A stretch of 64,000 bases of DNA, from NCBI RefSeq assembly GCF_029960785.1, contig NZ_JASBQE010000038.1:1-64000 (forward strand), written 5' to 3'. This document shows positions 1 through 64,000 of the stretch, piece after piece. This DNA is from Polyangium sp. 15x6. GTDB taxonomy: Bacteria > Myxococcota_A > Polyangia > Polyangiales > Polyangiaceae. A program made the position numbers and the translations under genes. How positions within the stretch are numbered: position 1 is the stretch's first letter; the number at the start of each line of letters is the position of its first letter. The notes under the pieces are model-generated. The model was not told the origin of the DNA and did not search any database. It saw only the letters and a program-made list of their open reading frames with translations.

Positions 1-474
1 GCCCCTACATCGCCTGATGGCCAATTCACCAAGGACGCGTTTCACATGGATCTTGCGAGCGATACGGTCACCTGTCCGGCTGGGCAGCTCGTCCAAATAC
101 GCCGCCGAAAGGATGGCTCAGGAGTAGCGTCTTTCGGTGCGCGCTGCGGGAAGTGCCCGCTCGCGGCTTCATGCACGAAATCCAAGCAAGGCCGCAACGT
201 CGCGGTGAATCAGCGAGAGCATCTGCTGCAGCACGCGCGCACGGAGCAGAAGAGCCCCGCGTGGCGCGCTGGCTATAAAGCCACGCGCCCGAAGGTCGAG
301 CGCAAGCTCGCACATCTGATGAGGCGAAGGCACGGCGGACGTCGAGTACGCGTACGCGGCACCGAGCGAGTCACGCGCGACTTCACGATGCTCTGCGCCG
401 CGGAGAACCTCCGACGGCTCGCCGCGCTGGGGCTGCGGCACGACAAGCGGTCGAGAACGCGTTGGGCAGTGTGA
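1..474 (+). CDS. IS1182-type DDE transposase, C-terminal part (5' end outside window)
   Basis: The reading frame is open from the first base of the window, so this is the 3' part of a longer gene; the internal ATG at 46 is not a real start. It holds the tail typical of IS1182-family transposases: a short segment ending in TVTCPAG, a Cys pair in RCGKCPLAASC, and a basic helix leading to ERKLAHLMRRRHGGRRVRVRG, where the catalytic Glu of the DDE triad is expected. The family protein is usually about 450-550 residues, so roughly two thirds lies upstream. The frame ends at a clean stop followed by a GC-rich stretch. Family assignment is from recognised motifs; whether the full element is intact cannot be judged. 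Confidence 0.75.
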   Translation, partial: APTSPDGQFTKDAFHMDLASDTVTCPAGQLVQIRRRKDGSGVASFGARCGKCPLAASCTKSKQGRNVAVNQREHLLQHARTEQKSPAWRAGYKATRPKVERKLAHLMRRRHGGRRVRVRGTERVTRDFTMLCAAENLRRLAALGLRHDKRSRTRWAV

Positions 475-652
475 CCGGGGGCGGGGGGCGCCCCGCACAC
501 CCGCCCCCCGCCACGGAAGACCAGAAGACGATCCAAACCATTATCAGCCGTCAGGCGACCTGTCCGATATGCACCCTGGCGGCCATGGGAACACGAGCGG
601 CCACGACCTCTTCGACGGGCTCGCGATCGACACCAGCCACCTAGGACGCCTG

Positions 653-2500
653 CTAGGCGTCACCGGGCGGAAGCGCGCGCGCGTGCTCGGCGCCTCCCGG
701 GAGCATCGGGCGAGCAGGGCGGCGCGGATCGTCGCTCGCATGGTCGAGCGTTGCGGGATCGGGTAGGCGTCCCTCCGCACACCGGACGGCCATCGTCGCG
801 GCATCGCTCCATTCGATTGCGATCCCCTCCGGACCGATCTTGATCCCGTCGAGCATCGCCGCGAGCGTAGCGCGCCGAGCAGGGACGCCCATCGTCTCCC
901 ATTGCGCCACGATCGAGCGCAACCACGAGAGCGCCCCCTTTCGATTCTCGACCGTATCGGCCGAAGCTTCCGCGGATAGCGCCCGCTCTTCCGCATCGAT
1001 CGCGGCAAGCTCTCGCTCGATGCGCGCCGCTTCCGCCCGGATCACCTCCATGGACCATTGACCCGAGGAGACCATGGAAACGAGATTGCTGCGCGCCGTC
1101 ACGAGCTTGGCCCGCTGCGCCCTAAAATTCGGCGCGTGGGGGGACGGCGGAGGGGCTTTCGACAGTTGACCGTCTAGCGCTTTGAAGTGACGCGCCGCGA
1201 GTTTTTCGATCTTCGGGTCGATCTCGCCCTGCCGATTCCAGGGCGCTCCCTGGCAACGCTCCCGTGTCCCGTGTTTCAACTCGGGAGCGTATCGCTTCCG
1301 GCACACGTAGTAGCCCGCATGCTTGTTTTTCTCGCTAGCAGGGTGCGACGTGATCATCGATCCGCAAAGGGAGCACCGGGCGAGCCCTCGGATCAACCAT
1401 TGCGCCGTGATCGTCGTCGTGCTCGCCTTGCGTCCGTAGTTACGGCGCCCCGACAGTGCATGCTGCGCCGCGTGCCACATTTGCAGCGTAACGATCGGCT
1501 CGTGTGCATCGACCCATTCCGCGGGCTTCTGCGTCAGTTGACGGTTTTTGTCGGGCCTTACCGGAGTCGTCGCAATCTGCCCGGCGTACATGCGGTTTTT
1601 GAGCAACGCCAGGATCCACCGGGAGCGGAAGGCGGAGAGGCCCGGATAGGTGGTCTGACAGTGTCGCGCTATGTCATTCGCGCTATGCCCTGCAATGCAC
1701 ATGTCGAACATTTGGCGCACGATCGGCGCCTTGACCGGATCGATCTCCAATCGGCGCGGCTTGTCGTGAACGTCCGCTCCCTTGGCCCGCACGTACCCGA
1801 ACGGGGGCTGTCCCTCTACGAATTTCCCGAGGGACCGGAGCCGCTTTCGATTGCCTTCCGTGCGATCACGGATGCGGGCCCGCTCCATCTGTGCGATCGA
1901 CGCCCACAGGGCCATCTGCGTTTCCCCCTCGGGGGTAGAGGCGTCGAAGCGTTCGGCGAGAGACAGGAAGCGCGCCCCCCGCTTGATGATGTCGCGCACG
2001 GCGGAGATCGTGAAGACGATGTCACGGGAGAACCGATCGAGCTTGGCCACGATCACGAGATCCCCCGGGCGGACTGCCTTTAGCAGGGTGGCGATCTTCT
2101 CTCGCTTCTCTTGTGACTCGACGCCGCCCGATTCCGTTTCCTCAAAGTCAATCGGATCGGGGAGGCGCGCATACTGGCAGTAACGCCGGATCTCTTCGTC
2201 CTGCGCGTCGAGCGACGTGCCGGATCGCATCTGCTCCATGGTGGACACGCGCCGATAGGCAAGGACTCGCGACGTCCCTGCGTGCGGACCGTTGACCGCG
2301 AAAACACGCTTGACCGCGGAAGGATCTTCGATCGTGGGCCCTGCGTTCACGACGACCGCGGGCGCATGGGGCGCGGCATCGAAGAAAGAGACTTCGCCCG
2401 GGGGGCTCACATGCGCGCCCTTCTGCGCCGTGCCGCGCGCCTTGCCGCCCTTGCTACCCTTGCCGCCCATGCCGGGCATGATGCCGTTCCTGGGATCCAT
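653..2500 (-). CDS. Large serine recombinase (resolvase + recombinase + zinc ribbon domains)
   Basis: 615 residues. It catalyses site-specific DNA strand exchange through a serine nucleophile. After an unusual 75-residue Gly/Lys/Pro-rich leader comes the resolvase domain: VLAYRRVSTMEQ near residues 79-90, with Ser86 as the predicted nucleophile, then AKLDRFSRD and QMERARIRDRTEG. The recombinase domain follows (RLEIDPVKAPIVRQMFDM to LLKNRMYAGQ), then a zinc ribbon (CSLCGSMITSH, later Cys residues at YYVCRKR and ERCQG), and a C-terminal coiled-coil-like region. Length and order fit phage or ICE-type large serine integrases. It sits next to the IS1182 fragment in a gene-poor, repeat-rich stretch, consistent with a mobile element, but no att core was identified. 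The leader may be over-called; internal starts are possible. Confidence 0.9.
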   Translation of the reverse strand: MDPRNGIMPGMGGKGSKGGKARGTAQKGAHVSPPGEVSFFDAAPHAPAVVVNAGPTIEDPSAVKRVFAVNGPHAGTSRVLAYRRVSTMEQMRSGTSLDAQDEEIRRYCQYARLPDPIDFEETESGGVESQEKREKIATLLKAVRPGDLVIVAKLDRFSRDIVFTISAVRDIIKRGARFLSLAERFDASTPEGETQMALWASIAQMERARIRDRTEGNRKRLRSLGKFVEGQPPFGYVRAKGADVHDKPRRLEIDPVKAPIVRQMFDMCIAGHSANDIARHCQTTYPGLSAFRSRWILALLKNRMYAGQIATTPVRPDKNRQLTQKPAEWVDAHEPIVTLQMWHAAQHALSGRRNYGRKASTTTITAQWLIRGLARCSLCGSMITSHPASEKNKHAGYYVCRKRYAPELKHGTRERCQGAPWNRQGEIDPKIEKLAARHFKALDGQLSKAPPPSPHAPNFRAQRAKLVTARSNLVSMVSSGQWSMEVIRAEAARIERELAAIDAEERALSAEASADTVENRKGALSWLRSIVAQWETMGVPARRATLAAMLDGIKIGPEGIAIEWSDAATMAVRCAEGRLPDPATLDHASDDPRRPARPMLPGGAEHARALPPGDA

Positions 2501-2937
2501 GGTCGAGACCTCTCTAACGGACAGGCTCGACTACTGAACAAGCGATCAGCTAAAGTGCCGGGCCGCGCGTCGCTCTCAGAGTCGCACAAGTTGTTGTAAT
2601 CATTGAAGTAGCGGCCTGGTACGTACGTAGCAAATGGATCCCTGATCGGAGGCGGAGGCGGAGGCGGAGGCGGAGGCGGAGGCGGAGGCGCGTGCGCGTG
2701 CGTTTGGGCGTGCGCGTGCGCGTGCGTTTGGGGAACGGTATGCAGGGGTTCCGCTCGGGGACGGCGATCGTACCGTCGTGCTCGGCCTCTTCAAGGCCAA
2801 GCCGTGCTCGCCATCCTCGCCACGCTTCGCGTGGCTCCGGGTGGCTCCGCGCGGTGCTGCGCAGCCTTGAAGAGGCCTCCGCGCGACGCTGTGGGACGGG
2901 GGTCCCGGCGAAAGGGTCGTCGGGCGGAGGAGTCATC
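2501..2937. other. Non-coding stretch with simple-sequence tracts
   Basis: No convincing gene. The left part (2600-2646) contains a GGTAC...AAT.GATCCCT motif that resembles the heads of the dispersed elements at 50.8, 53.2 and 54.5 kb. It is followed by a CGGAGG tandem tract and then a CGTGCG/TTTGGG-rich tract. The region ends in a good Shine-Dalgarno sequence (GGAGGAG) for the four-helix-bundle fragment at 2938. Confidence 0.5.
2647..2734. repeat. CGGAGG hexanucleotide tract followed by GCGTGC-rich repeats
   Basis: CGGAGG is repeated about seven times in perfect tandem at 2647-2690, then alternating cgtgcg and tttggg words run to about 2734. The purine/pyrimidine strand asymmetry matches the CTTCCG tracts of the dispersed element elsewhere in the window, in the opposite orientation. 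Confidence 0.85.
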
Positions 2938-3186
2938 ATGCTGAAGATCTACGAAGTCGTTTTGGCCATGGCGGGGGACGCGGCAAGTATTGCAGAGCGG
3001 ATTGAGCGAAAGGATTCGGATCTGGCGCGGCAGATGCGCAGGGCCATGCACAGCGTCGCGTTGAACGCGGCAGAAGCGGTGGGAAGCTCTCGCCTAAAGA
3101 ACGCCAACGTTTCGAAACAGCTCACGTTTCCGTCTGCGTTGACGTCACGAATGGCATCATCGTTGACCTTTCGCCAAACGCACTGA
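2938..3186 (+). pseudogene. Four-helix-bundle (S23/IVP-like) protein, N-terminal half only
   Basis: The first 51 residues (MLKIYEVVLAMAGD to ALNAAEAVGSS) match the start of the four-helix-bundle family first known from 23S rRNA intervening sequences and including Avd of diversity-generating retroelements. The start has a strong ribosome site (GGAGGAG, 6 bp upstream). After residue 51 the frame runs into unrelated sequence and stops at residue 82, whereas family members are about 115-130 residues. The missing C-terminal half has a counterpart at 8428-8634. The two partly overlap in the family alignment and differ there, so they are probably remnants of two copies, not one gene split by an insertion. 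The role of these proteins is unknown. Confidence 0.7.
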
Positions 3187-3341
3187 CTGGGGCACTGCCC
3201 GCTTGACACCATCAAGCTCCACGCCGCGCGCGGCTGTCCAGAACCGTAATTTTGATTGACAGCAGAACTTACATGTATCCAGATCTCGGCAAGATCTGAC
3301 GCCAGCAACCTGGCTGGCCAACATTCTGCGAGGGAGTCTTC

Positions 3342-6300
3342 ATGTCCAAGGCTTCAAGGCGAACACCCTGCTCCCACGGGTCCAGGGTTCGTTCGCGGCC
3401 GCGCACAGGACGCGCGGCCTTGTGCTCCGCACTGATAGGCGCCTTGCTCGGGTGTACGAACGAGCAGCAGCCCGAGAACGGCGCACAGAGGGCTTCGACG
3501 CCCCCGAGCCACGCTCCTGCCCCGGTGCCCGCCGCGGGGCAGCTCGGGCTCGGCGACGTCATGCGGCGCGTGCACTTCGCGTTTCGCCCCGAAGGCGATT
3601 CGTTTCGTGGGGGCCACACGACGTATGCCGTACGCGCGGATGCGCGCTCGTTCGAGGTCGCGCCGTACCAACCCGCGGGGGAGGAGCCGGGGCGCGATGC
3701 GGTGAAAGGCGCCGCCTTCGTTGCCACGCTGGCGTCGATCGATCGCGGCGGCGTCTCTGCGTTAGGCGGAGGCGACACGCGGGCGGACCTTGATCCGAGC
3801 TCGCGCGTCGCCATCATGCACGGCGACGTGGTCGAGCACCTCGAAAATACCGAGCAGGGCGTCGAGCAGAGCTTTTCGTTCGCTGCGAAGCCCGAGGGCC
3901 GCGGGGATCTCGTGGTTCGGATTGCGGTCTCCGGGGAGATCTTTACGAAGGAGAACGAGGCCGGGCTTCACTTCGTGGATCCGGCGACGGGCCTCGGCGT
4001 ACGTTATGGCGTCGCGACGTGGATCGACGGGCGCGGGCAGAAGACCGCGGTGCCCGTCGACTTCGAGGAGGGGCACATCGTCTTGCGTGTGCCGGAGCGC
4101 GCGCTCGAGGAGAGCGCTTTCCCGGCCGTCCTGGATCCCGTGATCGGGCCCGAGTTCGGCATCGACCAGCCGATCTACGTGCCCGCGTACTACGGGCAGA
4201 CGGACCCGGCCGTCGCCTATGGCAATGGGCAGTATCTAGTCGTCTGGGAAGACGGACGCACGGCCGGCTCCGCGGAGCGTGACATTTATGGCGCGCGCGT
4301 CACGAGCGCGGGAGTCGTCCTCGATCAGACGGGCATCCTGATCTCGGCGGGGGCCAACGAGCAGGAAGCACCCGATCTCGCTTTCGACGGCACCAACTGG
4401 ATGGTGACGTGGACCGACAAGCGGATCTTCTCGAGCGGCGACATCTATGCCGCGCGTGTCAGCGGCAGCGGCACCGTGCTCGAACCCAATGGGAGGCAAA
4501 TCTCATCTGGCGGCGCCACGCATGGACCGTCGGCCATCTCGTTCGACGGAACGAAGTACTTCATCGTATACAAGAAAAACACCGGCGTCTACGGGCGCTT
4601 CGCGTCGCCCGCAGGTACGCTACAGCCTGAGGTCACCATCCAGAACTCCGGGGTGTACCTGGCCGACAGCGATGTCGACGTCGCATTCAACGGGTTGAAC
4701 TACCTCGTCGTCAGCGACTCGAAGACCAACAACGGCGGCTACTACGTCCGCGGCCACCGAGTGACGCCCGCGGGGGCCGTGCTCGGGACGGAAGACCTCT
4801 GCTCGGACTTCCAGTCCACCGAACCGTGCAATGCCGATCGTATGGAAGTCTCCTCCGACGGCACGAACTGGTTCGCCGTGTGGTCGGGCAAAGGCATGAT
4901 GGGTCAGCGTGTCACCAACTCCGGCGTGCTGCTCGACGGTATGGATGGCAAATCCCTTGGGCTCACGGGAGCCGTCGGCAGCGTCGTCTACGCAGGCGGC
5001 GTGTACAACGTCTTCGCCATTTTCGGCTTCGATGTTCGTGGCGCGCAATTCGACTCGCTCGGGAACATGACGACCCCGTGGGCCGCGCTCATCGGGGAGG
5101 CCGGAGGCTCGAGGCACGCCGCCTCCGCGGCGCACGACGGGACGAACATCTTCCTCGTCTTCGAGGACACCCGCGGCTCGAGCGAGTCCTCGGGCAACGA
5201 TATCTTCGGGCTGCGCCTCTCGAACGCGCTCGCCAAGCTCGATCCGGCGAGCCAGCGCATCACCCAGACGGCGCACACGCAGATGCGCCCCGCCGTCGCC
5301 TACAACGGGACGGACTACCTCGCCGTCTGGGAGGACATGCGCCATTCGTCGAGCTCGCGCGACGTCTTCGGGGCGCGGCTGAACTCCGACGGGGCGGTGC
5401 TCGATCCGAATGGCATTGAAATTGCGATGGCCGCAAGCCAACAGGGCGCACCCAGCGTCGCCGCGCTCGGTACCGATTGGCTGGTCGCCTGGCAAGACAG
5501 TCGCAATCTCGGGACCGACGACGTCTACGCCGCGCGGGTCAGCGGATCCGGGACCGTGTCGGACCCGCAGGGGATCCCGATCGTCACCGGCGCGGGCTTT
5601 CAGCGGGCCCCCGTCGTCTCGTCCGACGGCACGAACTGGCTCGTCGCCTGGCAGGACACCGTCACCCTCCAGATCTGGGCGAGCCGCGTCTCCCAGGCCG
5701 GGGCGGTGCTCGATCCGTCGGGCATTCAGATCTCGTCGAGCGGCGGGACGACGCCCGCTGTCGCGTACAACGGCACGAACTACCTTATCGCGTGGACGAG
5801 GCCCGGGGCGGGCGACGACGTCGTCGCTGCGCGGATGACGCCCGCCGGGACGGTGCTCGACACGGGAAACCTCGTCGTCCCTCTCGGGGTCACGGCGACA
5901 CGGGAGACGACCCCTTCCGTCGCCTCGAACGGCACGGATTGGCTCGTCACCTGGGAGAACGGCTACGACGCCAACGTCCGCGGCGCGCGCGTGAACAACG
6001 ACGGCACGATGCTCGATCCGACGGGGATCGACATCTCGACCGCGGCGAACCGGCAAGCGGCGTCCCGCGCAGCCTGGGACGGCGCGCAATACTGGGTCGT
6101 CTGGCAAGACGAGCGCGCCGTGAGCGGGCGGCAGGATCTTTATGGCGCGCGGATCACGCCCGGCGGCGTGGTGATGGATCCGACAGGCCTCGTCATCGCC
6201 AATGCTCAGAATCGAAATGAGCTGAGTCCCTCCATCGCCGCGGGGCCGTTCAAAGAGACGCTCCTCGTCTACCAGCGCTTCGAGCCCGCACAGCCCATCG

Positions 6301-8009
6301 GAACCACCCGGACATTCGCCCGCTTCGTCACGGATCCGACGCTCAGCGTGAATGGGGACCCCTGCCAATCGGGCGCCCTGTGCGCGAGCGGCTCGTGCGT
6401 CGACGGCGTCTGCTGCGACACGGCCTGCAGCGGCTCCTGCGTGGCCTGCACGGCGGCGAAGAAGGGCGCGGGCGTCGACGGCGAATGTGGTCCCGTCGCG
6501 ATGGGCGGCGATCCGGACGACGAGTGCGCGGATCAGGGAGCGAGCACCTGCGGGACGACCGGGAGCTGCAATGGCGCGGGCGCGTGCCAGATGTACGCCC
6601 AGGGCACGTCTTGCGGAGCGGTCTGCGTGAGTGGCGCAGCGCAGCCGAATGCGTGCAACGGTATAGGCACGTGCGTGGCCGCGGGTGCGTCCGCGAACTG
6701 CGCGCCGTACGCCTGCGTGGACGGAGCATGCAACACGACCTGCGCTGCGGATGCCGATTGCGCGGCGGGCAACGTGTGCATCGGAGGCGTATGCGGGAAG
6801 CTCGGAGCGAACGGCGCCGCGTGCGCGAGCGACGTCTGGTGCCAGTCGGACGCTTGCGTCGACGGTGTCTGCTGCGACACGGCCTGCGCCGGCCTCTGCG
6901 AGGCCTGCACCGCAGCTAAGAAGGGCGCCGGCGCCGACGGCGTGTGCGGGCCCATCGCGAGCGGGACGGATCCCGAGAACGAATGCGCGTTCGAAGCAGC
7001 CGAGAGCTGCGGGCAGAACGGCCAATGCAACGGCGCAGGGGCCTGCCAGCTCCATCAGCAGGGGACGTCCTGTGGGGCCTCGCTTTGCCAGGGGACCGTC
7101 GTAAAGGGTCAGATTTGCGATGGCACGGGTCAATGCGTGACCGATCCCGCAGGAATGGATTGCGCGCCATACGTCTGCTCGGCGGGGTCGTGCAAGAATC
7201 CGTGCACGAACGACAACGAGTGCCTGTCCGGCAATATTTGCATCAACGGAGTATGCAAGCCCCCGGGGATGCCCGGAATTGCTTGCTCGTCCGGATTCGA
7301 ATGCAGTTCGGGCTTCTGTGTCGACGACGTCTGCTGCGAGACGGCCTGCACTGGATCCTGCGAGGCCTGCTCGGCCGCCAAGAAAGGCCAGGGGGCAGAC
7401 GGGCAGTGCGAGCCCATCAAGATGGGCACGGATCCCGACGACGAGTGCGCGGCGCAGCCGCCTTCGACCTGCGGGCTCGACGGTCAATGCAACGGGTCCG
7501 GGGAGTGTTCGTTGTATGCGGCGGGTACGGAGTGCGCGGCAGCATCCTGTACGGACACCACTCAGGTGAACGCTTCGAAATGCGACGGGAGCGGCACGTG
7601 CGTCGAGGGTACGCAGGTGAACTGCGTGGAAGGATACGCGTGCGTCGCGGGCAAGTGTGCCACGAGCTGCACGGACGACACGGCTTGCGCCCCCAGCTAC
7701 GTATGCAATGTCTCGATGAAGTGGTGTGAGTCTTCGGTCCAGAGCGGCTCGGGGAGTGGCTCCGGTGCCGGCGGCTCCGATCCTGGTGCAGGCGGCTCCG
7801 GGGGCGTCGGCGGCGTCTCTCCTGGCTCCGGTGGGAGCGATTCCGCAGGCGATGAAGGTTGCGGATGCCGGGTCGCAGGTACGCTTCGCGTTACGTCCTT
7901 CGCGTCGAGAGCGCTGATTGCATTGGCACTGGGCATCGCTTTGCGCCGTCGTTCCCGTGGGTCACGCGCGGGTTCATCCAAGGCCGGCACGGACACCGCT
8001 CTTCGGTAA
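3342..8009 (+). CDS. MYXO-CTERM surface protein with beta-propeller-like repeats and three Cys-rich modules
   Basis: 1555 residues, exported. The N-terminus has a lipobox-like stretch ending ALLGC (near residue 38). The middle, about residues 270-990, is a series of roughly 60-residue repeats of the form NGT.(Y/W)LV.W.D, each followed by VLDP.GI.I, likely blades of a propeller-type fold. Three homologous cysteine modules follow (about 1005, 1165 and 1320), each carrying CVDGVCCDTAC or a close variant, then CTAAKKG and DP..EC. A Gly/Ser-rich linker leads to a MYXO-CTERM-type tail: CGC, a hydrophobic helix (ALIALALGIAL) and RRRSRGSR, the signal for sorting and processing at the myxobacterial cell surface. 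The start is an ATG after gagggagtctt. Ligand and function are not evident. Confidence 0.9.
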   Translation: MSKASRRTPCSHGSRVRSRPRTGRAALCSALIGALLGCTNEQQPENGAQRASTPPSHAPAPVPAAGQLGLGDVMRRVHFAFRPEGDSFRGGHTTYAVRADARSFEVAPYQPAGEEPGRDAVKGAAFVATLASIDRGGVSALGGGDTRADLDPSSRVAIMHGDVVEHLENTEQGVEQSFSFAAKPEGRGDLVVRIAVSGEIFTKENEAGLHFVDPATGLGVRYGVATWIDGRGQKTAVPVDFEEGHIVLRVPERALEESAFPAVLDPVIGPEFGIDQPIYVPAYYGQTDPAVAYGNGQYLVVWEDGRTAGSAERDIYGARVTSAGVVLDQTGILISAGANEQEAPDLAFDGTNWMVTWTDKRIFSSGDIYAARVSGSGTVLEPNGRQISSGGATHGPSAISFDGTKYFIVYKKNTGVYGRFASPAGTLQPEVTIQNSGVYLADSDVDVAFNGLNYLVVSDSKTNNGGYYVRGHRVTPAGAVLGTEDLCSDFQSTEPCNADRMEVSSDGTNWFAVWSGKGMMGQRVTNSGVLLDGMDGKSLGLTGAVGSVVYAGGVYNVFAIFGFDVRGAQFDSLGNMTTPWAALIGEAGGSRHAASAAHDGTNIFLVFEDTRGSSESSGNDIFGLRLSNALAKLDPASQRITQTAHTQMRPAVAYNGTDYLAVWEDMRHSSSSRDVFGARLNSDGAVLDPNGIEIAMAASQQGAPSVAALGTDWLVAWQDSRNLGTDDVYAARVSGSGTVSDPQGIPIVTGAGFQRAPVVSSDGTNWLVAWQDTVTLQIWASRVSQAGAVLDPSGIQISSSGGTTPAVAYNGTNYLIAWTRPGAGDDVVAARMTPAGTVLDTGNLVVPLGVTATRETTPSVASNGTDWLVTWENGYDANVRGARVNNDGTMLDPTGIDISTAANRQAASRAAWDGAQYWVVWQDERAVSGRQDLYGARITPGGVVMDPTGLVIANAQNRNELSPSIAAGPFKETLLVYQRFEPAQPIGTTRTFARFVTDPTLSVNGDPCQSGALCASGSCVDGVCCDTACSGSCVACTAAKKGAGVDGECGPVAMGGDPDDECADQGASTCGTTGSCNGAGACQMYAQGTSCGAVCVSGAAQPNACNGIGTCVAAGASANCAPYACVDGACNTTCAADADCAAGNVCIGGVCGKLGANGAACASDVWCQSDACVDGVCCDTACAGLCEACTAAKKGAGADGVCGPIASGTDPENECAFEAAESCGQNGQCNGAGACQLHQQGTSCGASLCQGTVVKGQICDGTGQCVTDPAGMDCAPYVCSAGSCKNPCTNDNECLSGNICINGVCKPPGMPGIACSSGFECSSGFCVDDVCCETACTGSCEACSAAKKGQGADGQCEPIKMGTDPDDECAAQPPSTCGLDGQCNGSGECSLYAAGTECAAASCTDTTQVNASKCDGSGTCVEGTQVNCVEGYACVAGKCATSCTDDTACAPSYVCNVSMKWCESSVQSGSGSGSGAGGSDPGAGGSGGVGGVSPGSGGSDSAGDEGCGCRVAGTLRVTSFASRALIALALGIALRRRSRGSRAGSSKAGTDTALR

Positions 8010-8057
8010 CTCTCACGTCCCCCTCACGTCCAGCTCGGCTGGCGTTCTGATGCTCGG

Positions 8058-8396
8058 TCAATCCTTCCTGCTACGACGCCTCTCATAATGCCCCCGAAGA
8101 TACGGCGGGATCCCGGTAGTGTGGTGCCGCGGCAGCACGCGGATCCGCTTCCCGCATCCGCACCGGCACACATGCCGCCCTTTCGCGTTCTCCGCTGCTG
8201 CCCACGCTGAACACACCTCCGGCTGATGCCACCGGATGAACCGCGGGATCCCGACGCAGTGGTGCCACGGCTTCACCACGACCCGCCCTCCGCACCCGCA
8301 GGCGCACGTGTGCCCTTTCACGTTCTCGGCCGCCGCCCACGCCTCTGCCGCGCCCGCGGGGGTCCGGCGCATGGGCAATTTCACGGTTCCTGCCAT
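8058..8396 (-). CDS. Small protein with duplicated CxCGCG...HH...GIP motif
   Basis: 112 residues from the ATG at 8396; the frame is open further upstream but that part is low-complexity. The protein contains two tandem copies of one motif of about 40 residues: AWAAAEN.KG, then C.CGCG, then P.HH..GIP and a closing His. The Cys and His spacing suggests that each copy binds a metal, like small zinc or HNH-type DNA-binding modules, but no family could be named. It lies on the opposite strand to, and just before, the C-terminal four-helix-bundle remnant. Function unknown. Confidence 0.6.
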   Translation of the reverse strand: MAGTVKLPMRRTPAGAAEAWAAAENVKGHTCACGCGGRVVVKPWHHCVGIPRFIRWHQPEVCSAWAAAENAKGRHVCRCGCGKRIRVLPRHHTTGIPPYLRGHYERRRSRKD

Positions 8397-8427
8397 CACC
8401 AGGGGCGGTGTCGCCGTTTGGTGAAAG

Positions 8428-8634
8428 GTTAACATTGCCGAAGGCATGGGCAACCACGCCGGAAACAAGCGGCAGCGCTACTCCTCCGCCCTCGGGTCGG
8501 CCAGGGAGGTGCTGGCCTGCGTCCAGGTCGCCCAGGCCATGCGCTATATCGGCACCGTCGATGCAAAGGTCCTCGACCGAATGGACCACGTCATCGCCAC
8601 CCTCACCCGCCTCGTCTACCGCCGCGCATCGTAA
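8428..8634 (+). pseudogene. Four-helix-bundle (S23/IVP-like) protein, C-terminal half only
   Basis: From VNIAEGMGNHAGNKRQRY through ALGSAREVLACVQVAQAM to DRMDHVIATLTRLVYRR this is the second half of a four-helix-bundle protein. The frame is closed by a stop at 8422-8424, just upstream of the conserved part, so no N-terminal half is present. The ATG at 8446 lies inside the conserved region and is unlikely to be an original start. The matching N-terminal half is at 2938-3090, 5.3 kb away. Confidence 0.75.
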
Positions 8635-8650
8635 GGGAAAGCCTCCCTCG

Positions 8651-8675
8651 CCCCTCTCCCGGGACGGGAGAGGGG
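8651..8675. repeat. Palindromic REP-like hairpin
   Basis: A perfect 10-bp inverted repeat (CCCCTCTCCC / GGGAGAGGGG) with a 5-base loop, followed by a GGGGTGAGGG run. It lies right after the four-helix-bundle remnant. The form is that of a short interspersed palindromic repeat; a terminator is less likely because no T-run follows. Confidence 0.6.
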
Positions 8676-8830
8676 TTGGGGGTGAGGGAATTCCCCCGGG
8701 ACGAACCAATCTCACTTTTTATCGTTGAGTTCCGCCCCGATTCGTGGGACAAAACAAGCGACGCCGGCCGGTGAAGCAACACCGACCAGCGTCTGACCCA
8801 CAACCCCGCACTGACCGGAGTCATGAGCTA

Positions 8831-9352
8831 ATGACAACGCTACTCGTCCATCCGCCGCCGGCAAACTTTTCGGCATCGCACGCCTTGCTCGGCCGCCTCT
8901 ACCTCGAACACCGCGCTTTCCTGCGCCGCCTTCTTCTTGTCCAGGCCGTCCCTCTCTGCGACGTGGAGGATGTCCTGCAAGAGGTCTTCATCACGGTATG
9001 GCGTCGCCTCTCGTGCCTGATCACGCCGGAGCAGGCTCGCCCGTGGCTCGCGCTGATCGGGCTCAACCATGCGCGCAATCACCGCCGGCTCGTGCGACGC
9101 GAGCGTGAGGTGCTCGTTGGATTCGCGGAGGATCTGACCTCGGCGGAGACCCTGCTACACGCGATGTACGGCATGTTCCGGCTGAAGCGATTCCTGGAAA
9201 AGCTCAGCTCCCGCCTGCGCGCTGCGGTCCTCCCCTTCCTGGAGGGCCAATCAATACCGGAGATTGCAGCCTCGCTCGGCATCAAGCCGAAGGCCGTCGA
9301 TGGTCGCCTGCATCTCGCCCGAAAGCGGTTGGAGATGCTCGCGCCCGCGTAA
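8831..9352 (+). CDS. ECF-like RNA polymerase sigma factor
   Basis: 173 residues from the ATG at 8831, chosen over an upstream GTG because a GGAG lies about 12 bp before it and the extra N-terminus is unlike the family. Region 2 is visible (YLEHRAFLRRLLL, then DVEDVLQEVFITVWRRL) and region 4 near the C-terminus (EGQSIPEIAASLGIKPKAV, then GRLHLARKRL), with a short linker and no region 3, as in extracytoplasmic-function sigma factors. No anti-sigma factor or membrane partner lies next to it, so its trigger cannot be read from context. Confidence 0.85.
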   Translation: MTTLLVHPPPANFSASHALLGRLYLEHRAFLRRLLLVQAVPLCDVEDVLQEVFITVWRRLSCLITPEQARPWLALIGLNHARNHRRLVRREREVLVGFAEDLTSAETLLHAMYGMFRLKRFLEKLSSRLRAAVLPFLEGQSIPEIAASLGIKPKAVDGRLHLARKRLEMLAPA

Positions 9353-9445
9353 GTCCCGCTCCCGCTTTGCGACGAGGTAGGTCCATCGGTGGGAGCTCGA
9401 GCCTTCATTTGGGGAGACGAGTCACCGCAAAAAAGGGTTGTCCCG

Positions 9446-9679
9446 TCATGCCGGCTCCTCGGGGATCTCGGGCGAGCCGGGCCAGGTGATGCCGACCTTT
9501 TGAAGCCTGTACTGGGCGCCATGCACGCGCTTCGGGTCGGGCGCGGGGAGAAGGAGCGTCTCGAGCTCGGCGACCGTGAACTCCGTGGGGCCTTTCAGCC
9601 TCCGATCGACCACCGCGTCGATGATCGCGTGTGCGGGGGCGTCTTGCGGGCGGTCGTGGTACGTCACGATCCGATCCAC
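9446..9679 (-). CDS. Small hypothetical protein
   Basis: 77 residues, predicted soluble, from an ATG that overlaps the 3' end of the upstream gene (9664-9954) by 16 bp, which suggests translational coupling. It begins MDRIVTYHDRPQDAPAHAI and ends in an acidic Pro-rich tail. The composition looks protein-like, but no family is recognised. The pair is flanked by a 5'-truncated gene on the other strand, so it may be part of a decayed island. Confidence 0.5.
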   Translation of the reverse strand: MDRIVTYHDRPQDAPAHAIIDAVVDRRLKGPTEFTVAELETLLLPAPDPKRVHGAQYRLQKVGITWPGSPEIPEEPA

Positions 9680-9954
9680 CCGGGGCGTGGATAATACGAC
9701 TCACAAGACAGCGGCAAGAGCCGCCCGTCGTGGAGCAAGCCCCACGCGGCCAGTCGGACGGCGCCGTGGGCCGTCGGCTTGTCGAAGAGCAAGCCTCCCA
9801 CGCGATCGCCGTGAAGCCAGAAGCCCACGCCCGCCCGCCTCTCCCCATGCTCGTCCCCCACGTAGAGCCAACCGACGGCCATCACGAAGGCGGATTCGAG
9901 CTCGGCGGGGAGCCCTAACACGGCACCGCGCACGTCGTCCGGGCCGCCGGTCAC
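9664..9954 (-). CDS. Small hypothetical protein, upstream partner of 9446-9679
   Basis: 96 residues if the GTG at 9954 is the start. The stretch AFVMAVGWLYVGDEHGERR then VGFWLHGDRVGGLLFDKP has the alternating hydrophobic pattern of a small beta-rich domain. The frame continues upstream through about 230 codons of Arg-rich sequence that lacks protein character and is not counted. It overlaps the next gene by 16 bp. The start is uncertain: an internal ATG (MAVGW) is also possible. No family recognised. Confidence 0.45.
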   Translation of the reverse strand: MTGGPDDVRGAVLGLPAELESAFVMAVGWLYVGDEHGERRAGVGFWLHGDRVGGLLFDKPTAHGAVRLAAWGLLHDGRLLPLSCESYYPRPGWIGS

Positions 9955-10257
9955 CGCAGAGGCCGAGAGGCGGAGCTGCTCGAATGGCCCGAGAACGAGC
10001 GGAATGCCTGGGCCTCTGCCATCGAGGCGAAGCGCGAGGCGTACGACGTCGCCGTGAAAGCGTATCGACCCGTCGAGGCGGCCCGCGTCGTCGCCGAGGC
10101 CGGTTATCGCGCCGCCGTGCGGGGCGCGCACACGCGCCTCAAGAACTTCAAGCGCGACCTGAAGAACCTCGGCCTCACCGAGGCGCAGATCCACGAGATC
10201 ATCCCCGACGCGAGCGCCGCCAAGAAGCGCGGCAGCAGCGGAACCGGGGAAAAATAA
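9919..10257 (+). pseudogene. Lys/Arg-rich helical protein, probably 5'-truncated
   Basis: Protein-like sequence runs from about 9960 (REAELLEWPENERNAWASA) through VAVKAYRPVEAARVVAEAGY to KNFKRDLKNLGLTEAQIHEII and a basic tail. A stop at 9916-9918 closes the frame upstream, and no ATG, GTG or TTG precedes the conserved-looking part; the first usable start is a GTG at 10054 inside it. It overlaps the 5' end of the opposite-strand gene at 9664-9954. The simplest reading is that an inversion or deletion joined two gene remnants here. No family name is assigned. Confidence 0.4.
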
Positions 10258-10817
10258 GCGTTTCGACCCGTCTCCGCCCGATATCGGTTTCCCGAACCGG
10301 CGTTCGACCCTTCCTCGACGAAAAAACGGCTCCCTGAATCGCCTCGCGACGCGTCTTTCGCGCGGAAGGCTTCTCCCAAATTCGCCACGGAAGGGTCGTC
10401 TGTGAAACGATGGTCTTCCAAATCTCCTTCCGACCCGTCCGCGGCGCGTCGAGGAGAGGCGCGGTCCGGCAAGGAAGGGTCGCGGCGCCGCCGAGCCTTC
10501 CGTTTTTTGTGAAGGAAGGGTCGGGCGACAAAAAACGGAGCCGTTTTTTCGGCAAGGAAGGGTCGGCGGGCGGTTCAGCCTTTCAGGATCGGCGCGAGAC
10601 GGGTCGGAGTGTGGTTTCGGTAAAAAGTTGCCCCGCGCACACGCCTCCAGTGTCCTGGCTCGCATGCGTCGCCATGGGGTCCTCCTCCTCGCGGTCCTTC
10701 TCGTCCTGTGTGTGCCGTCTCTCGTCCGCGCGCAGATCCGCGTCTGCGTCAGGCCGCCTGATGTCGCGCCGAACGTGAACGAATGGGCCTATTCGCCGGG
10801 GGCGAAGGAGTGGCACG
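10258..10817. other. Gene-free stretch dominated by GGAAGGGTCG repeats
   Basis: 560 bp with no supportable gene. It holds the GGAAGGGTCG cluster described separately and, at its right end, the Shine-Dalgarno sequence (GAAGGAG) of the double-CXXCG gene. A hydrophobic-looking frame at 10628-10846 (RHGVLLLAVLLVLC) runs past the next gene's start and could be a decayed signal peptide. Confidence 0.5.
10304..10565. repeat. Cluster of GGAAGGGTCG repeats with T6/A6 flanks
   Basis: The ten-base word GGAAGGGTCG occurs on the + strand at about 10389, 10473, 10514 and 10555, and once in reverse complement at about 10304. The third and fourth copies belong to near-duplicates about 42 bp apart, CGTTTTTT..(G)AAGGAAGGGTCG; between and around them lie AAAAAACGG and CCGTTTTTT, which can pair. 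Unit spacing is irregular, so this is not a simple microsatellite. Confidence 0.75.
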
Positions 10818-12143
10818 ATGAAGACCAAGGTACGGGTAAAGTTTGACGGGAATGACGTTCCGGGACGCGAACAGACCGTCTTGGGATCCGCGGGGTGTGG
10901 TCCCGATGTGGCCGAGGTCAGCGATAACAAATTCCTGAAGCTTTTCGCTTATGTTACGCTCGATTTCGGCGACTCTCGCCGCCTCACCCTGCAGAAGCTT
11001 CTCTTTGCCTATGAGGTCGAATGGCAAGAGGATCGCTGGGACGAATACACGGACGAGGAGTTCGAAGCGGCCCCCCTCATCGTTGCGATCGGCACCTCGG
11101 AAATCTTCGTCTTCGGAGGCCCTCGGTTCGGCACCGACTACGACATCTCGACCGCGTGCCCGGCCTGTGGCGCAGGGATGCGGCAGACCGCGGCGTACGT
11201 GCTCGATGGCTCGGACGCAGAGAGCATGGGCAAGCTCAGGCAGTTTCGCGCCGTGAGCACCTACGGCGAGATCCTCGTCGACGAGCGGCTCGCCGAGACG
11301 CTCGAGAACGCAGGGCTCTCGGGGCTCTCCTTTCGCAGCGTGTACGCAAAGCAGAAGGACATGCGGCAGACCCAGCTGCCATGGATGCAGATGTGGGCGC
11401 CTTCCACGTTGCCCCCGATGTCCTCACGCTCGACTGGCGTCGAACGCGGCAAGGTGTGCAAATCCTGCGGACGGAGCAAATACAACCAGTCCACAGAAGA
11501 ACCCTTGCGCCTCGCGTACCACGCCCGTGATCTCGTCGGAGCGCAAGACGTCAACCGGATGTGGGAGCGTTTCGGTATCGCGCGGTGGAACGGCGACCTG
11601 AAGACAGCCGTAGTCTCGCAACCCGATTTCCTCGTCACCCCCAAGGCGTCCTTCACCAGCCCCCAGGCGCGCAAGAACGCGGTTGTACCTCGGATCCCGT
11701 GCGCTGGGCCCTCGCCTCCGCTTCCGCTTCCCGTTGCAGGATTCCGGCCATCGTCTTCCACTCGGCATGCACCGACGCCTCGATGTCCGTGCGCCTCGTC
11801 TCCGGCCTTCGAGCCGGCGGAGCGCGCGGCGCAGGAGCGCGAGATCGGCCTCCGCGAGATGAAGCGACGGATCGGGCCCCTTGTATCGAGGAGGGCGTCG
11901 GTCACGTACATGCCGTGGGTCGTGAACCCGAGCCCGAGCGGCGTCGTGTCGCGGAGCTTCCGCAGAAGGGGCACGATGTCCTTGAAGAGCAGGGGTTCGC
12001 CGCCGCCGAAGGCCACTTCGAGCACACCCCACGTCGCCGCCTTCGGGAGGAGAGGACGAGCCATACGCCTCGCTGGGTTTGTCCAGAGAGGCTCCGGCAT
12101 CAACGGGAAACCTCCGCGCCCGATCCGAAGTATCTTTGATTGA
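10818..12143 (+). CDS. Double-CXXCG motif protein (Gmx_para_CXXCG / SitI6-like), chimeric C-terminus
   Basis: 441 residues as annotated, of which about the first 275 look like the myxobacterial double-CXXCG family, which includes immunity proteins of Sit toxins. The two hallmark motifs are present: CPACG near residue 114 and CKSCG near 215. The start is firm (GAAGGAG 7 bp before ATG). After VTPKA at about 11645 the family's normal short C-terminus is missing; the frame instead reads through 500 bp of low-complexity Pro/Ser/Arg sequence that lies antisense to a radical-SAM remnant. A rearrangement has replaced the 3' end. No toxin gene is adjacent, so an immunity role is only a family-based possibility. 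Confidence 0.7.
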   Translation: MKTKVRVKFDGNDVPGREQTVLGSAGCGPDVAEVSDNKFLKLFAYVTLDFGDSRRLTLQKLLFAYEVEWQEDRWDEYTDEEFEAAPLIVAIGTSEIFVFGGPRFGTDYDISTACPACGAGMRQTAAYVLDGSDAESMGKLRQFRAVSTYGEILVDERLAETLENAGLSGLSFRSVYAKQKDMRQTQLPWMQMWAPSTLPPMSSRSTGVERGKVCKSCGRSKYNQSTEEPLRLAYHARDLVGAQDVNRMWERFGIARWNGDLKTAVVSQPDFLVTPKASFTSPQARKNAVVPRIPCAGPSPPLPLPVAGFRPSSSTRHAPTPRCPCASSPAFEPAERAAQEREIGLREMKRRIGPLVSRRASVTYMPWVVNPSPSGVVSRSFRRRGTMSLKSRGSPPPKATSSTPHVAAFGRRGRAIRLAGFVQRGSGINGKPPRPIRSIFD

Positions 12144-12202
12144 TCGTCACGGTGCGAAAAACCGTGAAAGCGGGCTCGGCAGCGTCCGTCTTTGCACGAC
12201 AT
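11860..12202 (-). pseudogene. Radical SAM protein remnant
   Basis: On the minus strand, WGVLEVAFGGGEPLLFKDIV followed by PLLRKLRDTTPLGLGFTTHG is clearly the part of a radical-SAM barrel that contains the GGEP motif used to position S-adenosylmethionine. The CxxxCxxC cluster motif that should precede it is not found in the frame, and the protein pattern decays after about 11870. Both ends are therefore missing. It overlaps, in antisense, the chimeric tail of the double-CXXCG gene. Confidence 0.6.
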
Positions 12203-12229
12203 GTGCTACCTGTGTCGAGGGAGGGGTTC

Positions 12230-13906
12230 GTGCCGACGATCAAGCACATCATCGAGACGCATGGCGGCCGTATCCTCGAACGCTGGGCCGAGGAGGCGCA
12301 GAAAACGGCATCGGCGCGTGGGCTCTCGCAGCCCGAGCTGATGAACATCATGCCGACGTTCCTCGCGTCCCTGGTCGAGGTGAACGTGCGTCAGCCGAGC
12401 GGCCGCCAGGTCGAGCTCGTGGAGAGCCACCTGGCTTCCCGCCTCCGCCAGGGCTTCGATCTCCCCGAGCTCCAGAGCGAGTTTGCGCTTCTCAGCCGCT
12501 GCATCTTCCAGGCGTGGGCGGCCGTGCCGCCCGAGCAGAGGTGCGACCCGCTGGAGGTCGACAGGATCCTCGAAATCGTGCACGCGTCGACGGTGCTGGT
12601 ATCCGACAGGTTCGTCCGGCACCTCCTCGACGACGCGCAGTCGGAGAAGCGTTTTTTTCGGCTCATACGACAGGCGTTCACGGGCGAGCCGTCCGACGCG
12701 CTCCGCAGGTTCCCGACCCTGGCCGACCGGCTCCACGCCGCCATGCCGATCGTCATGGAGGCGCTCGGCGCCGCGACGGCGGCCATCTTGCTGCACGAGC
12801 CCACGACCGAAAAGCTCGTGATGACCGCGTCGGCGGGGATCGCCGACGAAAGCCTCACGCATTACGTCCGCTCGCTCTCGCCCTCCTCGTTTGCCGGGAC
12901 GATCGCATCGCGCGATGTGCCGACGTCCCTCCTCGACGCGGAGACGACCGAGCTCGACGTCACCGACACGCTCCGCCACAGCGGCATCCATGCGCTCCTC
13001 GGGGTCCGTATCCCCCTCCAGCGCAGGCTCCTCGGCGTGATGTACGTCGGCCTGCGCGAGCAGCGGCCTTTCTCGGCGCGGGAGAAGCAGCGTTTCGAGG
13101 CGATCGCCCACCACCTCGCGCTCCTCATCGAGAACGTGGAGCTCTACGGCATGCTGCATGATCAAATCGAGGCGCTGCAGGAAGAGCAGCGGATGCGGGA
13201 GGTCTTCTCGTCGATCCTCGTGCACGACCTCCGCGGCCCCCTCTCTGCGGCGCGCGTGGCCGCGCAACTGGTGAACCGCTCGATCGACGACCCCAGGTCC
13301 AACCGCTGGATGTCGACCGTCCTCCGGAGCCTGGACCGCTCCGAGCGCATGGTGAGCGACCTGCTCGACGCGCAGCGCGTCAAGGCGGGCGACCGCCTCC
13401 CGCTCTCACGCGAGCGCTGCGACATCCTCGATATCGTGCGAGACGTCGTGGCCGAGCTTTCCCAGCAGCACGGCGATCGTTTCGTCGTCGTCGCGCCCGA
13501 AGGGCCCACGACGGGGAACTTCGGTCGCGAGGAGCTCCGGCGAGCCTTGTGGAACCTCGCGTCGAACGCGCTCAAATACGGGTCGGCCGACCCGGTGCGT
13601 TTCACCGTGCGCTCGCGGCCGGACCTCGTCGAGGTGGAGGTCCACAACGAGGGCCCGCCGATCCCCGCGGACGAGCAGGCCACGCTGTTCGAGCCCTTCA
13701 CCCGCGCGCGCCACGAGCGCGCGTCGCCGGGCGGCTGGGGGCTCGGGCTCGCCGTCGTCCGCGGCGTCGCGGAGGCTCACGGCGGGAGCGTCGACGTCGA
13801 CAGCACCCCCGGGCGCGGGACCTCGTTCACGATGCGGCTGCCGGTGGGCGACGAGGGACCTCCGGAAAACGCCGAGGGCCGCGCACCTGTCACGCCCGGT
13901 CGTTGA
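12230..13906 (+). CDS. GAF-domain sensor histidine kinase
   Basis: 558 residues from the GTG at 12230, which has a GAGGGAGGGG ribosome site; an earlier frame start at 12140 adds sequence unlike the family. The N-terminal about 150 residues resemble the RsbRD-type helical sensor domain (IIETHGGRILERWAEEAQ). A GAF domain follows (about residues 165-310), then a HisKA domain with the phospho-acceptor in LVHDLRGPLSAARV and an HATPase domain (N box WNLASNALKYG, G boxes GGWGLGLAVV and GRGTSF). There is no transmembrane segment, so it is cytoplasmic. No response regulator is adjacent. Signal unknown. Confidence 0.9.
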   Translation: MPTIKHIIETHGGRILERWAEEAQKTASARGLSQPELMNIMPTFLASLVEVNVRQPSGRQVELVESHLASRLRQGFDLPELQSEFALLSRCIFQAWAAVPPEQRCDPLEVDRILEIVHASTVLVSDRFVRHLLDDAQSEKRFFRLIRQAFTGEPSDALRRFPTLADRLHAAMPIVMEALGAATAAILLHEPTTEKLVMTASAGIADESLTHYVRSLSPSSFAGTIASRDVPTSLLDAETTELDVTDTLRHSGIHALLGVRIPLQRRLLGVMYVGLREQRPFSAREKQRFEAIAHHLALLIENVELYGMLHDQIEALQEEQRMREVFSSILVHDLRGPLSAARVAAQLVNRSIDDPRSNRWMSTVLRSLDRSERMVSDLLDAQRVKAGDRLPLSRERCDILDIVRDVVAELSQQHGDRFVVVAPEGPTTGNFGREELRRALWNLASNALKYGSADPVRFTVRSRPDLVEVEVHNEGPPIPADEQATLFEPFTRARHERASPGGWGLGLAVVRGVAEAHGGSVDVDSTPGRGTSFTMRLPVGDEGPPENAEGRAPVTPGR

Positions 13907-13973
13907 CGCTCCCGCCTCCCCGGTGCGACCATCCCCCTCACGGAGGCCTCCCGCCGCGCGGAAACCGGCTCGC

Positions 13974-14101
13974 CTAGCAGGCTGGCGAGAAACGCCGCGA
14001 GCGCCCTGGAGCTAGGGAGGAGGACGCAGGAATACAGGCGTATTCCGAGGACGACGACCGACGATCCAGGGCGCGCAGCAAGTTCATCGACAGCCTGCTA
14101 G
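13974..14101. mobile_element. MITE-like element with CTAG target duplication
   Basis: 128 bp, almost wholly palindromic. The ends are perfect inverted repeats (CTAGCAGGCTG at 13974-13984, CAGCCTGCTAG at 14091-14101) and the similarity continues inward for about 38 bp, including a perfect GCGCCCTGGA / TCCAGGGCGC pair (14001-14010, 14065-14074) and a central GGAATA/TATTCC hairpin. The outermost CTAG can be read as a 4-bp target duplication, which would fit an IS5-like transposase acting in trans. No coding capacity. The right end supplies the stop codon of the minus-strand gene next to it. Confidence 0.7.
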
Positions 14102-14574
14102 CCGTTGCAACAAACGTAGGTGCTGCACGAGCACCATTTCGTGAGGCTGTTGCACGAGCAATCACAAACGCCGTACTGGGCCACGCCGTCGATGCCGCAA
14201 TACGCCTTGAGCTTGGTCCACAGGGCATTGCACACGAACGACATGCCGAACGAGCTGCCGCTCGTCGAGTAACACATCGCCGAGCTCGGGTCCTCCGCGC
14301 CACTCTCCTCGGCCCCCGAGAGCGTCGGCTCCCCCGTCTCCTCGGCGGGTTCGTCTTCCACGGACGATTGCAGGCCGACCTCGAGATCCTCGTGCTCGAT
14401 CTGGACCTGCTCCATCCCGCCGCCGAGCGACGCGATCTCCGCGCCGGGCGCGCTTTCGAGCGCCTCGGGCGTGCCCTCCGTCGTCATCGGAGCGACACAC
14501 CCGATCCCTCCCATCGCGAATGCGCAAACGAAGCCGACACCAAGCCCCCAAACCTTCTTCACGCAAGCGTTCAT
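14098..14574 (-). CDS. Exported precursor of a cysteine-rich peptide
   Basis: 158 residues from the ATG at 14574 (GGAGG 8 bp upstream). It has three parts: a signal or lipoprotein leader (WGLGVGFVCAFAMGGIGC), an acidic Glu/Ala/Ser-rich pro-like segment of about 75 residues, and a C-terminal part of about 58 residues with ten cysteines (MCYSTSG, YCGIDG, VCDCSCN, WCSCSTYVCCNG). The layout resembles secreted disulfide-rich peptide precursors. Its TAG stop lies inside the inverted-repeat end of the MITE-like element, so the natural C-terminus may have been altered. No processing or modification enzyme is nearby. Function unknown. Confidence 0.65.
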   Translation of the reverse strand: MNACVKKVWGLGVGFVCAFAMGGIGCVAPMTTEGTPEALESAPGAEIASLGGGMEQVQIEHEDLEVGLQSSVEDEPAEETGEPTLSGAEESGAEDPSSAMCYSTSGSSFGMSFVCNALWTKLKAYCGIDGVAQYGVCDCSCNSLTKWCSCSTYVCCNG

Positions 14575-14797
14575 GGCATTCCCCTCCACGCGCAGGCGAC
14601 AGACGCGGGCGCCCGCCGCCGGCAGTCTCTAGCAGGGAATGCCCGCGCGTGGCCGGTTTGATCATCCAAACGCGAAGGAGGAGAAACGACCGTCCCGGCC
14701 ACAGCGGGTCGTGCTCCGGGGGATATGCAGCCTTGCTCTGCACGTCGCCCCCGCGAACCCTTGACACCCGCGACGGGCTTTGTCTTCTTACCGCGCC

Positions 14798-15214
14798 ATG
14801 ATCTGGAGAACAGGAACCCTTGCGCTTCTCTTGGCGGCTTGCGCATCGAGCACGCCGCCGGACAAGACGTCGGCCGAGGCGGACAAACCCGCGGCGGCAG
14901 CGCTCACGCCGGCGGAGCGGGAGGAGCTCGCGCGGCAGTTCCGGCAAGAAGAGGCCGAGGACGCCTACAAGTGGAAGCTGCAGACCTTCGTGCATCCGGT
15001 CGTCTGCGCGGACCGGCAAGGCCGCAGCGGGGATGCATGGATCACGATTCAGGACGGGAAGGTCGTGAAAGCGGGCCTCGAGGACGGCTCCCCCGACAAC
15101 GCGGTTGATCTCACCCCGCAGCTCGCCGGAAAAGCCGTGCCCCCGGTGCCGGCCAAGTACGAGAAGCTCTTTGCGGGCGGCGAACAGGTCTACTTCTCCT
15201 GGAGCTGCATGTGA
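14798..15214 (+). CDS. Hypothetical lipoprotein
   Basis: 138 residues. The ATG at 14798 gives a compact lipoprotein signal peptide ending in the lipobox LAAC, which is better than the upstream alternative at 14780. After a charged Ala/Glu-rich linker, the C-terminal half has a small beta-rich pattern (TFVHPVVCADRQG, WITIQDGKVVKAGLEDG) with two cysteines. A TTGACA at 14761-14766 could be its -35 box, but the -10 is unclear. It is followed, with touching ends, by another small lipoprotein, so the two probably form an operon. No family recognised. Confidence 0.65.
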   Translation: MIWRTGTLALLLAACASSTPPDKTSAEADKPAAAALTPAEREELARQFRQEEAEDAYKWKLQTFVHPVVCADRQGRSGDAWITIQDGKVVKAGLEDGSPDNAVDLTPQLAGKAVPPVPAKYEKLFAGGEQVYFSWSCM

Positions 15215-15219
15215 GCGCC

Positions 15220-15504
15220 ATGAAAAAACACGTCTTTGCCGCGGGCCTCGTCGCCCTCGTTTTTGGCGCCGCCCTCGGGTGTAGCAACACGACGCCCGCG
15301 CCGGTCGACAGCGGCGCCGCGTCGGCTCAAAAGGCCGCGCCCGCGCCCTCGTGCCCGGCAGGCACGTTCGCGAACAACGAGGGGCAGTGCCTCGAGGAAT
15401 GCGCGGCCGATGCCGACTGCGAGCCGAACCAGGCCTGCGAGGACGTGCGTTTCATCGAGAAAGACGGCAGCATGGGCCCGCTCATGGGCAAGGGCTGCCA
15501 GTAA
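15220..15504 (+). CDS. Small Cys-rich hypothetical lipoprotein
   Basis: 94 residues from the ATG at 15220; a GTG at 15211 overlapping the previous stop codon is also possible. The signal peptide ends in the lipobox AALGC. After a Pro/Ala-rich linker there is a compact Cys-rich module (CPAGTFANNEGQCLEECAAD, then C.PNQACEDV, ending KGC), which is a common form in myxobacterial lipoproteins. It is the second gene of a two-lipoprotein operon and ends 3 bp before the convergent glycosyltransferase gene. Function unknown. Confidence 0.65.
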   Translation: MKKHVFAAGLVALVFGAALGCSNTTPAPVDSGAASAQKAAPAPSCPAGTFANNEGQCLEECAADADCEPNQACEDVRFIEKDGSMGPLMGKGCQ

Positions 15505-15507
15505 CGT

Positions 15508-17766
15508 CTAGTCGAGCCGCAGCACCTCGATCGCATTCGTCCCCGCGGGCCGCGCGAGCTTCATCGACTTCCCCCGCCCGAGCAGCGCCGCGTGGAAGAC
15601 CTCCACGCCGGGCCTCTTCACGATCGTCACCGGATCCACGTAAAGAAACCCCTTCCGCATCCGCTCGACCGGCACCACGAGCGGCATTCCCACCTCGCGT
15701 GTCGTCGGATCCGGCATCGTCGTGGAGAACCTTGCACCCGCAAGGACCTTCGAGCGCACGGTGAGCGTCGTCCCCGGCGCGAGCGGGCCCGACGCCCGGA
15801 CGAACAGGTCGAGGCGCGAACGCGCGCCCGTCCGGTACGACGCGCCCACGATCTCGGGCCCGTCCTCGTACGCCGCGCCGATCGGCCGGAGCTCGCGCGT
15901 GATCTCCGCGAAGAGCGCCTCCGCCCGCGCCGCGTCGCCCTGCGTCACGGCGACGTTGTGCGCGATTCGTTTCTGTTCGAACGTCCGCGGCGGCTCCGCG
16001 GGCGGCGTCGCCTCCTGCTCCCAGTGCACACGCTGCTCCCATGTCGCATGCGCGTCCGGCACGATCGTACGCGCGGGCTCCGTCGCGCTCACGAACAGCC
16101 ACTCGAACGTGCTCGGCTCGCGCTCCTCGAAGACGTACGCGTCGATCGGCGCGAACGCCTCGCCCGGGAACACGGCCCAGAACGGGCCCACGGCCGTCAC
16201 GTGAAACCGCTTCGTCACGGCCGCGAGCTGCGCCTCCGGCACGTAACGGCTGTCCATCACGAACACGCCGGCGCGCCCCGGCAGCGGCCCCGTCGGCACC
16301 GGCAGGTTGACCTTCACCACGCGCCCGCCGAGCGACCAGACCTGCGCCCACGTCGCGTGCATGCTCTCGTGCAGGAGGGCCGTGGCGTCGCGCGGGATGC
16401 GCGAAGCGAGCCATCGCAGGAACACGGTCTTGTCGCCGTCCGAGTCGATGAGGTTTCCCTTCTCGTTGAAGCGCCCGCCCGTTTGCCGCGCGTAGAGGAG
16501 CGCAGGCGCGCCGTCGCGCAGGATGAACACGAGCGGCACGAGCAGGATCCCCAGCGCGATGAGCCCGCCCTCGAGCGCGCTACCCGCGGGCAACCGCCGC
16601 GCGCGACGCGCGAGGGCGGCGAGGCGCTCGAACACGGGCGCGAGCGTGGCCACGAGCGCGCCCATCGCGAGCGCGAAGTACGCGCCGAACGTCTGTGGCC
16701 AGAACACGTGGATGTCGGCGCCTTGCTTGAAGACGATGTACTGGAACGTCGCCATGCCGAGCACGAGGAGCGGCGCGAGCTCGACCTCGGCGCGCGTGAG
16801 GAGCAGGCGCAGCACGCAGAGGGCGGCCGCGATCTTGCCGAGCAGGATCGCGATCGGCGTGAACGAGAGCTCGATCCAGTACCGCCGGCTCGCGAGCACG
16901 GCCGAGAGCGGGATCGCGTTGCCCGCCGAGCGGGATCCGTAGACCGAGAGCAGATCGCCGAGCTTGCCGGCCTTCTGGAAGATCGCGAGGTAGAGGACCC
17001 CGGTGAGCACGGACAGCACGGCCCAGGTGATCCAGAGCTCGGCATACCGGCGCTCGTGGAGCGGTCCGAAGAAGCGACGGCCGCCGAGGTAGGCGCGGAG
17101 GAGCCCGAAGCCGAGCCACTGCCCCGCGAGGACGAACGCCGGCCAGTCCGAGTGCAGCGCCATGAAGAGGCCTGCCGCGCTCACGAAGAGGAAGCGCCTG
17201 CGCCATGTCTGGACGAGCCGCACCCAGCCGTAGATCGCGAGGAGCGACCAGAACATGAGCGGCACTTCGAGCGCGTTGAAGCTCGCGAAGGCCAGCGTGA
17301 TCGGCAGGACGACGAACGCGACGGCCGCCGCCGCGCCCGCCGCGGGTCGCCAGATCGAGCGGCCGATCGCGTAGAGCAAGGGCGGCGTGGCGGCCGAGAG
17401 GAGGATCGCGGCGAGGCGGCAGACGACGTCGTGCCGGCCCACGATCTTCATGACGAACGCCGTCACCCAAAAGATGCCCCACGGGTGGTGGCAGTAGTAG
17501 AGCTCCGGTCCGGGCCGCGCCTCGGTGTACTCCCAGACGGGGCCCGGGATCCCCCAGCGCAGCATGTTCTCCGCGATGATCCCCATGCTCGCGGTCGAGG
17601 CCCAGTGCCCGTTGAGCACGGGCCCGAGCATCTCCCACGCGGCGACGAGGAAAAACCACGCCGTGGCCACGATGGCGAGCGCCCGGGCGATCCGCGCCTC
17701 GCGCGCGCTCGCCACGGGCAGCCCGTCCGAGCCTTGGGGCAAGCGGAGCGAGAGCCTCGGGATCAT
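15508..17766 (-). CDS. GT-C family (ArnT/PMT-like) glycosyltransferase, polytopic membrane protein
   Basis: 752 residues. The N-terminal about 450 residues hold roughly a dozen hydrophobic helices. The first extracytoplasmic loop carries features of the family that transfers sugars from lipid-linked donors: an acidic EYTEARPGPELYYCHHPWGI segment after the first helix. The C-terminal about 300 residues are soluble and probably periplasmic. The acceptor cannot be predicted. It is divergent from another GT-C-like membrane protein across a 56-bp gap, so the two may work on the same glycan. The ATG at 17766 is the first start with a plausible hydrophobic N-terminus. Confidence 0.75.
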   Translation of the reverse strand: MIPRLSLRLPQGSDGLPVASAREARIARALAIVATAWFFLVAAWEMLGPVLNGHWASTASMGIIAENMLRWGIPGPVWEYTEARPGPELYYCHHPWGIFWVTAFVMKIVGRHDVVCRLAAILLSAATPPLLYAIGRSIWRPAAGAAAAVAFVVLPITLAFASFNALEVPLMFWSLLAIYGWVRLVQTWRRRFLFVSAAGLFMALHSDWPAFVLAGQWLGFGLLRAYLGGRRFFGPLHERRYAELWITWAVLSVLTGVLYLAIFQKAGKLGDLLSVYGSRSAGNAIPLSAVLASRRYWIELSFTPIAILLGKIAAALCVLRLLLTRAEVELAPLLVLGMATFQYIVFKQGADIHVFWPQTFGAYFALAMGALVATLAPVFERLAALARRARRLPAGSALEGGLIALGILLVPLVFILRDGAPALLYARQTGGRFNEKGNLIDSDGDKTVFLRWLASRIPRDATALLHESMHATWAQVWSLGGRVVKVNLPVPTGPLPGRAGVFVMDSRYVPEAQLAAVTKRFHVTAVGPFWAVFPGEAFAPIDAYVFEEREPSTFEWLFVSATEPARTIVPDAHATWEQRVHWEQEATPPAEPPRTFEQKRIAHNVAVTQGDAARAEALFAEITRELRPIGAAYEDGPEIVGASYRTGARSRLDLFVRASGPLAPGTTLTVRSKVLAGARFSTTMPDPTTREVGMPLVVPVERMRKGFLYVDPVTIVKRPGVEVFHAALLGRGKSMKLARPAGTNAIEVLRLD

Positions 17767-17822
17767 GCGCGCGGGAGGGTAGCGGATGGCAAGCGCGAAG
17801 GGCGTGGTAACTTGCCGCCCCC

Positions 17823-19430
17823 GTGCGTCTCGGAAAGCGGCTAGAGGCCGCCGTACACAAGAATCCCCTCGGTTCCGCTCTGGCGATCGTCGCGCTGGCC
17901 GCGTCCCTCTACGTGATCGCCTACCCGTTCACGGCCGCGCGGTACGCGCCGATGACGGATCTCCCGTTCCACGCCGCGCAGACCGGCGCGCTGCGGCATT
18001 TCTTCGATCCGAGCTACCACCTGCGGGATCAGTTCGAGCTGCACCCGCTCGCGGTCCCGTACATGTCCTCGTACGTGCTCGGCGCGCTCTTCATGTTCCT
18101 CGTGCCCGCGTACGTGGCCGTGAAGATCGCGGCCGTGGCCATGCTCGCGCTCCTGCCCGCGGGCCTCGCCGTGCTCTTTCACGGCATGAAGAAGAGCCCG
18201 CTCCTCGGCCTCGCAGGCCTGCCGTTCGCGTGGAGCCACCTCACGCACTGGGGCTTCCTCAACTTCGTCGGCGCGCTCGGCCTCTTCGCGATGGCAGTCG
18301 GCGTGACGCTCCTCCTGCTCGACGCGCCCTCGCGGCGCCGGCAGATCACGCTCTCGGCCGTCCTCGTCCTGCTCTTCTTCACGCACGTCTTCCGCTTCCC
18401 GTTCGCCGCCCTTGGCGTCGTCGCCGCGGCCGTCGTGATGTACCCGGCGACGCGGCGCTTCCGGCCGATCCTCGCGCCGCTGGCTCTGCCGCTCGCGCTC
18501 TTCGCCGTGTGGACACGCGTCCGGCCCGCGGCCATCGGCGGGCCCATCGACCTCTCGCACTTCGATACCCACCGTCTCGACGAGATCCGCCCGCTCCTCT
18601 TCGAAGGCGGCTTCCACGATGCGAACGAGGCCGCGGCGATCGTCACGAATTACCGCACCGTGGGGCTCGTCGCGCTCATCTCGCTCGTCGCGTTCGCGCT
18701 CTCGGGCCGCGCGAACACCTGGAACCGCCGCGCCTGGTCCTTCGCCCTCGGCAGCCACGTCCTCGCCCTCGGCTGCGCGGGCGCGTTCCTCCTGTCGTTC
18801 CTGGTGCTGCCGATGCAGCAGGGCGTCTGGTGGTACGTCTACCCGCGCGAGGCCACGGCGCTCGCGTTCCTCGCGCTCGCCGTCCTGCCCGATCTGCCCC
18901 GCGCGCCCCTGCTCCGCGCCCCGCTCGTCCTCGCGCTCGCCCTCGCGCCGATCGGCCTCTCGCGCGCCATCGCCACGAATTACCGCGTCTTCGATCGGGC
19001 GACCGAGGACTTCCACCGCATCGTCGAAGACATCCCGCGCGCCCCGCGCCTCATGTATCTCGTCTTCGATCACGGGGGCTCGACCAAGAAAAACACCCCT
19101 TTCATCCATTTGCCGGCCTACGTGCAGGCGGAGAAGGGCGGCTGGCTCAGCTTCCATTTCGCCGTCTTCGGCGCCTCGCCGTTCGTGTATCGGAGCCGCG
19201 CCGAGCCCTCGGCCGTCATCCCGCCGCACGTCCCCACGCGATGGGAATGGACGCCGCACAAGTTTCGGCCTCTCCAGAATGGTAGGTTTTTCGATTGGTT
19301 CCTCGTTCGCAGCCGAACTTCGCCGGACGGCATGTTTCGCGAGGATCCCACGATTGTCCCGGTGAATCACGTCGGCACGTGGTGGCTCTACCGACGGAAA
19401 TCCGCCCAGGGCCCGCTCGATCGCCCGTGA
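17823..19430 (+). CDS. Polytopic membrane protein, GT-C-like
   Basis: 535 residues from a GTG. About ten hydrophobic helices cover residues 20-380. The first loop contains MTDLPFHAAQTGALRHF, which is like the D/E-x-H loop of GT-C glycosyltransferases and related membrane proteins. The C-terminal about 150 residues are soluble, predicted periplasmic. A TAACTT hexamer lies 9 bp before the GTG with no Shine-Dalgarno sequence, so the message may be leaderless. It diverges from the glycosyltransferase gene at 15508-17766. No catalytic assignment can be made. Confidence 0.6.
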   Translation: MRLGKRLEAAVHKNPLGSALAIVALAASLYVIAYPFTAARYAPMTDLPFHAAQTGALRHFFDPSYHLRDQFELHPLAVPYMSSYVLGALFMFLVPAYVAVKIAAVAMLALLPAGLAVLFHGMKKSPLLGLAGLPFAWSHLTHWGFLNFVGALGLFAMAVGVTLLLLDAPSRRRQITLSAVLVLLFFTHVFRFPFAALGVVAAAVVMYPATRRFRPILAPLALPLALFAVWTRVRPAAIGGPIDLSHFDTHRLDEIRPLLFEGGFHDANEAAAIVTNYRTVGLVALISLVAFALSGRANTWNRRAWSFALGSHVLALGCAGAFLLSFLVLPMQQGVWWYVYPREATALAFLALAVLPDLPRAPLLRAPLVLALALAPIGLSRAIATNYRVFDRATEDFHRIVEDIPRAPRLMYLVFDHGGSTKKNTPFIHLPAYVQAEKGGWLSFHFAVFGASPFVYRSRAEPSAVIPPHVPTRWEWTPHKFRPLQNGRFFDWFLVRSRTSPDGMFREDPTIVPVNHVGTWWLYRRKSAQGPLDRP

Positions 19431-19449
19431 TCCGGCCGCCATCGCTTCC

Positions 19450-19477
19450 TTGCGTCTCTGACGCCAGGGGCTAGGCT
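19450..19477 (+). promoter_or_regulatory. Predicted sigma-70-type promoter of the PAS-GAF kinase gene
   Basis: TTGCGT (19450-19455), a 16-bp spacer and TAGGCT (19472-19477). The ATG follows 8 bp later, at about the expected transcription start, and no ribosome site is present, so a leaderless message is predicted. Confidence 0.45.
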
Positions 19478-19485
19478 GCGCGATC

Positions 19486-21324
19486 ATGGCGGCAATGATG
19501 CGAAGTGCCCCGAGGGATCGCGAGGCCCGGCAGGAGCACGCGCCGGCTTCCGGGGCACGCGCCGAGCTGACCAGGTACACGCCGGAGGAGTCGGCGGCAT
19601 CTCCGGAGCAAGGGATGTCCAACGCCGAGCAGCTTCGGACGCTCATCGAGGCCTCGCCCGATCCCATTTTCATGAAGGATGGCGAGGGCCGCTGGCTGCA
19701 GGTCAATCGCGCCGGGCTCGAAGTCTTCGGCCTCGAAGGCGTCGATTACCAGAACAAGAGCGAGGCCGAGCTCTCGGCGTTCACGCCCTTCTATCGCGAA
19801 GCCTTGCTCGTCTGCCCGGATACCGACAGCGTCGCCTGGGACGCGGGCAAGCTCTCCCGCGTCGAGGAGAACGTGCCGCGGCCCGATGGGTCGATCCGGA
19901 CGTACGATGTCTACAAGGTCCCGCTCTTTTATCCGGACGGCCGGCGCCGCGGACTCGTCGTGCTCGGCCGCGACATCACGGACAGGCGGCGCGCCGAGGA
20001 AGAGCGCGATCGGCTCCTCGAAAAAGAGCAGGCCGCCCGCGCGGCCGCCGAGCGCGCCGAGCGAAGGAGCGCATTCCTCGCCGAGACGACGCGTATCCTC
20101 TCGGGCACGCTCGATTACGAGGATACGGCGACCCGGCTCGCGCATCTTTGTGTCCCGTTCGCCGCCGATTGGTGCGCCGTGTGGACCGTCGACGGCCAGG
20201 GCGGCGTGCACCTCGGCGCCCTCGCCCACGTCGATCCGGCGCGCGAGGCCCTCGCCAAACCCGGCTCCATCCGCGTCGAGCCCGATTTGCCGGGCGGCGT
20301 CTCCCACGTCGTCCGCTTCGGCCAGCCGCTGCTCTGCCCCGCGGTCCCCGACACCACGGACGCGCGTCTCGCCGCGCTCGGGACGCGGGATCCGAGCTGC
20401 GAGGCGCTCGTCCGCGCGCTCGGCCTCTCCTCGTACGTCGCCGTGCCGCTCGTCGCGCGCGGCCGCACGCTCGGCGCGATCACCCTGGCCCGCATGCCCG
20501 GCTCCTCGCCGGCCTGCGCGGCCGACCTCACGCTCGCCGAGGACCTCGGCCACCACGCGGCGCTCGCGCTCGCGAATGCGCGCCTTTACGAGGAGTCGCA
20601 GGAGGCCATCCGCGCGCGCGACGAGTTCTTGTCGATCGCCTCGCACGAGCTACGCACGCCTTGCACCTCGCTCCGGCTCGGCATCGAGGCGCTCCTCCGG
20701 CATGCGCGCGCGGGCAAGCTCGATCGAATGCCCGCGCCGCTGATCGAGCGCCTGCTCGAGACGAGCGATCGACAAAGCAAGCACCTGCTGCACCTCATCG
20801 ACCGGCTGCTCGACGTCTCGCGCCTCGAAGCCGGCCACCTCGATCTGGAGCTCGAAGAGGTGGATCTCGCGGCCCTGACGCGCGAGGCGGCCGGCGAGCT
20901 GCGCGAGGAGATCGCGCGCACGGGCGGCTCGCTCGTCGTCGAGGCGGAGCGCCCGGTGCGGGGCATGTGGGATCGGGCGAGGCTGCGCCAGGTCGTGACG
21001 AACCTGCTCGGCAATGCGCTCAAGTACGGCGCCGGCAAGCCCGTCCGCGTGCGGGCCTCGGGCGACGATTCGCAGGCGTGGCTCTGCGTCGAGGATCGCG
21101 GGATCGGCATCCCCGAGGACCGGCAGGCGCACATCTTCGACCGATTCGAGCGCGCGGTCTCGTCCCGCCATTACGGCGGCCTCGGCCTCGGCCTCTACAT
21201 CGTGCGCCAGATCGTCGAGGCCCACGGCGGCGCCATCTCGCTCGCGAGCCTGCCCGGCGAGGGATCGACCTTCACCGTCACGCTCCCGAAGAGCCGCGCC
21301 GCCGTGACCGCGCGCGCGTCCTGA
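19486..21324 (+). CDS. PAS-GAF sensor histidine kinase
   Basis: 612 residues, cytoplasmic. Domains in order: a PAS domain (about 45-170, DPIFMKDGEGRWLQVN to LGRDITDRRRAEEER), a short coiled coil, a GAF domain (about 195-365), HisKA with the phospho-acceptor His in SIASHELRTPCTSLRLGI, and HATPase with LLGNALKYG, DRGIGIPED and GGLGLGLYIV. It autophosphorylates in response to a PAS/GAF-sensed signal that cannot be identified. No response regulator is adjacent, as is common for orphan kinases in myxobacteria. It is followed by a hairpin and then a Ser/Thr kinase gene. Confidence 0.92.
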   Translation: MAAMMRSAPRDREARQEHAPASGARAELTRYTPEESAASPEQGMSNAEQLRTLIEASPDPIFMKDGEGRWLQVNRAGLEVFGLEGVDYQNKSEAELSAFTPFYREALLVCPDTDSVAWDAGKLSRVEENVPRPDGSIRTYDVYKVPLFYPDGRRRGLVVLGRDITDRRRAEEERDRLLEKEQAARAAAERAERRSAFLAETTRILSGTLDYEDTATRLAHLCVPFAADWCAVWTVDGQGGVHLGALAHVDPAREALAKPGSIRVEPDLPGGVSHVVRFGQPLLCPAVPDTTDARLAALGTRDPSCEALVRALGLSSYVAVPLVARGRTLGAITLARMPGSSPACAADLTLAEDLGHHAALALANARLYEESQEAIRARDEFLSIASHELRTPCTSLRLGIEALLRHARAGKLDRMPAPLIERLLETSDRQSKHLLHLIDRLLDVSRLEAGHLDLELEEVDLAALTREAAGELREEIARTGGSLVVEAERPVRGMWDRARLRQVVTNLLGNALKYGAGKPVRVRASGDDSQAWLCVEDRGIGIPEDRQAHIFDRFERAVSSRHYGGLGLGLYIVRQIVEAHGGAISLASLPGEGSTFTVTLPKSRAAVTARAS

Positions 21325-21349
21325 CCGATTCCGTTTTTTCAGAACGAAA

Positions 21350-21376
21350 AGCGGTGCGCATACCGCTCCTTTCTTG
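21350..21376 (+). terminator. Possible weak Rho-independent terminator
   Basis: A hairpin with a 6-bp stem (AGCGGT / ACCGCT) and a 6-base loop, followed by CCTTTCTTG. It separates the histidine kinase from the kinase-AAA gene. The stem is short and the T-run imperfect. Confidence 0.4.
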
Positions 21377-21405
21377 ATCTTGTCGTCTTGTCCCGAGAGC
21401 GGTAC

Positions 21406-24400
21406 ATGTGCCGCGGAATGCGGCTCTCCGCGGGGGACCTGGTCGACGATAGGTTCGTGATCGAGCGGGTCGCAGGCTCCGGGGGCATGGGCACGGTCTA
21501 CCGGGCGCTCGATCGACACACAGGGCTCCGGGTCGCGCTCAAGCTGGTGCACGACGAGGACGCCGAGATGGCGCGGCGCATCGATCACGAGGCGCGGAGC
21601 CTCGCCGGGCTCCGCCACCCGCACGTGGTCCGCTACGTCTCGCATGGCTCGATGGGCCTCGGCGGGCGCTGGCTCGCCATGGAATGGCTCGAAGGCGAGG
21701 ACCTCGCGGCGCGCCTCACCCGCGGGCCGCTGCCGCTCGCGGATGCCATCACGCTCGGCGCGCGCGTGGCGCGGGCGCTCGAGGCCGCGCACCACCACGG
21801 CGTCATCCACCGCGACATCAAGCCGAGCAACCTGCTGCTCCTCGGCTCCTCGGTCGAGGAAGTCCGATTGATCGATTTCGGCATTGCGCAGAGGGTGACC
21901 ACGTCGCGGCGGGTCACGGATTCCGGGGCGGCGATCGGCACGCCGGGGTACATGGCCCCCGAGCAGGCGCGCGGCGACCGGGCCCGGGTCGATGGTCGCG
22001 CCGATCTGTTCTCGCTCGGCGCCGTGCTGTTCGAGTGCGTGACGGGGCGGCCCGCGTTCGAGGGCACGCACGTGATGGCCTTGCTCGCGAGGCTGCTCTT
22101 CGAGGAGGCGCCGCGCCTCAAGGACCTCCGGCCCGAGGCGCCCCGCGCGCTCGACGAGCTCGTCGCGAGCCTGCTCGCCAAGGACCCGGACGAGAGGCCC
22201 CACGACGCGGGCGCCGTGGCGCGCGCCCTCGAATCGATGGACGCGGGGCGCGCCTCGCTGCGCCCGCCGCCCGGACGCGCGGATCTCGGGCACACGGAGA
22301 GGCGGCTCTTCTCCATCGTCGCGGCCCTGCCCCACGCGCCGGAGGTGGTCCCGTACGTCGAGACCGAGGAGCGGGCGCACATTCGCGTCACCGCGATCGA
22401 GCACGCCGTGCGCCCATTCGGCGCGCATGCTTCGGCGCTCGCGAACGGCGCGCTCTTCGTCACCCTCTCCGGCGAAGGAAGCGCGAGCGACCTCGCCATA
22501 CGCGCCGCGCGCGCCGCCCTGGCGCTCCGTCCGCTCTTGCCCCCGAGCGCGATCGCCCTCGTCACGGGCCTCGGCGAGGCCGACGGGAGAGCCCCGATCG
22601 GCATGGTCGCCGATCGCGCCGTCGTGCTCCTGAAGGACGGCGAGCGCCATCCGCATGGCTCGGTGCTCATGGACGAGGTGACGGCGGCGCTGCTCGACGG
22701 CCGGTTCGCCGTGGCGCTCTCGTCGGGTGATTTCGTCCTCGAAGGCGAACGCGAGGCCCCGGAGGACGCGCGCACGCTCCTCGGGCGCCCGAGCCCTTAC
22801 ATCGGCCGCGATCGCGAGCTCCGGATGGTCGAGGAGCTCGTGCACGCGAGCTTCGAGGAGGGCAGCGCGCGGGCCGTGCTCGTGGTCGGCGCGGCGGGCA
22901 TGGGGAAATCACGCCTGCGCCGCGAGATCGAAATGCGCATTGCCGCCGCCTGGCCGGACGCCATCGTCGAGATTGGCCAAGGCGACCTCCTCGGGCGGGG
23001 TTCGCCGTTCGCGGTCATCGCCGCGGCATTGCAACGCACGGCCCGCATCACGTCCGGCGAGCCCTTCGCCGTGCGCCGCCAGAAGCTCGAAGACACGTTC
23101 GGCGAGCACCTCGCGCCCGATCGGCAGAGGCACGTCCTCGAATTCCTCGGCGAGATGGTGGGCATTCCCTACCCCGACGACCAGAGCCCCAAGCTCCGGG
23201 CCGCGCGGCAGAGCGCGGCGCTCATGGCCGATCGCATTCGCGAGGCGTACCTCGACCTCCTCGCGGCCGAGCTCTCGGCCCGGCCGCGCCTCCTCGTGCT
23301 CGAGGACTTGCAATGGGGGGACGCAGCCTCGATCAAGCTCGTCGACGCCGCGCTCCGCGCCCTGGAACATCGCCCTTTCGCGGTGCTCGCGCTCGGGCGG
23401 CCCGAGGTGCGGCAGAGTTTTCCGCGGCTGTGGGAGCAACGAGAGCTGCAGGAGATTCGCCTCGGCGCGCTCGCGGGCCGCGCGGCGGCCGAGCTCGTAC
23501 GGCATTACGTGGGCGAGCGCATCTCGTCCGAGGAGCTCGACCGCGTCGTCGCGCGGGCCGGCGGCAATGCGTTTTACCTGGAGGAGCTCGTGCGCGCCGT
23601 GGCCGAGGGCCGCGGCGGCGAGGTGCCCGAGACCGCGCTCGGCCTCGTCGAATCGCGCCTCGCCGCGCTCGTCCCCGAAGAACGGCGCCTCCTGCGCGTC
23701 GCCAGCGTCTTCGGCGAGGCTTTCTGGGCGGACGGCCTCGCCGCGGTCGCCGACGAACCCGTCGAATCCGTCACCACCGTGCTCGCCTCGCTCGAAGCAC
23801 GCGAGCTCGCGTTCCGCCGGAAAACGAGCCGTTTTTCGGGGCGCACCGAATACGCGTTCCGGCACTCCCTCATCCAGGAGGGATCTTATGCGACGTTGAC
23901 GGAGCGCGATCGCGCCCTCGCGCACGCGCGGGCCGGCGCGTGGCTCCTCTCGGCCGGGGAGAACGATCCCAAGGTCCTCGCCGAGCATTTCGGCCGCGCC
24001 GGCGACGCGGGTCGGGCCATCGGGTATTACGTGCGGGCGGCAGAGCAATCCCTCGCCGCGGGCGACACCGAGGCCGCGGTCTCGCTCGCCGACGCGGCGC
24101 TCGGGCTCGGCGCCACCGGCACGGACGCGGCCGTGCTCCGGGCCATCCAGAGCGAGGCCTGGACCTGGAGCTGCCAGTACGTCCGGGCGCACGAGGCGGC
24201 GCAGGTCGCGCTCTTCCTCGCCGAGCCCGGCAGCCTCAGCCACGCGCGCGCGCTCGGCGGCGTCATCAGCAATGGCCTCATGCTCCGCCGCTTCGACGTC
24301 ATCGGCGAGGCCATGGACGACCTCCTCCGCGTCGAGCCCCATCCCGAGGCGATCCCCGCGCTCGCCTGGGCCTTCGCGATGGCCGTGAACACGCTGCTCC

Positions 24401-25287
24401 TCACGGGCCAGCACGGCGCGGCCGAGCTTTACCTGCGCCGCATGGAGCACTTCTCGATCGGCCTCGCGATCGAGAATCCTTCGGTCATGGCGTGGCTCGC
24501 GCACGCGCAAGGGTACTGGGCGCACCACGTCGAGCAGGACTTGTGGAACGCGCTCGAACTCCACCGCCTGAGCGTGATCGGCTTCCGCGAGGCCGGCGAT
24601 CTGCGCTACTTTCCCAACGCCGAGATGCACGTGGGCTCGATTCTCCTCGCGCTCGGCGCATTCGAGGAGGCGAGAGCGATCGTCGAGCGCGCGCTCGCCG
24701 CGTCGTCGCCCGGGAGCCAAGCGACCTTGATGGGCCGGTGCGTGCTCGCGTGGATCGCCCTCGATCAGGGCGCGCTCGCGGAGGGCATTCGCCTCGGCGA
24801 GGCCGTGGTGAACGAGGCGGACGCGCTCGACGAGGGCGTGATGGGCCTGCATGCGCGCCTTTCGATCCTCGAAGCGCGCGTCGCGGGCGGGGATCTCGAC
24901 GGCGTCGAGGCGGCGCTCGCGGCGTACGAGCCGGCCGTGAAGGGCATACCCGTCGCGGAGCTCTGGCACGCGAACGTCCGCGCCGCGGTACGCCTGGCCG
25001 CAGAAAGGGCCGACGAGGCGCGGGGCCTCTGCGTGGAGGCGCTTTCGCGCGGCGAGGTGCCCGAGGGGATGGATCACCGCCGGCGCGTCGCGCTCGCGGT
25101 CGTCCTGGCGCAGGCGCTCGACACGCTCGGGCGGCGGGACGAGGCCCGCGCCTTGCTCCTCCGCATGCGACGAGAGACCGAGGCGCGGGCCGAGAAGATC
25201 GCCGATCGGGGGCTCCGCGAGAGTTATCTTTTCCGCGTGCCGGTGCATGCGCGGATGTGGGCGCTGCTCGAATCTTTGCCCGCCTAA
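21406..25287 (+). CDS. Ser/Thr protein kinase fused to an AAA ATPase and TPR-like region
   Basis: 1293 residues from the ATG at 21406; a TTG at 21388 and an ATG at 21418 are alternatives. Residues 1-280 are a Hanks-type kinase: glycine loop GSGGMGTVY, the catalytic loop with HRDIKPSN near 135, DFG near 156 and GTPGYMAPEQ. Residues about 290-450 look like a degenerate class III cyclase fold without clear metal-binding Asp residues. An AAA_16-type ATPase follows, with Walker A GAAGMGKSR near 495 and a Walker B-like LVLEDLQWGD. The last about 450 residues are TPR-like helices. The order matches large myxobacterial signalling ATPases. A paralogue lies at 61580. The 3' end overlaps the convergent cytochrome gene by 4 bp. 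Confidence 0.92.
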   Translation: MCRGMRLSAGDLVDDRFVIERVAGSGGMGTVYRALDRHTGLRVALKLVHDEDAEMARRIDHEARSLAGLRHPHVVRYVSHGSMGLGGRWLAMEWLEGEDLAARLTRGPLPLADAITLGARVARALEAAHHHGVIHRDIKPSNLLLLGSSVEEVRLIDFGIAQRVTTSRRVTDSGAAIGTPGYMAPEQARGDRARVDGRADLFSLGAVLFECVTGRPAFEGTHVMALLARLLFEEAPRLKDLRPEAPRALDELVASLLAKDPDERPHDAGAVARALESMDAGRASLRPPPGRADLGHTERRLFSIVAALPHAPEVVPYVETEERAHIRVTAIEHAVRPFGAHASALANGALFVTLSGEGSASDLAIRAARAALALRPLLPPSAIALVTGLGEADGRAPIGMVADRAVVLLKDGERHPHGSVLMDEVTAALLDGRFAVALSSGDFVLEGEREAPEDARTLLGRPSPYIGRDRELRMVEELVHASFEEGSARAVLVVGAAGMGKSRLRREIEMRIAAAWPDAIVEIGQGDLLGRGSPFAVIAAALQRTARITSGEPFAVRRQKLEDTFGEHLAPDRQRHVLEFLGEMVGIPYPDDQSPKLRAARQSAALMADRIREAYLDLLAAELSARPRLLVLEDLQWGDAASIKLVDAALRALEHRPFAVLALGRPEVRQSFPRLWEQRELQEIRLGALAGRAAAELVRHYVGERISSEELDRVVARAGGNAFYLEELVRAVAEGRGGEVPETALGLVESRLAALVPEERRLLRVASVFGEAFWADGLAAVADEPVESVTTVLASLEARELAFRRKTSRFSGRTEYAFRHSLIQEGSYATLTERDRALAHARAGAWLLSAGENDPKVLAEHFGRAGDAGRAIGYYVRAAEQSLAAGDTEAAVSLADAALGLGATGTDAAVLRAIQSEAWTWSCQYVRAHEAAQVALFLAEPGSLSHARALGGVISNGLMLRRFDVIGEAMDDLLRVEPHPEAIPALAWAFAMAVNTLLLTGQHGAAELYLRRMEHFSIGLAIENPSVMAWLAHAQGYWAHHVEQDLWNALELHRLSVIGFREAGDLRYFPNAEMHVGSILLALGAFEEARAIVERALAASSPGSQATLMGRCVLAWIALDQGALAEGIRLGEAVVNEADALDEGVMGLHARLSILEARVAGGDLDGVEAALAAYEPAVKGIPVAELWHANVRAAVRLAAERADEARGLCVEALSRGEVPEGMDHRRRVALAVVLAQALDTLGRRDEARALLLRMRRETEARAEKIADRGLRESYLFRVPVHARMWALLESLPA

Positions 25288-27497
25288 CGCCGCATTCGAA
25301 GCGGATGCACGTGCACCGGGCTCCGCTCGAGCGCGCATCCAGGCACGTCGCGGCTGCATTTCGCCTTCACCCGCGGGATCACGTCCGCGGGCCGCACCTT
25401 CTGCCACGCCTCCCACGCCGCCGAGACCTCGGCCTCGGGCGCCGACAGCGCCGACAGCGAGAGCGCCTGCACGCGCAAAAGATCGTGATCCCGCGGCTGG
25501 ACCACGAGCCCTCGCCGCGCCGCCGAAAGCGCGCCCCGCGCATCGGCCGCGCTCCCCCGCGCGACGGCGAGCATCACCCACGCCGCGTCGTCGCCCGGCG
25601 CGCGCTCGGCCGCCTCGGCGAGCGGCGGCGCCGCCTTCTCGAATCGCCACACCTGCGAGAGCGCCTCGCCGCGCAGATACGGAATCGCCGGGTGATCCGG
25701 CGCGAGCGGCGTGAGCTTGTCGAGCCAAACCATCGCCTCGTCCACGCGCCCTTGCCGGCTCGCGAGCAAGGCGAGCGCCGCCATCACCACCGCCTTCGGC
25801 CTCGCCTCGCCCGCGGCCTCTGCCTCCGCGAGCGCCGCGACCAGGCTCGGCCCGGCCTCGTCACGCCGCTCCTGGAGCGCCCCGATCATCCCGAGCCCGT
25901 GATCGTGAAGCCTCCGCCACGTCGGCTTGCCCGCCTTCTCCGGCTTCCGCCCGGCCGATCCCGGCCCGATCCATGCTTCGGTCTCGGCCACCTTCGTCAC
26001 GGGCTCGGGCGTGCAGCCGTCGAGATCGAATCCCGCGCCGCGAAACGCCTTCCCGCGCTGGCTCTTCGACGCCTCGCACGCCGCGTGAAACACCGGCAAG
26101 CTGCGCGTCCGGTGCCGCAATCGCGCGATCACCCGGAGCGGGAACGCCACGCCGGCGGGTGTCTCGAGCCCGTATTCGACGACCTGCGCGCCCCGCGGCG
26201 GGATCGTGTGATTGAAGACCGGCGCCCGAAATTGCTCCGTCTGCCGTTCGAGCCGCGGTTTTCCATCGTCGCCGACCTGCAATGCGCGCAGCCGATGCGC
26301 CGTCGGATCGTCGCCCGTCGCCTCGTGGTCGAGCCCCGCTTCGGCCACGAGCGCGCCGCTCGCGTCGCGCACCTCGACCTCGACCCACGCATCCGCCGCG
26401 TCCATCGTCCCGCCCGGGAACCTGTGCCCCACACGCTCATTGCGCAGCGTCACCGCGAGCACGACCCGCTCGCCCGCCGCGAGGGGCGCCCCGTCGGCGG
26501 GCAACGTCCGATGCCCATCCGCGCCGATGACGGCGGCGATATCGATGGAGACGGATCCTTCGAGGAAAGCGCGCGTCTTCGCGAGGACGTCCGGATCCCT
26601 TCGCATCGCCGCGAGCCACGTATGCCCGCCGAGAAATGCGTGCGACGCGATCTTCCCGTCCTTCGCCACAGGATCGCCCCTGTCGGCGCGGATCCGCGGC
26701 ATGTGGCAGCCCCGGCAATCCTGCTCGGGCACCTCCTCGTCGAGCACGTGCACGCGCGAGCCGGCGAACACCGATTGTTGCCACGGCGTCATGTCGTCCT
26801 GCCCGATGAGGTGATGCGCGTTTCCAGTCCCCTCGTTCAAGAAGGCCCGATGGCAGCTCGCGCAGAGCGCTGTCGTCCGAAGCGCGGGGCTCGCGGCGCG
26901 GGCTTTATGCGCCGCGATGCTCCTCGGATCGCTCTGCGTGGGCATGGGGAACGGCTCGGCGGTGAGCGTATAACTCCCGTTTCCGTCGATGCGCGCCTCC
27001 TCGATGCCGTGGCACGTGCGGCACCCGATCCCGGCGTGGGCGCGGGTATCCGAGGGCTCGACGGCCTTGTCCATGGCGCCGTCGACGAGGAGGGAGATGT
27101 CGTGACAACCGCCGCAGAACTTGCTCTTCGCGTGGTCGACGTCGGCGCGGAACCGATCGACGGCGGCCCGGTAAACCGGGTTGTTGAACGAGGCGAACGC
27201 ATGCGCGCTGCCGCGGAAGGCCGCGGCGACGTCGGCGTGGCACCCCTCGCACTCGCTGCCATCCGCGAGCTCCTTGCCGCGGTGTTTTCCTTTCAGGACG
27301 GTCTCGGCCGGAGCGAGGTCGAGCTTGGATTGAGGCAAGGTGGCGAAGGTGCGGTCGCGGGCGGGATCGTCCGCGGGGGCGGCGGTCTTCGGGGGCGGAT
27401 CGGGGGTGCCGCTGGAAGGAGCGCAGGAAATCGCCAGGGCGAGCGACGAGAGGAGGACGGTGCCGAGGACGGCGCTCTTCCTGCGCATGGGAGGCAT
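25284..27497 (-). CDS. Five-heme c-type cytochrome lipoprotein with TPR-like C-terminus
   Basis: 737 residues from the ATG at 27497; a second ATG at 27488 is equally good. The signal peptide ends in a lipobox (LAISC). Five CxxCH heme-binding motifs occur in the first 250 residues: CEGCH, CGGCH, CRTCH, CASCH and CRGCH, with extra histidines that could be distal ligands. After a beta-rich middle (residues about 300-480) the last about 150 residues are helical repeats (VVMAALALLASRQGRVDEAM). The heme part resembles the cytochrome c554 / multiheme superfamily, so electron transfer or a redox reaction at the cell envelope is likely. The frame extends upstream but that part is antisense to the next gene and is not coding. 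Confidence 0.85.
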   Translation of the reverse strand: MPPMRRKSAVLGTVLLSSLALAISCAPSSGTPDPPPKTAAPADDPARDRTFATLPQSKLDLAPAETVLKGKHRGKELADGSECEGCHADVAAAFRGSAHAFASFNNPVYRAAVDRFRADVDHAKSKFCGGCHDISLLVDGAMDKAVEPSDTRAHAGIGCRTCHGIEEARIDGNGSYTLTAEPFPMPTQSDPRSIAAHKARAASPALRTTALCASCHRAFLNEGTGNAHHLIGQDDMTPWQQSVFAGSRVHVLDEEVPEQDCRGCHMPRIRADRGDPVAKDGKIASHAFLGGHTWLAAMRRDPDVLAKTRAFLEGSVSIDIAAVIGADGHRTLPADGAPLAAGERVVLAVTLRNERVGHRFPGGTMDAADAWVEVEVRDASGALVAEAGLDHEATGDDPTAHRLRALQVGDDGKPRLERQTEQFRAPVFNHTIPPRGAQVVEYGLETPAGVAFPLRVIARLRHRTRSLPVFHAACEASKSQRGKAFRGAGFDLDGCTPEPVTKVAETEAWIGPGSAGRKPEKAGKPTWRRLHDHGLGMIGALQERRDEAGPSLVAALAEAEAAGEARPKAVVMAALALLASRQGRVDEAMVWLDKLTPLAPDHPAIPYLRGEALSQVWRFEKAAPPLAEAAERAPGDDAAWVMLAVARGSAADARGALSAARRGLVVQPRDHDLLRVQALSLSALSAPEAEVSAAWEAWQKVRPADVIPRVKAKCSRDVPGCALERSPVHVHPLRMRR

Positions 27498-27602
27498 GCT
27501 CGCCGAGTTTTCGCGCGGGGGCAAGAGAGCAGGGGGCGGAAGGTGCGAGCCCCCCACGTATCGGGATTGCGCGCCGTACCTATCACCGATTATACTGGCG
27601 GA

Positions 27603-28574
27603 ATGCAACGTTCTTATGCTCTCCAGCTCGCCACCGTCATTTTCGTGCTCGCCTCTGGCTGCGGACAAGGCAGCGGTACTTCGACCGGCGGATCCGGCGC
27701 CGGCTCGAGCTCGACCGGTTCGGGACAAGGCGGCGCGGGACAAGGCGGCGCAGGACAAGGCGGCGAGAACGTCGGGGGAGCTTTCGTCGGAAGTGGCGGC
27801 GCGGGGAATGGCACGGGGGGTGGTGGTGCCGGCGGGCCCGAGGTTTGCGACGGCATCGACAACGACAACGACGGGACGATCGACAACGTCGACGTGGGCA
27901 ACGACGGCATCTGCGATTGTCTGCGCATCGCGACGCTCGGGCTGGCCGGCGTCTGGGGCAATGGCGACGTGTTCGCCACGTGGCTCGACACCCGGAGCGA
28001 CAACGGGGCCGTCTCCCTGAACGATCAGGTGCTCACGAAGGACCTGCTCGACAAATATCAGGTCATCGTGGCGCAGAATTTGAGCGAGCTCGGCCGGACG
28101 TATTCGACCGCCGAGGTCGAGGCCTTGAGCGAGTGGGTCAAGGCAGGAGGCGGCTTCATGACGCTCATCGGGTATGCCGACCCCGCCGAGCGGACGAACG
28201 TGAATACGTTGCTCGGAGCCTTCGGCATGAGCTATGGCGCGCAGCAAATTCTCCCGAAGAACGGCGGAGCGACCATCCCCGTCACGAACTGGGTGACCCA
28301 TCCCGTGACGAACGGCGTGACGAGGATCGGCGTCGACAATGGGTATCCGGTCGAGGGGACGGGGCAGACGCTCGCCACGGAGCAAGGGCACGACTTGCTC
28401 AAGGCCCAGGAAGTGGGTAGCGGTCACGTGCTCATGTGGGGCGACGAGTGGATCACGTACGACAGTGAGTGGACGGAGCACCCGGAATACCAGCTCGAGC
28501 TGTTCTGGCTGAATGCGATCAAGTGGTTGACGCCCGCGAAAAACTGTCAGGTGACCATTCCAACGCCGAAATGA
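27603..28574 (+). CDS. Gly/Ser-rich lipoprotein with a Ca-binding-like motif and amidotransferase-like domain
   Basis: 323 residues. The lipobox is LASGC. A linker of about 60 residues is made of repeats such as GQGGAGQGGAGQGG. It is followed by EVCDGIDNDNDGTIDNVD, a motif of the calcium-binding thrombospondin type 3 / MopE kind frequent in myxobacterial surface proteins. The remaining about 220 residues have the alternating pattern of a class I glutamine-amidotransferase-like fold (DKYQVIVAQNLSEL, AGGGFMTLIGYA, GSGHVLMWGDEWITYDSEW) without a clear catalytic Cys. Probably a surface-anchored binding protein. It diverges from the cytochrome gene. Confidence 0.7.
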   Translation: MQRSYALQLATVIFVLASGCGQGSGTSTGGSGAGSSSTGSGQGGAGQGGAGQGGENVGGAFVGSGGAGNGTGGGGAGGPEVCDGIDNDNDGTIDNVDVGNDGICDCLRIATLGLAGVWGNGDVFATWLDTRSDNGAVSLNDQVLTKDLLDKYQVIVAQNLSELGRTYSTAEVEALSEWVKAGGGFMTLIGYADPAERTNVNTLLGAFGMSYGAQQILPKNGGATIPVTNWVTHPVTNGVTRIGVDNGYPVEGTGQTLATEQGHDLLKAQEVGSGHVLMWGDEWITYDSEWTEHPEYQLELFWLNAIKWLTPAKNCQVTIPTPK

Positions 28575-28984
28575 CGTCGGTCCTGGGCGTCATCGCTCCT
28601 CCCCGAGCCGCCTCGCCTGCTCCGTTGCCTGCCAAGCGAGCGGGATCGTCCTCCCCAGCGTCGAATTCCAGAGCGACCTGAACCGTCGCGCCGTCGCCCG
28701 CGAGCGAATCTGCGCCCGAGAAGCGGGCAAATCGACGATACGACAACGACCGACGTGCTACGACATACCGTACCGGTCATGTCGAAGCGACCCCAGAACC
28801 TCCGTACGAGACACGAGCGGCCTGCGGTGCTCGAGCGCCGGTCTCCAGGGGTCCGGATCGGTCACGCTGAGGAGACAGGCGAGTTCTGCGTGTCGTTCGG
28901 GCGGCAGCGATCGTCGCATCGCTGCCCCGCGGACGACAGCCGTGTTCCAGACTAGCTGGAGCCGCAGTTCATTGGGGGGAGGCG
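28575..28984. other. Intergenic region without a clear gene
   Basis: 410 bp. A minus-strand frame of 75 codons (28519-28746) has some protein character (VQVALEFDAGEDDPARLAG) but overlaps the lipoprotein gene and lacks a ribosome site, so it is not annotated. The right end has a strong GGGGGAGG ribosome site for the next gene. Confidence 0.5.
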
Positions 28985-31900
28985 ATGTGCACGAAGGACG
29001 ACACCGAATCTCGCAGACGGCTCATCGCTTCGTACCAGAAAGCGTCGATGGCATTCGGGGGGGCCGTGCTCGTGATCGCGGTGTCCGTGATCGTGGGCTG
29101 GGTCTTCGACGTGGAGGTGCTGAAGCGCATCGTCATGCGCTACCCGTCGATGAAGGTGAACACGGCGGCTTCGTTCGCGTCGATGGGGCTCGCCCTCCTC
29201 CTGCTCCATGCCAAAGAAAGGGCCGGCGTTCGCTCGAAAGAGAAAACCATCCTCCTCTTGTTCTGCGGGGGCTTCGTGCTCTGCTTGGCCGGCGCGACGC
29301 TCGCACAGTACCTGTGGGCGGTCGATCTTCGTATCGACGAGGCGCTCGTCGTCGATCGGGACTCCACCCATTTCCCGAACCCGCCGGGGCGAATGGCCCC
29401 GATCACGGCGCTGCGATTCGTTTTGCTGGGCCTGGCGCTCATCGCCATGCAGGTCTCCAAGCGCTGGAGCTGGCTGTGGCAAATCCCCGTGCTCCCGTGC
29501 CTGTTCCTCTCCATGCTGGGCCTGCTGATATATCTCTATGACGCCCGCGCAATGGCCAGTTTTTTTCGCCACTCCTCCGTGGCCATTCACACCGAATTCG
29601 CGTTCACGCTGCTCTCGCTTGGCCTGCTCTTCGCCCGACCGCGCGTCGGCGTCATGTCCGTTTTCGTGAGCGGCAAGTCCGGGGGCCTCCTGGCAAAACG
29701 ACTCCTGCCAGCGTCCATCCTGACGCTGGTGATGCTCGGCCTCCTCGTTCAATTCGGGGGTACCCGGGAGATCTTCGATCTGAGCTTCTCGCTCGCGGTC
29801 GTCGTCGCGTTCGGAACGACGATCCTGTCCGCCATCATATGGCGGACCTCGGAGAAGCTCAATCGACTGGACGACGCGCGGGAGAAGGCCGCCTATCACC
29901 TGAAGCTCATGATCGACCACGCCTCCGGGGCCGTCGCGATGTTCGATCGGGACATGAGGTACCTCTGGGTGAGCCGTCGATGGATCTCCGACTTTCGCCT
30001 GGAGAAGGTGGAATGCGTCGGCAAGACTCATTACGAGGTCTTCCCCGAGATACCAGACCACTGGAAAGAGGTGCACCGTCGCTGTCTCGCCGGCGCGGTC
30101 GAGCGCTGCGAAGAGGATCGTTTCGAGCGAGCCAATGGCACCATCACGTGGATCCGGTGGGAGGTTCGCCCCTGGCACGAGGACGGCGACGTGATCGGCG
30201 GAATTCTGATGTTCGTCGAGGACATCACGCAGAGGAAGCTCGCGGAAGAGGCGCTGAAAGAGGCCAACGCCGAGCTCGAGAGGCGGGTCGAGCAGCGCAC
30301 GCAGCAGGTGGCTCTTCAAGCGGAGATCCTGCACAACATGGCCGAAGGAACGTGCCTCGTGAAGGCCTCCGATGGATCGATCGTCCACACCAATCCGAAA
30401 TTCGAAGCCATGTTCGGATATGCTCACGGAGAGCTCATCGGGAGGCACGTCTCGATCCTGAATTTCGAGGACGTCCCCGGAGACTCGCAGGAGGCCGCGC
30501 GCCGGCTCGTGTCGATCATTCTCGCGCAAACCGTCGTGACCTACGAAATCCAGAATGTTCGGAAGGACGGAACGCCGTTCTGGTGTCGGGCCACGGCGTC
30601 GCAGTTCCACCACCCCGAGCACGGGCTCGTCCTCGTCGCGGTGCACGAGGATATCACCGCAAAGAGAACGAGCGAGGAGGCTCTTCGACGCAGCGAGCAG
30701 AGGTATCGTGATCTCGTCGAGCTCGCCGCCGACGGGATCTTCGTCGCCGACACGGCGGGGCGCTGCATCGACGTGAATGGCGCAGGGTGCGGGATGCTCG
30801 GTTTCTCCAGGGACGAGCTCGTCGGGACGGCGCTCCTCGACATGATTCCGCCCGACGCCACGTCGCGTTTCGAGGCAGCCACGCAGCGCCTCTCGGAGCC
30901 TGGAACCGTCGACGTCGCCGAATGGGAGCTGCGGAAGAAAGACGGCAGTTACCTGCCGGTCGAGGTCAGCGCGAAATTCTCTCCCGACGGGAGGCTCTTG
31001 AGCTTCGTTCGCGACATCAGCGGACGAAAACGGGCGGAGCGCGCGCGTGAGGTCGCCGAGAGGCGCTATCGAAGCCTCGTGGAGAGCGCGCACGACGCGA
31101 TCGTGGTGGTCGACGCTCGGGGGCGCATCAAGCTCGTGAACAAGCAGATCGAGTCCCTGTTCGGTTACGAGCCCGGAGAGATGATCGATCGGCCGGTGGA
31201 GATGTTGCTCCCCGAGCGGTACCGGGAACGGCACGTCGGTCACAGGACCGAATACGTCGCGTCCCCTCACGCTCGTCCGATGGGCGCGGGCCTCGATCTT
31301 TACGCGGCACGAAGAGACGGCAGCGAGTTTCCCATCGACGTTTCCCTGAGCCCGGTGATCGTCGACGGCGAGCTGCAGGTCACCGCGATCATCCGCGACG
31401 TCACGGCGCGAAAGAACATCGAAATGCAGCTCCGCGAAGCGATTCGAACGCGGGAGGACGTCGTCGCCATCGTGTCGCACGATCTGAAGAATCCGCTCTC
31501 GGCCATCCTCATGAACGCGCGTTTGCTGAAGAAACTACGCACCATCGATCCGGACGTGAAGGCACGGCTACCGAAGATAGCGGACAGCGTCGACCGCTCG
31601 GCCATGGTCATGCAACGGTTGATCATGAGCATCCTGGACTTCGCCAAGATCCAGTCGGGGACCTTCACCGTCGAGCCCGACGTCCACGATGTTCGGGCGA
31701 TCATCGACATCTGCTGCGAGTCCATCGAAGCCCTCAGCGCGGCGAGATCGATTCACGTCGTGCAGGAGCTCGAGCCCGACCTCCCGCGAATCCTCGCGGA
31801 TCACGATCGGATCTTGCAGGTCTTCTCGAATCTCCTGGGCAATGCGATCAAGTTCACGCCGGAGGGGGGGATCGTCACGGTCCACGCCCGTCATTCGGGG

Positions 31901-32152
31901 CGCTACATCGAGGTCTGCGTCTCGGATACCGGCCCTGGCATCCCCGAAGCGCAGATGCCCCACCTCTTCGAGCGTTACTGGCAGGCCAAGGAGACCGCGA
32001 GGCTCGGGTCAGGGTTGGGCCTGGCGATCGCCAAGGGCATCGTCGAGGCGCATGGCGGGAGGATCTGGGTCGAGAGCGAGCCTGGACATGGCAGCGCGTT
32101 CCATTTCACCGTGCCGACGGCCGAGTCTGCAAGATTGAGCGCCAGCGCTTGA
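28985..32152 (+). CDS. Membrane-bound multi-PAS sensor histidine kinase
   Basis: 1055 residues from the ATG at 28985 with a GGGGGAGG site. About eight hydrophobic helices in the first 290 residues form an integral membrane sensor resembling the MASE type. Four PAS-like units follow: about 310-430, 440-565 (FGYAHGELIGRHV), 570-690 (GFSRDELVG) and 695-820 (FGYEPGEMID), most ending in a DIT or DIS motif. HisKA has the phospho-acceptor in AIVSHDLKNPLSAILMN, and HATPase shows NLLGNAIKFTPEGG, DTGPGIPE and SGLGLAIAKG. No response regulator is adjacent; the next gene is another kinase, 64 bp downstream. Confidence 0.92.
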   Translation: MCTKDDTESRRRLIASYQKASMAFGGAVLVIAVSVIVGWVFDVEVLKRIVMRYPSMKVNTAASFASMGLALLLLHAKERAGVRSKEKTILLLFCGGFVLCLAGATLAQYLWAVDLRIDEALVVDRDSTHFPNPPGRMAPITALRFVLLGLALIAMQVSKRWSWLWQIPVLPCLFLSMLGLLIYLYDARAMASFFRHSSVAIHTEFAFTLLSLGLLFARPRVGVMSVFVSGKSGGLLAKRLLPASILTLVMLGLLVQFGGTREIFDLSFSLAVVVAFGTTILSAIIWRTSEKLNRLDDAREKAAYHLKLMIDHASGAVAMFDRDMRYLWVSRRWISDFRLEKVECVGKTHYEVFPEIPDHWKEVHRRCLAGAVERCEEDRFERANGTITWIRWEVRPWHEDGDVIGGILMFVEDITQRKLAEEALKEANAELERRVEQRTQQVALQAEILHNMAEGTCLVKASDGSIVHTNPKFEAMFGYAHGELIGRHVSILNFEDVPGDSQEAARRLVSIILAQTVVTYEIQNVRKDGTPFWCRATASQFHHPEHGLVLVAVHEDITAKRTSEEALRRSEQRYRDLVELAADGIFVADTAGRCIDVNGAGCGMLGFSRDELVGTALLDMIPPDATSRFEAATQRLSEPGTVDVAEWELRKKDGSYLPVEVSAKFSPDGRLLSFVRDISGRKRAERAREVAERRYRSLVESAHDAIVVVDARGRIKLVNKQIESLFGYEPGEMIDRPVEMLLPERYRERHVGHRTEYVASPHARPMGAGLDLYAARRDGSEFPIDVSLSPVIVDGELQVTAIIRDVTARKNIEMQLREAIRTREDVVAIVSHDLKNPLSAILMNARLLKKLRTIDPDVKARLPKIADSVDRSAMVMQRLIMSILDFAKIQSGTFTVEPDVHDVRAIIDICCESIEALSAARSIHVVQELEPDLPRILADHDRILQVFSNLLGNAIKFTPEGGIVTVHARHSGRYIEVCVSDTGPGIPEAQMPHLFERYWQAKETARLGSGLGLAIAKGIVEAHGGRIWVESEPGHGSAFHFTVPTAESARLSASA

Positions 32153-32216
32153 GCCGTTTCGCTGGGCCTCGGTCTTTCGCCTTCCGGGCGCGCGGGCATC
32201 CGTCTACTCTCCCGTC

Positions 32217-33371
32217 ATGCGCGAGCCCGACAACGTGGTGAGCACCTCCCCGCTCTACACCCAATTCTTCGGCTGGAGACGCTGGGCCGTCGGCACCGCC
32301 GTCGTCTTCGGCGTCATGGTCCTCCAGATCCTCCCCTCCGCCGTCAGCCGCCAGCCCGCCAGCGACATCGCCCTCCGCATTACCTTCCTCCTCGTCACCG
32401 TCCCTCTCCTCATGTTTGCCCTCTCCGCCAGCTTCCATTGGGCCACGCGGAGACGACTCGCCTCGGGGCGAACCCTCCTCGTCAGCCTCCTCGTCGCCGC
32501 CGTCGTCGGCGCGACGTCCACCTTGGCCATCGTCTGCGTGGCCCTGAGCTTCCCGAGCCTCGGCATGCAGCCCGAGCGCAGGGCCCCCTACAGCATCCTC
32601 GCGGCCTTCGGTGTTATCTATGGCCTCATCATGTGCGCCGTCTGGGCCCTCGCGTTCGTGTATCCTTTCGCGGCCGAGGACGCGCGCCTCCGCGCCCTCG
32701 AAACCGAAAAGCTCAAGCTCGAGGCCGAACAGCTCCGCGCGGCGGCCGAGCTCGCGCATCTCCGCGCCCAGCTCGAGCCCCATTTCCTCCTGAACACCCT
32801 CAACGCCATCGCCGGCCTCGTCACGCAGGATCCCCGCGAAGCCCGCCGCCTCCTCGCTTGCCTCGGGGATCTCCTCCGCGACGCCCTCCACGACGTCGAC
32901 GAAATGCAAACGCTCGACGAGGAGATCGCGTGGCTCCGCCGTTATGCCGACATCCTCGAATCGCGCCACGCCGGCTCCCTCCGCTTCCAGTGGAACATCG
33001 AGAGCCCCGCCGAGGACGTCCTCCTCCCGCGACTCCTCCTCCAGCCGCTCGTCGAAAATGCCGTCAAGCACGGGGCCCTGCGGAGACGCGGCGGCGGCGG
33101 CACCGTGCTCGTCCGCGCCTCCGTGACTCCCGCCGAAAACCAGGCCGCCGCACGCCTCGTCTGCACGATCGAGGACAACGGCCCCGGCGTCCCCGAGGCG
33201 CCCCCGCGCTCCGGCGCGTTCGGCCTGCACGCGGTCCGGAGGCGCCTCGCGCTCAAATACGAGGGCGCCGCCTTGCGGCTCGAATCCTCCCCCGATGGAA
33301 CCCGATCCATCGTCGAGCTCCCGTGCATTCCGGCGGAAAAGCAGCCCGGCCCGAGACCCACCTCGAGGTGA
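32217..33371 (+). CDS. LytS-type sensor histidine kinase
   Basis: 384 residues. Four hydrophobic helices in the first 160 residues are followed by a short coiled coil and the His_kinase domain of the LytS/YehU class, with the phospho-acceptor in QLEPHFLLNTLNAIAGL, then LLLQPLVENAVKHG (N box) and DNGPGVP, FGLHAVRRRL in the ATP-binding part. Such kinases normally pair with a LytTR response regulator in the same operon; none is present here. TACTCT lies 6 bp upstream of the ATG and there is no Shine-Dalgarno sequence, so a leaderless message is likely. Confidence 0.9.
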   Translation: MREPDNVVSTSPLYTQFFGWRRWAVGTAVVFGVMVLQILPSAVSRQPASDIALRITFLLVTVPLLMFALSASFHWATRRRLASGRTLLVSLLVAAVVGATSTLAIVCVALSFPSLGMQPERRAPYSILAAFGVIYGLIMCAVWALAFVYPFAAEDARLRALETEKLKLEAEQLRAAAELAHLRAQLEPHFLLNTLNAIAGLVTQDPREARRLLACLGDLLRDALHDVDEMQTLDEEIAWLRRYADILESRHAGSLRFQWNIESPAEDVLLPRLLLQPLVENAVKHGALRRRGGGGTVLVRASVTPAENQAAARLVCTIEDNGPGVPEAPPRSGAFGLHAVRRRLALKYEGAALRLESSPDGTRSIVELPCIPAEKQPGPRPTSR

Positions 33372-33554
33372 CGTGATGAAATGACCTCTCCGGCTGGCCT
33401 CCGGGCCGCCGCGCCTCGTCGCCCCCAGGGCGCCTCTCGTCGGCGGGATTCCACGGCTCGTCGGATGAGCGTCGCTGGGGTCGCGCTCACCTCCATTCTT
33501 GGGACGAGCTTCCTTTCCGCATCCCGGAACGAACGGCCCGATGGAGGTGTTCCC

Positions 33555-34178
33555 ATGACTCGACTTCGATTTGCGCAAATCGCGTCCGCGCTGCTCGGCT
33601 TCTTCGCGCTCTTGCCTGCGGCTTCGGCCCGTGACAAGGGCCATCGGTTCGTCGCGACGGTCCACGGCGGCGCCGGGACCGAGGCCGGGGTCGGCGGCAC
33701 GCTGGAGCTCCGGCTCCTCGACGCCATCTGCCTGGGCGGCACGTTCGATTATGGCGTCAATTATGCGGGCACCTACGGCACGTATCGGTACCTCGGGCCG
33801 GCCGTGCACGGGAGCTGGTCCATCAAGTTCGCGGACATCTTCGAGCTCCGGCCCTTCTTCGGCGCGCGTTTCCCGCTCGATCTCCAGACGGTGAACGTGC
33901 CCGATTACAAGATCGTCGACAACCACGACGTCGCGTTCACCACCGGGCTCCGCACGGCGTTCATCCTCGACTTCTTCGTGATTGGCCTCCAGTTCGATTT
34001 CACGCCCCACGGGGTCACCTGGGAGCAGACCTCGACGGGAAAGCGGCTGGAAGAAGACGAATACTTCTTCCGCGGCTCGTTCGTCCTCGGCGTCGCGTTC
34101 GGGCCGGACAAGAAGGAAGGACAGGACGCGCGAGGGAGCGCGCAGACGAAGCGAAGCCGGTTCTGGACGGCATTCTAG
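33555..34178 (+). CDS. Predicted outer-membrane beta-barrel protein
   Basis: 207 residues from the ATG at 33555 (GGAGGTG 8 bp upstream); the open frame upstream of it lacks protein character. A cleavable signal peptide ends ALLPAASA. The rest alternates polar and hydrophobic residues in amphipathic strands with many aromatic residues (GGTFDYGVNYAGTYGTYRYLG, FGARFPLDLQTV, FFRGSFVLGVAFG), as in small eight-stranded barrels. The final strand is followed by a basic 20-residue tail, which is unusual because a barrel normally ends in an aromatic residue; here the last residue is Phe. Ligand unknown. Confidence 0.65.
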   Translation: MTRLRFAQIASALLGFFALLPAASARDKGHRFVATVHGGAGTEAGVGGTLELRLLDAICLGGTFDYGVNYAGTYGTYRYLGPAVHGSWSIKFADIFELRPFFGARFPLDLQTVNVPDYKIVDNHDVAFTTGLRTAFILDFFVIGLQFDFTPHGVTWEQTSTGKRLEEDEYFFRGSFVLGVAFGPDKKEGQDARGSAQTKRSRFWTAF

Positions 34179-34189
34179 CCGCTTTTTGG

Positions 34190-38074
<3,885 letters not shown>

Positions 38075-38139
38075 CAATCCAGCTTTAATGGACGTACACA
38101 CACGATGCTAGGGCGGAAAAACGAACTGTTCTGGACGAT

Positions 38140-38406
38140 TTATCGAGTTTTCCCGAGAATTCGTACGGTCCCGTCCGGGTCGATCTCGCATGCCTTGATG
38201 TTCACGTTCTCGGCGCTGTTTGCCGCCCTCGTTTTTGGGGACACGCGCGCCGCGTCCGCGTGCAAGGGTTTGGCGCGGATATACGGCGCCGCGACGGGGT
38301 CCTCCTGCCGGCGCTCCTCGGACGGGAGCGCCACGGCAGGGGCCCGGACGAACAGCCTGCCCGCGCGCGGCGGCGGCGAAGGTCTCGCCTCCCCGCGCTT
38401 CGGCAC
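38140..38406 (-). CDS. Possible small hypothetical protein
   Basis: About 88 residues if the GTG near 38406 is used. The C-terminal 65 residues look protein-like ([19 protein letters not shown], then [19 protein letters not shown]), unlike the antisense sequence further upstream in the same frame. It fills most of the 370-bp gap between the hybrid kinase and sdaA and reads in the same direction as the kinase. No ribosome site is evident and no family is recognised; it may be spurious. Confidence 0.35.
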
Positions 38407-38442
38407 ACCACGCGCCCTCGCACGGAGTACACTCCGCCCGCG

Positions 38443-39867
<1,425 letters not shown>

Positions 39868-39868
39868 G

Positions 39869-39896
39869 TTGACAGACGTCCCGGGTTGTCCAGAAT
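39869..39896 (+). promoter_or_regulatory. Predicted sigma-70-type promoter for thiM
   Basis: TTGACA (39869-39874), a 16-bp spacer and CAGAAT (39891-39896), directly after the sdaA stop codon. No thiamin-pyrophosphate riboswitch fits in the remaining 27 bp before the ATG at 39924. Confidence 0.5.
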
Positions 39897-39923
39897 ATCG
39901 GCCCTTCGAGCAGAGAGCAGGCC

Positions 39924-40721
39924 ATGGGGAATGAGGCGCGCGCAGTCTGGGAATCGGTGCAGAAGGTCCGGGCGGGCAAACCGCTCGTGCACAACATCAC
40001 CAATTACGTCGTGATGAACACCACGGCGAACGCCCTCCTGGCGCTCGGCGCCGCGCCCGCGATGGTGCACGCCGCCGAGGAGGTCGAGGAATTCGTGGCC
40101 ATCGCCTCGTCGCTCGTGATCAACATCGGAACGCTCTCGTCGCCGTGGATCACGGCGATGCGGCTCTGCGCCACACGCGCGAACGAGCTCGACAAACCCT
40201 GGGTGCTCGATCCCGTCGGGGTCGGCGCCACGCCGCTCCGCACGCGCGTCTCGGATCAGCTCGCCCAGATCGGGCCCACGGTCATCCGGGCGAACGCCTC
40301 CGAGGTCCTCGCCCTCGCGGCCGTGAGCTCCAAGGTCACGCGCGGCGTCGACAGCACCGAGCCTTCGCAAACCGCGATCGAGCCAGCGCGGCAGATCGCG
40401 CAGACCTACAAATGCGTGGTCGTGGTGAGCGGCGCCGTCGATTACGTGACCGACGGCGACCGGCTGCTCGGCGTACGCAACGGCCACCCCATGATGACAC
40501 GGGTGACGGGCCTCGGATGCACGGCGAGCGCGCTCGTCGGAGCCTTCCTCGCGGTGGAGCCCGATCCGCTCGTCGCCTCCGCGCACGCCATGGCCGTGCT
40601 CGGCGTCGCGGGCGAGATCGCCGCGACGCGCAGCCAAGGCCCCGGCAGCCTGCAAATGAACCTGCTCGACGCCCTCTACCAGCTCGACGAAGCCGCCCTC
40701 GCGCGCGTGAGGTTCGTGTGA
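39924..40721 (+). CDS. thiM: Hydroxyethylthiazole kinase
   Basis: 265 residues, the usual length. Phosphorylates 4-methyl-5-(2-hydroxyethyl)thiazole for thiamin salvage. Visible signatures: PLVHNITNYVVMN near the N-terminus, PWVLDPVGVGATPLR, IRANASEV, and the anion-hole and catalytic region VTGLGCTASAL, where the Cys is the conserved active-site residue. No other thiamin gene is adjacent. The following lipoprotein gene starts within the stop codon (GTGA overlap), so the two are translationally coupled. Confidence 0.95.
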   Translation: MGNEARAVWESVQKVRAGKPLVHNITNYVVMNTTANALLALGAAPAMVHAAEEVEEFVAIASSLVINIGTLSSPWITAMRLCATRANELDKPWVLDPVGVGATPLRTRVSDQLAQIGPTVIRANASEVLALAAVSSKVTRGVDSTEPSQTAIEPARQIAQTYKCVVVVSGAVDYVTDGDRLLGVRNGHPMMTRVTGLGCTASALVGAFLAVEPDPLVASAHAMAVLGVAGEIAATRSQGPGSLQMNLLDALYQLDEAALARVRFV

Positions 40722-41404
40722 ACCAAGCCCGCCTCCTCGCCCACATCGCGCTCGCCGCGGCCGCGCTCACGTCGAGCGCCGGTTGTGTCGTCCTGCGACG
40801 CCCGACCACCTTGCCGCCTGCGGACAAACCTTACGTCGCCGTGCTCAGCGGCGAGATGCCCGAGCCCATCACGATGGTGGCGCGGCACGCCTGGATCGTG
40901 GCGAACGTCGCGGACCGGGGCCCGCTGCTCCGGTACGAGCTCCTCTCGCGCGCATTCAAGGAGCCGACGACGCGCCCGCTCGACTATTTCGGCGAGGGGG
41001 ACGTGGCGCTCCATGGCATCGTCGAGAAGGATCGAGGCTCGATCCAGAAGATCGTCGAATGCCTCGACGAGGAGACGCCGCGGTACAACGAGGAGCACCC
41101 CGATTACTGGCCGATACCCGGCCCGAACAGCAATACCTACGTCGATCAGATGCTCCGGCGCTGCGACATCCCGGTCGATCTGCCGTCGACGGCCATCGGC
41201 AAGGATTATCGCGGGCCGATCGGCGCATCGCTCACGAGCGGCGGCACGGGCGTGCAATTCGACACGTGGATCGCGGGCGTGAAGCTCGGCCTCACGGAGG
41301 GCGTGGAGCTGCACGTCCTCGGCTTGACGATCGGCGTGGATTGGTGGCCGCCGGCGCTCATCCTGCCCGTCAACCCCGGCCGGCTCGGCTTCGACGATCG
41401 ATGA
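40718..41404 (+). CDS. DUF3750-like lipoprotein
   Basis: 228 residues, starting at a GTG that overlaps the thiM stop. The signal peptide ends in a lipobox (SSAGC). The body shows features I associate with the DUF3750 family: MVARHAWIVANVADRGP, WPIPGPNSNTYVDQML and AIGKDYRGPIGASLT, with a hydrophobic tail (LHVLGLTIGVDWWPPALILP). Family members have no established activity; the pattern is compatible with an envelope protein. Coupling to thiM and sdaA appears to be genome-local. Family name given with moderate confidence. Confidence 0.65.
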   Translation: MNQARLLAHIALAAAALTSSAGCVVLRRPTTLPPADKPYVAVLSGEMPEPITMVARHAWIVANVADRGPLLRYELLSRAFKEPTTRPLDYFGEGDVALHGIVEKDRGSIQKIVECLDEETPRYNEEHPDYWPIPGPNSNTYVDQMLRRCDIPVDLPSTAIGKDYRGPIGASLTSGGTGVQFDTWIAGVKLGLTEGVELHVLGLTIGVDWWPPALILPVNPGRLGFDDR

Positions 41405-42112
41405 TCAATTCGCCGCCTCGAGCTCCCAGCCGAACACGAGCCCGAGAGAGACCGTCCGCATCTGCTCGCGCCGCTCGAGGCGAAAGAAATAGCCGCGGCC
41501 CATCAAGTTGCCGTATTTCTCGAACGTTTTCCCGAACCGCGCCGTGAGGGCCATCGTGTTCTCGTCGACGAACGGGATCATCCCCGCGCGGGTCTGCCGC
41601 ACGTCGTCCGCCGGCGTCCAGCCCACCGCGAAGAGCGCTCCGACCCGCGCGCGCTTCGTCACGTCGAGCTCCAGCCGCACCTCGGCCGGGATCACGAGCG
41701 TCATCGGCACGCGCGCCGTCACGCCATTCACGCCGATCCCGCCGAAGATGCCGAAGTATCCCGACGGCCCGATCGCGACCGCGACGCCGGCCGGATACAG
41801 CTCGAACCCGAACCCGAACCCCGGCGCCTCGCCGGCGCCGAATTCGAGCCCCAGGCCAAACGCATAAGCGAACCGCTTCCCGTACAGGGCACGCGCGGAG
41901 AGCCCGCCCATGAAGAGGCTCGACAGATGGCGCATCGCCTCGGGGTCGCGGACCTGCGCGTACCGCAGGAACATGTTCACGCTGCCGAGGCCGTACCGGC
42001 GCTCTTCGACACCGGGGAGCTCTTCCTCCTGCGCCGAGACCGAAGCGCTCACCAGCGTGATGGCCGCCGCGCACCCGACGAGGGCCGTCTTTCTTGCTCG
42101 TCCAGCGCTCAT
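41405..42112 (-). CDS. Predicted outer-membrane beta-barrel protein
   Basis: 235 residues. The signal peptide ends VSASVSAQ. The rest is rich in Gly and aromatic residues arranged in amphipathic strands (GKRFAYAFGLGLEFGAG, GFGFGFELYPAGVAVAIG, MRTVSLGLVFGWELEA), consistent with a barrel of about ten strands. It is the last gene of a minus-strand group: cytochrome-like lipoprotein (42619-44337), YCII lipoprotein (42114-42596), then this gene, with gaps of 22 and 1 bp, so the three are probably co-transcribed. It ends exactly at the convergent DUF3750-like gene. Confidence 0.65.
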   Translation of the reverse strand: MSAGRARKTALVGCAAAITLVSASVSAQEEELPGVEERRYGLGSVNMFLRYAQVRDPEAMRHLSSLFMGGLSARALYGKRFAYAFGLGLEFGAGEAPGFGFGFELYPAGVAVAIGPSGYFGIFGGIGVNGVTARVPMTLVIPAEVRLELDVTKRARVGALFAVGWTPADDVRQTRAGMIPFVDENTMALTARFGKTFEKYGNLMGRGYFFRLERREQMRTVSLGLVFGWELEAAN

Positions 42113-42113
42113 T

Positions 42114-42596
42114 TCAGGGTTTCCGCGGCTTCGCCTTGGGGAACGTCACGTATCCCTTCGCCGTCATCCAGGTCATGACCTCGACGCGCAATCGACCGGC
42201 CTTCACCGCCGGATCCTGCTCGGCGAGCGCCCGCGCCTCCTCCACGGAGCCCACGCGATAGAGGGCGAGGCCGCGAAGCGAGTCGTCGGATTGATCATCG
42301 AACGGCCCGGCCGCGACGATCGCGCCCTCCTCGGCCATCTTGTCGAGGTGCGCGATGTGGGCCTTCTGGATCGCCGCGAGCTCGGCCTCCGGAATCTCGT
42401 TCGCCCGCGGCCCCCGGCGAAGCAGGACGAGCTGATACTTCTCGAATTCCATGGGCCCATCGGCCGCGGGCGCCGCGGGCGCGGGCTGTACGGGTGCCTC
42501 GGGGCAACGCTCGGCCGGCGAGGAGGGACCGGAAGCGGCGCATCCTGCGAGGAGGAGCGCGACGACGAGCGAGGAGAGGGTTTGGCGCGGAGGCAT
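42114..42596 (-). CDS. YCII-domain lipoprotein
   Basis: 160 residues from the ATG at 42596. The lipobox is LLAGC. After a Pro/Ala-rich linker the C-terminal about 110 residues match the YciI-like dimeric alpha/beta barrel fold: YQLVLLRRGPRANEIPE, then HIAHLDKMAEEGAIVAAGPF, SLRGLALYRVGSVEEARAL and DPAVKAGRLRVEVMTW, with the characteristic His in the helix. YCII domains are usually cytoplasmic, so an exported, lipid-anchored version is uncommon. It is the middle gene of a three-gene operon. Confidence 0.8.
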   Translation of the reverse strand: MPPRQTLSSLVVALLLAGCAASGPSSPAERCPEAPVQPAPAAPAADGPMEFEKYQLVLLRRGPRANEIPEAELAAIQKAHIAHLDKMAEEGAIVAAGPFDDQSDDSLRGLALYRVGSVEEARALAEQDPAVKAGRLRVEVMTWMTAKGYVTFPKAKPRKP

Positions 42597-42618
42597 CCTG
42601 GGCAGGATACGGGACGGC

Positions 42619-44337
42619 CTACCGGATGTCACTCGCGTCGGGGAACTGAATGCTCGGGTCCTTGATTTCCGTCGCGGCCGCGACCTTGCCCACGAGCTCG
42701 TCGATGAGCGGATCGATGCCGGTGTTGTAGAGCGGATCGTCCCACTCGCCGTCGTGGAACCAGCTCTTCAGGATCTCGAGCTTCTTGATCGTGCTCTCCT
42801 TGTCGAAGACCGTCGGGTTCGGCGCGTCGAGCTCCTTCTTCATCAGGTAGAGCCCCATCCGGATCGCGTTCGTCACCATCCGTGTATGCGCCGGCTGCCG
42901 CGCCGGATCGGCCACGACGTGCCGCGTCCCTTCGAGCTGGCGCGTCAGCAAGAACGGCCGCGGGCTTGCCCATTTGCCGTGGCCGGCGGCGTTGTAGTCC
43001 TCCTTGTTCCGATCACGATCCGGCGCCTTCGCGTTCAGCCATCCGAGCGGCGCGCGCGCCTTCGCGACCATCCCCTTCGCCATCAAGAAGCCGTGATGGA
43101 TCGCGTACCGGTTCATCAGCGTCGAGAGGAAATAATCGCCGTCGATCGAGGGGATGCCGTTGCCAGCGATGAGCAGGGGCGCGTCGTATTCCCACGCGGT
43201 CCAGAACCACGATTGCTGGATCACGTCGGTCTGCAGCTCGCGGATGTCCTCGTCCTCGGGCACGTCGGCGAAATCGGGCATCTCGATGCAGGTGCTCGCG
43301 CCCGTGCAATGCAAAGGGTTCACCCGGATGATGTCGCCCACGTGCCAGATCGGGTTGCGATCGATCGCGCGATTGCGCGCCGCCTCCGTGGGCCCCGTGG
43401 TCGCGCTCGGCGGCTCGGCCCCGTGCCAGACATCCGGGTATTCGTCCGTCTTCATGCGGAAGAGCATGTGCTGCGCGATCTGCACGCTCTTCCATTTCTC
43501 GCGCATCCAGGCGATGCCGGGCTCGTCGGCGCCGCCGTTCCAGGGATCGGGCGCGGTCATCTCGTCGATGGCGTCGTAGAACCGCCAGAACTTCGCCTCG
43601 TCGCCCGGATCGGCGAGGTATTCGTCGACGATCGCGTACCAGTCCTCCTCGAGCCCCATGATCGGCCGCTGCGCGTGCCAGGGGATCCACTCGGCCACGC
43701 TTTCGAAGGGCGGAAGGCCGGCCGGCGTGTTGAACGGATCCTCCGACCAGCGATCGAACGGAATGCCCACGCGGAGCTCGCGGAGGTCGATCGCGTCGAG
43801 CTCGTCCGCCACGGCCTCGGCTTTTTCGATGCTGTCGACGGTGCCGTCGAGGACCTTTAGCTTCTGCTCCTCGAGGGACGCGAGAAACACCCGATCCCGC
43901 GCCTCGCGGCGCTCGTACGAATCCATGACCCCCTCGGGCGGCAATTCGCCGAGGACCTCGCCGCCCGGCTGGTACGGCCGAAACGCCGTCGAGGAGACCG
44001 GGACGATCGCGTGCTTCTTCCGCAGCGCCTCGATCATGGCCACGATGGCGTCCGTCTCCTCGGCGCCGACCTGATCCGCCTCGGCCCTGCGGCGAATCGT
44101 GGCCTCGTCGTAGTCGATCGCCGCGATATCGATTCCGTCCGGAGCATGGCAACCGGCGCAAGGACCTCGCACGCCCGGCTTGCGGAACGCCTTCAGGCCT
44201 TCCTGGATCACCGCGTCGAGCGCGGGATCCGTCGGCGGATCTCCGGGGCCCGCGCCGCTGCCGGAGGAGCCGCCCCCGCCGCAGGCGAGGAGCGAGGACG
44301 AGACGAAGAGCAATCCCGTGAAAGCGAGGATGCGCAT
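42619..44337 (-). CDS. Single-heme cytochrome c-type lipoprotein
   Basis: 572 residues from the ATG at 44337. Lipobox SLLAC is followed by a Gly/Ser linker. One heme-binding motif, CAGCHAPDGIDIAAIDYDE, lies near residue 60, in a cytochrome c domain of about 110 residues. The large remainder (residues about 150-570) is helical, rich in Trp and His (WFWTAWEYDAPLLIAG, MNRYAIHHGFLMAKG), and not recognised; two cysteines (HCTGASTCIEM) may form a disulfide. An envelope oxidoreductase or electron-transfer role is possible. First gene of a three-gene operon with a YCII lipoprotein and an outer-membrane protein. Confidence 0.7.
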   Translation of the reverse strand: MRILAFTGLLFVSSSLLACGGGGSSGSGAGPGDPPTDPALDAVIQEGLKAFRKPGVRGPCAGCHAPDGIDIAAIDYDEATIRRRAEADQVGAEETDAIVAMIEALRKKHAIVPVSSTAFRPYQPGGEVLGELPPEGVMDSYERREARDRVFLASLEEQKLKVLDGTVDSIEKAEAVADELDAIDLRELRVGIPFDRWSEDPFNTPAGLPPFESVAEWIPWHAQRPIMGLEEDWYAIVDEYLADPGDEAKFWRFYDAIDEMTAPDPWNGGADEPGIAWMREKWKSVQIAQHMLFRMKTDEYPDVWHGAEPPSATTGPTEAARNRAIDRNPIWHVGDIIRVNPLHCTGASTCIEMPDFADVPEDEDIRELQTDVIQQSWFWTAWEYDAPLLIAGNGIPSIDGDYFLSTLMNRYAIHHGFLMAKGMVAKARAPLGWLNAKAPDRDRNKEDYNAAGHGKWASPRPFLLTRQLEGTRHVVADPARQPAHTRMVTNAIRMGLYLMKKELDAPNPTVFDKESTIKKLEILKSWFHDGEWDDPLYNTGIDPLIDELVGKVAAATEIKDPSIQFPDASDIR

Positions 44338-44440
44338 GGAGACATGTTCCTGAACCTTCGAGTTCGAAGCAAGCCCGAAGCAGCGCGCGACCCGAGGGTT
44401 GTCGATAGACGTGCCTCGTGTAGCATCCTGTCGGCGCTCG

Positions 44441-45328
44441 ATGACCGCACCTCCTCGCCTCCTGCCCGCCCAGATCGTCGCGCTCGGCCCCCTCGGACGC
44501 GTCTCGCCCGAGCTTCGCCGCGCGCTCTCGGGGGCGGGCTTCGAGCCCATGCCGCAGCCGGCCGAGGGCGACTGGCTCGCGTGCCACCCCGAGCGCGGCC
44601 AGAAGTATGCCGAATTCGTCGCGGAAAAGCGGCTCGTCCCCGACGAAGCTCGCCGCACGCTCGCGCTCCTCCCGCTCGGCGTGCCGGCGCGACCGGGCAT
44701 TCCGCGGCCTGGGCTCCTCCGCGACGCCCTCGAGGCTTTTTATGCTCTGCCGGCGCGCCTGCTCCCGCGCGTCCCGCTCGCGGAGGTCGGCATGCGGACG
44801 CGCATCAACGCGCACACGGGGAAGGTCCAGCTCTACACGCCGCACATCCTCGCCTTCCTGAAGCAGCGATTGCCCCCGGACGTGTTTGCGCTCGCGGCCA
44901 TCACCGGCGAGGATCTCTATCCCGACGAGTCCTGGAACTTCGTGTTCGGCATCGCCACACTGCGCCACCGCGTCGGCGTCTTCAGCTTCGCGCGGTACGA
45001 CCCGGCCTTCCACGAGGAGCCCCTCCGCCCCGGCGACGAAAAGCTCGTGCTGCGCCGCATGATCAAGGTGCTCGTCCACGAGGTCGGGCACATGTTCGGC
45101 CTGCGTCACTGCATTTATTTCTCGTGCCTCATGAATGGGTCGAACCACATCGAGGAGGCCGACGCGCGCCCGCAACACATCTGCCCGGTGTGCCTGCGGA
45201 AGCTCCAGCGCGCGATCGGGTTCGACGTGATATCGCGGTACGAAGCGCTCGAGCGGTTTTACGAGGGCGCGGGCCTCGACGACGAGGCGGCCTGGATCGC
45301 CGAACGGCTCGGGGAAATCCGGGCCTGA
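44441..45328 (+). CDS. Archaemetzincin-type zinc metalloprotease
   Basis: 295 residues. The diagnostic motif is complete: HEVGHMFGLRHC, then a Cys four residues on and the CLM turn, and CPVC about 16 residues later; the first three His bind the catalytic zinc, Glu is the general base, and the four Cys bind a second, structural zinc. The catalytic domain occupies the C-terminal two thirds (MRTRINAHTGKVQLYT onward). There is no signal peptide, as in the family. Substrate unknown. A TAGCAT hexamer 14 bp before the ATG could be its -10 box, with TTGTCG 16 bp further upstream. Confidence 0.92.
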   Translation: MTAPPRLLPAQIVALGPLGRVSPELRRALSGAGFEPMPQPAEGDWLACHPERGQKYAEFVAEKRLVPDEARRTLALLPLGVPARPGIPRPGLLRDALEAFYALPARLLPRVPLAEVGMRTRINAHTGKVQLYTPHILAFLKQRLPPDVFALAAITGEDLYPDESWNFVFGIATLRHRVGVFSFARYDPAFHEEPLRPGDEKLVLRRMIKVLVHEVGHMFGLRHCIYFSCLMNGSNHIEEADARPQHICPVCLRKLQRAIGFDVISRYEALERFYEGAGLDDEAAWIAERLGEIRA

Positions 45329-45346
45329 CGCAAGCGGAGGGATGCC

Positions 45347-46255
45347 TCAGAAAAAGGCGACCCCCACGCCCGTCGCAATCGCGACGAGGCAGAGGATCAC
45401 GTCCACGGCGCGGCGATGGCGCGCGGGCCGGATGATGGTGACGAGCATCGAGAGCACGACCATCGGGGCGCCCGCGAGCATGACGGTCCACCCGTTCGCC
45501 ACCGCGATTGCGATCGCCACGAAGGCGATGAGCAGCACGCCGCCGAACGCTGTGAAAGGCTCCCCCTCGTCGGGAGAAGAAATCCGCGCGACGGCGGCGC
45601 CCGCAGCGCCGAACGCGAGCGCAAACGCGCCGGCCCCTTCCCAGGCCCAAAAAGACGGCGCCTCGGAGGCGACCATGATCGCGGCGAACACCATCGCCGC
45701 GAAGAGCGCCGCGGACGACTCGATCACGAGCCCTACGACGTACCCGGCGGCGGCCATCTGGCCGCGTGTATTCACCTGCTCGACGACCCGGTCCCGCTCC
45801 CATTGCTGGTGCCCGCTGAGGTTCGTCGGCTCGCCGATGGGGACGCCGCCGTGCGGGTACAGGATCGCCTGCTCTTCCGGCGTGGCCGACGCCTCCGCGG
45901 CCGTCTCGGCGAGCGACGGTCCGCCGCTCAACCCGAGCACGGAGGCGCCGAGGGCGACGAGCCCCAAGAGCGCCGTGGGAACGGCCACGGCCGAAGCATC
46001 GGGCACCTTGAAAAAGCCCGCGGCGCCGAGCGCGAGCGTCACGGCGGAGGCGCCGAGCAAGCGGTAGAGGGCGCCACGATCGACGGGCTTGTTTCCCGAA
46101 ACGGCGCTCACGACCTGGCCCGCGTTGCCGGGAATCCAGGCGCTCACGAGCGCCGCGCCGGCGAGGAGCCACGAGGCTCGCGTCGGGGGCACGGAGGCGA
46201 GTGCGGCAGCGACCGGGACGAGGTGGCGCGCGAAAACGAAGGCAAATCGTGCCAT
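45347..46255 (-). CDS. Polytopic membrane protein of unknown function
   Basis: 302 residues with about eight hydrophobic helices: a pair near the N-terminus, two around residues 65-110, and four in residues 170-300. The central loop (GPSLAETAAEASATPEEQ, then HGGVPIGEPTNLSGHQQWER) is hydrophilic. No transport or enzyme signature is visible. It converges on the archaemetzincin gene (18 bp between stops) and diverges from a small SpoIIAA-like gene. Confidence 0.6.
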   Translation of the reverse strand: MARFAFVFARHLVPVAAALASVPPTRASWLLAGAALVSAWIPGNAGQVVSAVSGNKPVDRGALYRLLGASAVTLALGAAGFFKVPDASAVAVPTALLGLVALGASVLGLSGGPSLAETAAEASATPEEQAILYPHGGVPIGEPTNLSGHQQWERDRVVEQVNTRGQMAAAGYVVGLVIESSAALFAAMVFAAIMVASEAPSFWAWEGAGAFALAFGAAGAAVARISSPDEGEPFTAFGGVLLIAFVAIAIAVANGWTVMLAGAPMVVLSMLVTIIRPARHRRAVDVILCLVAIATGVGVAFF

Positions 46256-46318
46256 TTTTGGTGCTCATCCCGGATGGACTTGCGTCGTGCCGGGAACGAT
46301 GGATGGACGTGGGGCCGC

Positions 46319-46756
46319 ATGGACGATACCTGGGAGCGCGTCGGAACGCACTGGAACCGTTTCGAGCCGCCCGATCTGCTCCACACGCGTGCCATCGGCC
46401 CCATCTCCCGTGACGAGTTCGCGACCGCGCTCGACGTGATCGAGCACCACGCAAAGCAGGGCCCGATCTTCTGGCTCGTCGACCTCACGCACCTCGACGG
46501 CATCGCGCCGGAGGCCCGGCGGCTGCTCTCGGAGCGCGACGCCCGCGCGTTCCTGCGTGGGATCGTGCTCATCGGCGGCGGATTCTCGCAGCGCGTCCTC
46601 GCCACGCTGGCCATCAAGGCCGTGCGGCTCTTCTGGCGCCACAAGACCCACGTGCCGTTCGTCTTCCTCGCGGACGAGCGCGAGGCGCGCGCGTGGATCG
46701 AGGCGGAACGGCGCGCTCACACCGGCGCCCGCGCGAGAGCCCCATCGAACCCCTGA
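46319..46756 (+). CDS. SpoIIAA/STAS-like small protein
   Basis: 145 residues from the ATG at 46319. The pattern of alternating strands and helices (RFEPPDLLHTRAIGPISRDE, GPIFWLVDLTHLDGIAPEAR, RGIVLIGGGFSQRVLATLAI, VPFVFLADEREARAWIEAE) matches the SpoIIAA-like/STAS-related proteins common in myxobacteria. There is no conserved Ser or Thr phosphorylation site of the anti-anti-sigma type, so a direct sigma-regulating role is unproven. It diverges from a membrane protein gene and converges on the AAC(6')-like gene. Confidence 0.6.
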   Translation: MDDTWERVGTHWNRFEPPDLLHTRAIGPISRDEFATALDVIEHHAKQGPIFWLVDLTHLDGIAPEARRLLSERDARAFLRGIVLIGGGFSQRVLATLAIKAVRLFWRHKTHVPFVFLADEREARAWIEAERRAHTGARARAPSNP

Positions 46757-46782
46757 TCGGCGACCCATCGAGAGGGGCCAAA

Positions 46783-47322
46783 TCAGGCGCCGCGGTGAAT
46801 GATCATCAAGAGCAACCGACCATCCGGCGTCTCGACCACCGAAACGTCGCGAAAGCCCGCCTTGCGATAACAAGCCACCGCGCGGCCATTCGTCGGATCC
46901 GGATCGGTCTGGATCTTGGTCACGCGCGGATCGGCGAACAGAAAATCGAGAAACGCGCGGACCATGCGGGTGCCGAGGCCTTTGCCGATACGCTCGGCGT
47001 CGGCGATGAACTGGTCGATGCCGAGCGCGCACGGGTCCGTCTCGTCGAGCCACCAGCCGTCGGCCTGGCTCGCCATGACCCGATACGCCTGGATGTACGC
47101 GAAAGGCTTTCCGTCCTCGCACGCGAGGTACGGAATGGCGCCGCCCGGAGCGTCGAGCGGCAAGGTACCGGCCTCCGCGAGGCACGGGAGGTACTCGTCG
47201 CGCAGCTCGTCGAGGGTCGGCGTGGGTTGCCACCATTCCGCGACGTGCGGGCGCGTGAGCCAGGCGTGCATCAAGGGGAGCTCGGCCTCGGTGAGGGGGC
47301 GGAAGGTGATGGGCGGAGGCAT
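46783..47322 (-). CDS. AAC(6')-Ib-like aminoglycoside 6'-N-acetyltransferase (GNAT)
   Basis: 179 residues from the ATG at 47322. The sequence is a GNAT acetyltransferase with the specific signatures of the AAC(6')-I group: WLTRPHVAEWWQP, EYLP, PYLACEDGKPFAYIQAY, DGWWLDETDP, GIDQFIADAERIGKGLGTRM (acetyl-CoA binding), VTKIQTDPDPTNGRAVACY and RKAGF. It would transfer acetyl to the 6' amine of aminoglycosides. Soil bacteria often carry such chromosomal homologues, and it need not confer resistance as expressed. It converges on the SpoIIAA-like gene. No integron site or IS flanks it directly; the integron-like cluster is 4 kb away. Confidence 0.85.
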   Translation of the reverse strand: MPPPITFRPLTEAELPLMHAWLTRPHVAEWWQPTPTLDELRDEYLPCLAEAGTLPLDAPGGAIPYLACEDGKPFAYIQAYRVMASQADGWWLDETDPCALGIDQFIADAERIGKGLGTRMVRAFLDFLFADPRVTKIQTDPDPTNGRAVACYRKAGFRDVSVVETPDGRLLLMIIHRGA

Positions 47323-47851
47323 GGGCGGGGAGTTTACCCCAGCCAGGGGCGTCGAGCGGCCTGGACGTGCCGGGGCGGGGGGCCGGTGGCTCGGGAGCGG
47401 GCCGCGGGCGAGGTGTCGTGTAGAACGTGGAGGTTGAACGCGTTCGAGATCGGCGGCTTTGGCCCGTTGAGCCTGATGAGCCGCAACGCGACGGGGCCGA
47501 TGGAACGGATGCTCTCCGCACCACGTTTCCGTGACGTTGATGCGGGGGTTCAAATCACCGTCACGCATGGAGGAGAGCAAGGGACCGGCACTCGGTCGGA
47601 GTGGAGCGCAAGAGTGTGCAACGGCAAGCACCAGGCGAAGACACGACGAAGCATCGGCAGCCCCTCGGTGGTCTCAGGTCACGCCACACCACTCCCGCGG
47701 CGGTGAGCGGCCCTGCGTTCTTCCCTGGGGCGCCTCGTGCCACGGAGGCCGACGAGCTGGCGAGAGCGTCGCCGGGACACTCGGACCCACGTCGTCCACG
47801 CCAAAGCCAGCCGTTCCGCGCGCGTCAGCGGCTCACGAAGGCTGGTGCCCC
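47323..47851. other. Gene-free region left of the GTAC array
   Basis: 530 bp without a convincing gene. A 7-bp inverted repeat (CGTGACG at 47530-47536, CGTCACG at 47559-47565) encloses GGGGGTTCAAATCAC, which resembles a tRNA T-arm loop, but no full tRNA cloverleaf could be built around it. Degenerate relatives of the array box may continue left (GTTC at 47813). Confidence 0.5.
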
Positions 47852-48183
47852 GTACCGAACCACGCGCCACCCGGCGCGGCGAAACGAGCCGCGTACAGGT
47901 CGCCGCGTCAGCCGCCGTCGCGCGTTACGCTCGCGTACAAGAAAGCTCGCCAGCGGCATGCGCGGCGCTCGGGCCGTACAAAAGGGGACGGCGGCGGCCG
48001 AGGAGCCGCAAAGGCCCGTACCGATCGACGCATGACCGGCCGGCGTCCGTCTCCCCGCCGTACAACTCCGTGGCGCGGCCGCCCTTCTCCGCGATGCGCG
48101 CGTACACGAAGCCTCCTCGGCGGCGCGTTGACGCGCCTGTACGTGCCGCTGCGCGGGTGAAGCGCTGCGCTGCGGTTTTGTAC
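47852..48183. repeat. Phased array of nine GTAC boxes at 41-42 bp intervals
   Basis: GTAC occurs at 47852, 47893, 47935, 47976, 48018, 48060, 48102, 48139 and 48180. The intervals are 41, 42, 41, 42, 42, 42, 37 and 41 bp. A GTAG at 48221 continues the period. The base before the box is usually C, and C/G-rich; A often follows. The DNA between boxes is not conserved, so this is a set of short sites with fixed spacing and not a normal tandem repeat. The mixed 41/42 spacing rules out a coding repeat and is close to four helical turns, which would place all boxes on one face of the DNA. It lies immediately upstream of the promoter of the 48234 gene. Confidence 0.85.
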
Positions 48184-48197
48184 GTCAACATAGGATC

Positions 48198-48227
48198 TTG
48201 CATCCGTGCCGCCGCTTCGTGTAGCGT
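48198..48227 (+). promoter_or_regulatory. Predicted promoter of the coiled-coil gene
   Basis: TTGCAT (48198-48203), an 18-bp spacer and TAGCGT (48222-48227), followed 6 bp later by the ATG at 48234 with no ribosome site. A leaderless message is predicted. The last clear GTAC box ends 14 bp before the -35 hexamer. Confidence 0.5.
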
Positions 48228-48233
48228 CCCACC

Positions 48234-49112
48234 ATGCGGCTCAGGACATTCGATACCGACATCGCGCCGCTCCCCGTTCGGGAGCACCTCATTTACTCGC
48301 TGGGGATGTGCGAGAACCACGTTCTCGCAAAGCAACACGTCGTCGTGTTCTCGACGCTGCTCGACCATTGGCAGGCCACGTTCGCGCAATTCTTGGCGCT
48401 GCAGGACAAGATCTCCCGGGCGGAGGCCCGCATCGATGCCTGTGACGACACGCTCGACGTGTTCGTGGACGACGTCGCGGACGCGCTGCTGTACGGCAAC
48501 AACGATCGCACGTCGGCCGAGTTCCGGTCCTTCTTCGGCTCGAAGCAACCCCACGAGATCAAGCGGCCCATCCTGGGCGAAGAGCTGGAAACCGTGCGCG
48601 CGTGGATCTCGGCGCTGAAGAATTCGCCGAAGCCGCTGCTCGTGGAGCTCGGCGCACGAGGGGAAGTTTTGGTGGCGAATGCGGATCAAGCGGTCACCGC
48701 GCTCGGGCTCGCGCAGCAGGAGTTTCGGACGTTCCGTCTCACGGGTGGATACAGCCAATTCATCGACGCCGTGAACACAGGCCGGAAAACGGTGTACGCC
48801 GAGCTCGGAAAGCTGCGGCATCAGCCCGAAGGAAAGGGGCTGCCTGCGGATTTCGCGGATCAGTTTTTCCGCCACGAGCCGCGACGGAACAAGAAGCAAA
48901 CGGTCGAGGCCGTGCGCGCGAGGATCGCAGCGCTGATGGCCGAGCTGGAGAAGGAGACGGCCGCACTGGCAGCGCTGGAGGCGAAGGCCAAGGGCGCGGA
49001 GGAGGCCGAGCAGGCGCGGAAAGGGCTGGAGGCGGAGCTTGCTGCCGCCGAGCAGGCGCGCGCCGAGCTGGAGAAGAAGACGGCGGAGATCAAGGCCAAG
49101 CTGAAGCGGTAG
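48234..49112 (+). CDS. Coiled-coil protein of unknown function downstream of the GTAC array
   Basis: 292 residues. The first about 200 residues are helical and contain LIYSLGMCENHVLAKQHVVV, DDTLDVFVDDVADALLYG and LRLTGGYSQFIDAVNTGRK-like amphipathic segments. The last about 75 residues are a long Glu/Lys/Ala-rich coiled coil (AELEKETAALAALEAKAKGA to ELEKKTAEIKAKLKR). There is no signal peptide, membrane helix or recognised catalytic motif. It starts right after the GTAC array and its promoter, so the array probably controls this gene or its product acts on the array. No recognised family; a structural or DNA-associated role is only a guess. Confidence 0.75.
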   Translation: MRLRTFDTDIAPLPVREHLIYSLGMCENHVLAKQHVVVFSTLLDHWQATFAQFLALQDKISRAEARIDACDDTLDVFVDDVADALLYGNNDRTSAEFRSFFGSKQPHEIKRPILGEELETVRAWISALKNSPKPLLVELGARGEVLVANADQAVTALGLAQQEFRTFRLTGGYSQFIDAVNTGRKTVYAELGKLRHQPEGKGLPADFADQFFRHEPRRNKKQTVEAVRARIAALMAELEKETAALAALEAKAKGAEEAEQARKGLEAELAAAEQARAELEKKTAEIKAKLKR

Positions 49113-49550
49113 AGGGCAGGGGCGCTTCCGCTGCCGCTGCCGCTTCCGCTTCGGATTCCGGAGACCCTCACCCGTCGTGACCCGACGCGTACGGCGCTGC
49201 TCGCGGTGCTCATCCAGAGCGAGATCACGGCCGCTGCGGCGGGGGATGTCGAGCTCGTAGCCATTTCGCACGACGCCGCAGGCAAGCATCCTCACGATGC
49301 ACCCCGTGGGCGACCCATCGATCGACGCCCCGCGCGCGGCCCATAGCGCGGTAGGGAAGCTCCTCGACGCGATGATGGTGGCCACGCGCCGAGGTAGCCC
49401 CCGTCGGCGCAGGCGACCCAAGTAAGCGCAGGTCCGCCAAGGTAACGACAAACTCGCGGCGAGCGCGCATCGGCGGATTGCGAGTTCCCGGCCCAGGGCA
49501 GCGCGCGGGCGGCGGCGGGCGCGCCGGGCCGGAGACCTCGCAATCAGCGG
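49113..49550. other. Region with decayed coding pattern and a CTTCCG/CTGCCG tract
   Basis: A pyrimidine-rich tract of CCGCTT and CTGCCG words lies at about 49128-49155. On the minus strand, protein-like pieces occur in different frames ([15 protein letters not shown] near 49560; GCIVRMLACGVVRNGYELDI near 49250-49320), suggesting that the collagen-like gene once continued here or that another gene has decayed through frameshifts. Confidence 0.4.
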
Positions 49551-49982
49551 TCATGTGGGCGAATGTGTCGACGACGTCCTTGGGGAGCGGCGAAGGGGCG
49601 GCGAGACATGGCCTACGGCGCCGAGCGCGCCTGTCGCACCCGTCGCGCCGGTCGCACCCGTGGGACCGACTGCGCCTGTCGCACCCGTCGCGCCGGTCGG
49701 CCCCGTGGGACCGGTGGGGCCCGTAGGACCGGTAGGACCGGTAGGGCCTGTAGGACCGGTGGGGCCCGTAGCACCGACGGGTTTCGCATTGCCGCTGGGA
49801 CCGGCGGGGCCGAGTGTCTGGAGAGCTTCGCGGCTCATCGCCGAGTGCTCGGTGTCGTCTTCCGGGGTCGTGGAGTCTTCCGGCACTCCGATGCATCCCC
49901 CCGCGACGGCGACGAGCAGCGCAGCAACGCAACCGTGCGTCGCCGAGGGCCATCCAGGACAGCGGCGCTTCATCATATTCAT
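49551..49982 (-). CDS. Collagen-like (GPTG repeat) lipoprotein, probably frameshifted at the 3' end
   Basis: 143 residues from the ATG at 49982 (GGGAGAG upstream). The signal peptide ends in a lipobox (VAGGC). After an acidic Thr/Glu linker, about 20 G-x-y triplets follow ([18 protein letters not shown]), the collagen-like pattern that can form a triple helix on the cell surface. The underlying DNA is a run of near-identical 9-bp words and is prone to slippage. After the repeats the frame ends in an unlike tail ([17 protein letters not shown]), while a neighbouring frame keeps a protein-like sequence, so a frameshift is likely just after the repeats. Confidence 0.65.
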
Positions 49983-50183
49983 GGTTCTCTCCCGCGAAGA
50001 CCGTCGAGCACATATCCTCGAAAAAGCGGACTGTCGCGATTCGTCGCCCAGTCGGGAGGGCGACCTTGCCATGTTTTTTTCTTGTCGCCATCTGATGGGT
50101 GCCAGGAGCCACGGCTAAAGCAGGGTCGTACAAGCTTGTCGTTACGCCTCGTACAAAATTGGTTCATCGCCGTCGATGCATTC

Positions 50184-50758
50184 ACGCTCGACCATATCGC
50201 GGTCAATCCAATGCCGCCTGGATTCGTGCCGCGCTTCGAGATGGGGAAAGCGAAAGGATGGCTTTACCCTCGAGAAGACGCGATGCGGTCCGCGTGCCAG
50301 AAGGTGCCCTTGGTTTGCCGGCTCCTTCATGGGTTCCTGCACCGCGAAGGGATGCGGCGCTCGGAAGCCCTCAACCTCACGTGGGCCTAGTTCAACCTCG
50401 ATCTTGGCAAGGTCATCCTCGATGAAAACAAGACGGACGAACCTCGGGCATGGGTGCTATCGCCGGGGGTCGCGGCTGCTTTCATTGCGTGGCGCGATCA
50501 CTGCGCGGAGAGAGGCTTGCGCGTGACGGGGAATGCGCCCGCATTCGTGGATGATGAGGGAGCGCGCAAGGGAAAGCGCCTCACGGACCGGGAATCGGCT
50601 ACCCGGTTTCGGCGACACCTGGAGTGGCCGGCATCGATCGGCCGGAGTTGTTCACGCGCACGAGCGTGAGGCTTCCGATACGGCTGCATGACTGCCGGGC
50701 CACGTTCGTGACGCTCGCGCTCGCGAGGGGACAACGGTCTCTGCGGTCTCTGCCATAG
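50184..50758 (+). pseudogene. Tyrosine recombinase (phage-type integrase) remnant
   Basis: The first frame reads NPMPPGFVPRFEMGKAKGWL then HGFLHREGMRRSEALNLTW, containing the first catalytic Arg. An in-frame TAG at 50388 interrupts it where an acidic residue is expected, after which FNLDLGKVILDENKTDEPRA continues in the same frame. A frameshift near 50630 is needed to reach DRPELFTRTSVRLPIRLHDC and RATFVTLALARG, the second catalytic box (H-x-x-R). The third box and the nucleophilic Tyr are absent, as is the N-terminal core-binding part. It is therefore inactive. It is not an integron integrase by its box II sequence. Confidence 0.8.
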
Positions 50759-51322
50759 ATGGCATAATGCCAGAGAAAAACCGGGGATGAGAACATCCAG
50801 GTGGATGAGCCCCCCTCTCTCGAGAGCGGTACACAATCGGATTTCGCTTGCCGCTTCCGCTTCCGCCTCCGCTTCCGCTTTCGCTTCCGCTGGCGGACAT
50901 GTTGCTGATCCCCGAACGGTCAATCTTGACCCGCATGCTGAACCTGACGGTGGCCACGACGAACGCCAACCTTCGAGGGCGCGCGGACCAGCCGCCGGTA
51001 AGGTGCGACGAATCGGGATTGGCTCTCCGGCACTGATCCCGCCTGTTTCTGCATTCTCCCAGCAACGCGAGCCCCTTCGGTGTTCACGCACGAGGCGCGG
51101 CACTCCCCGAACGCCCGGTTGCACTCTTGCTGCGGCTCCACCTTGGCCCTGTCGTCCACGGGCGCCGCCGGGTTCATGACGCTCGGTCTCTTCTCCGTGG
51201 GGAAATGTGCAAAATGCGGAAAGGCGCCCCGCATTCGCTCCGCCCACTTTCCGTCGTGGGCCACATACGGCACCGCCCGCAGCGGTTGGTGTCCGAGCTC
51301 GGTGGGCTGCTCCTATCAGCCC
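50759..51322. other. Gene-poor region with one dispersed element
   Basis: Holds dispersed element copy A (50824-50894) and a minus-strand frame (50920-51273) whose middle (VEPQQECNRAFGECRASCVN) is protein-like. That frame has no ribosome site or family, and its end runs through the element, so it is treated as possible gene debris. If the flanking attC-like site is real, this would be the next cassette position. Confidence 0.4.
50824..50894 (+). repeat. Dispersed element copy A (GGTACACAATC head + CTTCCG tract)
   Basis: The head GAGCGGTACACAATCGGAT is followed by CGCTTGCCGCTTCCGCTTCC and further CGCTTCCG/CGCTTTCG words. The same head and tract occur at 53191 and 54538. One forward frame of all three gives similar peptides (AVHN.I.LAASAS), but none has a start or context for a gene. 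Confidence 0.75.
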
Positions 51323-51405
51323 GCCCAACGACCCAAGCTCACCTGCACCGGCCGCTCGGTGAGCGATGTATCTGGGAAAACCTACATGCGGCCGGTGCGT
51401 TCGGC
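51323..51405 (-). other. attC-like site downstream of the AlkD-type gene
   Basis: On the minus strand: R'' box GCCGAAC (51399-51405), an 11-bp perfect inverted repeat GCACCGGCCGC / GCGGCCGGTGC (51388-51398 and 51345-51355) and R' box GTTGGGC (51323-51329), fitting the RYYYAAC...GTTRRRY plan of integron attC sites, 83 bp overall. It starts 30 bp after the stop of the gene at 51436-52077, as expected for a gene cassette. Its R'' is the exact complement of the R' box GTTCGGC at the other end of this cassette. Confidence 0.65.
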
Positions 51406-51435
51406 GGCCCACGAACAGATTTGTCCCATTCGGTG

Positions 51436-52077
51436 TCATTCACGCTTGGCTACTTCGATCCTGATAAATTCTGGAAGGTACGACGGTGTACAGTTTTTGG
51501 CGACACGCTCGTCCTTGTAGAGCCCTAATGCTTCCCCAAGTTTGATACATCTGGATCGAAATCGCGGCTCGTGAACACCAATTTGGCCAGCGCAGAAATT
51601 CATTGCCCACTGAACTTCGGGTTCAGCATGAGCCATATCGTTTTCCAGGGAATCAAGCAGGTCTGCACTATTGTCGGGAGGAACTTGCCCTGTCCAGCGC
51701 AAGCGAGCTTGGTGATACCAGAACAAGCGACGCAGAATAGGGGAAGGATTCTTCTCCCATGTCGCGATAAGGGAGACAAGTTTCTTGTCTTTGGCTAGCT
51801 GGTTTGCCAACAGCCAGTCCGCCAATTGGTTGCGTTCTTCCGCGTCATGCCGAAGCACATCAGATGCAAGCTGATCGATGACATTTTCTGCGAGGAGCTT
51901 CTTATCGAAGATGAGGGTCGAGAGAAGTCGAGGGTAGTATTGGCCCGTTGACCAAAGCTCCATTGCCAGACCGTGGTCCTTCTTGATCTCGTTGCCACGC
52001 TTTTTTAGGTCGCCCAGCTTCAGGTTTCCGTTAGTGATCTCAGCGACAAGTTTCTTTGCTCTAGCCGATAAAGCCAT
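51436..52077 (-). CDS. AlkD-like DNA alkylation repair HEAT-repeat protein, probable integron cassette gene
   Basis: 213 residues from the ATG at 52077 (AGAGGGG about 11 bp upstream); a GTG at 52089 is an alternative. The protein is made of HEAT-like helical pairs as in the DNA alkylation repair glycosylase family AlkC/AlkD: LKLGDLKKRGNEIKKDHGLA, LWSTGQYYPRLLSTLIFD, RNQLADWLLANQLAKDKKLV and RRLFWYHQARLRWTGQ, with Trp residues typical of the DNA-binding groove. Base composition is visibly poorer in G+C than all its neighbours, a sign of transfer. It is enclosed by attC-like sites at 52186-52263 and 51323-51405 in cassette orientation. Confidence 0.85.
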   Translation of the reverse strand: MALSARAKKLVAEITNGNLKLGDLKKRGNEIKKDHGLAMELWSTGQYYPRLLSTLIFDKKLLAENVIDQLASDVLRHDAEERNQLADWLLANQLAKDKKLVSLIATWEKNPSPILRRLFWYHQARLRWTGQVPPDNSADLLDSLENDMAHAEPEVQWAMNFCAGQIGVHEPRFRSRCIKLGEALGLYKDERVAKNCTPSYLPEFIRIEVAKRE

Positions 52078-52185
52078 TTTATCTGTCACCCCTCTGCTTG
52101 CCAGATGACGACTCAGCGCAGTAGCTGGCCCCCTGCACCGTTCCTCGACAGTCCCTTACAGGTTCACCCGCCCCACGCCTCCGCC

Positions 52186-52263
52186 GCCGAACGTTTGAGT
52201 TCACCCGCTCGCGGAAGCGGGCTTCGCCCGCTTCCGCGAGTCGGGTGCAACGAAGGGTTAGGC
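52186..52263 (-). other. attC site (well-formed) downstream of the YCII-type gene
   Basis: On the minus strand: R'' GCCTAAC (52257-52263), spacer CCTTCGTTG, L'' CACCCG followed by an unpaired A, a long central stem (CTCGCGGAAGCGGG with its complement around a short loop), L' CGGGTG, spacer AACTCAAAC and R' GTTCGGC (52186-52192). The order, box spacing, extrahelical base and the TGAACTCAAAC-type spacer closely follow known attC sites of gene cassettes. The R' box has a C at the third variable position, a small deviation from GTTRRRY. Confidence 0.8.
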
Positions 52264-52375
52264 CTCACGGATGTAGCGAGGCGCTTGGGCGTGTTGCCTG
52301 TCCGAAGTTCATGGCAATGAAGAAAGTAGATGCAGAAAGGACCTCCTCGTTCGCATCGGGCTGCGACCTCGCCGG

Positions 52376-52717
52376 TCAGCTCTCGGGGTCGTACCCGAAC
52401 TCGCGGAGTTCCTGCGAGCAGCGGCAGGCTTTGGCGATCTTCGCGGCCCATTGGACGGCGGCTTCGCGCGACGGGAGTTCCAGGACACAGAAGCCGCCGT
52501 CGAACTCCTTGGTCTGCGGGTAGGTCTCGTTCGTGACGGTGCCGTCGGCGGCGACCATCAGCGGCGCGACGTCCTCGTTGATACCACCGCCGAACACATA
52601 GACGCCGGCATCCTTCGCCTCGCGTATGACCGCGTGTGCCGCTTCGCCGACGGCAGCCATGTCTTCGTCGGAGACGTCCATCGCCGATCCGGGGAAGGAG
52701 ATAAGGTACTTCGTCAT
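52376..52717 (-). CDS. YCII/DGPF-type small protein, probable integron cassette gene
   Basis: 113 residues. Family features: MTKYLISFPGSAMDVSDED, a helix with conserved charged residues, DAGVYVFGGGINEDVAPLMV, the DGPFAETKE-like segment DGTVTNETYPQTKEFDGGFC, and LPSREAAVQWAAKIAKACRC. These proteins form a dimeric alpha/beta barrel; their chemistry is mostly unknown. The ATG at 52717 has GGAGGA 8 bp upstream. An attC site lies about 110 bp after the stop, and another attC-like site lies upstream, so it fits a mobile gene cassette on the minus strand. Confidence 0.85.
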   Translation of the reverse strand: MTKYLISFPGSAMDVSDEDMAAVGEAAHAVIREAKDAGVYVFGGGINEDVAPLMVAADGTVTNETYPQTKEFDGGFCVLELPSREAAVQWAAKIAKACRCSQELREFGYDPES

Positions 52718-53028
52718 CGTTCGGTCCTCCGGGTGTGAGTTTCGGAATTGGGTGTGAGGCCCAACTGTGTAATTAGGCCGCCGCTGCAGAACCTTTCAGT
52801 GCGCTGGTTAGGCCGTCGCGGCCTAACCACGGAACGGGCGCTGCCTTCAGCGATTCGCATGTGACGCCCGTTAGGATCCTCGCGAGTTCCACGGCTACGA
52901 CGACATCGAGCTGGTCGTCCGTAGTCATCTTCAAGGACGGTCACCACGGGCTCCCAGCGACGGCCGATGCTGACGAGCTTACGATCACCCATCAGCGTTG
53001 GGAGGAGATCGCGTTTGGTGACGGTCAT
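52714..53028 (-). CDS. Possible small cassette ORF, frame uncertain
   Basis: The ATG at 53028 has a good ribosome site (AAGGA 7 bp upstream) and the first 37 residues look real (MTVTKRDLLPTLMGDRKLVS, then RRWEPVVTVLED). From there the annotated frame continues as Arg-rich sequence straight through three attC boxes to 52714, which is unlikely to be native. The +1 frame instead reads MTTDDQLDVVVAVELARILT, ending at a TAA at 52773, so the true gene may have a frameshift near 52930 or there may be two overlapping small genes. No family recognised. Confidence 0.35.
   Translation of the reverse strand: MTVTKRDLLPTLMGDRKLVSIGRRWEPVVTVLEDDYGRPARCRRSRGTREDPNGRHMRIAEGSARSVVRPRRPNQRTERFCSGGLITQLGLTPNSETHTRRTER
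52759..52813 (-). other. Degenerate attC-like site
   Basis: On the minus strand R'' GCCTAAC (52807-52813) and R' GTTGGGC (52759-52765), 55 bp apart end to end. The boxes fit the consensus but the internal L''/L' pairing is poor. It lies just upstream of the YCII-type gene. Confidence 0.4.
52821..52876 (-). other. attC-like site adjoining the previous one
   Basis: On the minus strand R'' TCCTAAC (52870-52876) and R' GTTAGGC (52821-52827) enclose an inverted repeat AACGGGCG / CGCCCGTT. Its R' box and the R'' box of the next site are only 7 bp apart and form the perfect palindrome at 52805-52829, so the interval between them could be a cassette with no gene. Confidence 0.5.
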
Positions 53029-53190
53029 GCTTAGTCCTTGGGGTCCGGTCGGGGACATCAAAGACTGTGCTGGGACGCACGTCAACAGGGATGTTGACGC
53101 AGGGGGCCCCGAAGGCTGCGCCCCCTCTTGGAGGACCCCATGCAAATATATCCTGTAAGATCGCTCGTTTGATCCTGCTTCTAGCCGCCC

Positions 53191-53238
53191 GAGCGGTACA
53201 CAATCAGATCCCTCTTGCCGCTTCCGCTTCCGCCTCCG
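53191..53238 (+). repeat. Dispersed element copy B (GGTACACAATC head + CTTCCG tract)
   Basis: The head GAGCGGTACACAATCAGATC is followed by CCTCTTGCCGCTTCCGCTTC and CGCCTCCGCT. It is almost identical to copy A over the first 45 bp and lies immediately downstream of the YhhN-type gene's 3' end. Confidence 0.8.
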
Positions 53239-53244
53239 CTCAGC

Positions 53245-53949
53245 CTACGCTCGGCACACTTGCGCGGCCTTCGGCGCCTCTGCCTCGCTCTGGGGCGGCG
53301 CGGAGCCTCGAAAAATCAGGTATTGTCCCACGTAGTACGTCGAAAGAATCCAGACCCGCCCAAGGGGCACGGGGCAGACCCAGCGATTCACGCCGATAAG
53401 CGAGTCCGATATCACGAAGAAGAGCGCGCCGGCACAGAGGACGCGCGAAGCGTGGTCCTTCGGCTCGACGAAGGCGCGCTCGCTCGCCCGGCCGAGCATG
53501 GACGAGATGGCGATCGCATAAGCCGTGATCGGCACGTGCAGGGCCTCCGGCGCGCGGCCAGATCCGACGAGGATCCACCACATGAACCCGCCGAAGACGA
53601 GGGCCGGGAGCATGGGGAGCCCGGCGCCTGCCGCGCGCTTAGGCAAACCCATCCCGGCAAGATAAAAGAGGTGCGCGACGAAGAACGCCCCGAGCCCGGC
53701 CACGAATACGCTATCGATGAGGGCGTCCGCGATGAGCGACGCGAAGAGCCCAAGCCCGACGAGCCCCGCGAGCCGCCCCTGCCGCTCGCGCAGACGAGCG
53801 GCGCAAAGCAGAACAAGGGGTACGAGCTTCACGAGGCGCGTCGCGATCGCGCCCGGCGCGAGCGCGGCGAGCAGACACGCAGCCACCGCGCTCGCGAGGA
53901 ACGCCGCGAAAAAGAGCGCCTCGCGGCGCCGTGACAAAGCCCGATCCAT
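53245..53949 (-). CDS. YhhN-family membrane protein (lysoplasmalogenase-like)
   Basis: 234 residues, eight predicted membrane helices. The family (TMEM86/YhhN) pattern is visible: KLVPLVLLCAARLRERQGR, LFASLIADALIDSVFVAGLG, FFVAHLFYLAGMG, YAIAISSML, GALFFVISDSLIGVNRWV and STYYVGQYLIFRG, including the conserved Asp residues thought to be catalytic in the animal lysoplasmalogenase. Whether the bacterial protein hydrolyses lysoplasmalogens is not established. The start is the ATG at 53949. It diverges from the GFA-type gene. Confidence 0.85.
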   Translation of the reverse strand: MDRALSRRREALFFAAFLASAVAACLLAALAPGAIATRLVKLVPLVLLCAARLRERQGRLAGLVGLGLFASLIADALIDSVFVAGLGAFFVAHLFYLAGMGLPKRAAGAGLPMLPALVFGGFMWWILVGSGRAPEALHVPITAYAIAISSMLGRASERAFVEPKDHASRVLCAGALFFVISDSLIGVNRWVCPVPLGRVWILSTYYVGQYLIFRGSAPPQSEAEAPKAAQVCRA

Positions 53950-53984
53950 GGCGCGAGCCTACCACTGATCCTAGAATGCGCGGC

Positions 53985-54380
53985 ATGAACATCCGTCGCG
54001 CTTCTTGCTGCTGTGGTCAGCTCGTCGTCACCTGCAAAGGTGATCCCGTTCGCGTTTCGATGTGCCACTGCTTCGCCTGCCAGAAGCGCACGGGAAGCGT
54101 CTTCGGTGCCCAGGCCCGCTTCAAGACGGAGGAGGTCACCGTCGAAGGACGGTCCACCGACTACCTTCGCATCGGCGATGAAGGCAATCGCATCCACTTC
54201 CACTTCTGTCCGGACTGCGGCTCGACGGTCTACTACCGGTTCGAAAGCGCTCCGGAGCTCACCGCGGTCACCGTCGGAGCATTCGCCGATTCGACGTTTC
54301 CCGCGCCCGTCTTTTCCGTGTACGAAGATCGAAAGCACGCGTGGGTCGTCGTGCCCGAAGGCGCCGAGCACATGGCTTGA
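53985..54380 (+). CDS. GFA (CENP-V/glutathione-dependent formaldehyde-activating-like) protein
   Basis: 131 residues from the ATG at 53985; an ATG at 53976 is also possible. Zinc-binding pattern of the family: SCCCGQLVVTC near the N-terminus, CHCFACQKRTGSVFG, and FHFCPDCGSTVYY, with the final segment IGAFADSTFPAPVFS-like. Members bind two zinc ions; some act on S-hydroxymethylglutathione or related thiol adducts, but most are uncharacterised. A TAGAAT hexamer 7 bp before the ATG and no Shine-Dalgarno sequence suggest a leaderless message. Confidence 0.88.
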   Translation: MNIRRASCCCGQLVVTCKGDPVRVSMCHCFACQKRTGSVFGAQARFKTEEVTVEGRSTDYLRIGDEGNRIHFHFCPDCGSTVYYRFESAPELTAVTVGAFADSTFPAPVFSVYEDRKHAWVVVPEGAEHMA

Positions 54381-54537
54381 TCGAGTCGCCGCTACGAGCA
54401 CGCCCGAGCGCGTGCGTGGGCGCATGCGCCCGGACGCCCCGTCGCGATGTCGGTGGCACTCGGGATAGGGAAAGGAATGCGCGAACCTGGCAAGGTCCAT
54501 GGTCTATTCGGCACTCGACCTACCCACCTTCCTCAAC

Positions 54538-54580
54538 AGCGGTATACGAACAAATCCCGCTTGCCGCTTCCGCCTCCAAA
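54538..54580 (+). repeat. Dispersed element copy C (diverged)
   Basis: CAGCGGTATACGAACAAATC is followed by CCGCTTGCCGCTTCCGCCTC, with more pyrimidine-rich words to about 54605. It is more diverged in the head than copies A and B. It precedes the broken toxin gene. Confidence 0.65.
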
Positions 54581-54628
54581 CCCGTTTCCGCCCCCGCTTG
54601 CGCTCCTATCGCATGAGGGTCACGCTGT

Positions 54629-54920
54629 TCAGCGGATCTTCCACGTGTCCGGATGACGCCGCATGGGCATGACCGCGATGATTTCTATTCTACCACGGGT
54701 TTCATGGTAAAGGATGCCATAAGGAAAACGCCGGGTCTGACAGAGCAGCGCACACGCTCCGAGCGTTTTGGCCATGCTGCCGGCATATCGCAAATACGCG
54801 AGATGGTCGTCTCGACCTCGTCGAGGAATTCCTCGCCCGACCCTCGGCTCGCGACGCATGAAAGCGGATTGCATCTCGCAGCTCTTTGCGGGCCGCCGGG
54901 TGGAAAAAGAACCGATTCAC
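54629..54920 (-). pseudogene. RelE/ParE-type toxin gene with frameshifts
   Basis: Starting from a GTG at 54920, NRFFFHPAARKELRDAIRFH gives the toxin's N-terminus. The middle, EEFLDEVETTISRICDMPAA, is in a second frame, and the end, RRFPYGILYHETRGRIEIIA then VMPMRRHPDTWKIR, is in a third. Together they make a complete ParE/RelE-like protein of about 97 residues, so two small indels have broken it, unless they are sequencing errors. Upstream on the same strand a short frame ending LHLDGAEVLRELRASLR overlaps the toxin start by GTGA, as an antitoxin would. Confidence 0.7.
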
Positions 54921-55125
54921 CGAAGACTCGCCCGAAGCTCGCGCAGGACTTCGGCACCATCGAGGTGCAGGGTCGACCGGGCTTGGGCACGGTTCTTGAC
55001 GTACTGCGTTCGAGCGCGTCGTGCACCTACCACCACGACCCCGAAACTCTTTCGAAGGCGTGCTGCACGGGAAAAAATCTCCGCGCAGGAACCGACGCGC
55101 CGTGCGCGGTGTCGTTCGCCGTACG

Positions 55126-56670
55126 ATGGGCCCCTTGCTGCGTTCTCTCTCCCTTTTGTGCTGCACAGCGGTCACGTTTTCTGCCTGCGTGCGGCCCGTT
55201 GTCACGCACACCGCTCCGCCCGCAACCACGTCGACCGCAAGCTCCGCCACCGGCCCGACGAGCGCCGCCGAGGAGCCGCACGTCGCAAACGTGCTCCGCG
55301 GCCTGCGCCCGCACGTCGAGATCGCCGGCCGGCCGCCCGTCCGCTGGACCCTCGAAGAGCGCATGGCCCACCACCACGTGCCCGGCGTCAGCATCGCCGT
55401 CATCGAGGGCGGGCGCATCGCGTGGGCCCGCGGCTTCGGCGTGAAGACGGCCGGCTCGGCCGACCCGAAGGACGCGGTCACGCCCGACACGCTCTTCCAG
55501 GCCGGGTCCATCAGCAAACCCGTCACCGCCACGGCGATGCTCCGCCTCGTCGAGCGCGGGACGCTCGAGCTCGACACCGACGTCAACCGCTACCTCACCA
55601 CGTGGAAGGTGCCCGACAACGAGCACACCGAGAAGGAGAAGGTCACCCTCCGCCGGCTCGCCAGCCACACCGCCGGGCTCACCAACCACGGCTTCCCGGG
55701 CTACGAGCGGAACCAGCCGATCCCGACGCTCGTGCAGATCCTGAACGGGACGGCTCCGGCGAACACCGGGTCGGTGCGCGTCGACGCCGTCCCGGGCTCG
55801 ATCTCGCGCTACTCCGGCGGCGGGACGCTCGTGATGCAGCTCCTCATGATGGACGTCATCGGCAAGCCCTTCCCTGCCCTCATGCAGGAGCTCGTGTTCG
55901 GGCCGGCCGGGATGACCCACAGCACCTTCGAGCAGCCTCTGCCCGCCGCGCGCGCGGGCGAGGCGGCCAGCGCCCACCTCGGCGAGGGCGAGACGATCCC
56001 CGGCGGGTGGCACGTGTATCCGGAGATGGCCCCGGCCGGGCTCTGGACGACGGCGAGCGATCTCGCCCGGTTGGCGATCGCGATCGCCGACGCGCACGCC
56101 GGGCGGTCCAAGGCGCTGCTCTCGCAGGCGACGGCCGAGCAGATGCTCACGCCGGTGAAGGACGGCATCGGGCTCGGGCCCTATATCAGCGGGAGCGGTC
56201 GCTCGCTGCAGTTCGGGCACGGCGGCACCACCACGGGGTTCCTCTGCAGCTTCACGATGTACCCGGAGATCGGCGTGGGCGCGGTGGTGATGACGAACAA
56301 CGAAGAAGGCGGGCAGGCCCTGCTCCCCGAGATCCAGCTCGCGCTGGCCGCGGAGTACGGCTGGCCGGATAGCGAGCCGATGCGCGTGACGGCCATCGAG
56401 CTCAGTACGGCGTCGGCGGCCGGCGTCGCGGGCAGCTACGCGCTGCCGTTCGGTCTGGGCGAAACGGCGGAGGTGAAGCAAGAGGGCGGGCGCCTCGTGC
56501 TGCACGCGCCGAGGCTCCCCAAGGAGGAGCTCATCCCGCTGTCGGAGACCGAGTTCGTGATGGGGACGATGGGCTGGCGCGTGACGTTCAAGCGCGAGGC
56601 AGGCGGCAAGGCGACCGGGATGACCGTGGACGGGGGGGGGATGGTCGTCGAGGCGACGAGGAAGCCGTAG
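55126..56670 (+). CDS. Beta-lactamase-fold serine hydrolase, lipoprotein
   Basis: 514 residues from the ATG at 55126. The lipobox is TFSAC, followed by a Thr/Ala-rich linker. The class C beta-lactamase/esterase domain shows the catalytic SxxK in FQAGSISKPVTATAML, a YxG-type second motif at SRYSGGGTLV, and HGGTTTGF as the third motif. The C-terminal about 110 residues form a small beta domain seen in this family (AGSYALPFGLGETAEVKQEG). Likely a periplasmic or surface esterase or peptidase; substrate not predictable. The frame extends upstream to 55021 without protein character. Confidence 0.9.
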   Translation: MGPLLRSLSLLCCTAVTFSACVRPVVTHTAPPATTSTASSATGPTSAAEEPHVANVLRGLRPHVEIAGRPPVRWTLEERMAHHHVPGVSIAVIEGGRIAWARGFGVKTAGSADPKDAVTPDTLFQAGSISKPVTATAMLRLVERGTLELDTDVNRYLTTWKVPDNEHTEKEKVTLRRLASHTAGLTNHGFPGYERNQPIPTLVQILNGTAPANTGSVRVDAVPGSISRYSGGGTLVMQLLMMDVIGKPFPALMQELVFGPAGMTHSTFEQPLPAARAGEAASAHLGEGETIPGGWHVYPEMAPAGLWTTASDLARLAIAIADAHAGRSKALLSQATAEQMLTPVKDGIGLGPYISGSGRSLQFGHGGTTTGFLCSFTMYPEIGVGAVVMTNNEEGGQALLPEIQLALAAEYGWPDSEPMRVTAIELSTASAAGVAGSYALPFGLGETAEVKQEGGRLVLHAPRLPKEELIPLSETEFVMGTMGWRVTFKREAGGKATGMTVDGGGMVVEATRKP

Positions 56671-56901
56671 CAAGCGGACGGGGGCGGCGCGCTCGAGGTG
56701 AAGCGGCCGCCTCCTGCTCGCGGATGGCGCTCGTCACGCCGCTCGCGGACCAGCCCGACGCTGGTGTTGGCCTTCTTCTGGGAACCCGATCGCGCATCCC
56801 GGGCCCAAGGCATTCTCACCTCGGCGGGCTCTACGCAGATGACCAACCTGGGCGGGGTCGATGATTGGGACAGGAGGTAGAAAGGACCGGCGCTCGAGGC
56901 T

Positions 56902-59343
56902 TCAGTTGGGAGCGCCCGGGGTGAGGTTCGAGCAGGTGCTCCAGTCGACCGAGGCGTTGTCCGTATCGGCGCCGTTCGGCAAGCGGCAAAGCGAGCGGGT
57001 CACGGTGTTGCTATCCGCGGTGGCGAACGCCGTCCCCTCCACCAGGCTCACGGTGCCCACGCCCGGAATGCTCGCCGCGGTGACGTTGCCCTCGTAGGAG
57101 AGCTTGTCGACGACGCTCGAGCCGCACACCAGCGCCACGCCCTCCGTATCGTTCTGAATGACATTCGCCGACGTCGCGAAATTGATTCTCTTCGCGCCGG
57201 CGGGCACCGCCACCGCGCTCGACCCGACCACGAGGTATTGCCCGGCGGCGAGGGAGCCGGCCGGGCTCAGATCGAACGTGCCATAGGCAGCGCCATTCGA
57301 GCCGTTGACGAGGAGCAGCGAGCACCCGGAGAGGCTGACGGCGCCGCCGGCCGGGTTGTAGATCTCGACGTATTCGGCGCTATCCGTGCCGACGGTGTCA
57401 TAGTCGATCTCGTTGATCACGAGGTCGGCGGTGGTGGCCAGCGGCGCGGTGAACGAGCCTTTCAGGGTGACGCCCGAGTAGGGGAGGAAGAAGGTGTTGA
57501 GCTCTACATAATAGGTCCCAGCCTGGATGTTCGAGACCGTGCAGCTCTGCGCGCTTCCGTTGCCGATCAGGAAGCAATCATTGGGCGACGCCGACGAGCC
57601 GAAAAAGACGGACATCAAGTAGCCGTTGCTGGCGCCGCCGCTGATCTGGAAGGCCAGGTTCGTGGCGCCCGCCGGGACGTCGAGCGAATAATACTTCGTC
57701 TCGCCAATGCCGCCGCTGAGGTTGCTGAGCGGCACGTTGTTCTGGAGCGGCGTTGCAGGGGGCGGAGGCGGCGGGACGACGCCGACGGCGTCCCAGGCCT
57801 TGGTGACCGAGTCGATCTCCGCCTGGGTGAACCCGAGCTGCGTCGCCGCCTGCACCGTCGCGTTCTTGGCGTCGAGGAAGCTGGAGCTCGAGGTCAGGAT
57901 GTCGACGTTCGCCTTGTAGAAGACGCGGGCGGCCTTGAGGATGCCGATCCCAGTCACGTTGACGGAGGACTTGCCCTGCGGGTGGGTGCCGCCCTGCGAG
58001 AGGAGGTAAAACGCCAGATTGGCGATGCCCGAGCTGAGGTGGACGTCGGCGGAGCCGGCGCTACTGTTGTAGAAATCGAGGGATTCGCCGTCCTGGGCGG
58101 GGTTGGCCATGTAGCGCAGGCCGTCGCCCGGGATCGCCGGCGTCCATACCTCATCGCCCACGATCCACGTCTTGCCATTCACCACCTGGCCATCGCGGTA
58201 CCATTCGCAGACCGCGCCGAAGATGTCGCTCATCGCCTCGTTCAGGCCGCCGGACTCGCCCGAGTAGGTGAGGTTCGATTCGCTGCCAGTGACAGCGTGG
58301 GTGAGCTCGTGGGCCGTCACATCCATGGAGTGAGCCAGGCTCGAGGAGGTCACGCCGTCCCCGTCGCCATACACCATCTGCGTCCCGTCCCAGAACGCGT
58401 TGACGTAGTCGATGCTGTAATGAACGGAGCTGACGAGCGCAGCGCCCGCGTTGTTGTAGGAGTCGCGGCCGAACAAATTCTTGTAGCAATCGTACGTCTT
58501 GCCGAGCCAGTCATAGTTGACGTTGACGGTGGTGTCGCTGCTCGCTGCCTGACCCTCGCTCCGCACCAGCGTGCCCGGGAGGACGGGGAAACCCGGGAGC
58601 TCGGGTAAATTGCCGGCCGTATACACCTGCCGATTCTTGGCGGTGTGGATGTGCGGTATCCGGAGCGCGATCGAGCCGTCCGCCGCGTCCACGAGCACGG
58701 TGTCCCGCACCGGAGTCCCGTCCTCGAGCCGGCCGCGGACGTCGACTCGATACACGAGCGCGAGCCGCTTTCCGGCAGCGTAATAGGCGAGCGGCGCCTC
58801 GCCCTCCACGGAGACGTCCGCCGCCTCGGTACCGTCCCGGGCCGCGCCGAGCGCGTCCGAAAGCTCGATGGTGGGCACCTCGTCCGCCGGTAGGTCGCTC
58901 CGCGCGCCGCCGTTTGCCGCGATGATCACCCCGTCCCGCACATGAAGCACGAGCTCCGCGCCGATGACGGGCAAGCCGTTCTTGGTCTGCGAGAAGCGGA
59001 AGTGGTGGTCCCCCTGCTCGTCGGTCCGGGCACGCCGGAGCGAGAGCTCGCTCGCGTCCGCGCGGAACACCGGGGCGATGTCCGAGAGAACCGCGCCGAA
59101 ATCTGTCTTTTCGACGTGATCCGCCGTCGCGAGTAGGCCCAGGTTCCCTGTGACGAACCGCGGGATCGCGTCGTCGTCGAGCTGCACCACCTCCGCATCT
59201 GGCAGCGCTGCCAGATGCGCTGGGATGTCCGAGCCGTGCCTGTCGCGCAAATCGTCCACCCCCGCGTCCGTACCTTGGCATGCCGCCGCGGCAAGGATCA
59301 CCGTAGCCACACCAAGACCCCGAATGAGTTTATTGCGAAGCAA
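56902..59343 (-). CDS. M4-family (thermolysin-like) metalloprotease with PPC and lamin-tail domains
   Basis: 813 residues from a TTG at 59343, chosen because AAGGAGA lies 6 bp upstream and gives a proper lipoprotein signal (ILAAAAC); an upstream GTG would add 14 residues. Domains: FTP and PepSY propeptide (about 25-235), peptidase M4 with the zinc site DVTAHELTHAV and the third ligand Glu in GGLNEAMSDIFG, the M4 C-terminal helical domain, a bacterial pre-peptidase C-terminal (PPC) domain (YYSLDVPAGATNLAFQISGG) and a lamin-tail-like domain (VINEIDYDTVGTDSAEYVEI). It is exported as a zymogen and likely digests extracellular protein, fitting a predatory lifestyle. Confidence 0.92.
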   Translation of the reverse strand: MLRNKLIRGLGVATVILAAAACQGTDAGVDDLRDRHGSDIPAHLAALPDAEVVQLDDDAIPRFVTGNLGLLATADHVEKTDFGAVLSDIAPVFRADASELSLRRARTDEQGDHHFRFSQTKNGLPVIGAELVLHVRDGVIIAANGGARSDLPADEVPTIELSDALGAARDGTEAADVSVEGEAPLAYYAAGKRLALVYRVDVRGRLEDGTPVRDTVLVDAADGSIALRIPHIHTAKNRQVYTAGNLPELPGFPVLPGTLVRSEGQAASSDTTVNVNYDWLGKTYDCYKNLFGRDSYNNAGAALVSSVHYSIDYVNAFWDGTQMVYGDGDGVTSSSLAHSMDVTAHELTHAVTGSESNLTYSGESGGLNEAMSDIFGAVCEWYRDGQVVNGKTWIVGDEVWTPAIPGDGLRYMANPAQDGESLDFYNSSAGSADVHLSSGIANLAFYLLSQGGTHPQGKSSVNVTGIGILKAARVFYKANVDILTSSSSFLDAKNATVQAATQLGFTQAEIDSVTKAWDAVGVVPPPPPPATPLQNNVPLSNLSGGIGETKYYSLDVPAGATNLAFQISGGASNGYLMSVFFGSSASPNDCFLIGNGSAQSCTVSNIQAGTYYVELNTFFLPYSGVTLKGSFTAPLATTADLVINEIDYDTVGTDSAEYVEIYNPAGGAVSLSGCSLLLVNGSNGAAYGTFDLSPAGSLAAGQYLVVGSSAVAVPAGAKRINFATSANVIQNDTEGVALVCGSSVVDKLSYEGNVTAASIPGVGTVSLVEGTAFATADSNTVTRSLCRLPNGADTDNASVDWSTCSNLTPGAPN

Positions 59344-59693
59344 TGCCGTCTCCTTTGTATCCGTCGAGCCGCGCTCGATTGACACATGATTGCCGTGGCC
59401 TCCGCGCAGTCATGCACTGGGCCGGGTCTCGAGCGCTGTCCCACGAGCGCATCGAGCTGGCGGAGGCAGTATGCGTCGAGGAGAGGAGCGCCGCCGGTTA
59501 CGAGCGGTTACGTCACACGCACGCGAAGGCGGCAAGCCTTACGGGCGCGCCAAGGTGTCAGAGGCCCCGCCTGTGCGGGGCACCACCCGCTCAGCCGCCA
59601 GTCGGCTGTTCTTGGCGTGGCGGTCGTCGACGATGATCTCCACGGCGCTGCCGGCACGCGCGCCGATTTCTCCATGGTTGGAACATCGGCGCA
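59344..59693. other. Intergenic region without a clear gene
   Basis: 350 bp. On the minus strand a short protein-like piece (AGSAVEIIVDDRHAKNSRLA, then AERVVPRT) lies near 59560-59660 without start or family; it may be gene debris. The upstream half carries the leader of the metalloprotease gene. Confidence 0.45.
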
Positions 59694-61241
59694 TCACCTC
59701 CGCGGCAACGACACATAGGACGGGTCGCCCGGCGGCGAGACGAACGTCAGCTCGGTGGATCGGTCCTCCATATCGACGTAGAGCGGGTCGACGGTGTCGA
59801 GGACGAGCGTGAGGCGATTGCCTTTCGGCACGTCGTAGGCCGTGACGAAGAAGTCCGTGTCCACGGGATAAATCCAGCCGGCCACCGCCTCGGGAATCGT
59901 GAAGGGCACGTGCGTCACGAGGTGCCCCATCCCCAGCGTGTCCGTATCGTAGAGGTATGCGATCACCGTCGTCGGCCCGGAGCTCCCCGGCGCGATCGTC
60001 ACGTGCAGATGCGCGGCCCCGCGCAGGCGCAGCGCGCTCTCCAGCACATCCGACTGCCAGACGCCCGCGTTCCTGCGGTTCACGGCGGCGATCGACACCG
60101 GCTGCGCCTCGCCCATGAACACCTCGCTCGCGACCGTGTCCACGCCCGTGACGATCGGCCAGCGCCAGCCTGTCCACGCGCTCGAGACCAGAGCGCCCTC
60201 GCCGCTCGGCCGCTCTACCTGGCCCAGGAAGTAATGTGTGGAGCCCGTCGCAATCGCGCTCCACGTGGGATACGTCTCGTAACCGCCCTGGTTCCGGGGC
60301 TGGATCTGGACCGGATCCTCCGCGGTGATGCTGGTGTTCATGCCCTGCAAGAAATGGTCGAACCAGCGGTGCACGTTGCGCCAGAGGTCCTCGGGCTGGC
60401 CGATCAAGCCGGGCGTCTCCGCCGTGCCGTGCCCGCCCGGGCGGAGCTCGAGCCGCTTGGGCCCCCGCAATTGCGTGAAGAAGTCGGCGATCGGGTTCGG
60501 CGCGAACACGCGATCGTTGTATGCATTCGCCATGAAGATCGCGGGGCGGTTCGTGTTGATGCGGTCGAGATACCTTGCGGGGCTGCGCGCCTCCATGAAG
60601 GAGACGACCGCAGGGATGTCTTCGTTGTTGAAGAAATGACGGAGCATTTCCTGCATCTCCGGCGACGGCCGCCCTGTGAGGGCGGCCGTGAACGCAAGCA
60701 CCCCCCCACGTACGTGGCGGGTCTGGTTCCCGAGCATCGAGGAGGGGAGGTCGGTCCAGCCGCTCATGCTGGCGACCGCGCGGATCCGCGCATCGAACGC
60801 CGCGCCGAGCAGGCTGAGGCCCGCGCCGTACGAGATTCCCCCCACGCCAATACGCGCCGGGTCGGTGGGGGTGTTCGTGAGCAGCCAGTCGATGACGACG
60901 CTCACGTCGCTGATGTCCTTGGGCCCGCCCATGTCGATCGTGCCCCCCGAGCCGTAAAAACCGCGCGGGGTATACAGGAGCACCACGTACCCGGCTTCGG
61001 CGAACTCTTGGGCTTGCAGCAGATACTCGATGTTTGGAAATGCCCAGCTCGTGATGAAAATGACCCCCGGCCGTGGTCCCGGTGTATCCGGCACGAAGAC
61101 GCTTGCAACGAGGGCCGCTCCGTCGCGCGCGCTGATATTGACGCCGCGCAAGGACGTGTCGGCCTGTGCAGCGCCGGCCCCCATGCCGAGCGAGAGGACC
61201 GTGGCAAAGACGACGATTGCACGCAGCCAGGATGGCGACAT
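59694..61241 (-). CDS. CocE/NonD-type alpha/beta hydrolase (Xaa-Pro dipeptidyl-peptidase-like)
   Basis: 515 residues from the ATG at 61241. A cleavable signal peptide ends GAGAAQA. The hydrolase domain has the nucleophile elbow GVGGISYGAGLSLLGAAF, an oxyanion region (YVVLLYTPRGFYGSGGTIDM) and the late His in LRPGGHGTAETPG. The last about 180 residues match the PepX_C jelly-roll domain (YPTWSAIATGSTHYFLGQVE, LRLRGAAHLHVTIAPG). The family includes cocaine esterase, glutaryl-7-ACA acylase and Xaa-Pro peptidases. The exported location suggests hydrolysis of extracellular esters or peptides. Confidence 0.88.
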   Translation of the reverse strand: MSPSWLRAIVVFATVLSLGMGAGAAQADTSLRGVNISARDGAALVASVFVPDTPGPRPGVIFITSWAFPNIEYLLQAQEFAEAGYVVLLYTPRGFYGSGGTIDMGGPKDISDVSVVIDWLLTNTPTDPARIGVGGISYGAGLSLLGAAFDARIRAVASMSGWTDLPSSMLGNQTRHVRGGVLAFTAALTGRPSPEMQEMLRHFFNNEDIPAVVSFMEARSPARYLDRINTNRPAIFMANAYNDRVFAPNPIADFFTQLRGPKRLELRPGGHGTAETPGLIGQPEDLWRNVHRWFDHFLQGMNTSITAEDPVQIQPRNQGGYETYPTWSAIATGSTHYFLGQVERPSGEGALVSSAWTGWRWPIVTGVDTVASEVFMGEAQPVSIAAVNRRNAGVWQSDVLESALRLRGAAHLHVTIAPGSSGPTTVIAYLYDTDTLGMGHLVTHVPFTIPEAVAGWIYPVDTDFFVTAYDVPKGNRLTLVLDTVDPLYVDMEDRSTELTFVSPPGDPSYVSLPRR

Positions 61242-61579
61242 GGTTTGGGTCAAACCTGCGGAGATCGACCGGCTGCGCCAAGTCGCCTTGCGCCCACGTG
61301 GCTCGCGCGGAGCAGGGCACGCAGCCGGCCCGCGAGATGCTGCTGTTCGGGGTAGACGAGGAAGAACTCCATGTCCTACCCAGCGGACCACGCTGGAAGA
61401 AGCTGGACGAGGCGCCCGGCAGCCGACCGTATCGCGCCAGCGCCTCCTGGGCGTCTCGAATCGCTCCCGTTCCCGCTTCCGCCTCCGCTTCCGCTACCGC
61501 TTCCGCATCTTTTCCCGCCTCGGCCCGCCCCCTCTCCGTCCCGCTTGCCTATCCTGCGCTGTATCGGCATCCTCTCGCC
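61242..61579. other. Intergenic region with a pyrimidine tract
   Basis: 340 bp. A tract of CGCTTCCG and CGCTACCG words at about 61465-61507 resembles the tails of the dispersed elements but lacks their GGTACACAATC head. No gene seen. Confidence 0.5.
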
Positions 61580-64000
61580 GTGCAGCCTGGAGACGTCGTC
61601 GGCGGTCGGTTCGTCCTCGAGCGTATCGCCGGCACGGGGGGCATGGGCTCGGTCTTCCGCGGGCTCGACCACGTCACGCAGCAGCCCGTGGCCATCAAGG
61701 TCCTCGGGCAGCACGACCCCGAGGCCATCCGCCGCTTCGATCACGAGGCCAAGATCCTCGCCGAGCTCGGCCATCCCCATATCGTCCGTTACGTCGCGCA
61801 CGGCACCGCGCCCTCCGGCGCGCCGTGGCTCGTCATGGAATGGCTGGAAGGCAGGAGCCTCGCGTCGCGCCTCGTCGAAGGCCACCTCACGCAGGCCGAG
61901 GCCGTCCTCCTCGCCATCCGCATCGCCTCCGCCCTCGCGGCGGCGCACGCGCGCGGCATCGTCCACCGCGACGTCAAGCCGAGCAACGTCTTCCTCGTCG
62001 GCGGCTCACCGGAGGCGGCAAAAGTCCTGGATTTCGGCCTCGCGCAGGCCGCCGCGGGCGGCGCGCGCCTCACGCGCACCGGAAGCGTCCTCGGCACGCC
62101 CGGGTACATGGCCCCCGAACAGGCCCAAGGCTCGCGTGTTCGCGTCAATCCGCGGGCGGACGTGTTTTCCCTCGGCGCGCTCCTCTTCGAGTGCTTGACG
62201 GGCAAACCCGCGTTCGAGGGCGAAGGCGTCATGGCCATCCTCGCGCGCCTCCTCCTCGAAGATGCCCCGCGCGTGCGTTCGATCCGCCCCGACGTCCCCC
62301 GCGCGCTCGACACGCTCGTCGCGCGCATGCTCTCGCGCGTCGCCGAGGCTCGACCTGCGGACGGCGCCGAGGTGCTGCGCGCCCTCGAGGGCATCGACAC
62401 CGTTGGAGGTGAAAGGATCTCCGTCGTCCCGGCCTTGCCCGAGGGGATCAGCGATCGCGAGCATCGCCTCGTCTTCGCGGTCGTCGCCGCGCCCGCCGTG
62501 GAGGCGGCCGTGCGGCCTTCGAGCCCCACGCTCCGCACGCAGCTCCCCCGTTCGTCCTGGGACGACGTGCGGGTCATCGCGCGGCGGCACGGCGCCTCGC
62601 CCACGGAGCTCGCTTCGGGCACGCTCTTGCTCTCGCTCGACGGCGCCGCGGACGGCCCGGTGCGCGCCGCGCGTTGCGCCCTGGAGATGGCCGAGCTCCT
62701 CCTCGGCTTCCGGGTCGCGCTCGTCACGGGTCGGTCCGACGCGAGGCGTGATCTGCCGGCCCCCGACGTCGTCGAGCGCGCGCTCGGCCTGCTCAAGCGC
62801 GGGTGCCGCACGCCGGCCTTCGGGGTTCGGATCGACGATCGAACGCAAGCGCTCCTGCCCGCGCGGTTCGAGATCGAAGGCTCGCCCGACGACGCGCGTC
62901 TCCGCAGCGAACGAAGCGATCTCGGCGAGCCGTGTCCCCTGCTCGGGCGGCCGTGCACGCTCATGGGCCGCAAGGGCGAGCTCGCGGTGATCCTCGATCT
63001 GCTCGAAGAAGGCCTCGACGAGCCGCGCGCGGCGGCCGCGCTCGTGGTCGCGCCGGCCGGGCTCGGAAAGACGCGCCTCGCGCAGGAGGTGGTCCGCGCG
63101 CTCCGGTCGAGCCGCCCGGATCTCGTCGTCGGCTACGGACGACCCGGCATCGGCGCCGCCGATTTCGGGGTGATCGAGCCCGTGATCCGCGCCCTCTCGC
63201 CCTCGCCTTCCGCGAACGACACGGCTCCCTTCGAGGAGCGCGCGCAGGGCGTCCTCCGCGCGCGCGCGGAGGCGGGGCCGCTCTTGCTCGTGCTCGACGA
63301 CGTGCAGTGGGCGGACGCGGCTTCGCTCGCGCTCGTGGATCAGGCGCTCGGGGAGCTCGCGGATCGCCCGATCGGCGTGCTCGCGCTCGCCCGACCCGAG
63401 GTGCGTGATCGCGCGCCGGGGCTCTTCGCGCGCCGGAGCGTGCAGGAGATCCGCCTGGGGACGCTCTCGCAGCGGGCCTCGCGCGAGCTCTTGCGACGCG
63501 CGCTCGGGCCCGAGATGTCGGACGAGGATCTCGCGGCGCTCGCGCAGCGGGCCGACGGGCATCCGCTCTTCCTGCAGGAGCTCGCGCGTGGCGCGACGGC
63601 CGTGACGCCGGAGGCGCTGCTCGCCGTGCACGGCCCCGCGATCGCCGAGCTCGCGCCCGCCGCGCGCAGGCTCCTCCGCGCGGCGGCCCTCGTCGGCGTC
63701 ACGTTCTGGGAGGGCGCGGTCGTCACGCTGCTCGGCGGCGAAGCGGACATCACGCAGGTGCGGACGCAGCTCGGGGAGCTCGCGAAGCGCGAGATCATCA
63801 CGAAGCGGCGCGCGAGCAGCGCCCCGAACGACACCGAGTACGCGTTCAGCCAGCCCATGCTGCGCGAGGCGTTCCTGGCGACGTCGACGGAGGCGGACAT
63901 CCGTCGAGGTCAAGCGCTCGCCGAGCGTTGGCTCGCGGGCTCGGGCGTGCGCGCCACGGCGCTCGCGGGCGAGGCCGACGCCGCCCTGGCCCTCGCGCTG
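61580..64000 (+). CDS. Ser/Thr protein kinase fused to an AAA ATPase (3' end outside window)
   Basis: 807 codons visible, from a GTG at 61580, and open at the window end. Residues 1-275 are a Hanks-type kinase: GTGGMGSVF loop, catalytic loop HRDVKPSN near 128, DFG near 150 and GTPGYMAPEQ. A middle region of about 160 residues has the remains of a cyclase-like fold (RLVFAVVAAPAVEAA to RVALVTGRS). The AAA_16-type ATPase begins near 455 (LMGRKGELAVILDLLEEGLD) with Walker A APAGLGKTR near 492 and LVLDDVQWADAAS as Walker B. It is a full-length paralogue of the gene at 21406-25287 as far as it can be read; the TPR-like part should lie downstream. Confidence 0.9.
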   Translation, partial: MQPGDVVGGRFVLERIAGTGGMGSVFRGLDHVTQQPVAIKVLGQHDPEAIRRFDHEAKILAELGHPHIVRYVAHGTAPSGAPWLVMEWLEGRSLASRLVEGHLTQAEAVLLAIRIASALAAAHARGIVHRDVKPSNVFLVGGSPEAAKVLDFGLAQAAAGGARLTRTGSVLGTPGYMAPEQAQGSRVRVNPRADVFSLGALLFECLTGKPAFEGEGVMAILARLLLEDAPRVRSIRPDVPRALDTLVARMLSRVAEARPADGAEVLRALEGIDTVGGERISVVPALPEGISDREHRLVFAVVAAPAVEAAVRPSSPTLRTQLPRSSWDDVRVIARRHGASPTELASGTLLLSLDGAADGPVRAARCALEMAELLLGFRVALVTGRSDARRDLPAPDVVERALGLLKRGCRTPAFGVRIDDRTQALLPARFEIEGSPDDARLRSERSDLGEPCPLLGRPCTLMGRKGELAVILDLLEEGLDEPRAAAALVVAPAGLGKTRLAQEVVRALRSSRPDLVVGYGRPGIGAADFGVIEPVIRALSPSPSANDTAPFEERAQGVLRARAEAGPLLLVLDDVQWADAASLALVDQALGELADRPIGVLALARPEVRDRAPGLFARRSVQEIRLGTLSQRASRELLRRALGPEMSDEDLAALAQRADGHPLFLQELARGATAVTPEALLAVHGPAIAELAPAARRLLRAAALVGVTFWEGAVVTLLGGEADITQVRTQLGELAKREIITKRRASSAPNDTEYAFSQPMLREAFLATSTEADIRRGQALAERWLAGSGVRATALAGEADAALALAL

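Follow-up and report, generated by a model that had tools for sequence, protein, structure and literature searches.

Bacterial operators usually share a recognisable sequence, CRISPR arrays carry a conserved repeat of about 25–36 bp, and the tandem repeats of ToxI antitoxin RNAs are near-identical. The relevant sections of work on Streptomyces (PMC6428758) describe BldC operators with a variable number of promoter boxes filled as a cooperative row; the occupied regions are often broad, and the boxes are direct repeats set close together with one AT-rich consensus. For myxobacteria, the portions of PMC9304148 that concern CarH and CarA describe tandem direct repeats on one face of the DNA that overlap the −35 or −10, in three to five copies of an 11-bp, one-turn repeat with a single consensus. 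TIGR-Tas arrays, as set out in extracts from PMC12045711, are regular, with locus-specific repeats beside a helical-protein gene; the dual-repeat kind combines two alternating repeats of 8–12 nt, mostly 9-nt spacers, 36-nt RNAs, a terminator at the end and a Nop-domain protein, and a second kind has sequences that vary but are consistently palindromic and form stem-loops. Type III toxin–antitoxin loci, in the part of PMC8860590 that treats ToxI, have tandem repeats immediately ahead of a protein gene, with ToxI following its −10 and then a terminator.

We analysed a 64,000-nucleotide stretch of DNA from Polyangium sp. 15x6 (the window), in which a row of GTAC boxes precedes a gene for an all-helical protein. 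Our results suggest, with a probability of roughly 0.6, that this row is a phased double-stranded operator array that would be bound cooperatively on one DNA face and would control the adjoining promoter. It is one example of an apparently undescribed class of element in soil myxobacteria. Other loci (L), genomes (G) and contigs (C) are given by our own numbers.

GTAC boxes upstream of a helical-protein gene

The array occupies positions 47851–48183, with no strand assigned. Its nine GTAC boxes lie at 47852, 47893, 47935, 47976, 48018, 48060, 48102, 48139 and 48180, exactly where an earlier note on this DNA had placed them, and the box-to-box intervals are 41, 42, 41, 42, 42, 42, 37 and 41 bp, so that seven of the eight are 41 or 42 bp as it had claimed, the odd one being 37. 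CGTA is as regular as GTAC over the first seven boxes, and most boxes read CGTAC(a). Fitting eight units to the array showed that CGTACa is conserved and little else, with CGTAC in seven units and CGTGC (48142) in the eighth; each unit keeps a box of 5–6 bp and has about 36 bp of variable, near-random sequence, bearing out the description of the spacers as unrelated.

The regular spacing of the GTAC boxes was confirmed as real by shuffling. GTAC occurs 149 times in the window, and its longest chain at any period of 15–79 bp (±1) has seven members, whereas the whole window, shuffled 60 times with dinucleotides preserved, gave two (58 times) or three (twice). When any 4-mer was admitted, shuffling the local 451 bp 300 times never produced a chain longer than six (reached four times); with GTAC only, the maximum over 3,000 local shuffles was three. 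Counting against the uniqueness of the chain length, CGCG (1,459 copies) forms a chain of seven elsewhere in the window. GTAC by itself is rejected as a signal across the genome: the pattern GTACN{36,39}GTACN{36,39}GTAC matches the organism's own genome (G000) at 18 forward places, five of them overlapping within the window array, and this plain count proves nothing because the reversed control with CATG has 86. The GTAC-pattern places in C90, C164, C243 and C248 were tandem arrays and led to the wider class described below.

A coding repeat is rejected, in agreement with the earlier note, since intervals of 41 and 37 bp break any reading frame and no open reading frame survived gene calling between the acetyltransferase region and 48234. 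The array was also rightly held not to be a CRISPR, the conserved box in the window being so short. Whole-unit likeness of the minisatellite or VNTR kind is rejected for the window too, where only the box is common to the units.

The gene that follows (48234–49112, plus strand) encodes 292 residues and belongs to a paralogous family; its structure model is all-helical with a long C-terminal helix (pLDDT 95.4, pTM 0.77). Two weak promoter-like hexamers precede it on the plus strand. TTGCAT (48198–48203), a weak match identified as −35-like by analogy with the family, stands 18 bp before the −10-like TAGCGT (48222–48227), which is weak by consensus and ends 6 bp before the ATG, so that a leaderless mRNA is possible. 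A consensus promoter scan of 47322–48300 reported none. The −10-like hexamer holds most of the GTAG at 48221, previously counted as a tenth box; GTAG keeps the phase, but it is part of TGTAGCGT, immediately in front of the ATG, where the −10 stands in many related genes, and we do not retain it as a box. Downstream of the family gene, a collagen-like repeat gene is encoded on the minus strand at 49554–50072 (Pfam Collagen, E = 9.5e-9).

Similar promoter-like signals recur in the family. Over 104 ATG starts, TAnnnT has 35 occurrences in the range −14 to −12 and no more than five at any other position, so that about a third of starts show a promoter-like signal in the stretch from array to ATG; by eye, and uncounted, many of these have a TTGAC- or CTTG-like stretch upstream of TAnnnT. 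In two clades that were aligned, the last array unit reaches into the presumed promoter. The TAnnnT signal fits leaderless mRNAs with a predicted promoter after the array.

A family of helical proteins and a shared 41–43 bp spacing

A first homology search matched the protein in 26 of 144 related genomes and at 12 or more places in its own genome, and a 50-row profile matched 51 of 377 genomes of the phylum; copy numbers per genome are lower bounds because at most 16 candidates per genome were scored in the first search and at most six with the profile. No convincing Pfam, NCBIfam or PADLOC family was found for 50 members. The lowest Pfam E-value was 6e-5 (DUF4123, one member); the NCBIfam coiled-coil models TIGR04211 and ASRP matched eight and seven members at E no better than 0.002, SEC10/PgrA (5e-4) and AnkC (3e-4) matched one or two, and the PADLOC model LmuB matched 12 (best 8e-4), all of which we took for coiled-coil similarity. 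With the structure model, Foldseek returned nothing at E ≤ 0.001, and the fold search gave generic helical matches, the best VIA-align Z of 9.5 (LemA) lying in the range called generic for helical bundles. Relatives were absent from phage and plasmid collections by tblastn. Assignment to a known family is rejected, as neither sequence libraries nor folds gave a convincing match. The closest relative of the window protein (L048:6519–7232, contig C31 of G004) is 86% identical and does not have its first 55 residues; other DNA, with no array, lies upstream of it.

Periodicity of 41–43 bp is widespread upstream of these genes. It exceeded all 200 dinucleotide shuffles in 52 of 75 family upstream regions when scored at lags of 42, 84 and 126 bp (±1, 2 and 3), with z = 4.6 for the window region; the other 23 were not above all shuffles and count against an operator. 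The period is specific, in that 53 of the 75 regions had z > 3 at 42 and only 4–9 did at periods of 25, 31, 34, 37, 39 or 45; a control period of 28 reached 23 because 3 × 28 = 84. A first self-similarity test on 76 loci, seven of them wrongly oriented, gave a combined z upstream of 24.3 at lag 42, 14.0 at 84 and 10.3 at 126, and in the gene body lag 42 was outside the ten highest lags. In the same partly mis-oriented set, lag 42 ranked first downstream as well, at a combined z of 11.6, and reached 9.9 further upstream, near other lags there, and we count both against an operator. A second set of 40 loci, chosen for score and taxonomic spread among the profile matches listed, gave combined z-scores of 14.1 at lag 42 and 10.9 at lag 84 (39 usable loci), and strong 42 or 43 bp arrays were present at six of eight loci in three genomes of another taxonomic family (G367, G416 and G436).

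It is the spacing and not GTAC that these loci have in common. The box varies from locus to locus, so the expectation that homologues would carry regularly spaced GTAC stood for the regularity, many arrays being equally regular, and did not stand for the letters, GTAC being mostly absent and other boxes taking its place. L143 of G436 has GTAC in ten of 11 units at exactly 43 bp, a recurrence that may be coincidental. Arrays have up to 13 units in fits, from which spacing counts should be read knowing that the fit favours 41–43 bp. Tandem copies that match along the whole unit occur in some arrays of the class (L079, L139 and L216), and two conserved stretches per unit in some others (L073). 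In L037, 500–756 bp upstream of the homology start, a further repeat block is present first in one orientation and afterwards reverse-complemented.

The same arrays are rare in front of other genes. One detector (threshold 9) scored 57 of 113 family upstream regions, compared with 5 of 472 for G000, 7 of 223 for G005 (same genus) and 0 of 253 for G024 (same taxonomic family, no family gene detected); control genes came from heuristic gene calls, and the G000 control is conservative because at least two family genes remain in its sample. At threshold 11, sliding-window scans of 847 kb of G000 yielded seven 42/43 bp arrays, among them the window array and the family member L062, which reappeared as L209. 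The scans gave eleven such arrays over 391 kb of G005 and no 41–43 bp array in 394 kb of G024. Two of the G005 arrays are doubtful, as L232 has a 21-bp sub-period and L234 lies inside a predicted 1,334-codon open reading frame. The other periods met most often in the scans were 27 and 60 (G000), 48 (G005) and 36 (G024). By rough extrapolation, a Polyangium genome would hold one to a few hundred arrays. We found no earlier description of such arrays among the best-ranked titles and abstracts listed; the earlier note likewise knew of no system so arranged.

The neighbourhood of the helical-protein genes has no universal partner. A single-linkage neighbour group covers seven loci, and five of its listed members (L053, L054, L057, L058 and L060) have a lipoprotein-like N terminus in common. 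Lipoprotein-like genes with similar N termini adjoin arrays at L057:5259–6827, L058:2123–3718, L269:5350–6894 and L271:5308–6819, those of L057 and L058 being divergent from the helical-protein gene. Pfam assigns nuclease toxin domains to the L057 and L269 neighbours (Tox-GHH and HNH, respectively), and these lipoprotein-like genes look like polymorphic antibacterial toxins. Three other small proteins, probably helical by eye, are encoded behind a 42-bp array at L052:1405–2178, L050 (about 4180–4854) and L199:14191–14685; the family profile did not match those of L050 and L052. Arrays also adjoin PAS-STAS genes: at L217:15590–15960, eight units of exactly 42 bp, whose boxes are CCACAyGTG-like and whose spacers are random, precede a gene for a PAS-STAS domain protein, and in L287 such a gene is near a TTGC-box array.

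Box symmetry, box classes and rival explanations

We compared the boxes of 67 arrays (49 fits that scored ≥ 60 with four or more units, plus 18 scan arrays) with column shuffles, a control that ignores neighbour effects. A palindromic box was found at p ≤ 0.01 in 22 arrays and at p ≤ 0.05 in 31; the remaining 36 gave none at p ≤ 0.05. The window array is among the latter (p = 0.68), the test needing at least four pairs and GTAC having two; GTACGTAC of L143 gave p = 0.06. Some palindromes leave no room for an RNA loop, such as CCACAyGTG in L217 and TCGAACGTTCGA in L237 and L238. The frequency of palindromic boxes fits a dimeric protein. The earlier suggestion that boxes on one face would serve the cooperative binding of such a protein is thus supported in kind, by a spacing of about four turns and by palindromes in 31 of 67 arrays, and not by the window array's own palindrome test.

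A second phased array in the window (10258–10606, no strand assigned) repeats the box GGAAGGGTCG about every 42 bp with some boxes reversed. In one register the box stands in both orientations, on the minus strand at 10305 and 10431 (one mismatch) and on the plus strand at 10389, 10473, 10514 and 10556; a reverse copy with one mismatch at 10492 is out of register. This one array provides the evidence for in-register flips. A short open reading frame at 10664 adjoins it and resembles, by eye, the N terminus of the array-associated lipoprotein family.

For the most part, boxes are also better conserved than spacers. With boxes defined from one species and scored among others, box columns were more conserved than spacer columns in 14 of 15 comparisons, by 0.02 to 0.28, and the reverse held in one, by 0.01. 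Sixteen comparisons had been made, one without spacer columns; they come from four clades, so they are not independent, and three rest on fewer than 60 spacer pairs. L061 has one extra unit of exactly 42 bp relative to its orthologues.

One box class recurs at many loci. TTGC-N5/7-GCAA occurs in the family arrays L160, L161, L167 and L035 and in other arrays, namely L219 (12 units, exactly 43 bp), L230 and L231. The two-box pattern TTGCN{4,7}GCAAN{27,31}TTGC matches G005 at 60 forward and 55 reverse sites, compared with 17 and 10 for the reversed control, and with the two strands summed it outnumbers that control in each of the five tested genomes of the genus (62/39 in G000, 33/18 in G001, 57/23 in G003, 37/21 in G004 and 115/27 in G005); it is slightly above control in G048 (34/24) and below it in G024 (26/60) and G023 (5/26). 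Under a strict script, 15 of 20 regions around such sites had at least two in-phase boxes and five did not. Among the neighbouring genes are those for family members (L278 and L279), a lipoprotein ending in an HNH nuclease domain (L269), one with a similar N terminus (L271), a RelA/SpoT-domain protein (L272), a DUF2169 protein (L287) and an esterase (L274). Given this variety, the factor that binds the boxes may be encoded elsewhere than in the adjoining gene.

These observations bear on three other explanations. Arrays might be structural chromosome elements that nucleate a nucleoid or chromosome-organising protein, with nearness to genes secondary. Such a role would suit several box classes with one spacing, the dispersal of one-class arrays over at least 9.4 of the 13.2 Mb of G005 among the matches listed, and the arrays that the heuristic gene caller places between convergent genes (L219, L225, L230 and L216), which an operator leaves unexplained; the strong enrichment directly upstream of one gene family and the running of the array phase into promoter-like sequence speak against it, and we consider it unlikely. 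Decay of minisatellites, in which tandem duplication of about 42 bp was followed by drift and the arrays have no present function, would account for the exact unit duplication in L061 and for the several near-perfect arrays. It sits poorly with a length held at 41–43 bp among unrelated sequences, with window units that keep CGTAC in seven of eight and are nearly random elsewhere, with boxes conserved between species and inverted in register, and with the rarity of other periods in the family; this is the explanation we find most improbable.

An array of small RNAs, whether TIGR-like guides or a repeat RNA of the type III antitoxin kind, working with the helical protein, would match units of about 42 nt with locus-specific repeats adjoining a helical-protein gene, and some units could form hairpins. 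TIGR arrays are locus-specific as well, and palindromes alone do not exclude them because, in the extracts of PMC12045711, the second TIGR kind consistently has palindromic stem-loops; stem-loop TIGR is the best RNA alternative. Several results stand against an RNA array. The window array folded no better than its shuffles on either strand (z = −1.4 and −0.9), and a consensus base pair was absent from the sense strand in 17 of 49 unit alignments and present in the others, in some strongly. No terminator-like site was found on either strand of 47322–48300, promoter-like signals lie downstream of the array, and Rfam gave no match up to E = 1 in 47300–49800; loop-less palindromes and in-register flips are likewise unexpected of an RNA. 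The suggestion of an RNA of repeated units, which had been offered alongside protein binding, is thus disfavoured, less so for arrays whose units form hairpins, and we consider it quite unlikely.

Proposed operator rows compared with known systems

The operator row that we favour would work as follows. With boxes every 41–43 bp, about four turns of B-DNA, neighbours would lie on one side of the helix; a DNA-binding protein, probably a dimer, would fill them cooperatively, and the resulting one-sided nucleoprotein row would reach the promoter of the helical-protein gene and control that gene. Repression is the simplest form of such control because the array phase runs on into the presumed promoter. 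One factor may serve each box class, as the presence of the TTGC-N6-GCAA box in many arrays of the genus suggests. The shared spacing, its excess over chance, the palindromes, the box conservation and the promoter-like signals support this at the level of sequence; from them we infer binding, cooperativity and repression. Against this, arrays of exact period 41, 42 and 43 bp all exist, so that with 10.5 bp per turn a long array drifts out of strict phase.

We also advance, tentatively and at less than even odds, a broader interpretation, in which the arrays form a class of Myxococcota regulatory DNA that conserves a ruler and not a sequence. There would be at least about 100 arrays per Polyangium genome, with short, often palindromic boxes of several classes. 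They would lie beside the paralogous genes for helical proteins and at some loci for nuclease-type toxins or a RelA/SpoT-domain protein, and DNA-binding proteins of one diversified family, all with the same filament geometry, would read them. Motif searches would miss such arrays because unrelated sequences share only the spacing of about four turns. If they are operator rows, they would represent a regulatory system whose geometry is fixed and whose boxes can be exchanged, linked to a large and uncharacterised family of proteins. The TTGC-N6-GCAA class, being in many arrays of one genus, offers a direct bait for the binding protein.

Regular spacing, often palindromic repeats and unrelated spacers are shared with CRISPR, from which the arrays differ in their far shorter, degenerate repeat and in orientation flips within one array. 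The two arrays searched for phage matches, the window's and that of L219, had none. The position of the repeats is that of ToxI in the part of PMC8860590 cited above, but in the present arrays the promoter-like signals come after the boxes, units of the window have little in common outside the 5–6 bp box, no family of type III endoribonuclease toxins is among the matches listed for 50 members (25 of 48 Pfam, 25 of 29 NCBIfam and all 18 PADLOC families), and the structure model is all-helical. Relative to dual-repeat TIGR arrays, the window unit has one short box and about 36 bp of variable sequence, with no terminator-like site, and a Nop domain was absent from the 25 of 48 Pfam families listed for the 50 members and from 22 PDB sequence matches. 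As some of the features that define them were looked for and are absent, the array is not classed with dual-repeat TIGR, CRISPR or type III antitoxin systems. A fixed spacing near whole helical turns, a feature of the operator type, is found here at 41–43 bp. The extracts of PMC6428758 and PMC9304148 mark the differences in scale: close-set repeats with one consensus in BldC operators, and one-turn repeats in three to five copies with one consensus in CarH and CarA operators, compared with steps of about four turns, up to 13 units and many locus-variable boxes in the arrays described here. On this comparison, the arrays would work most like BldC or CarH operators.
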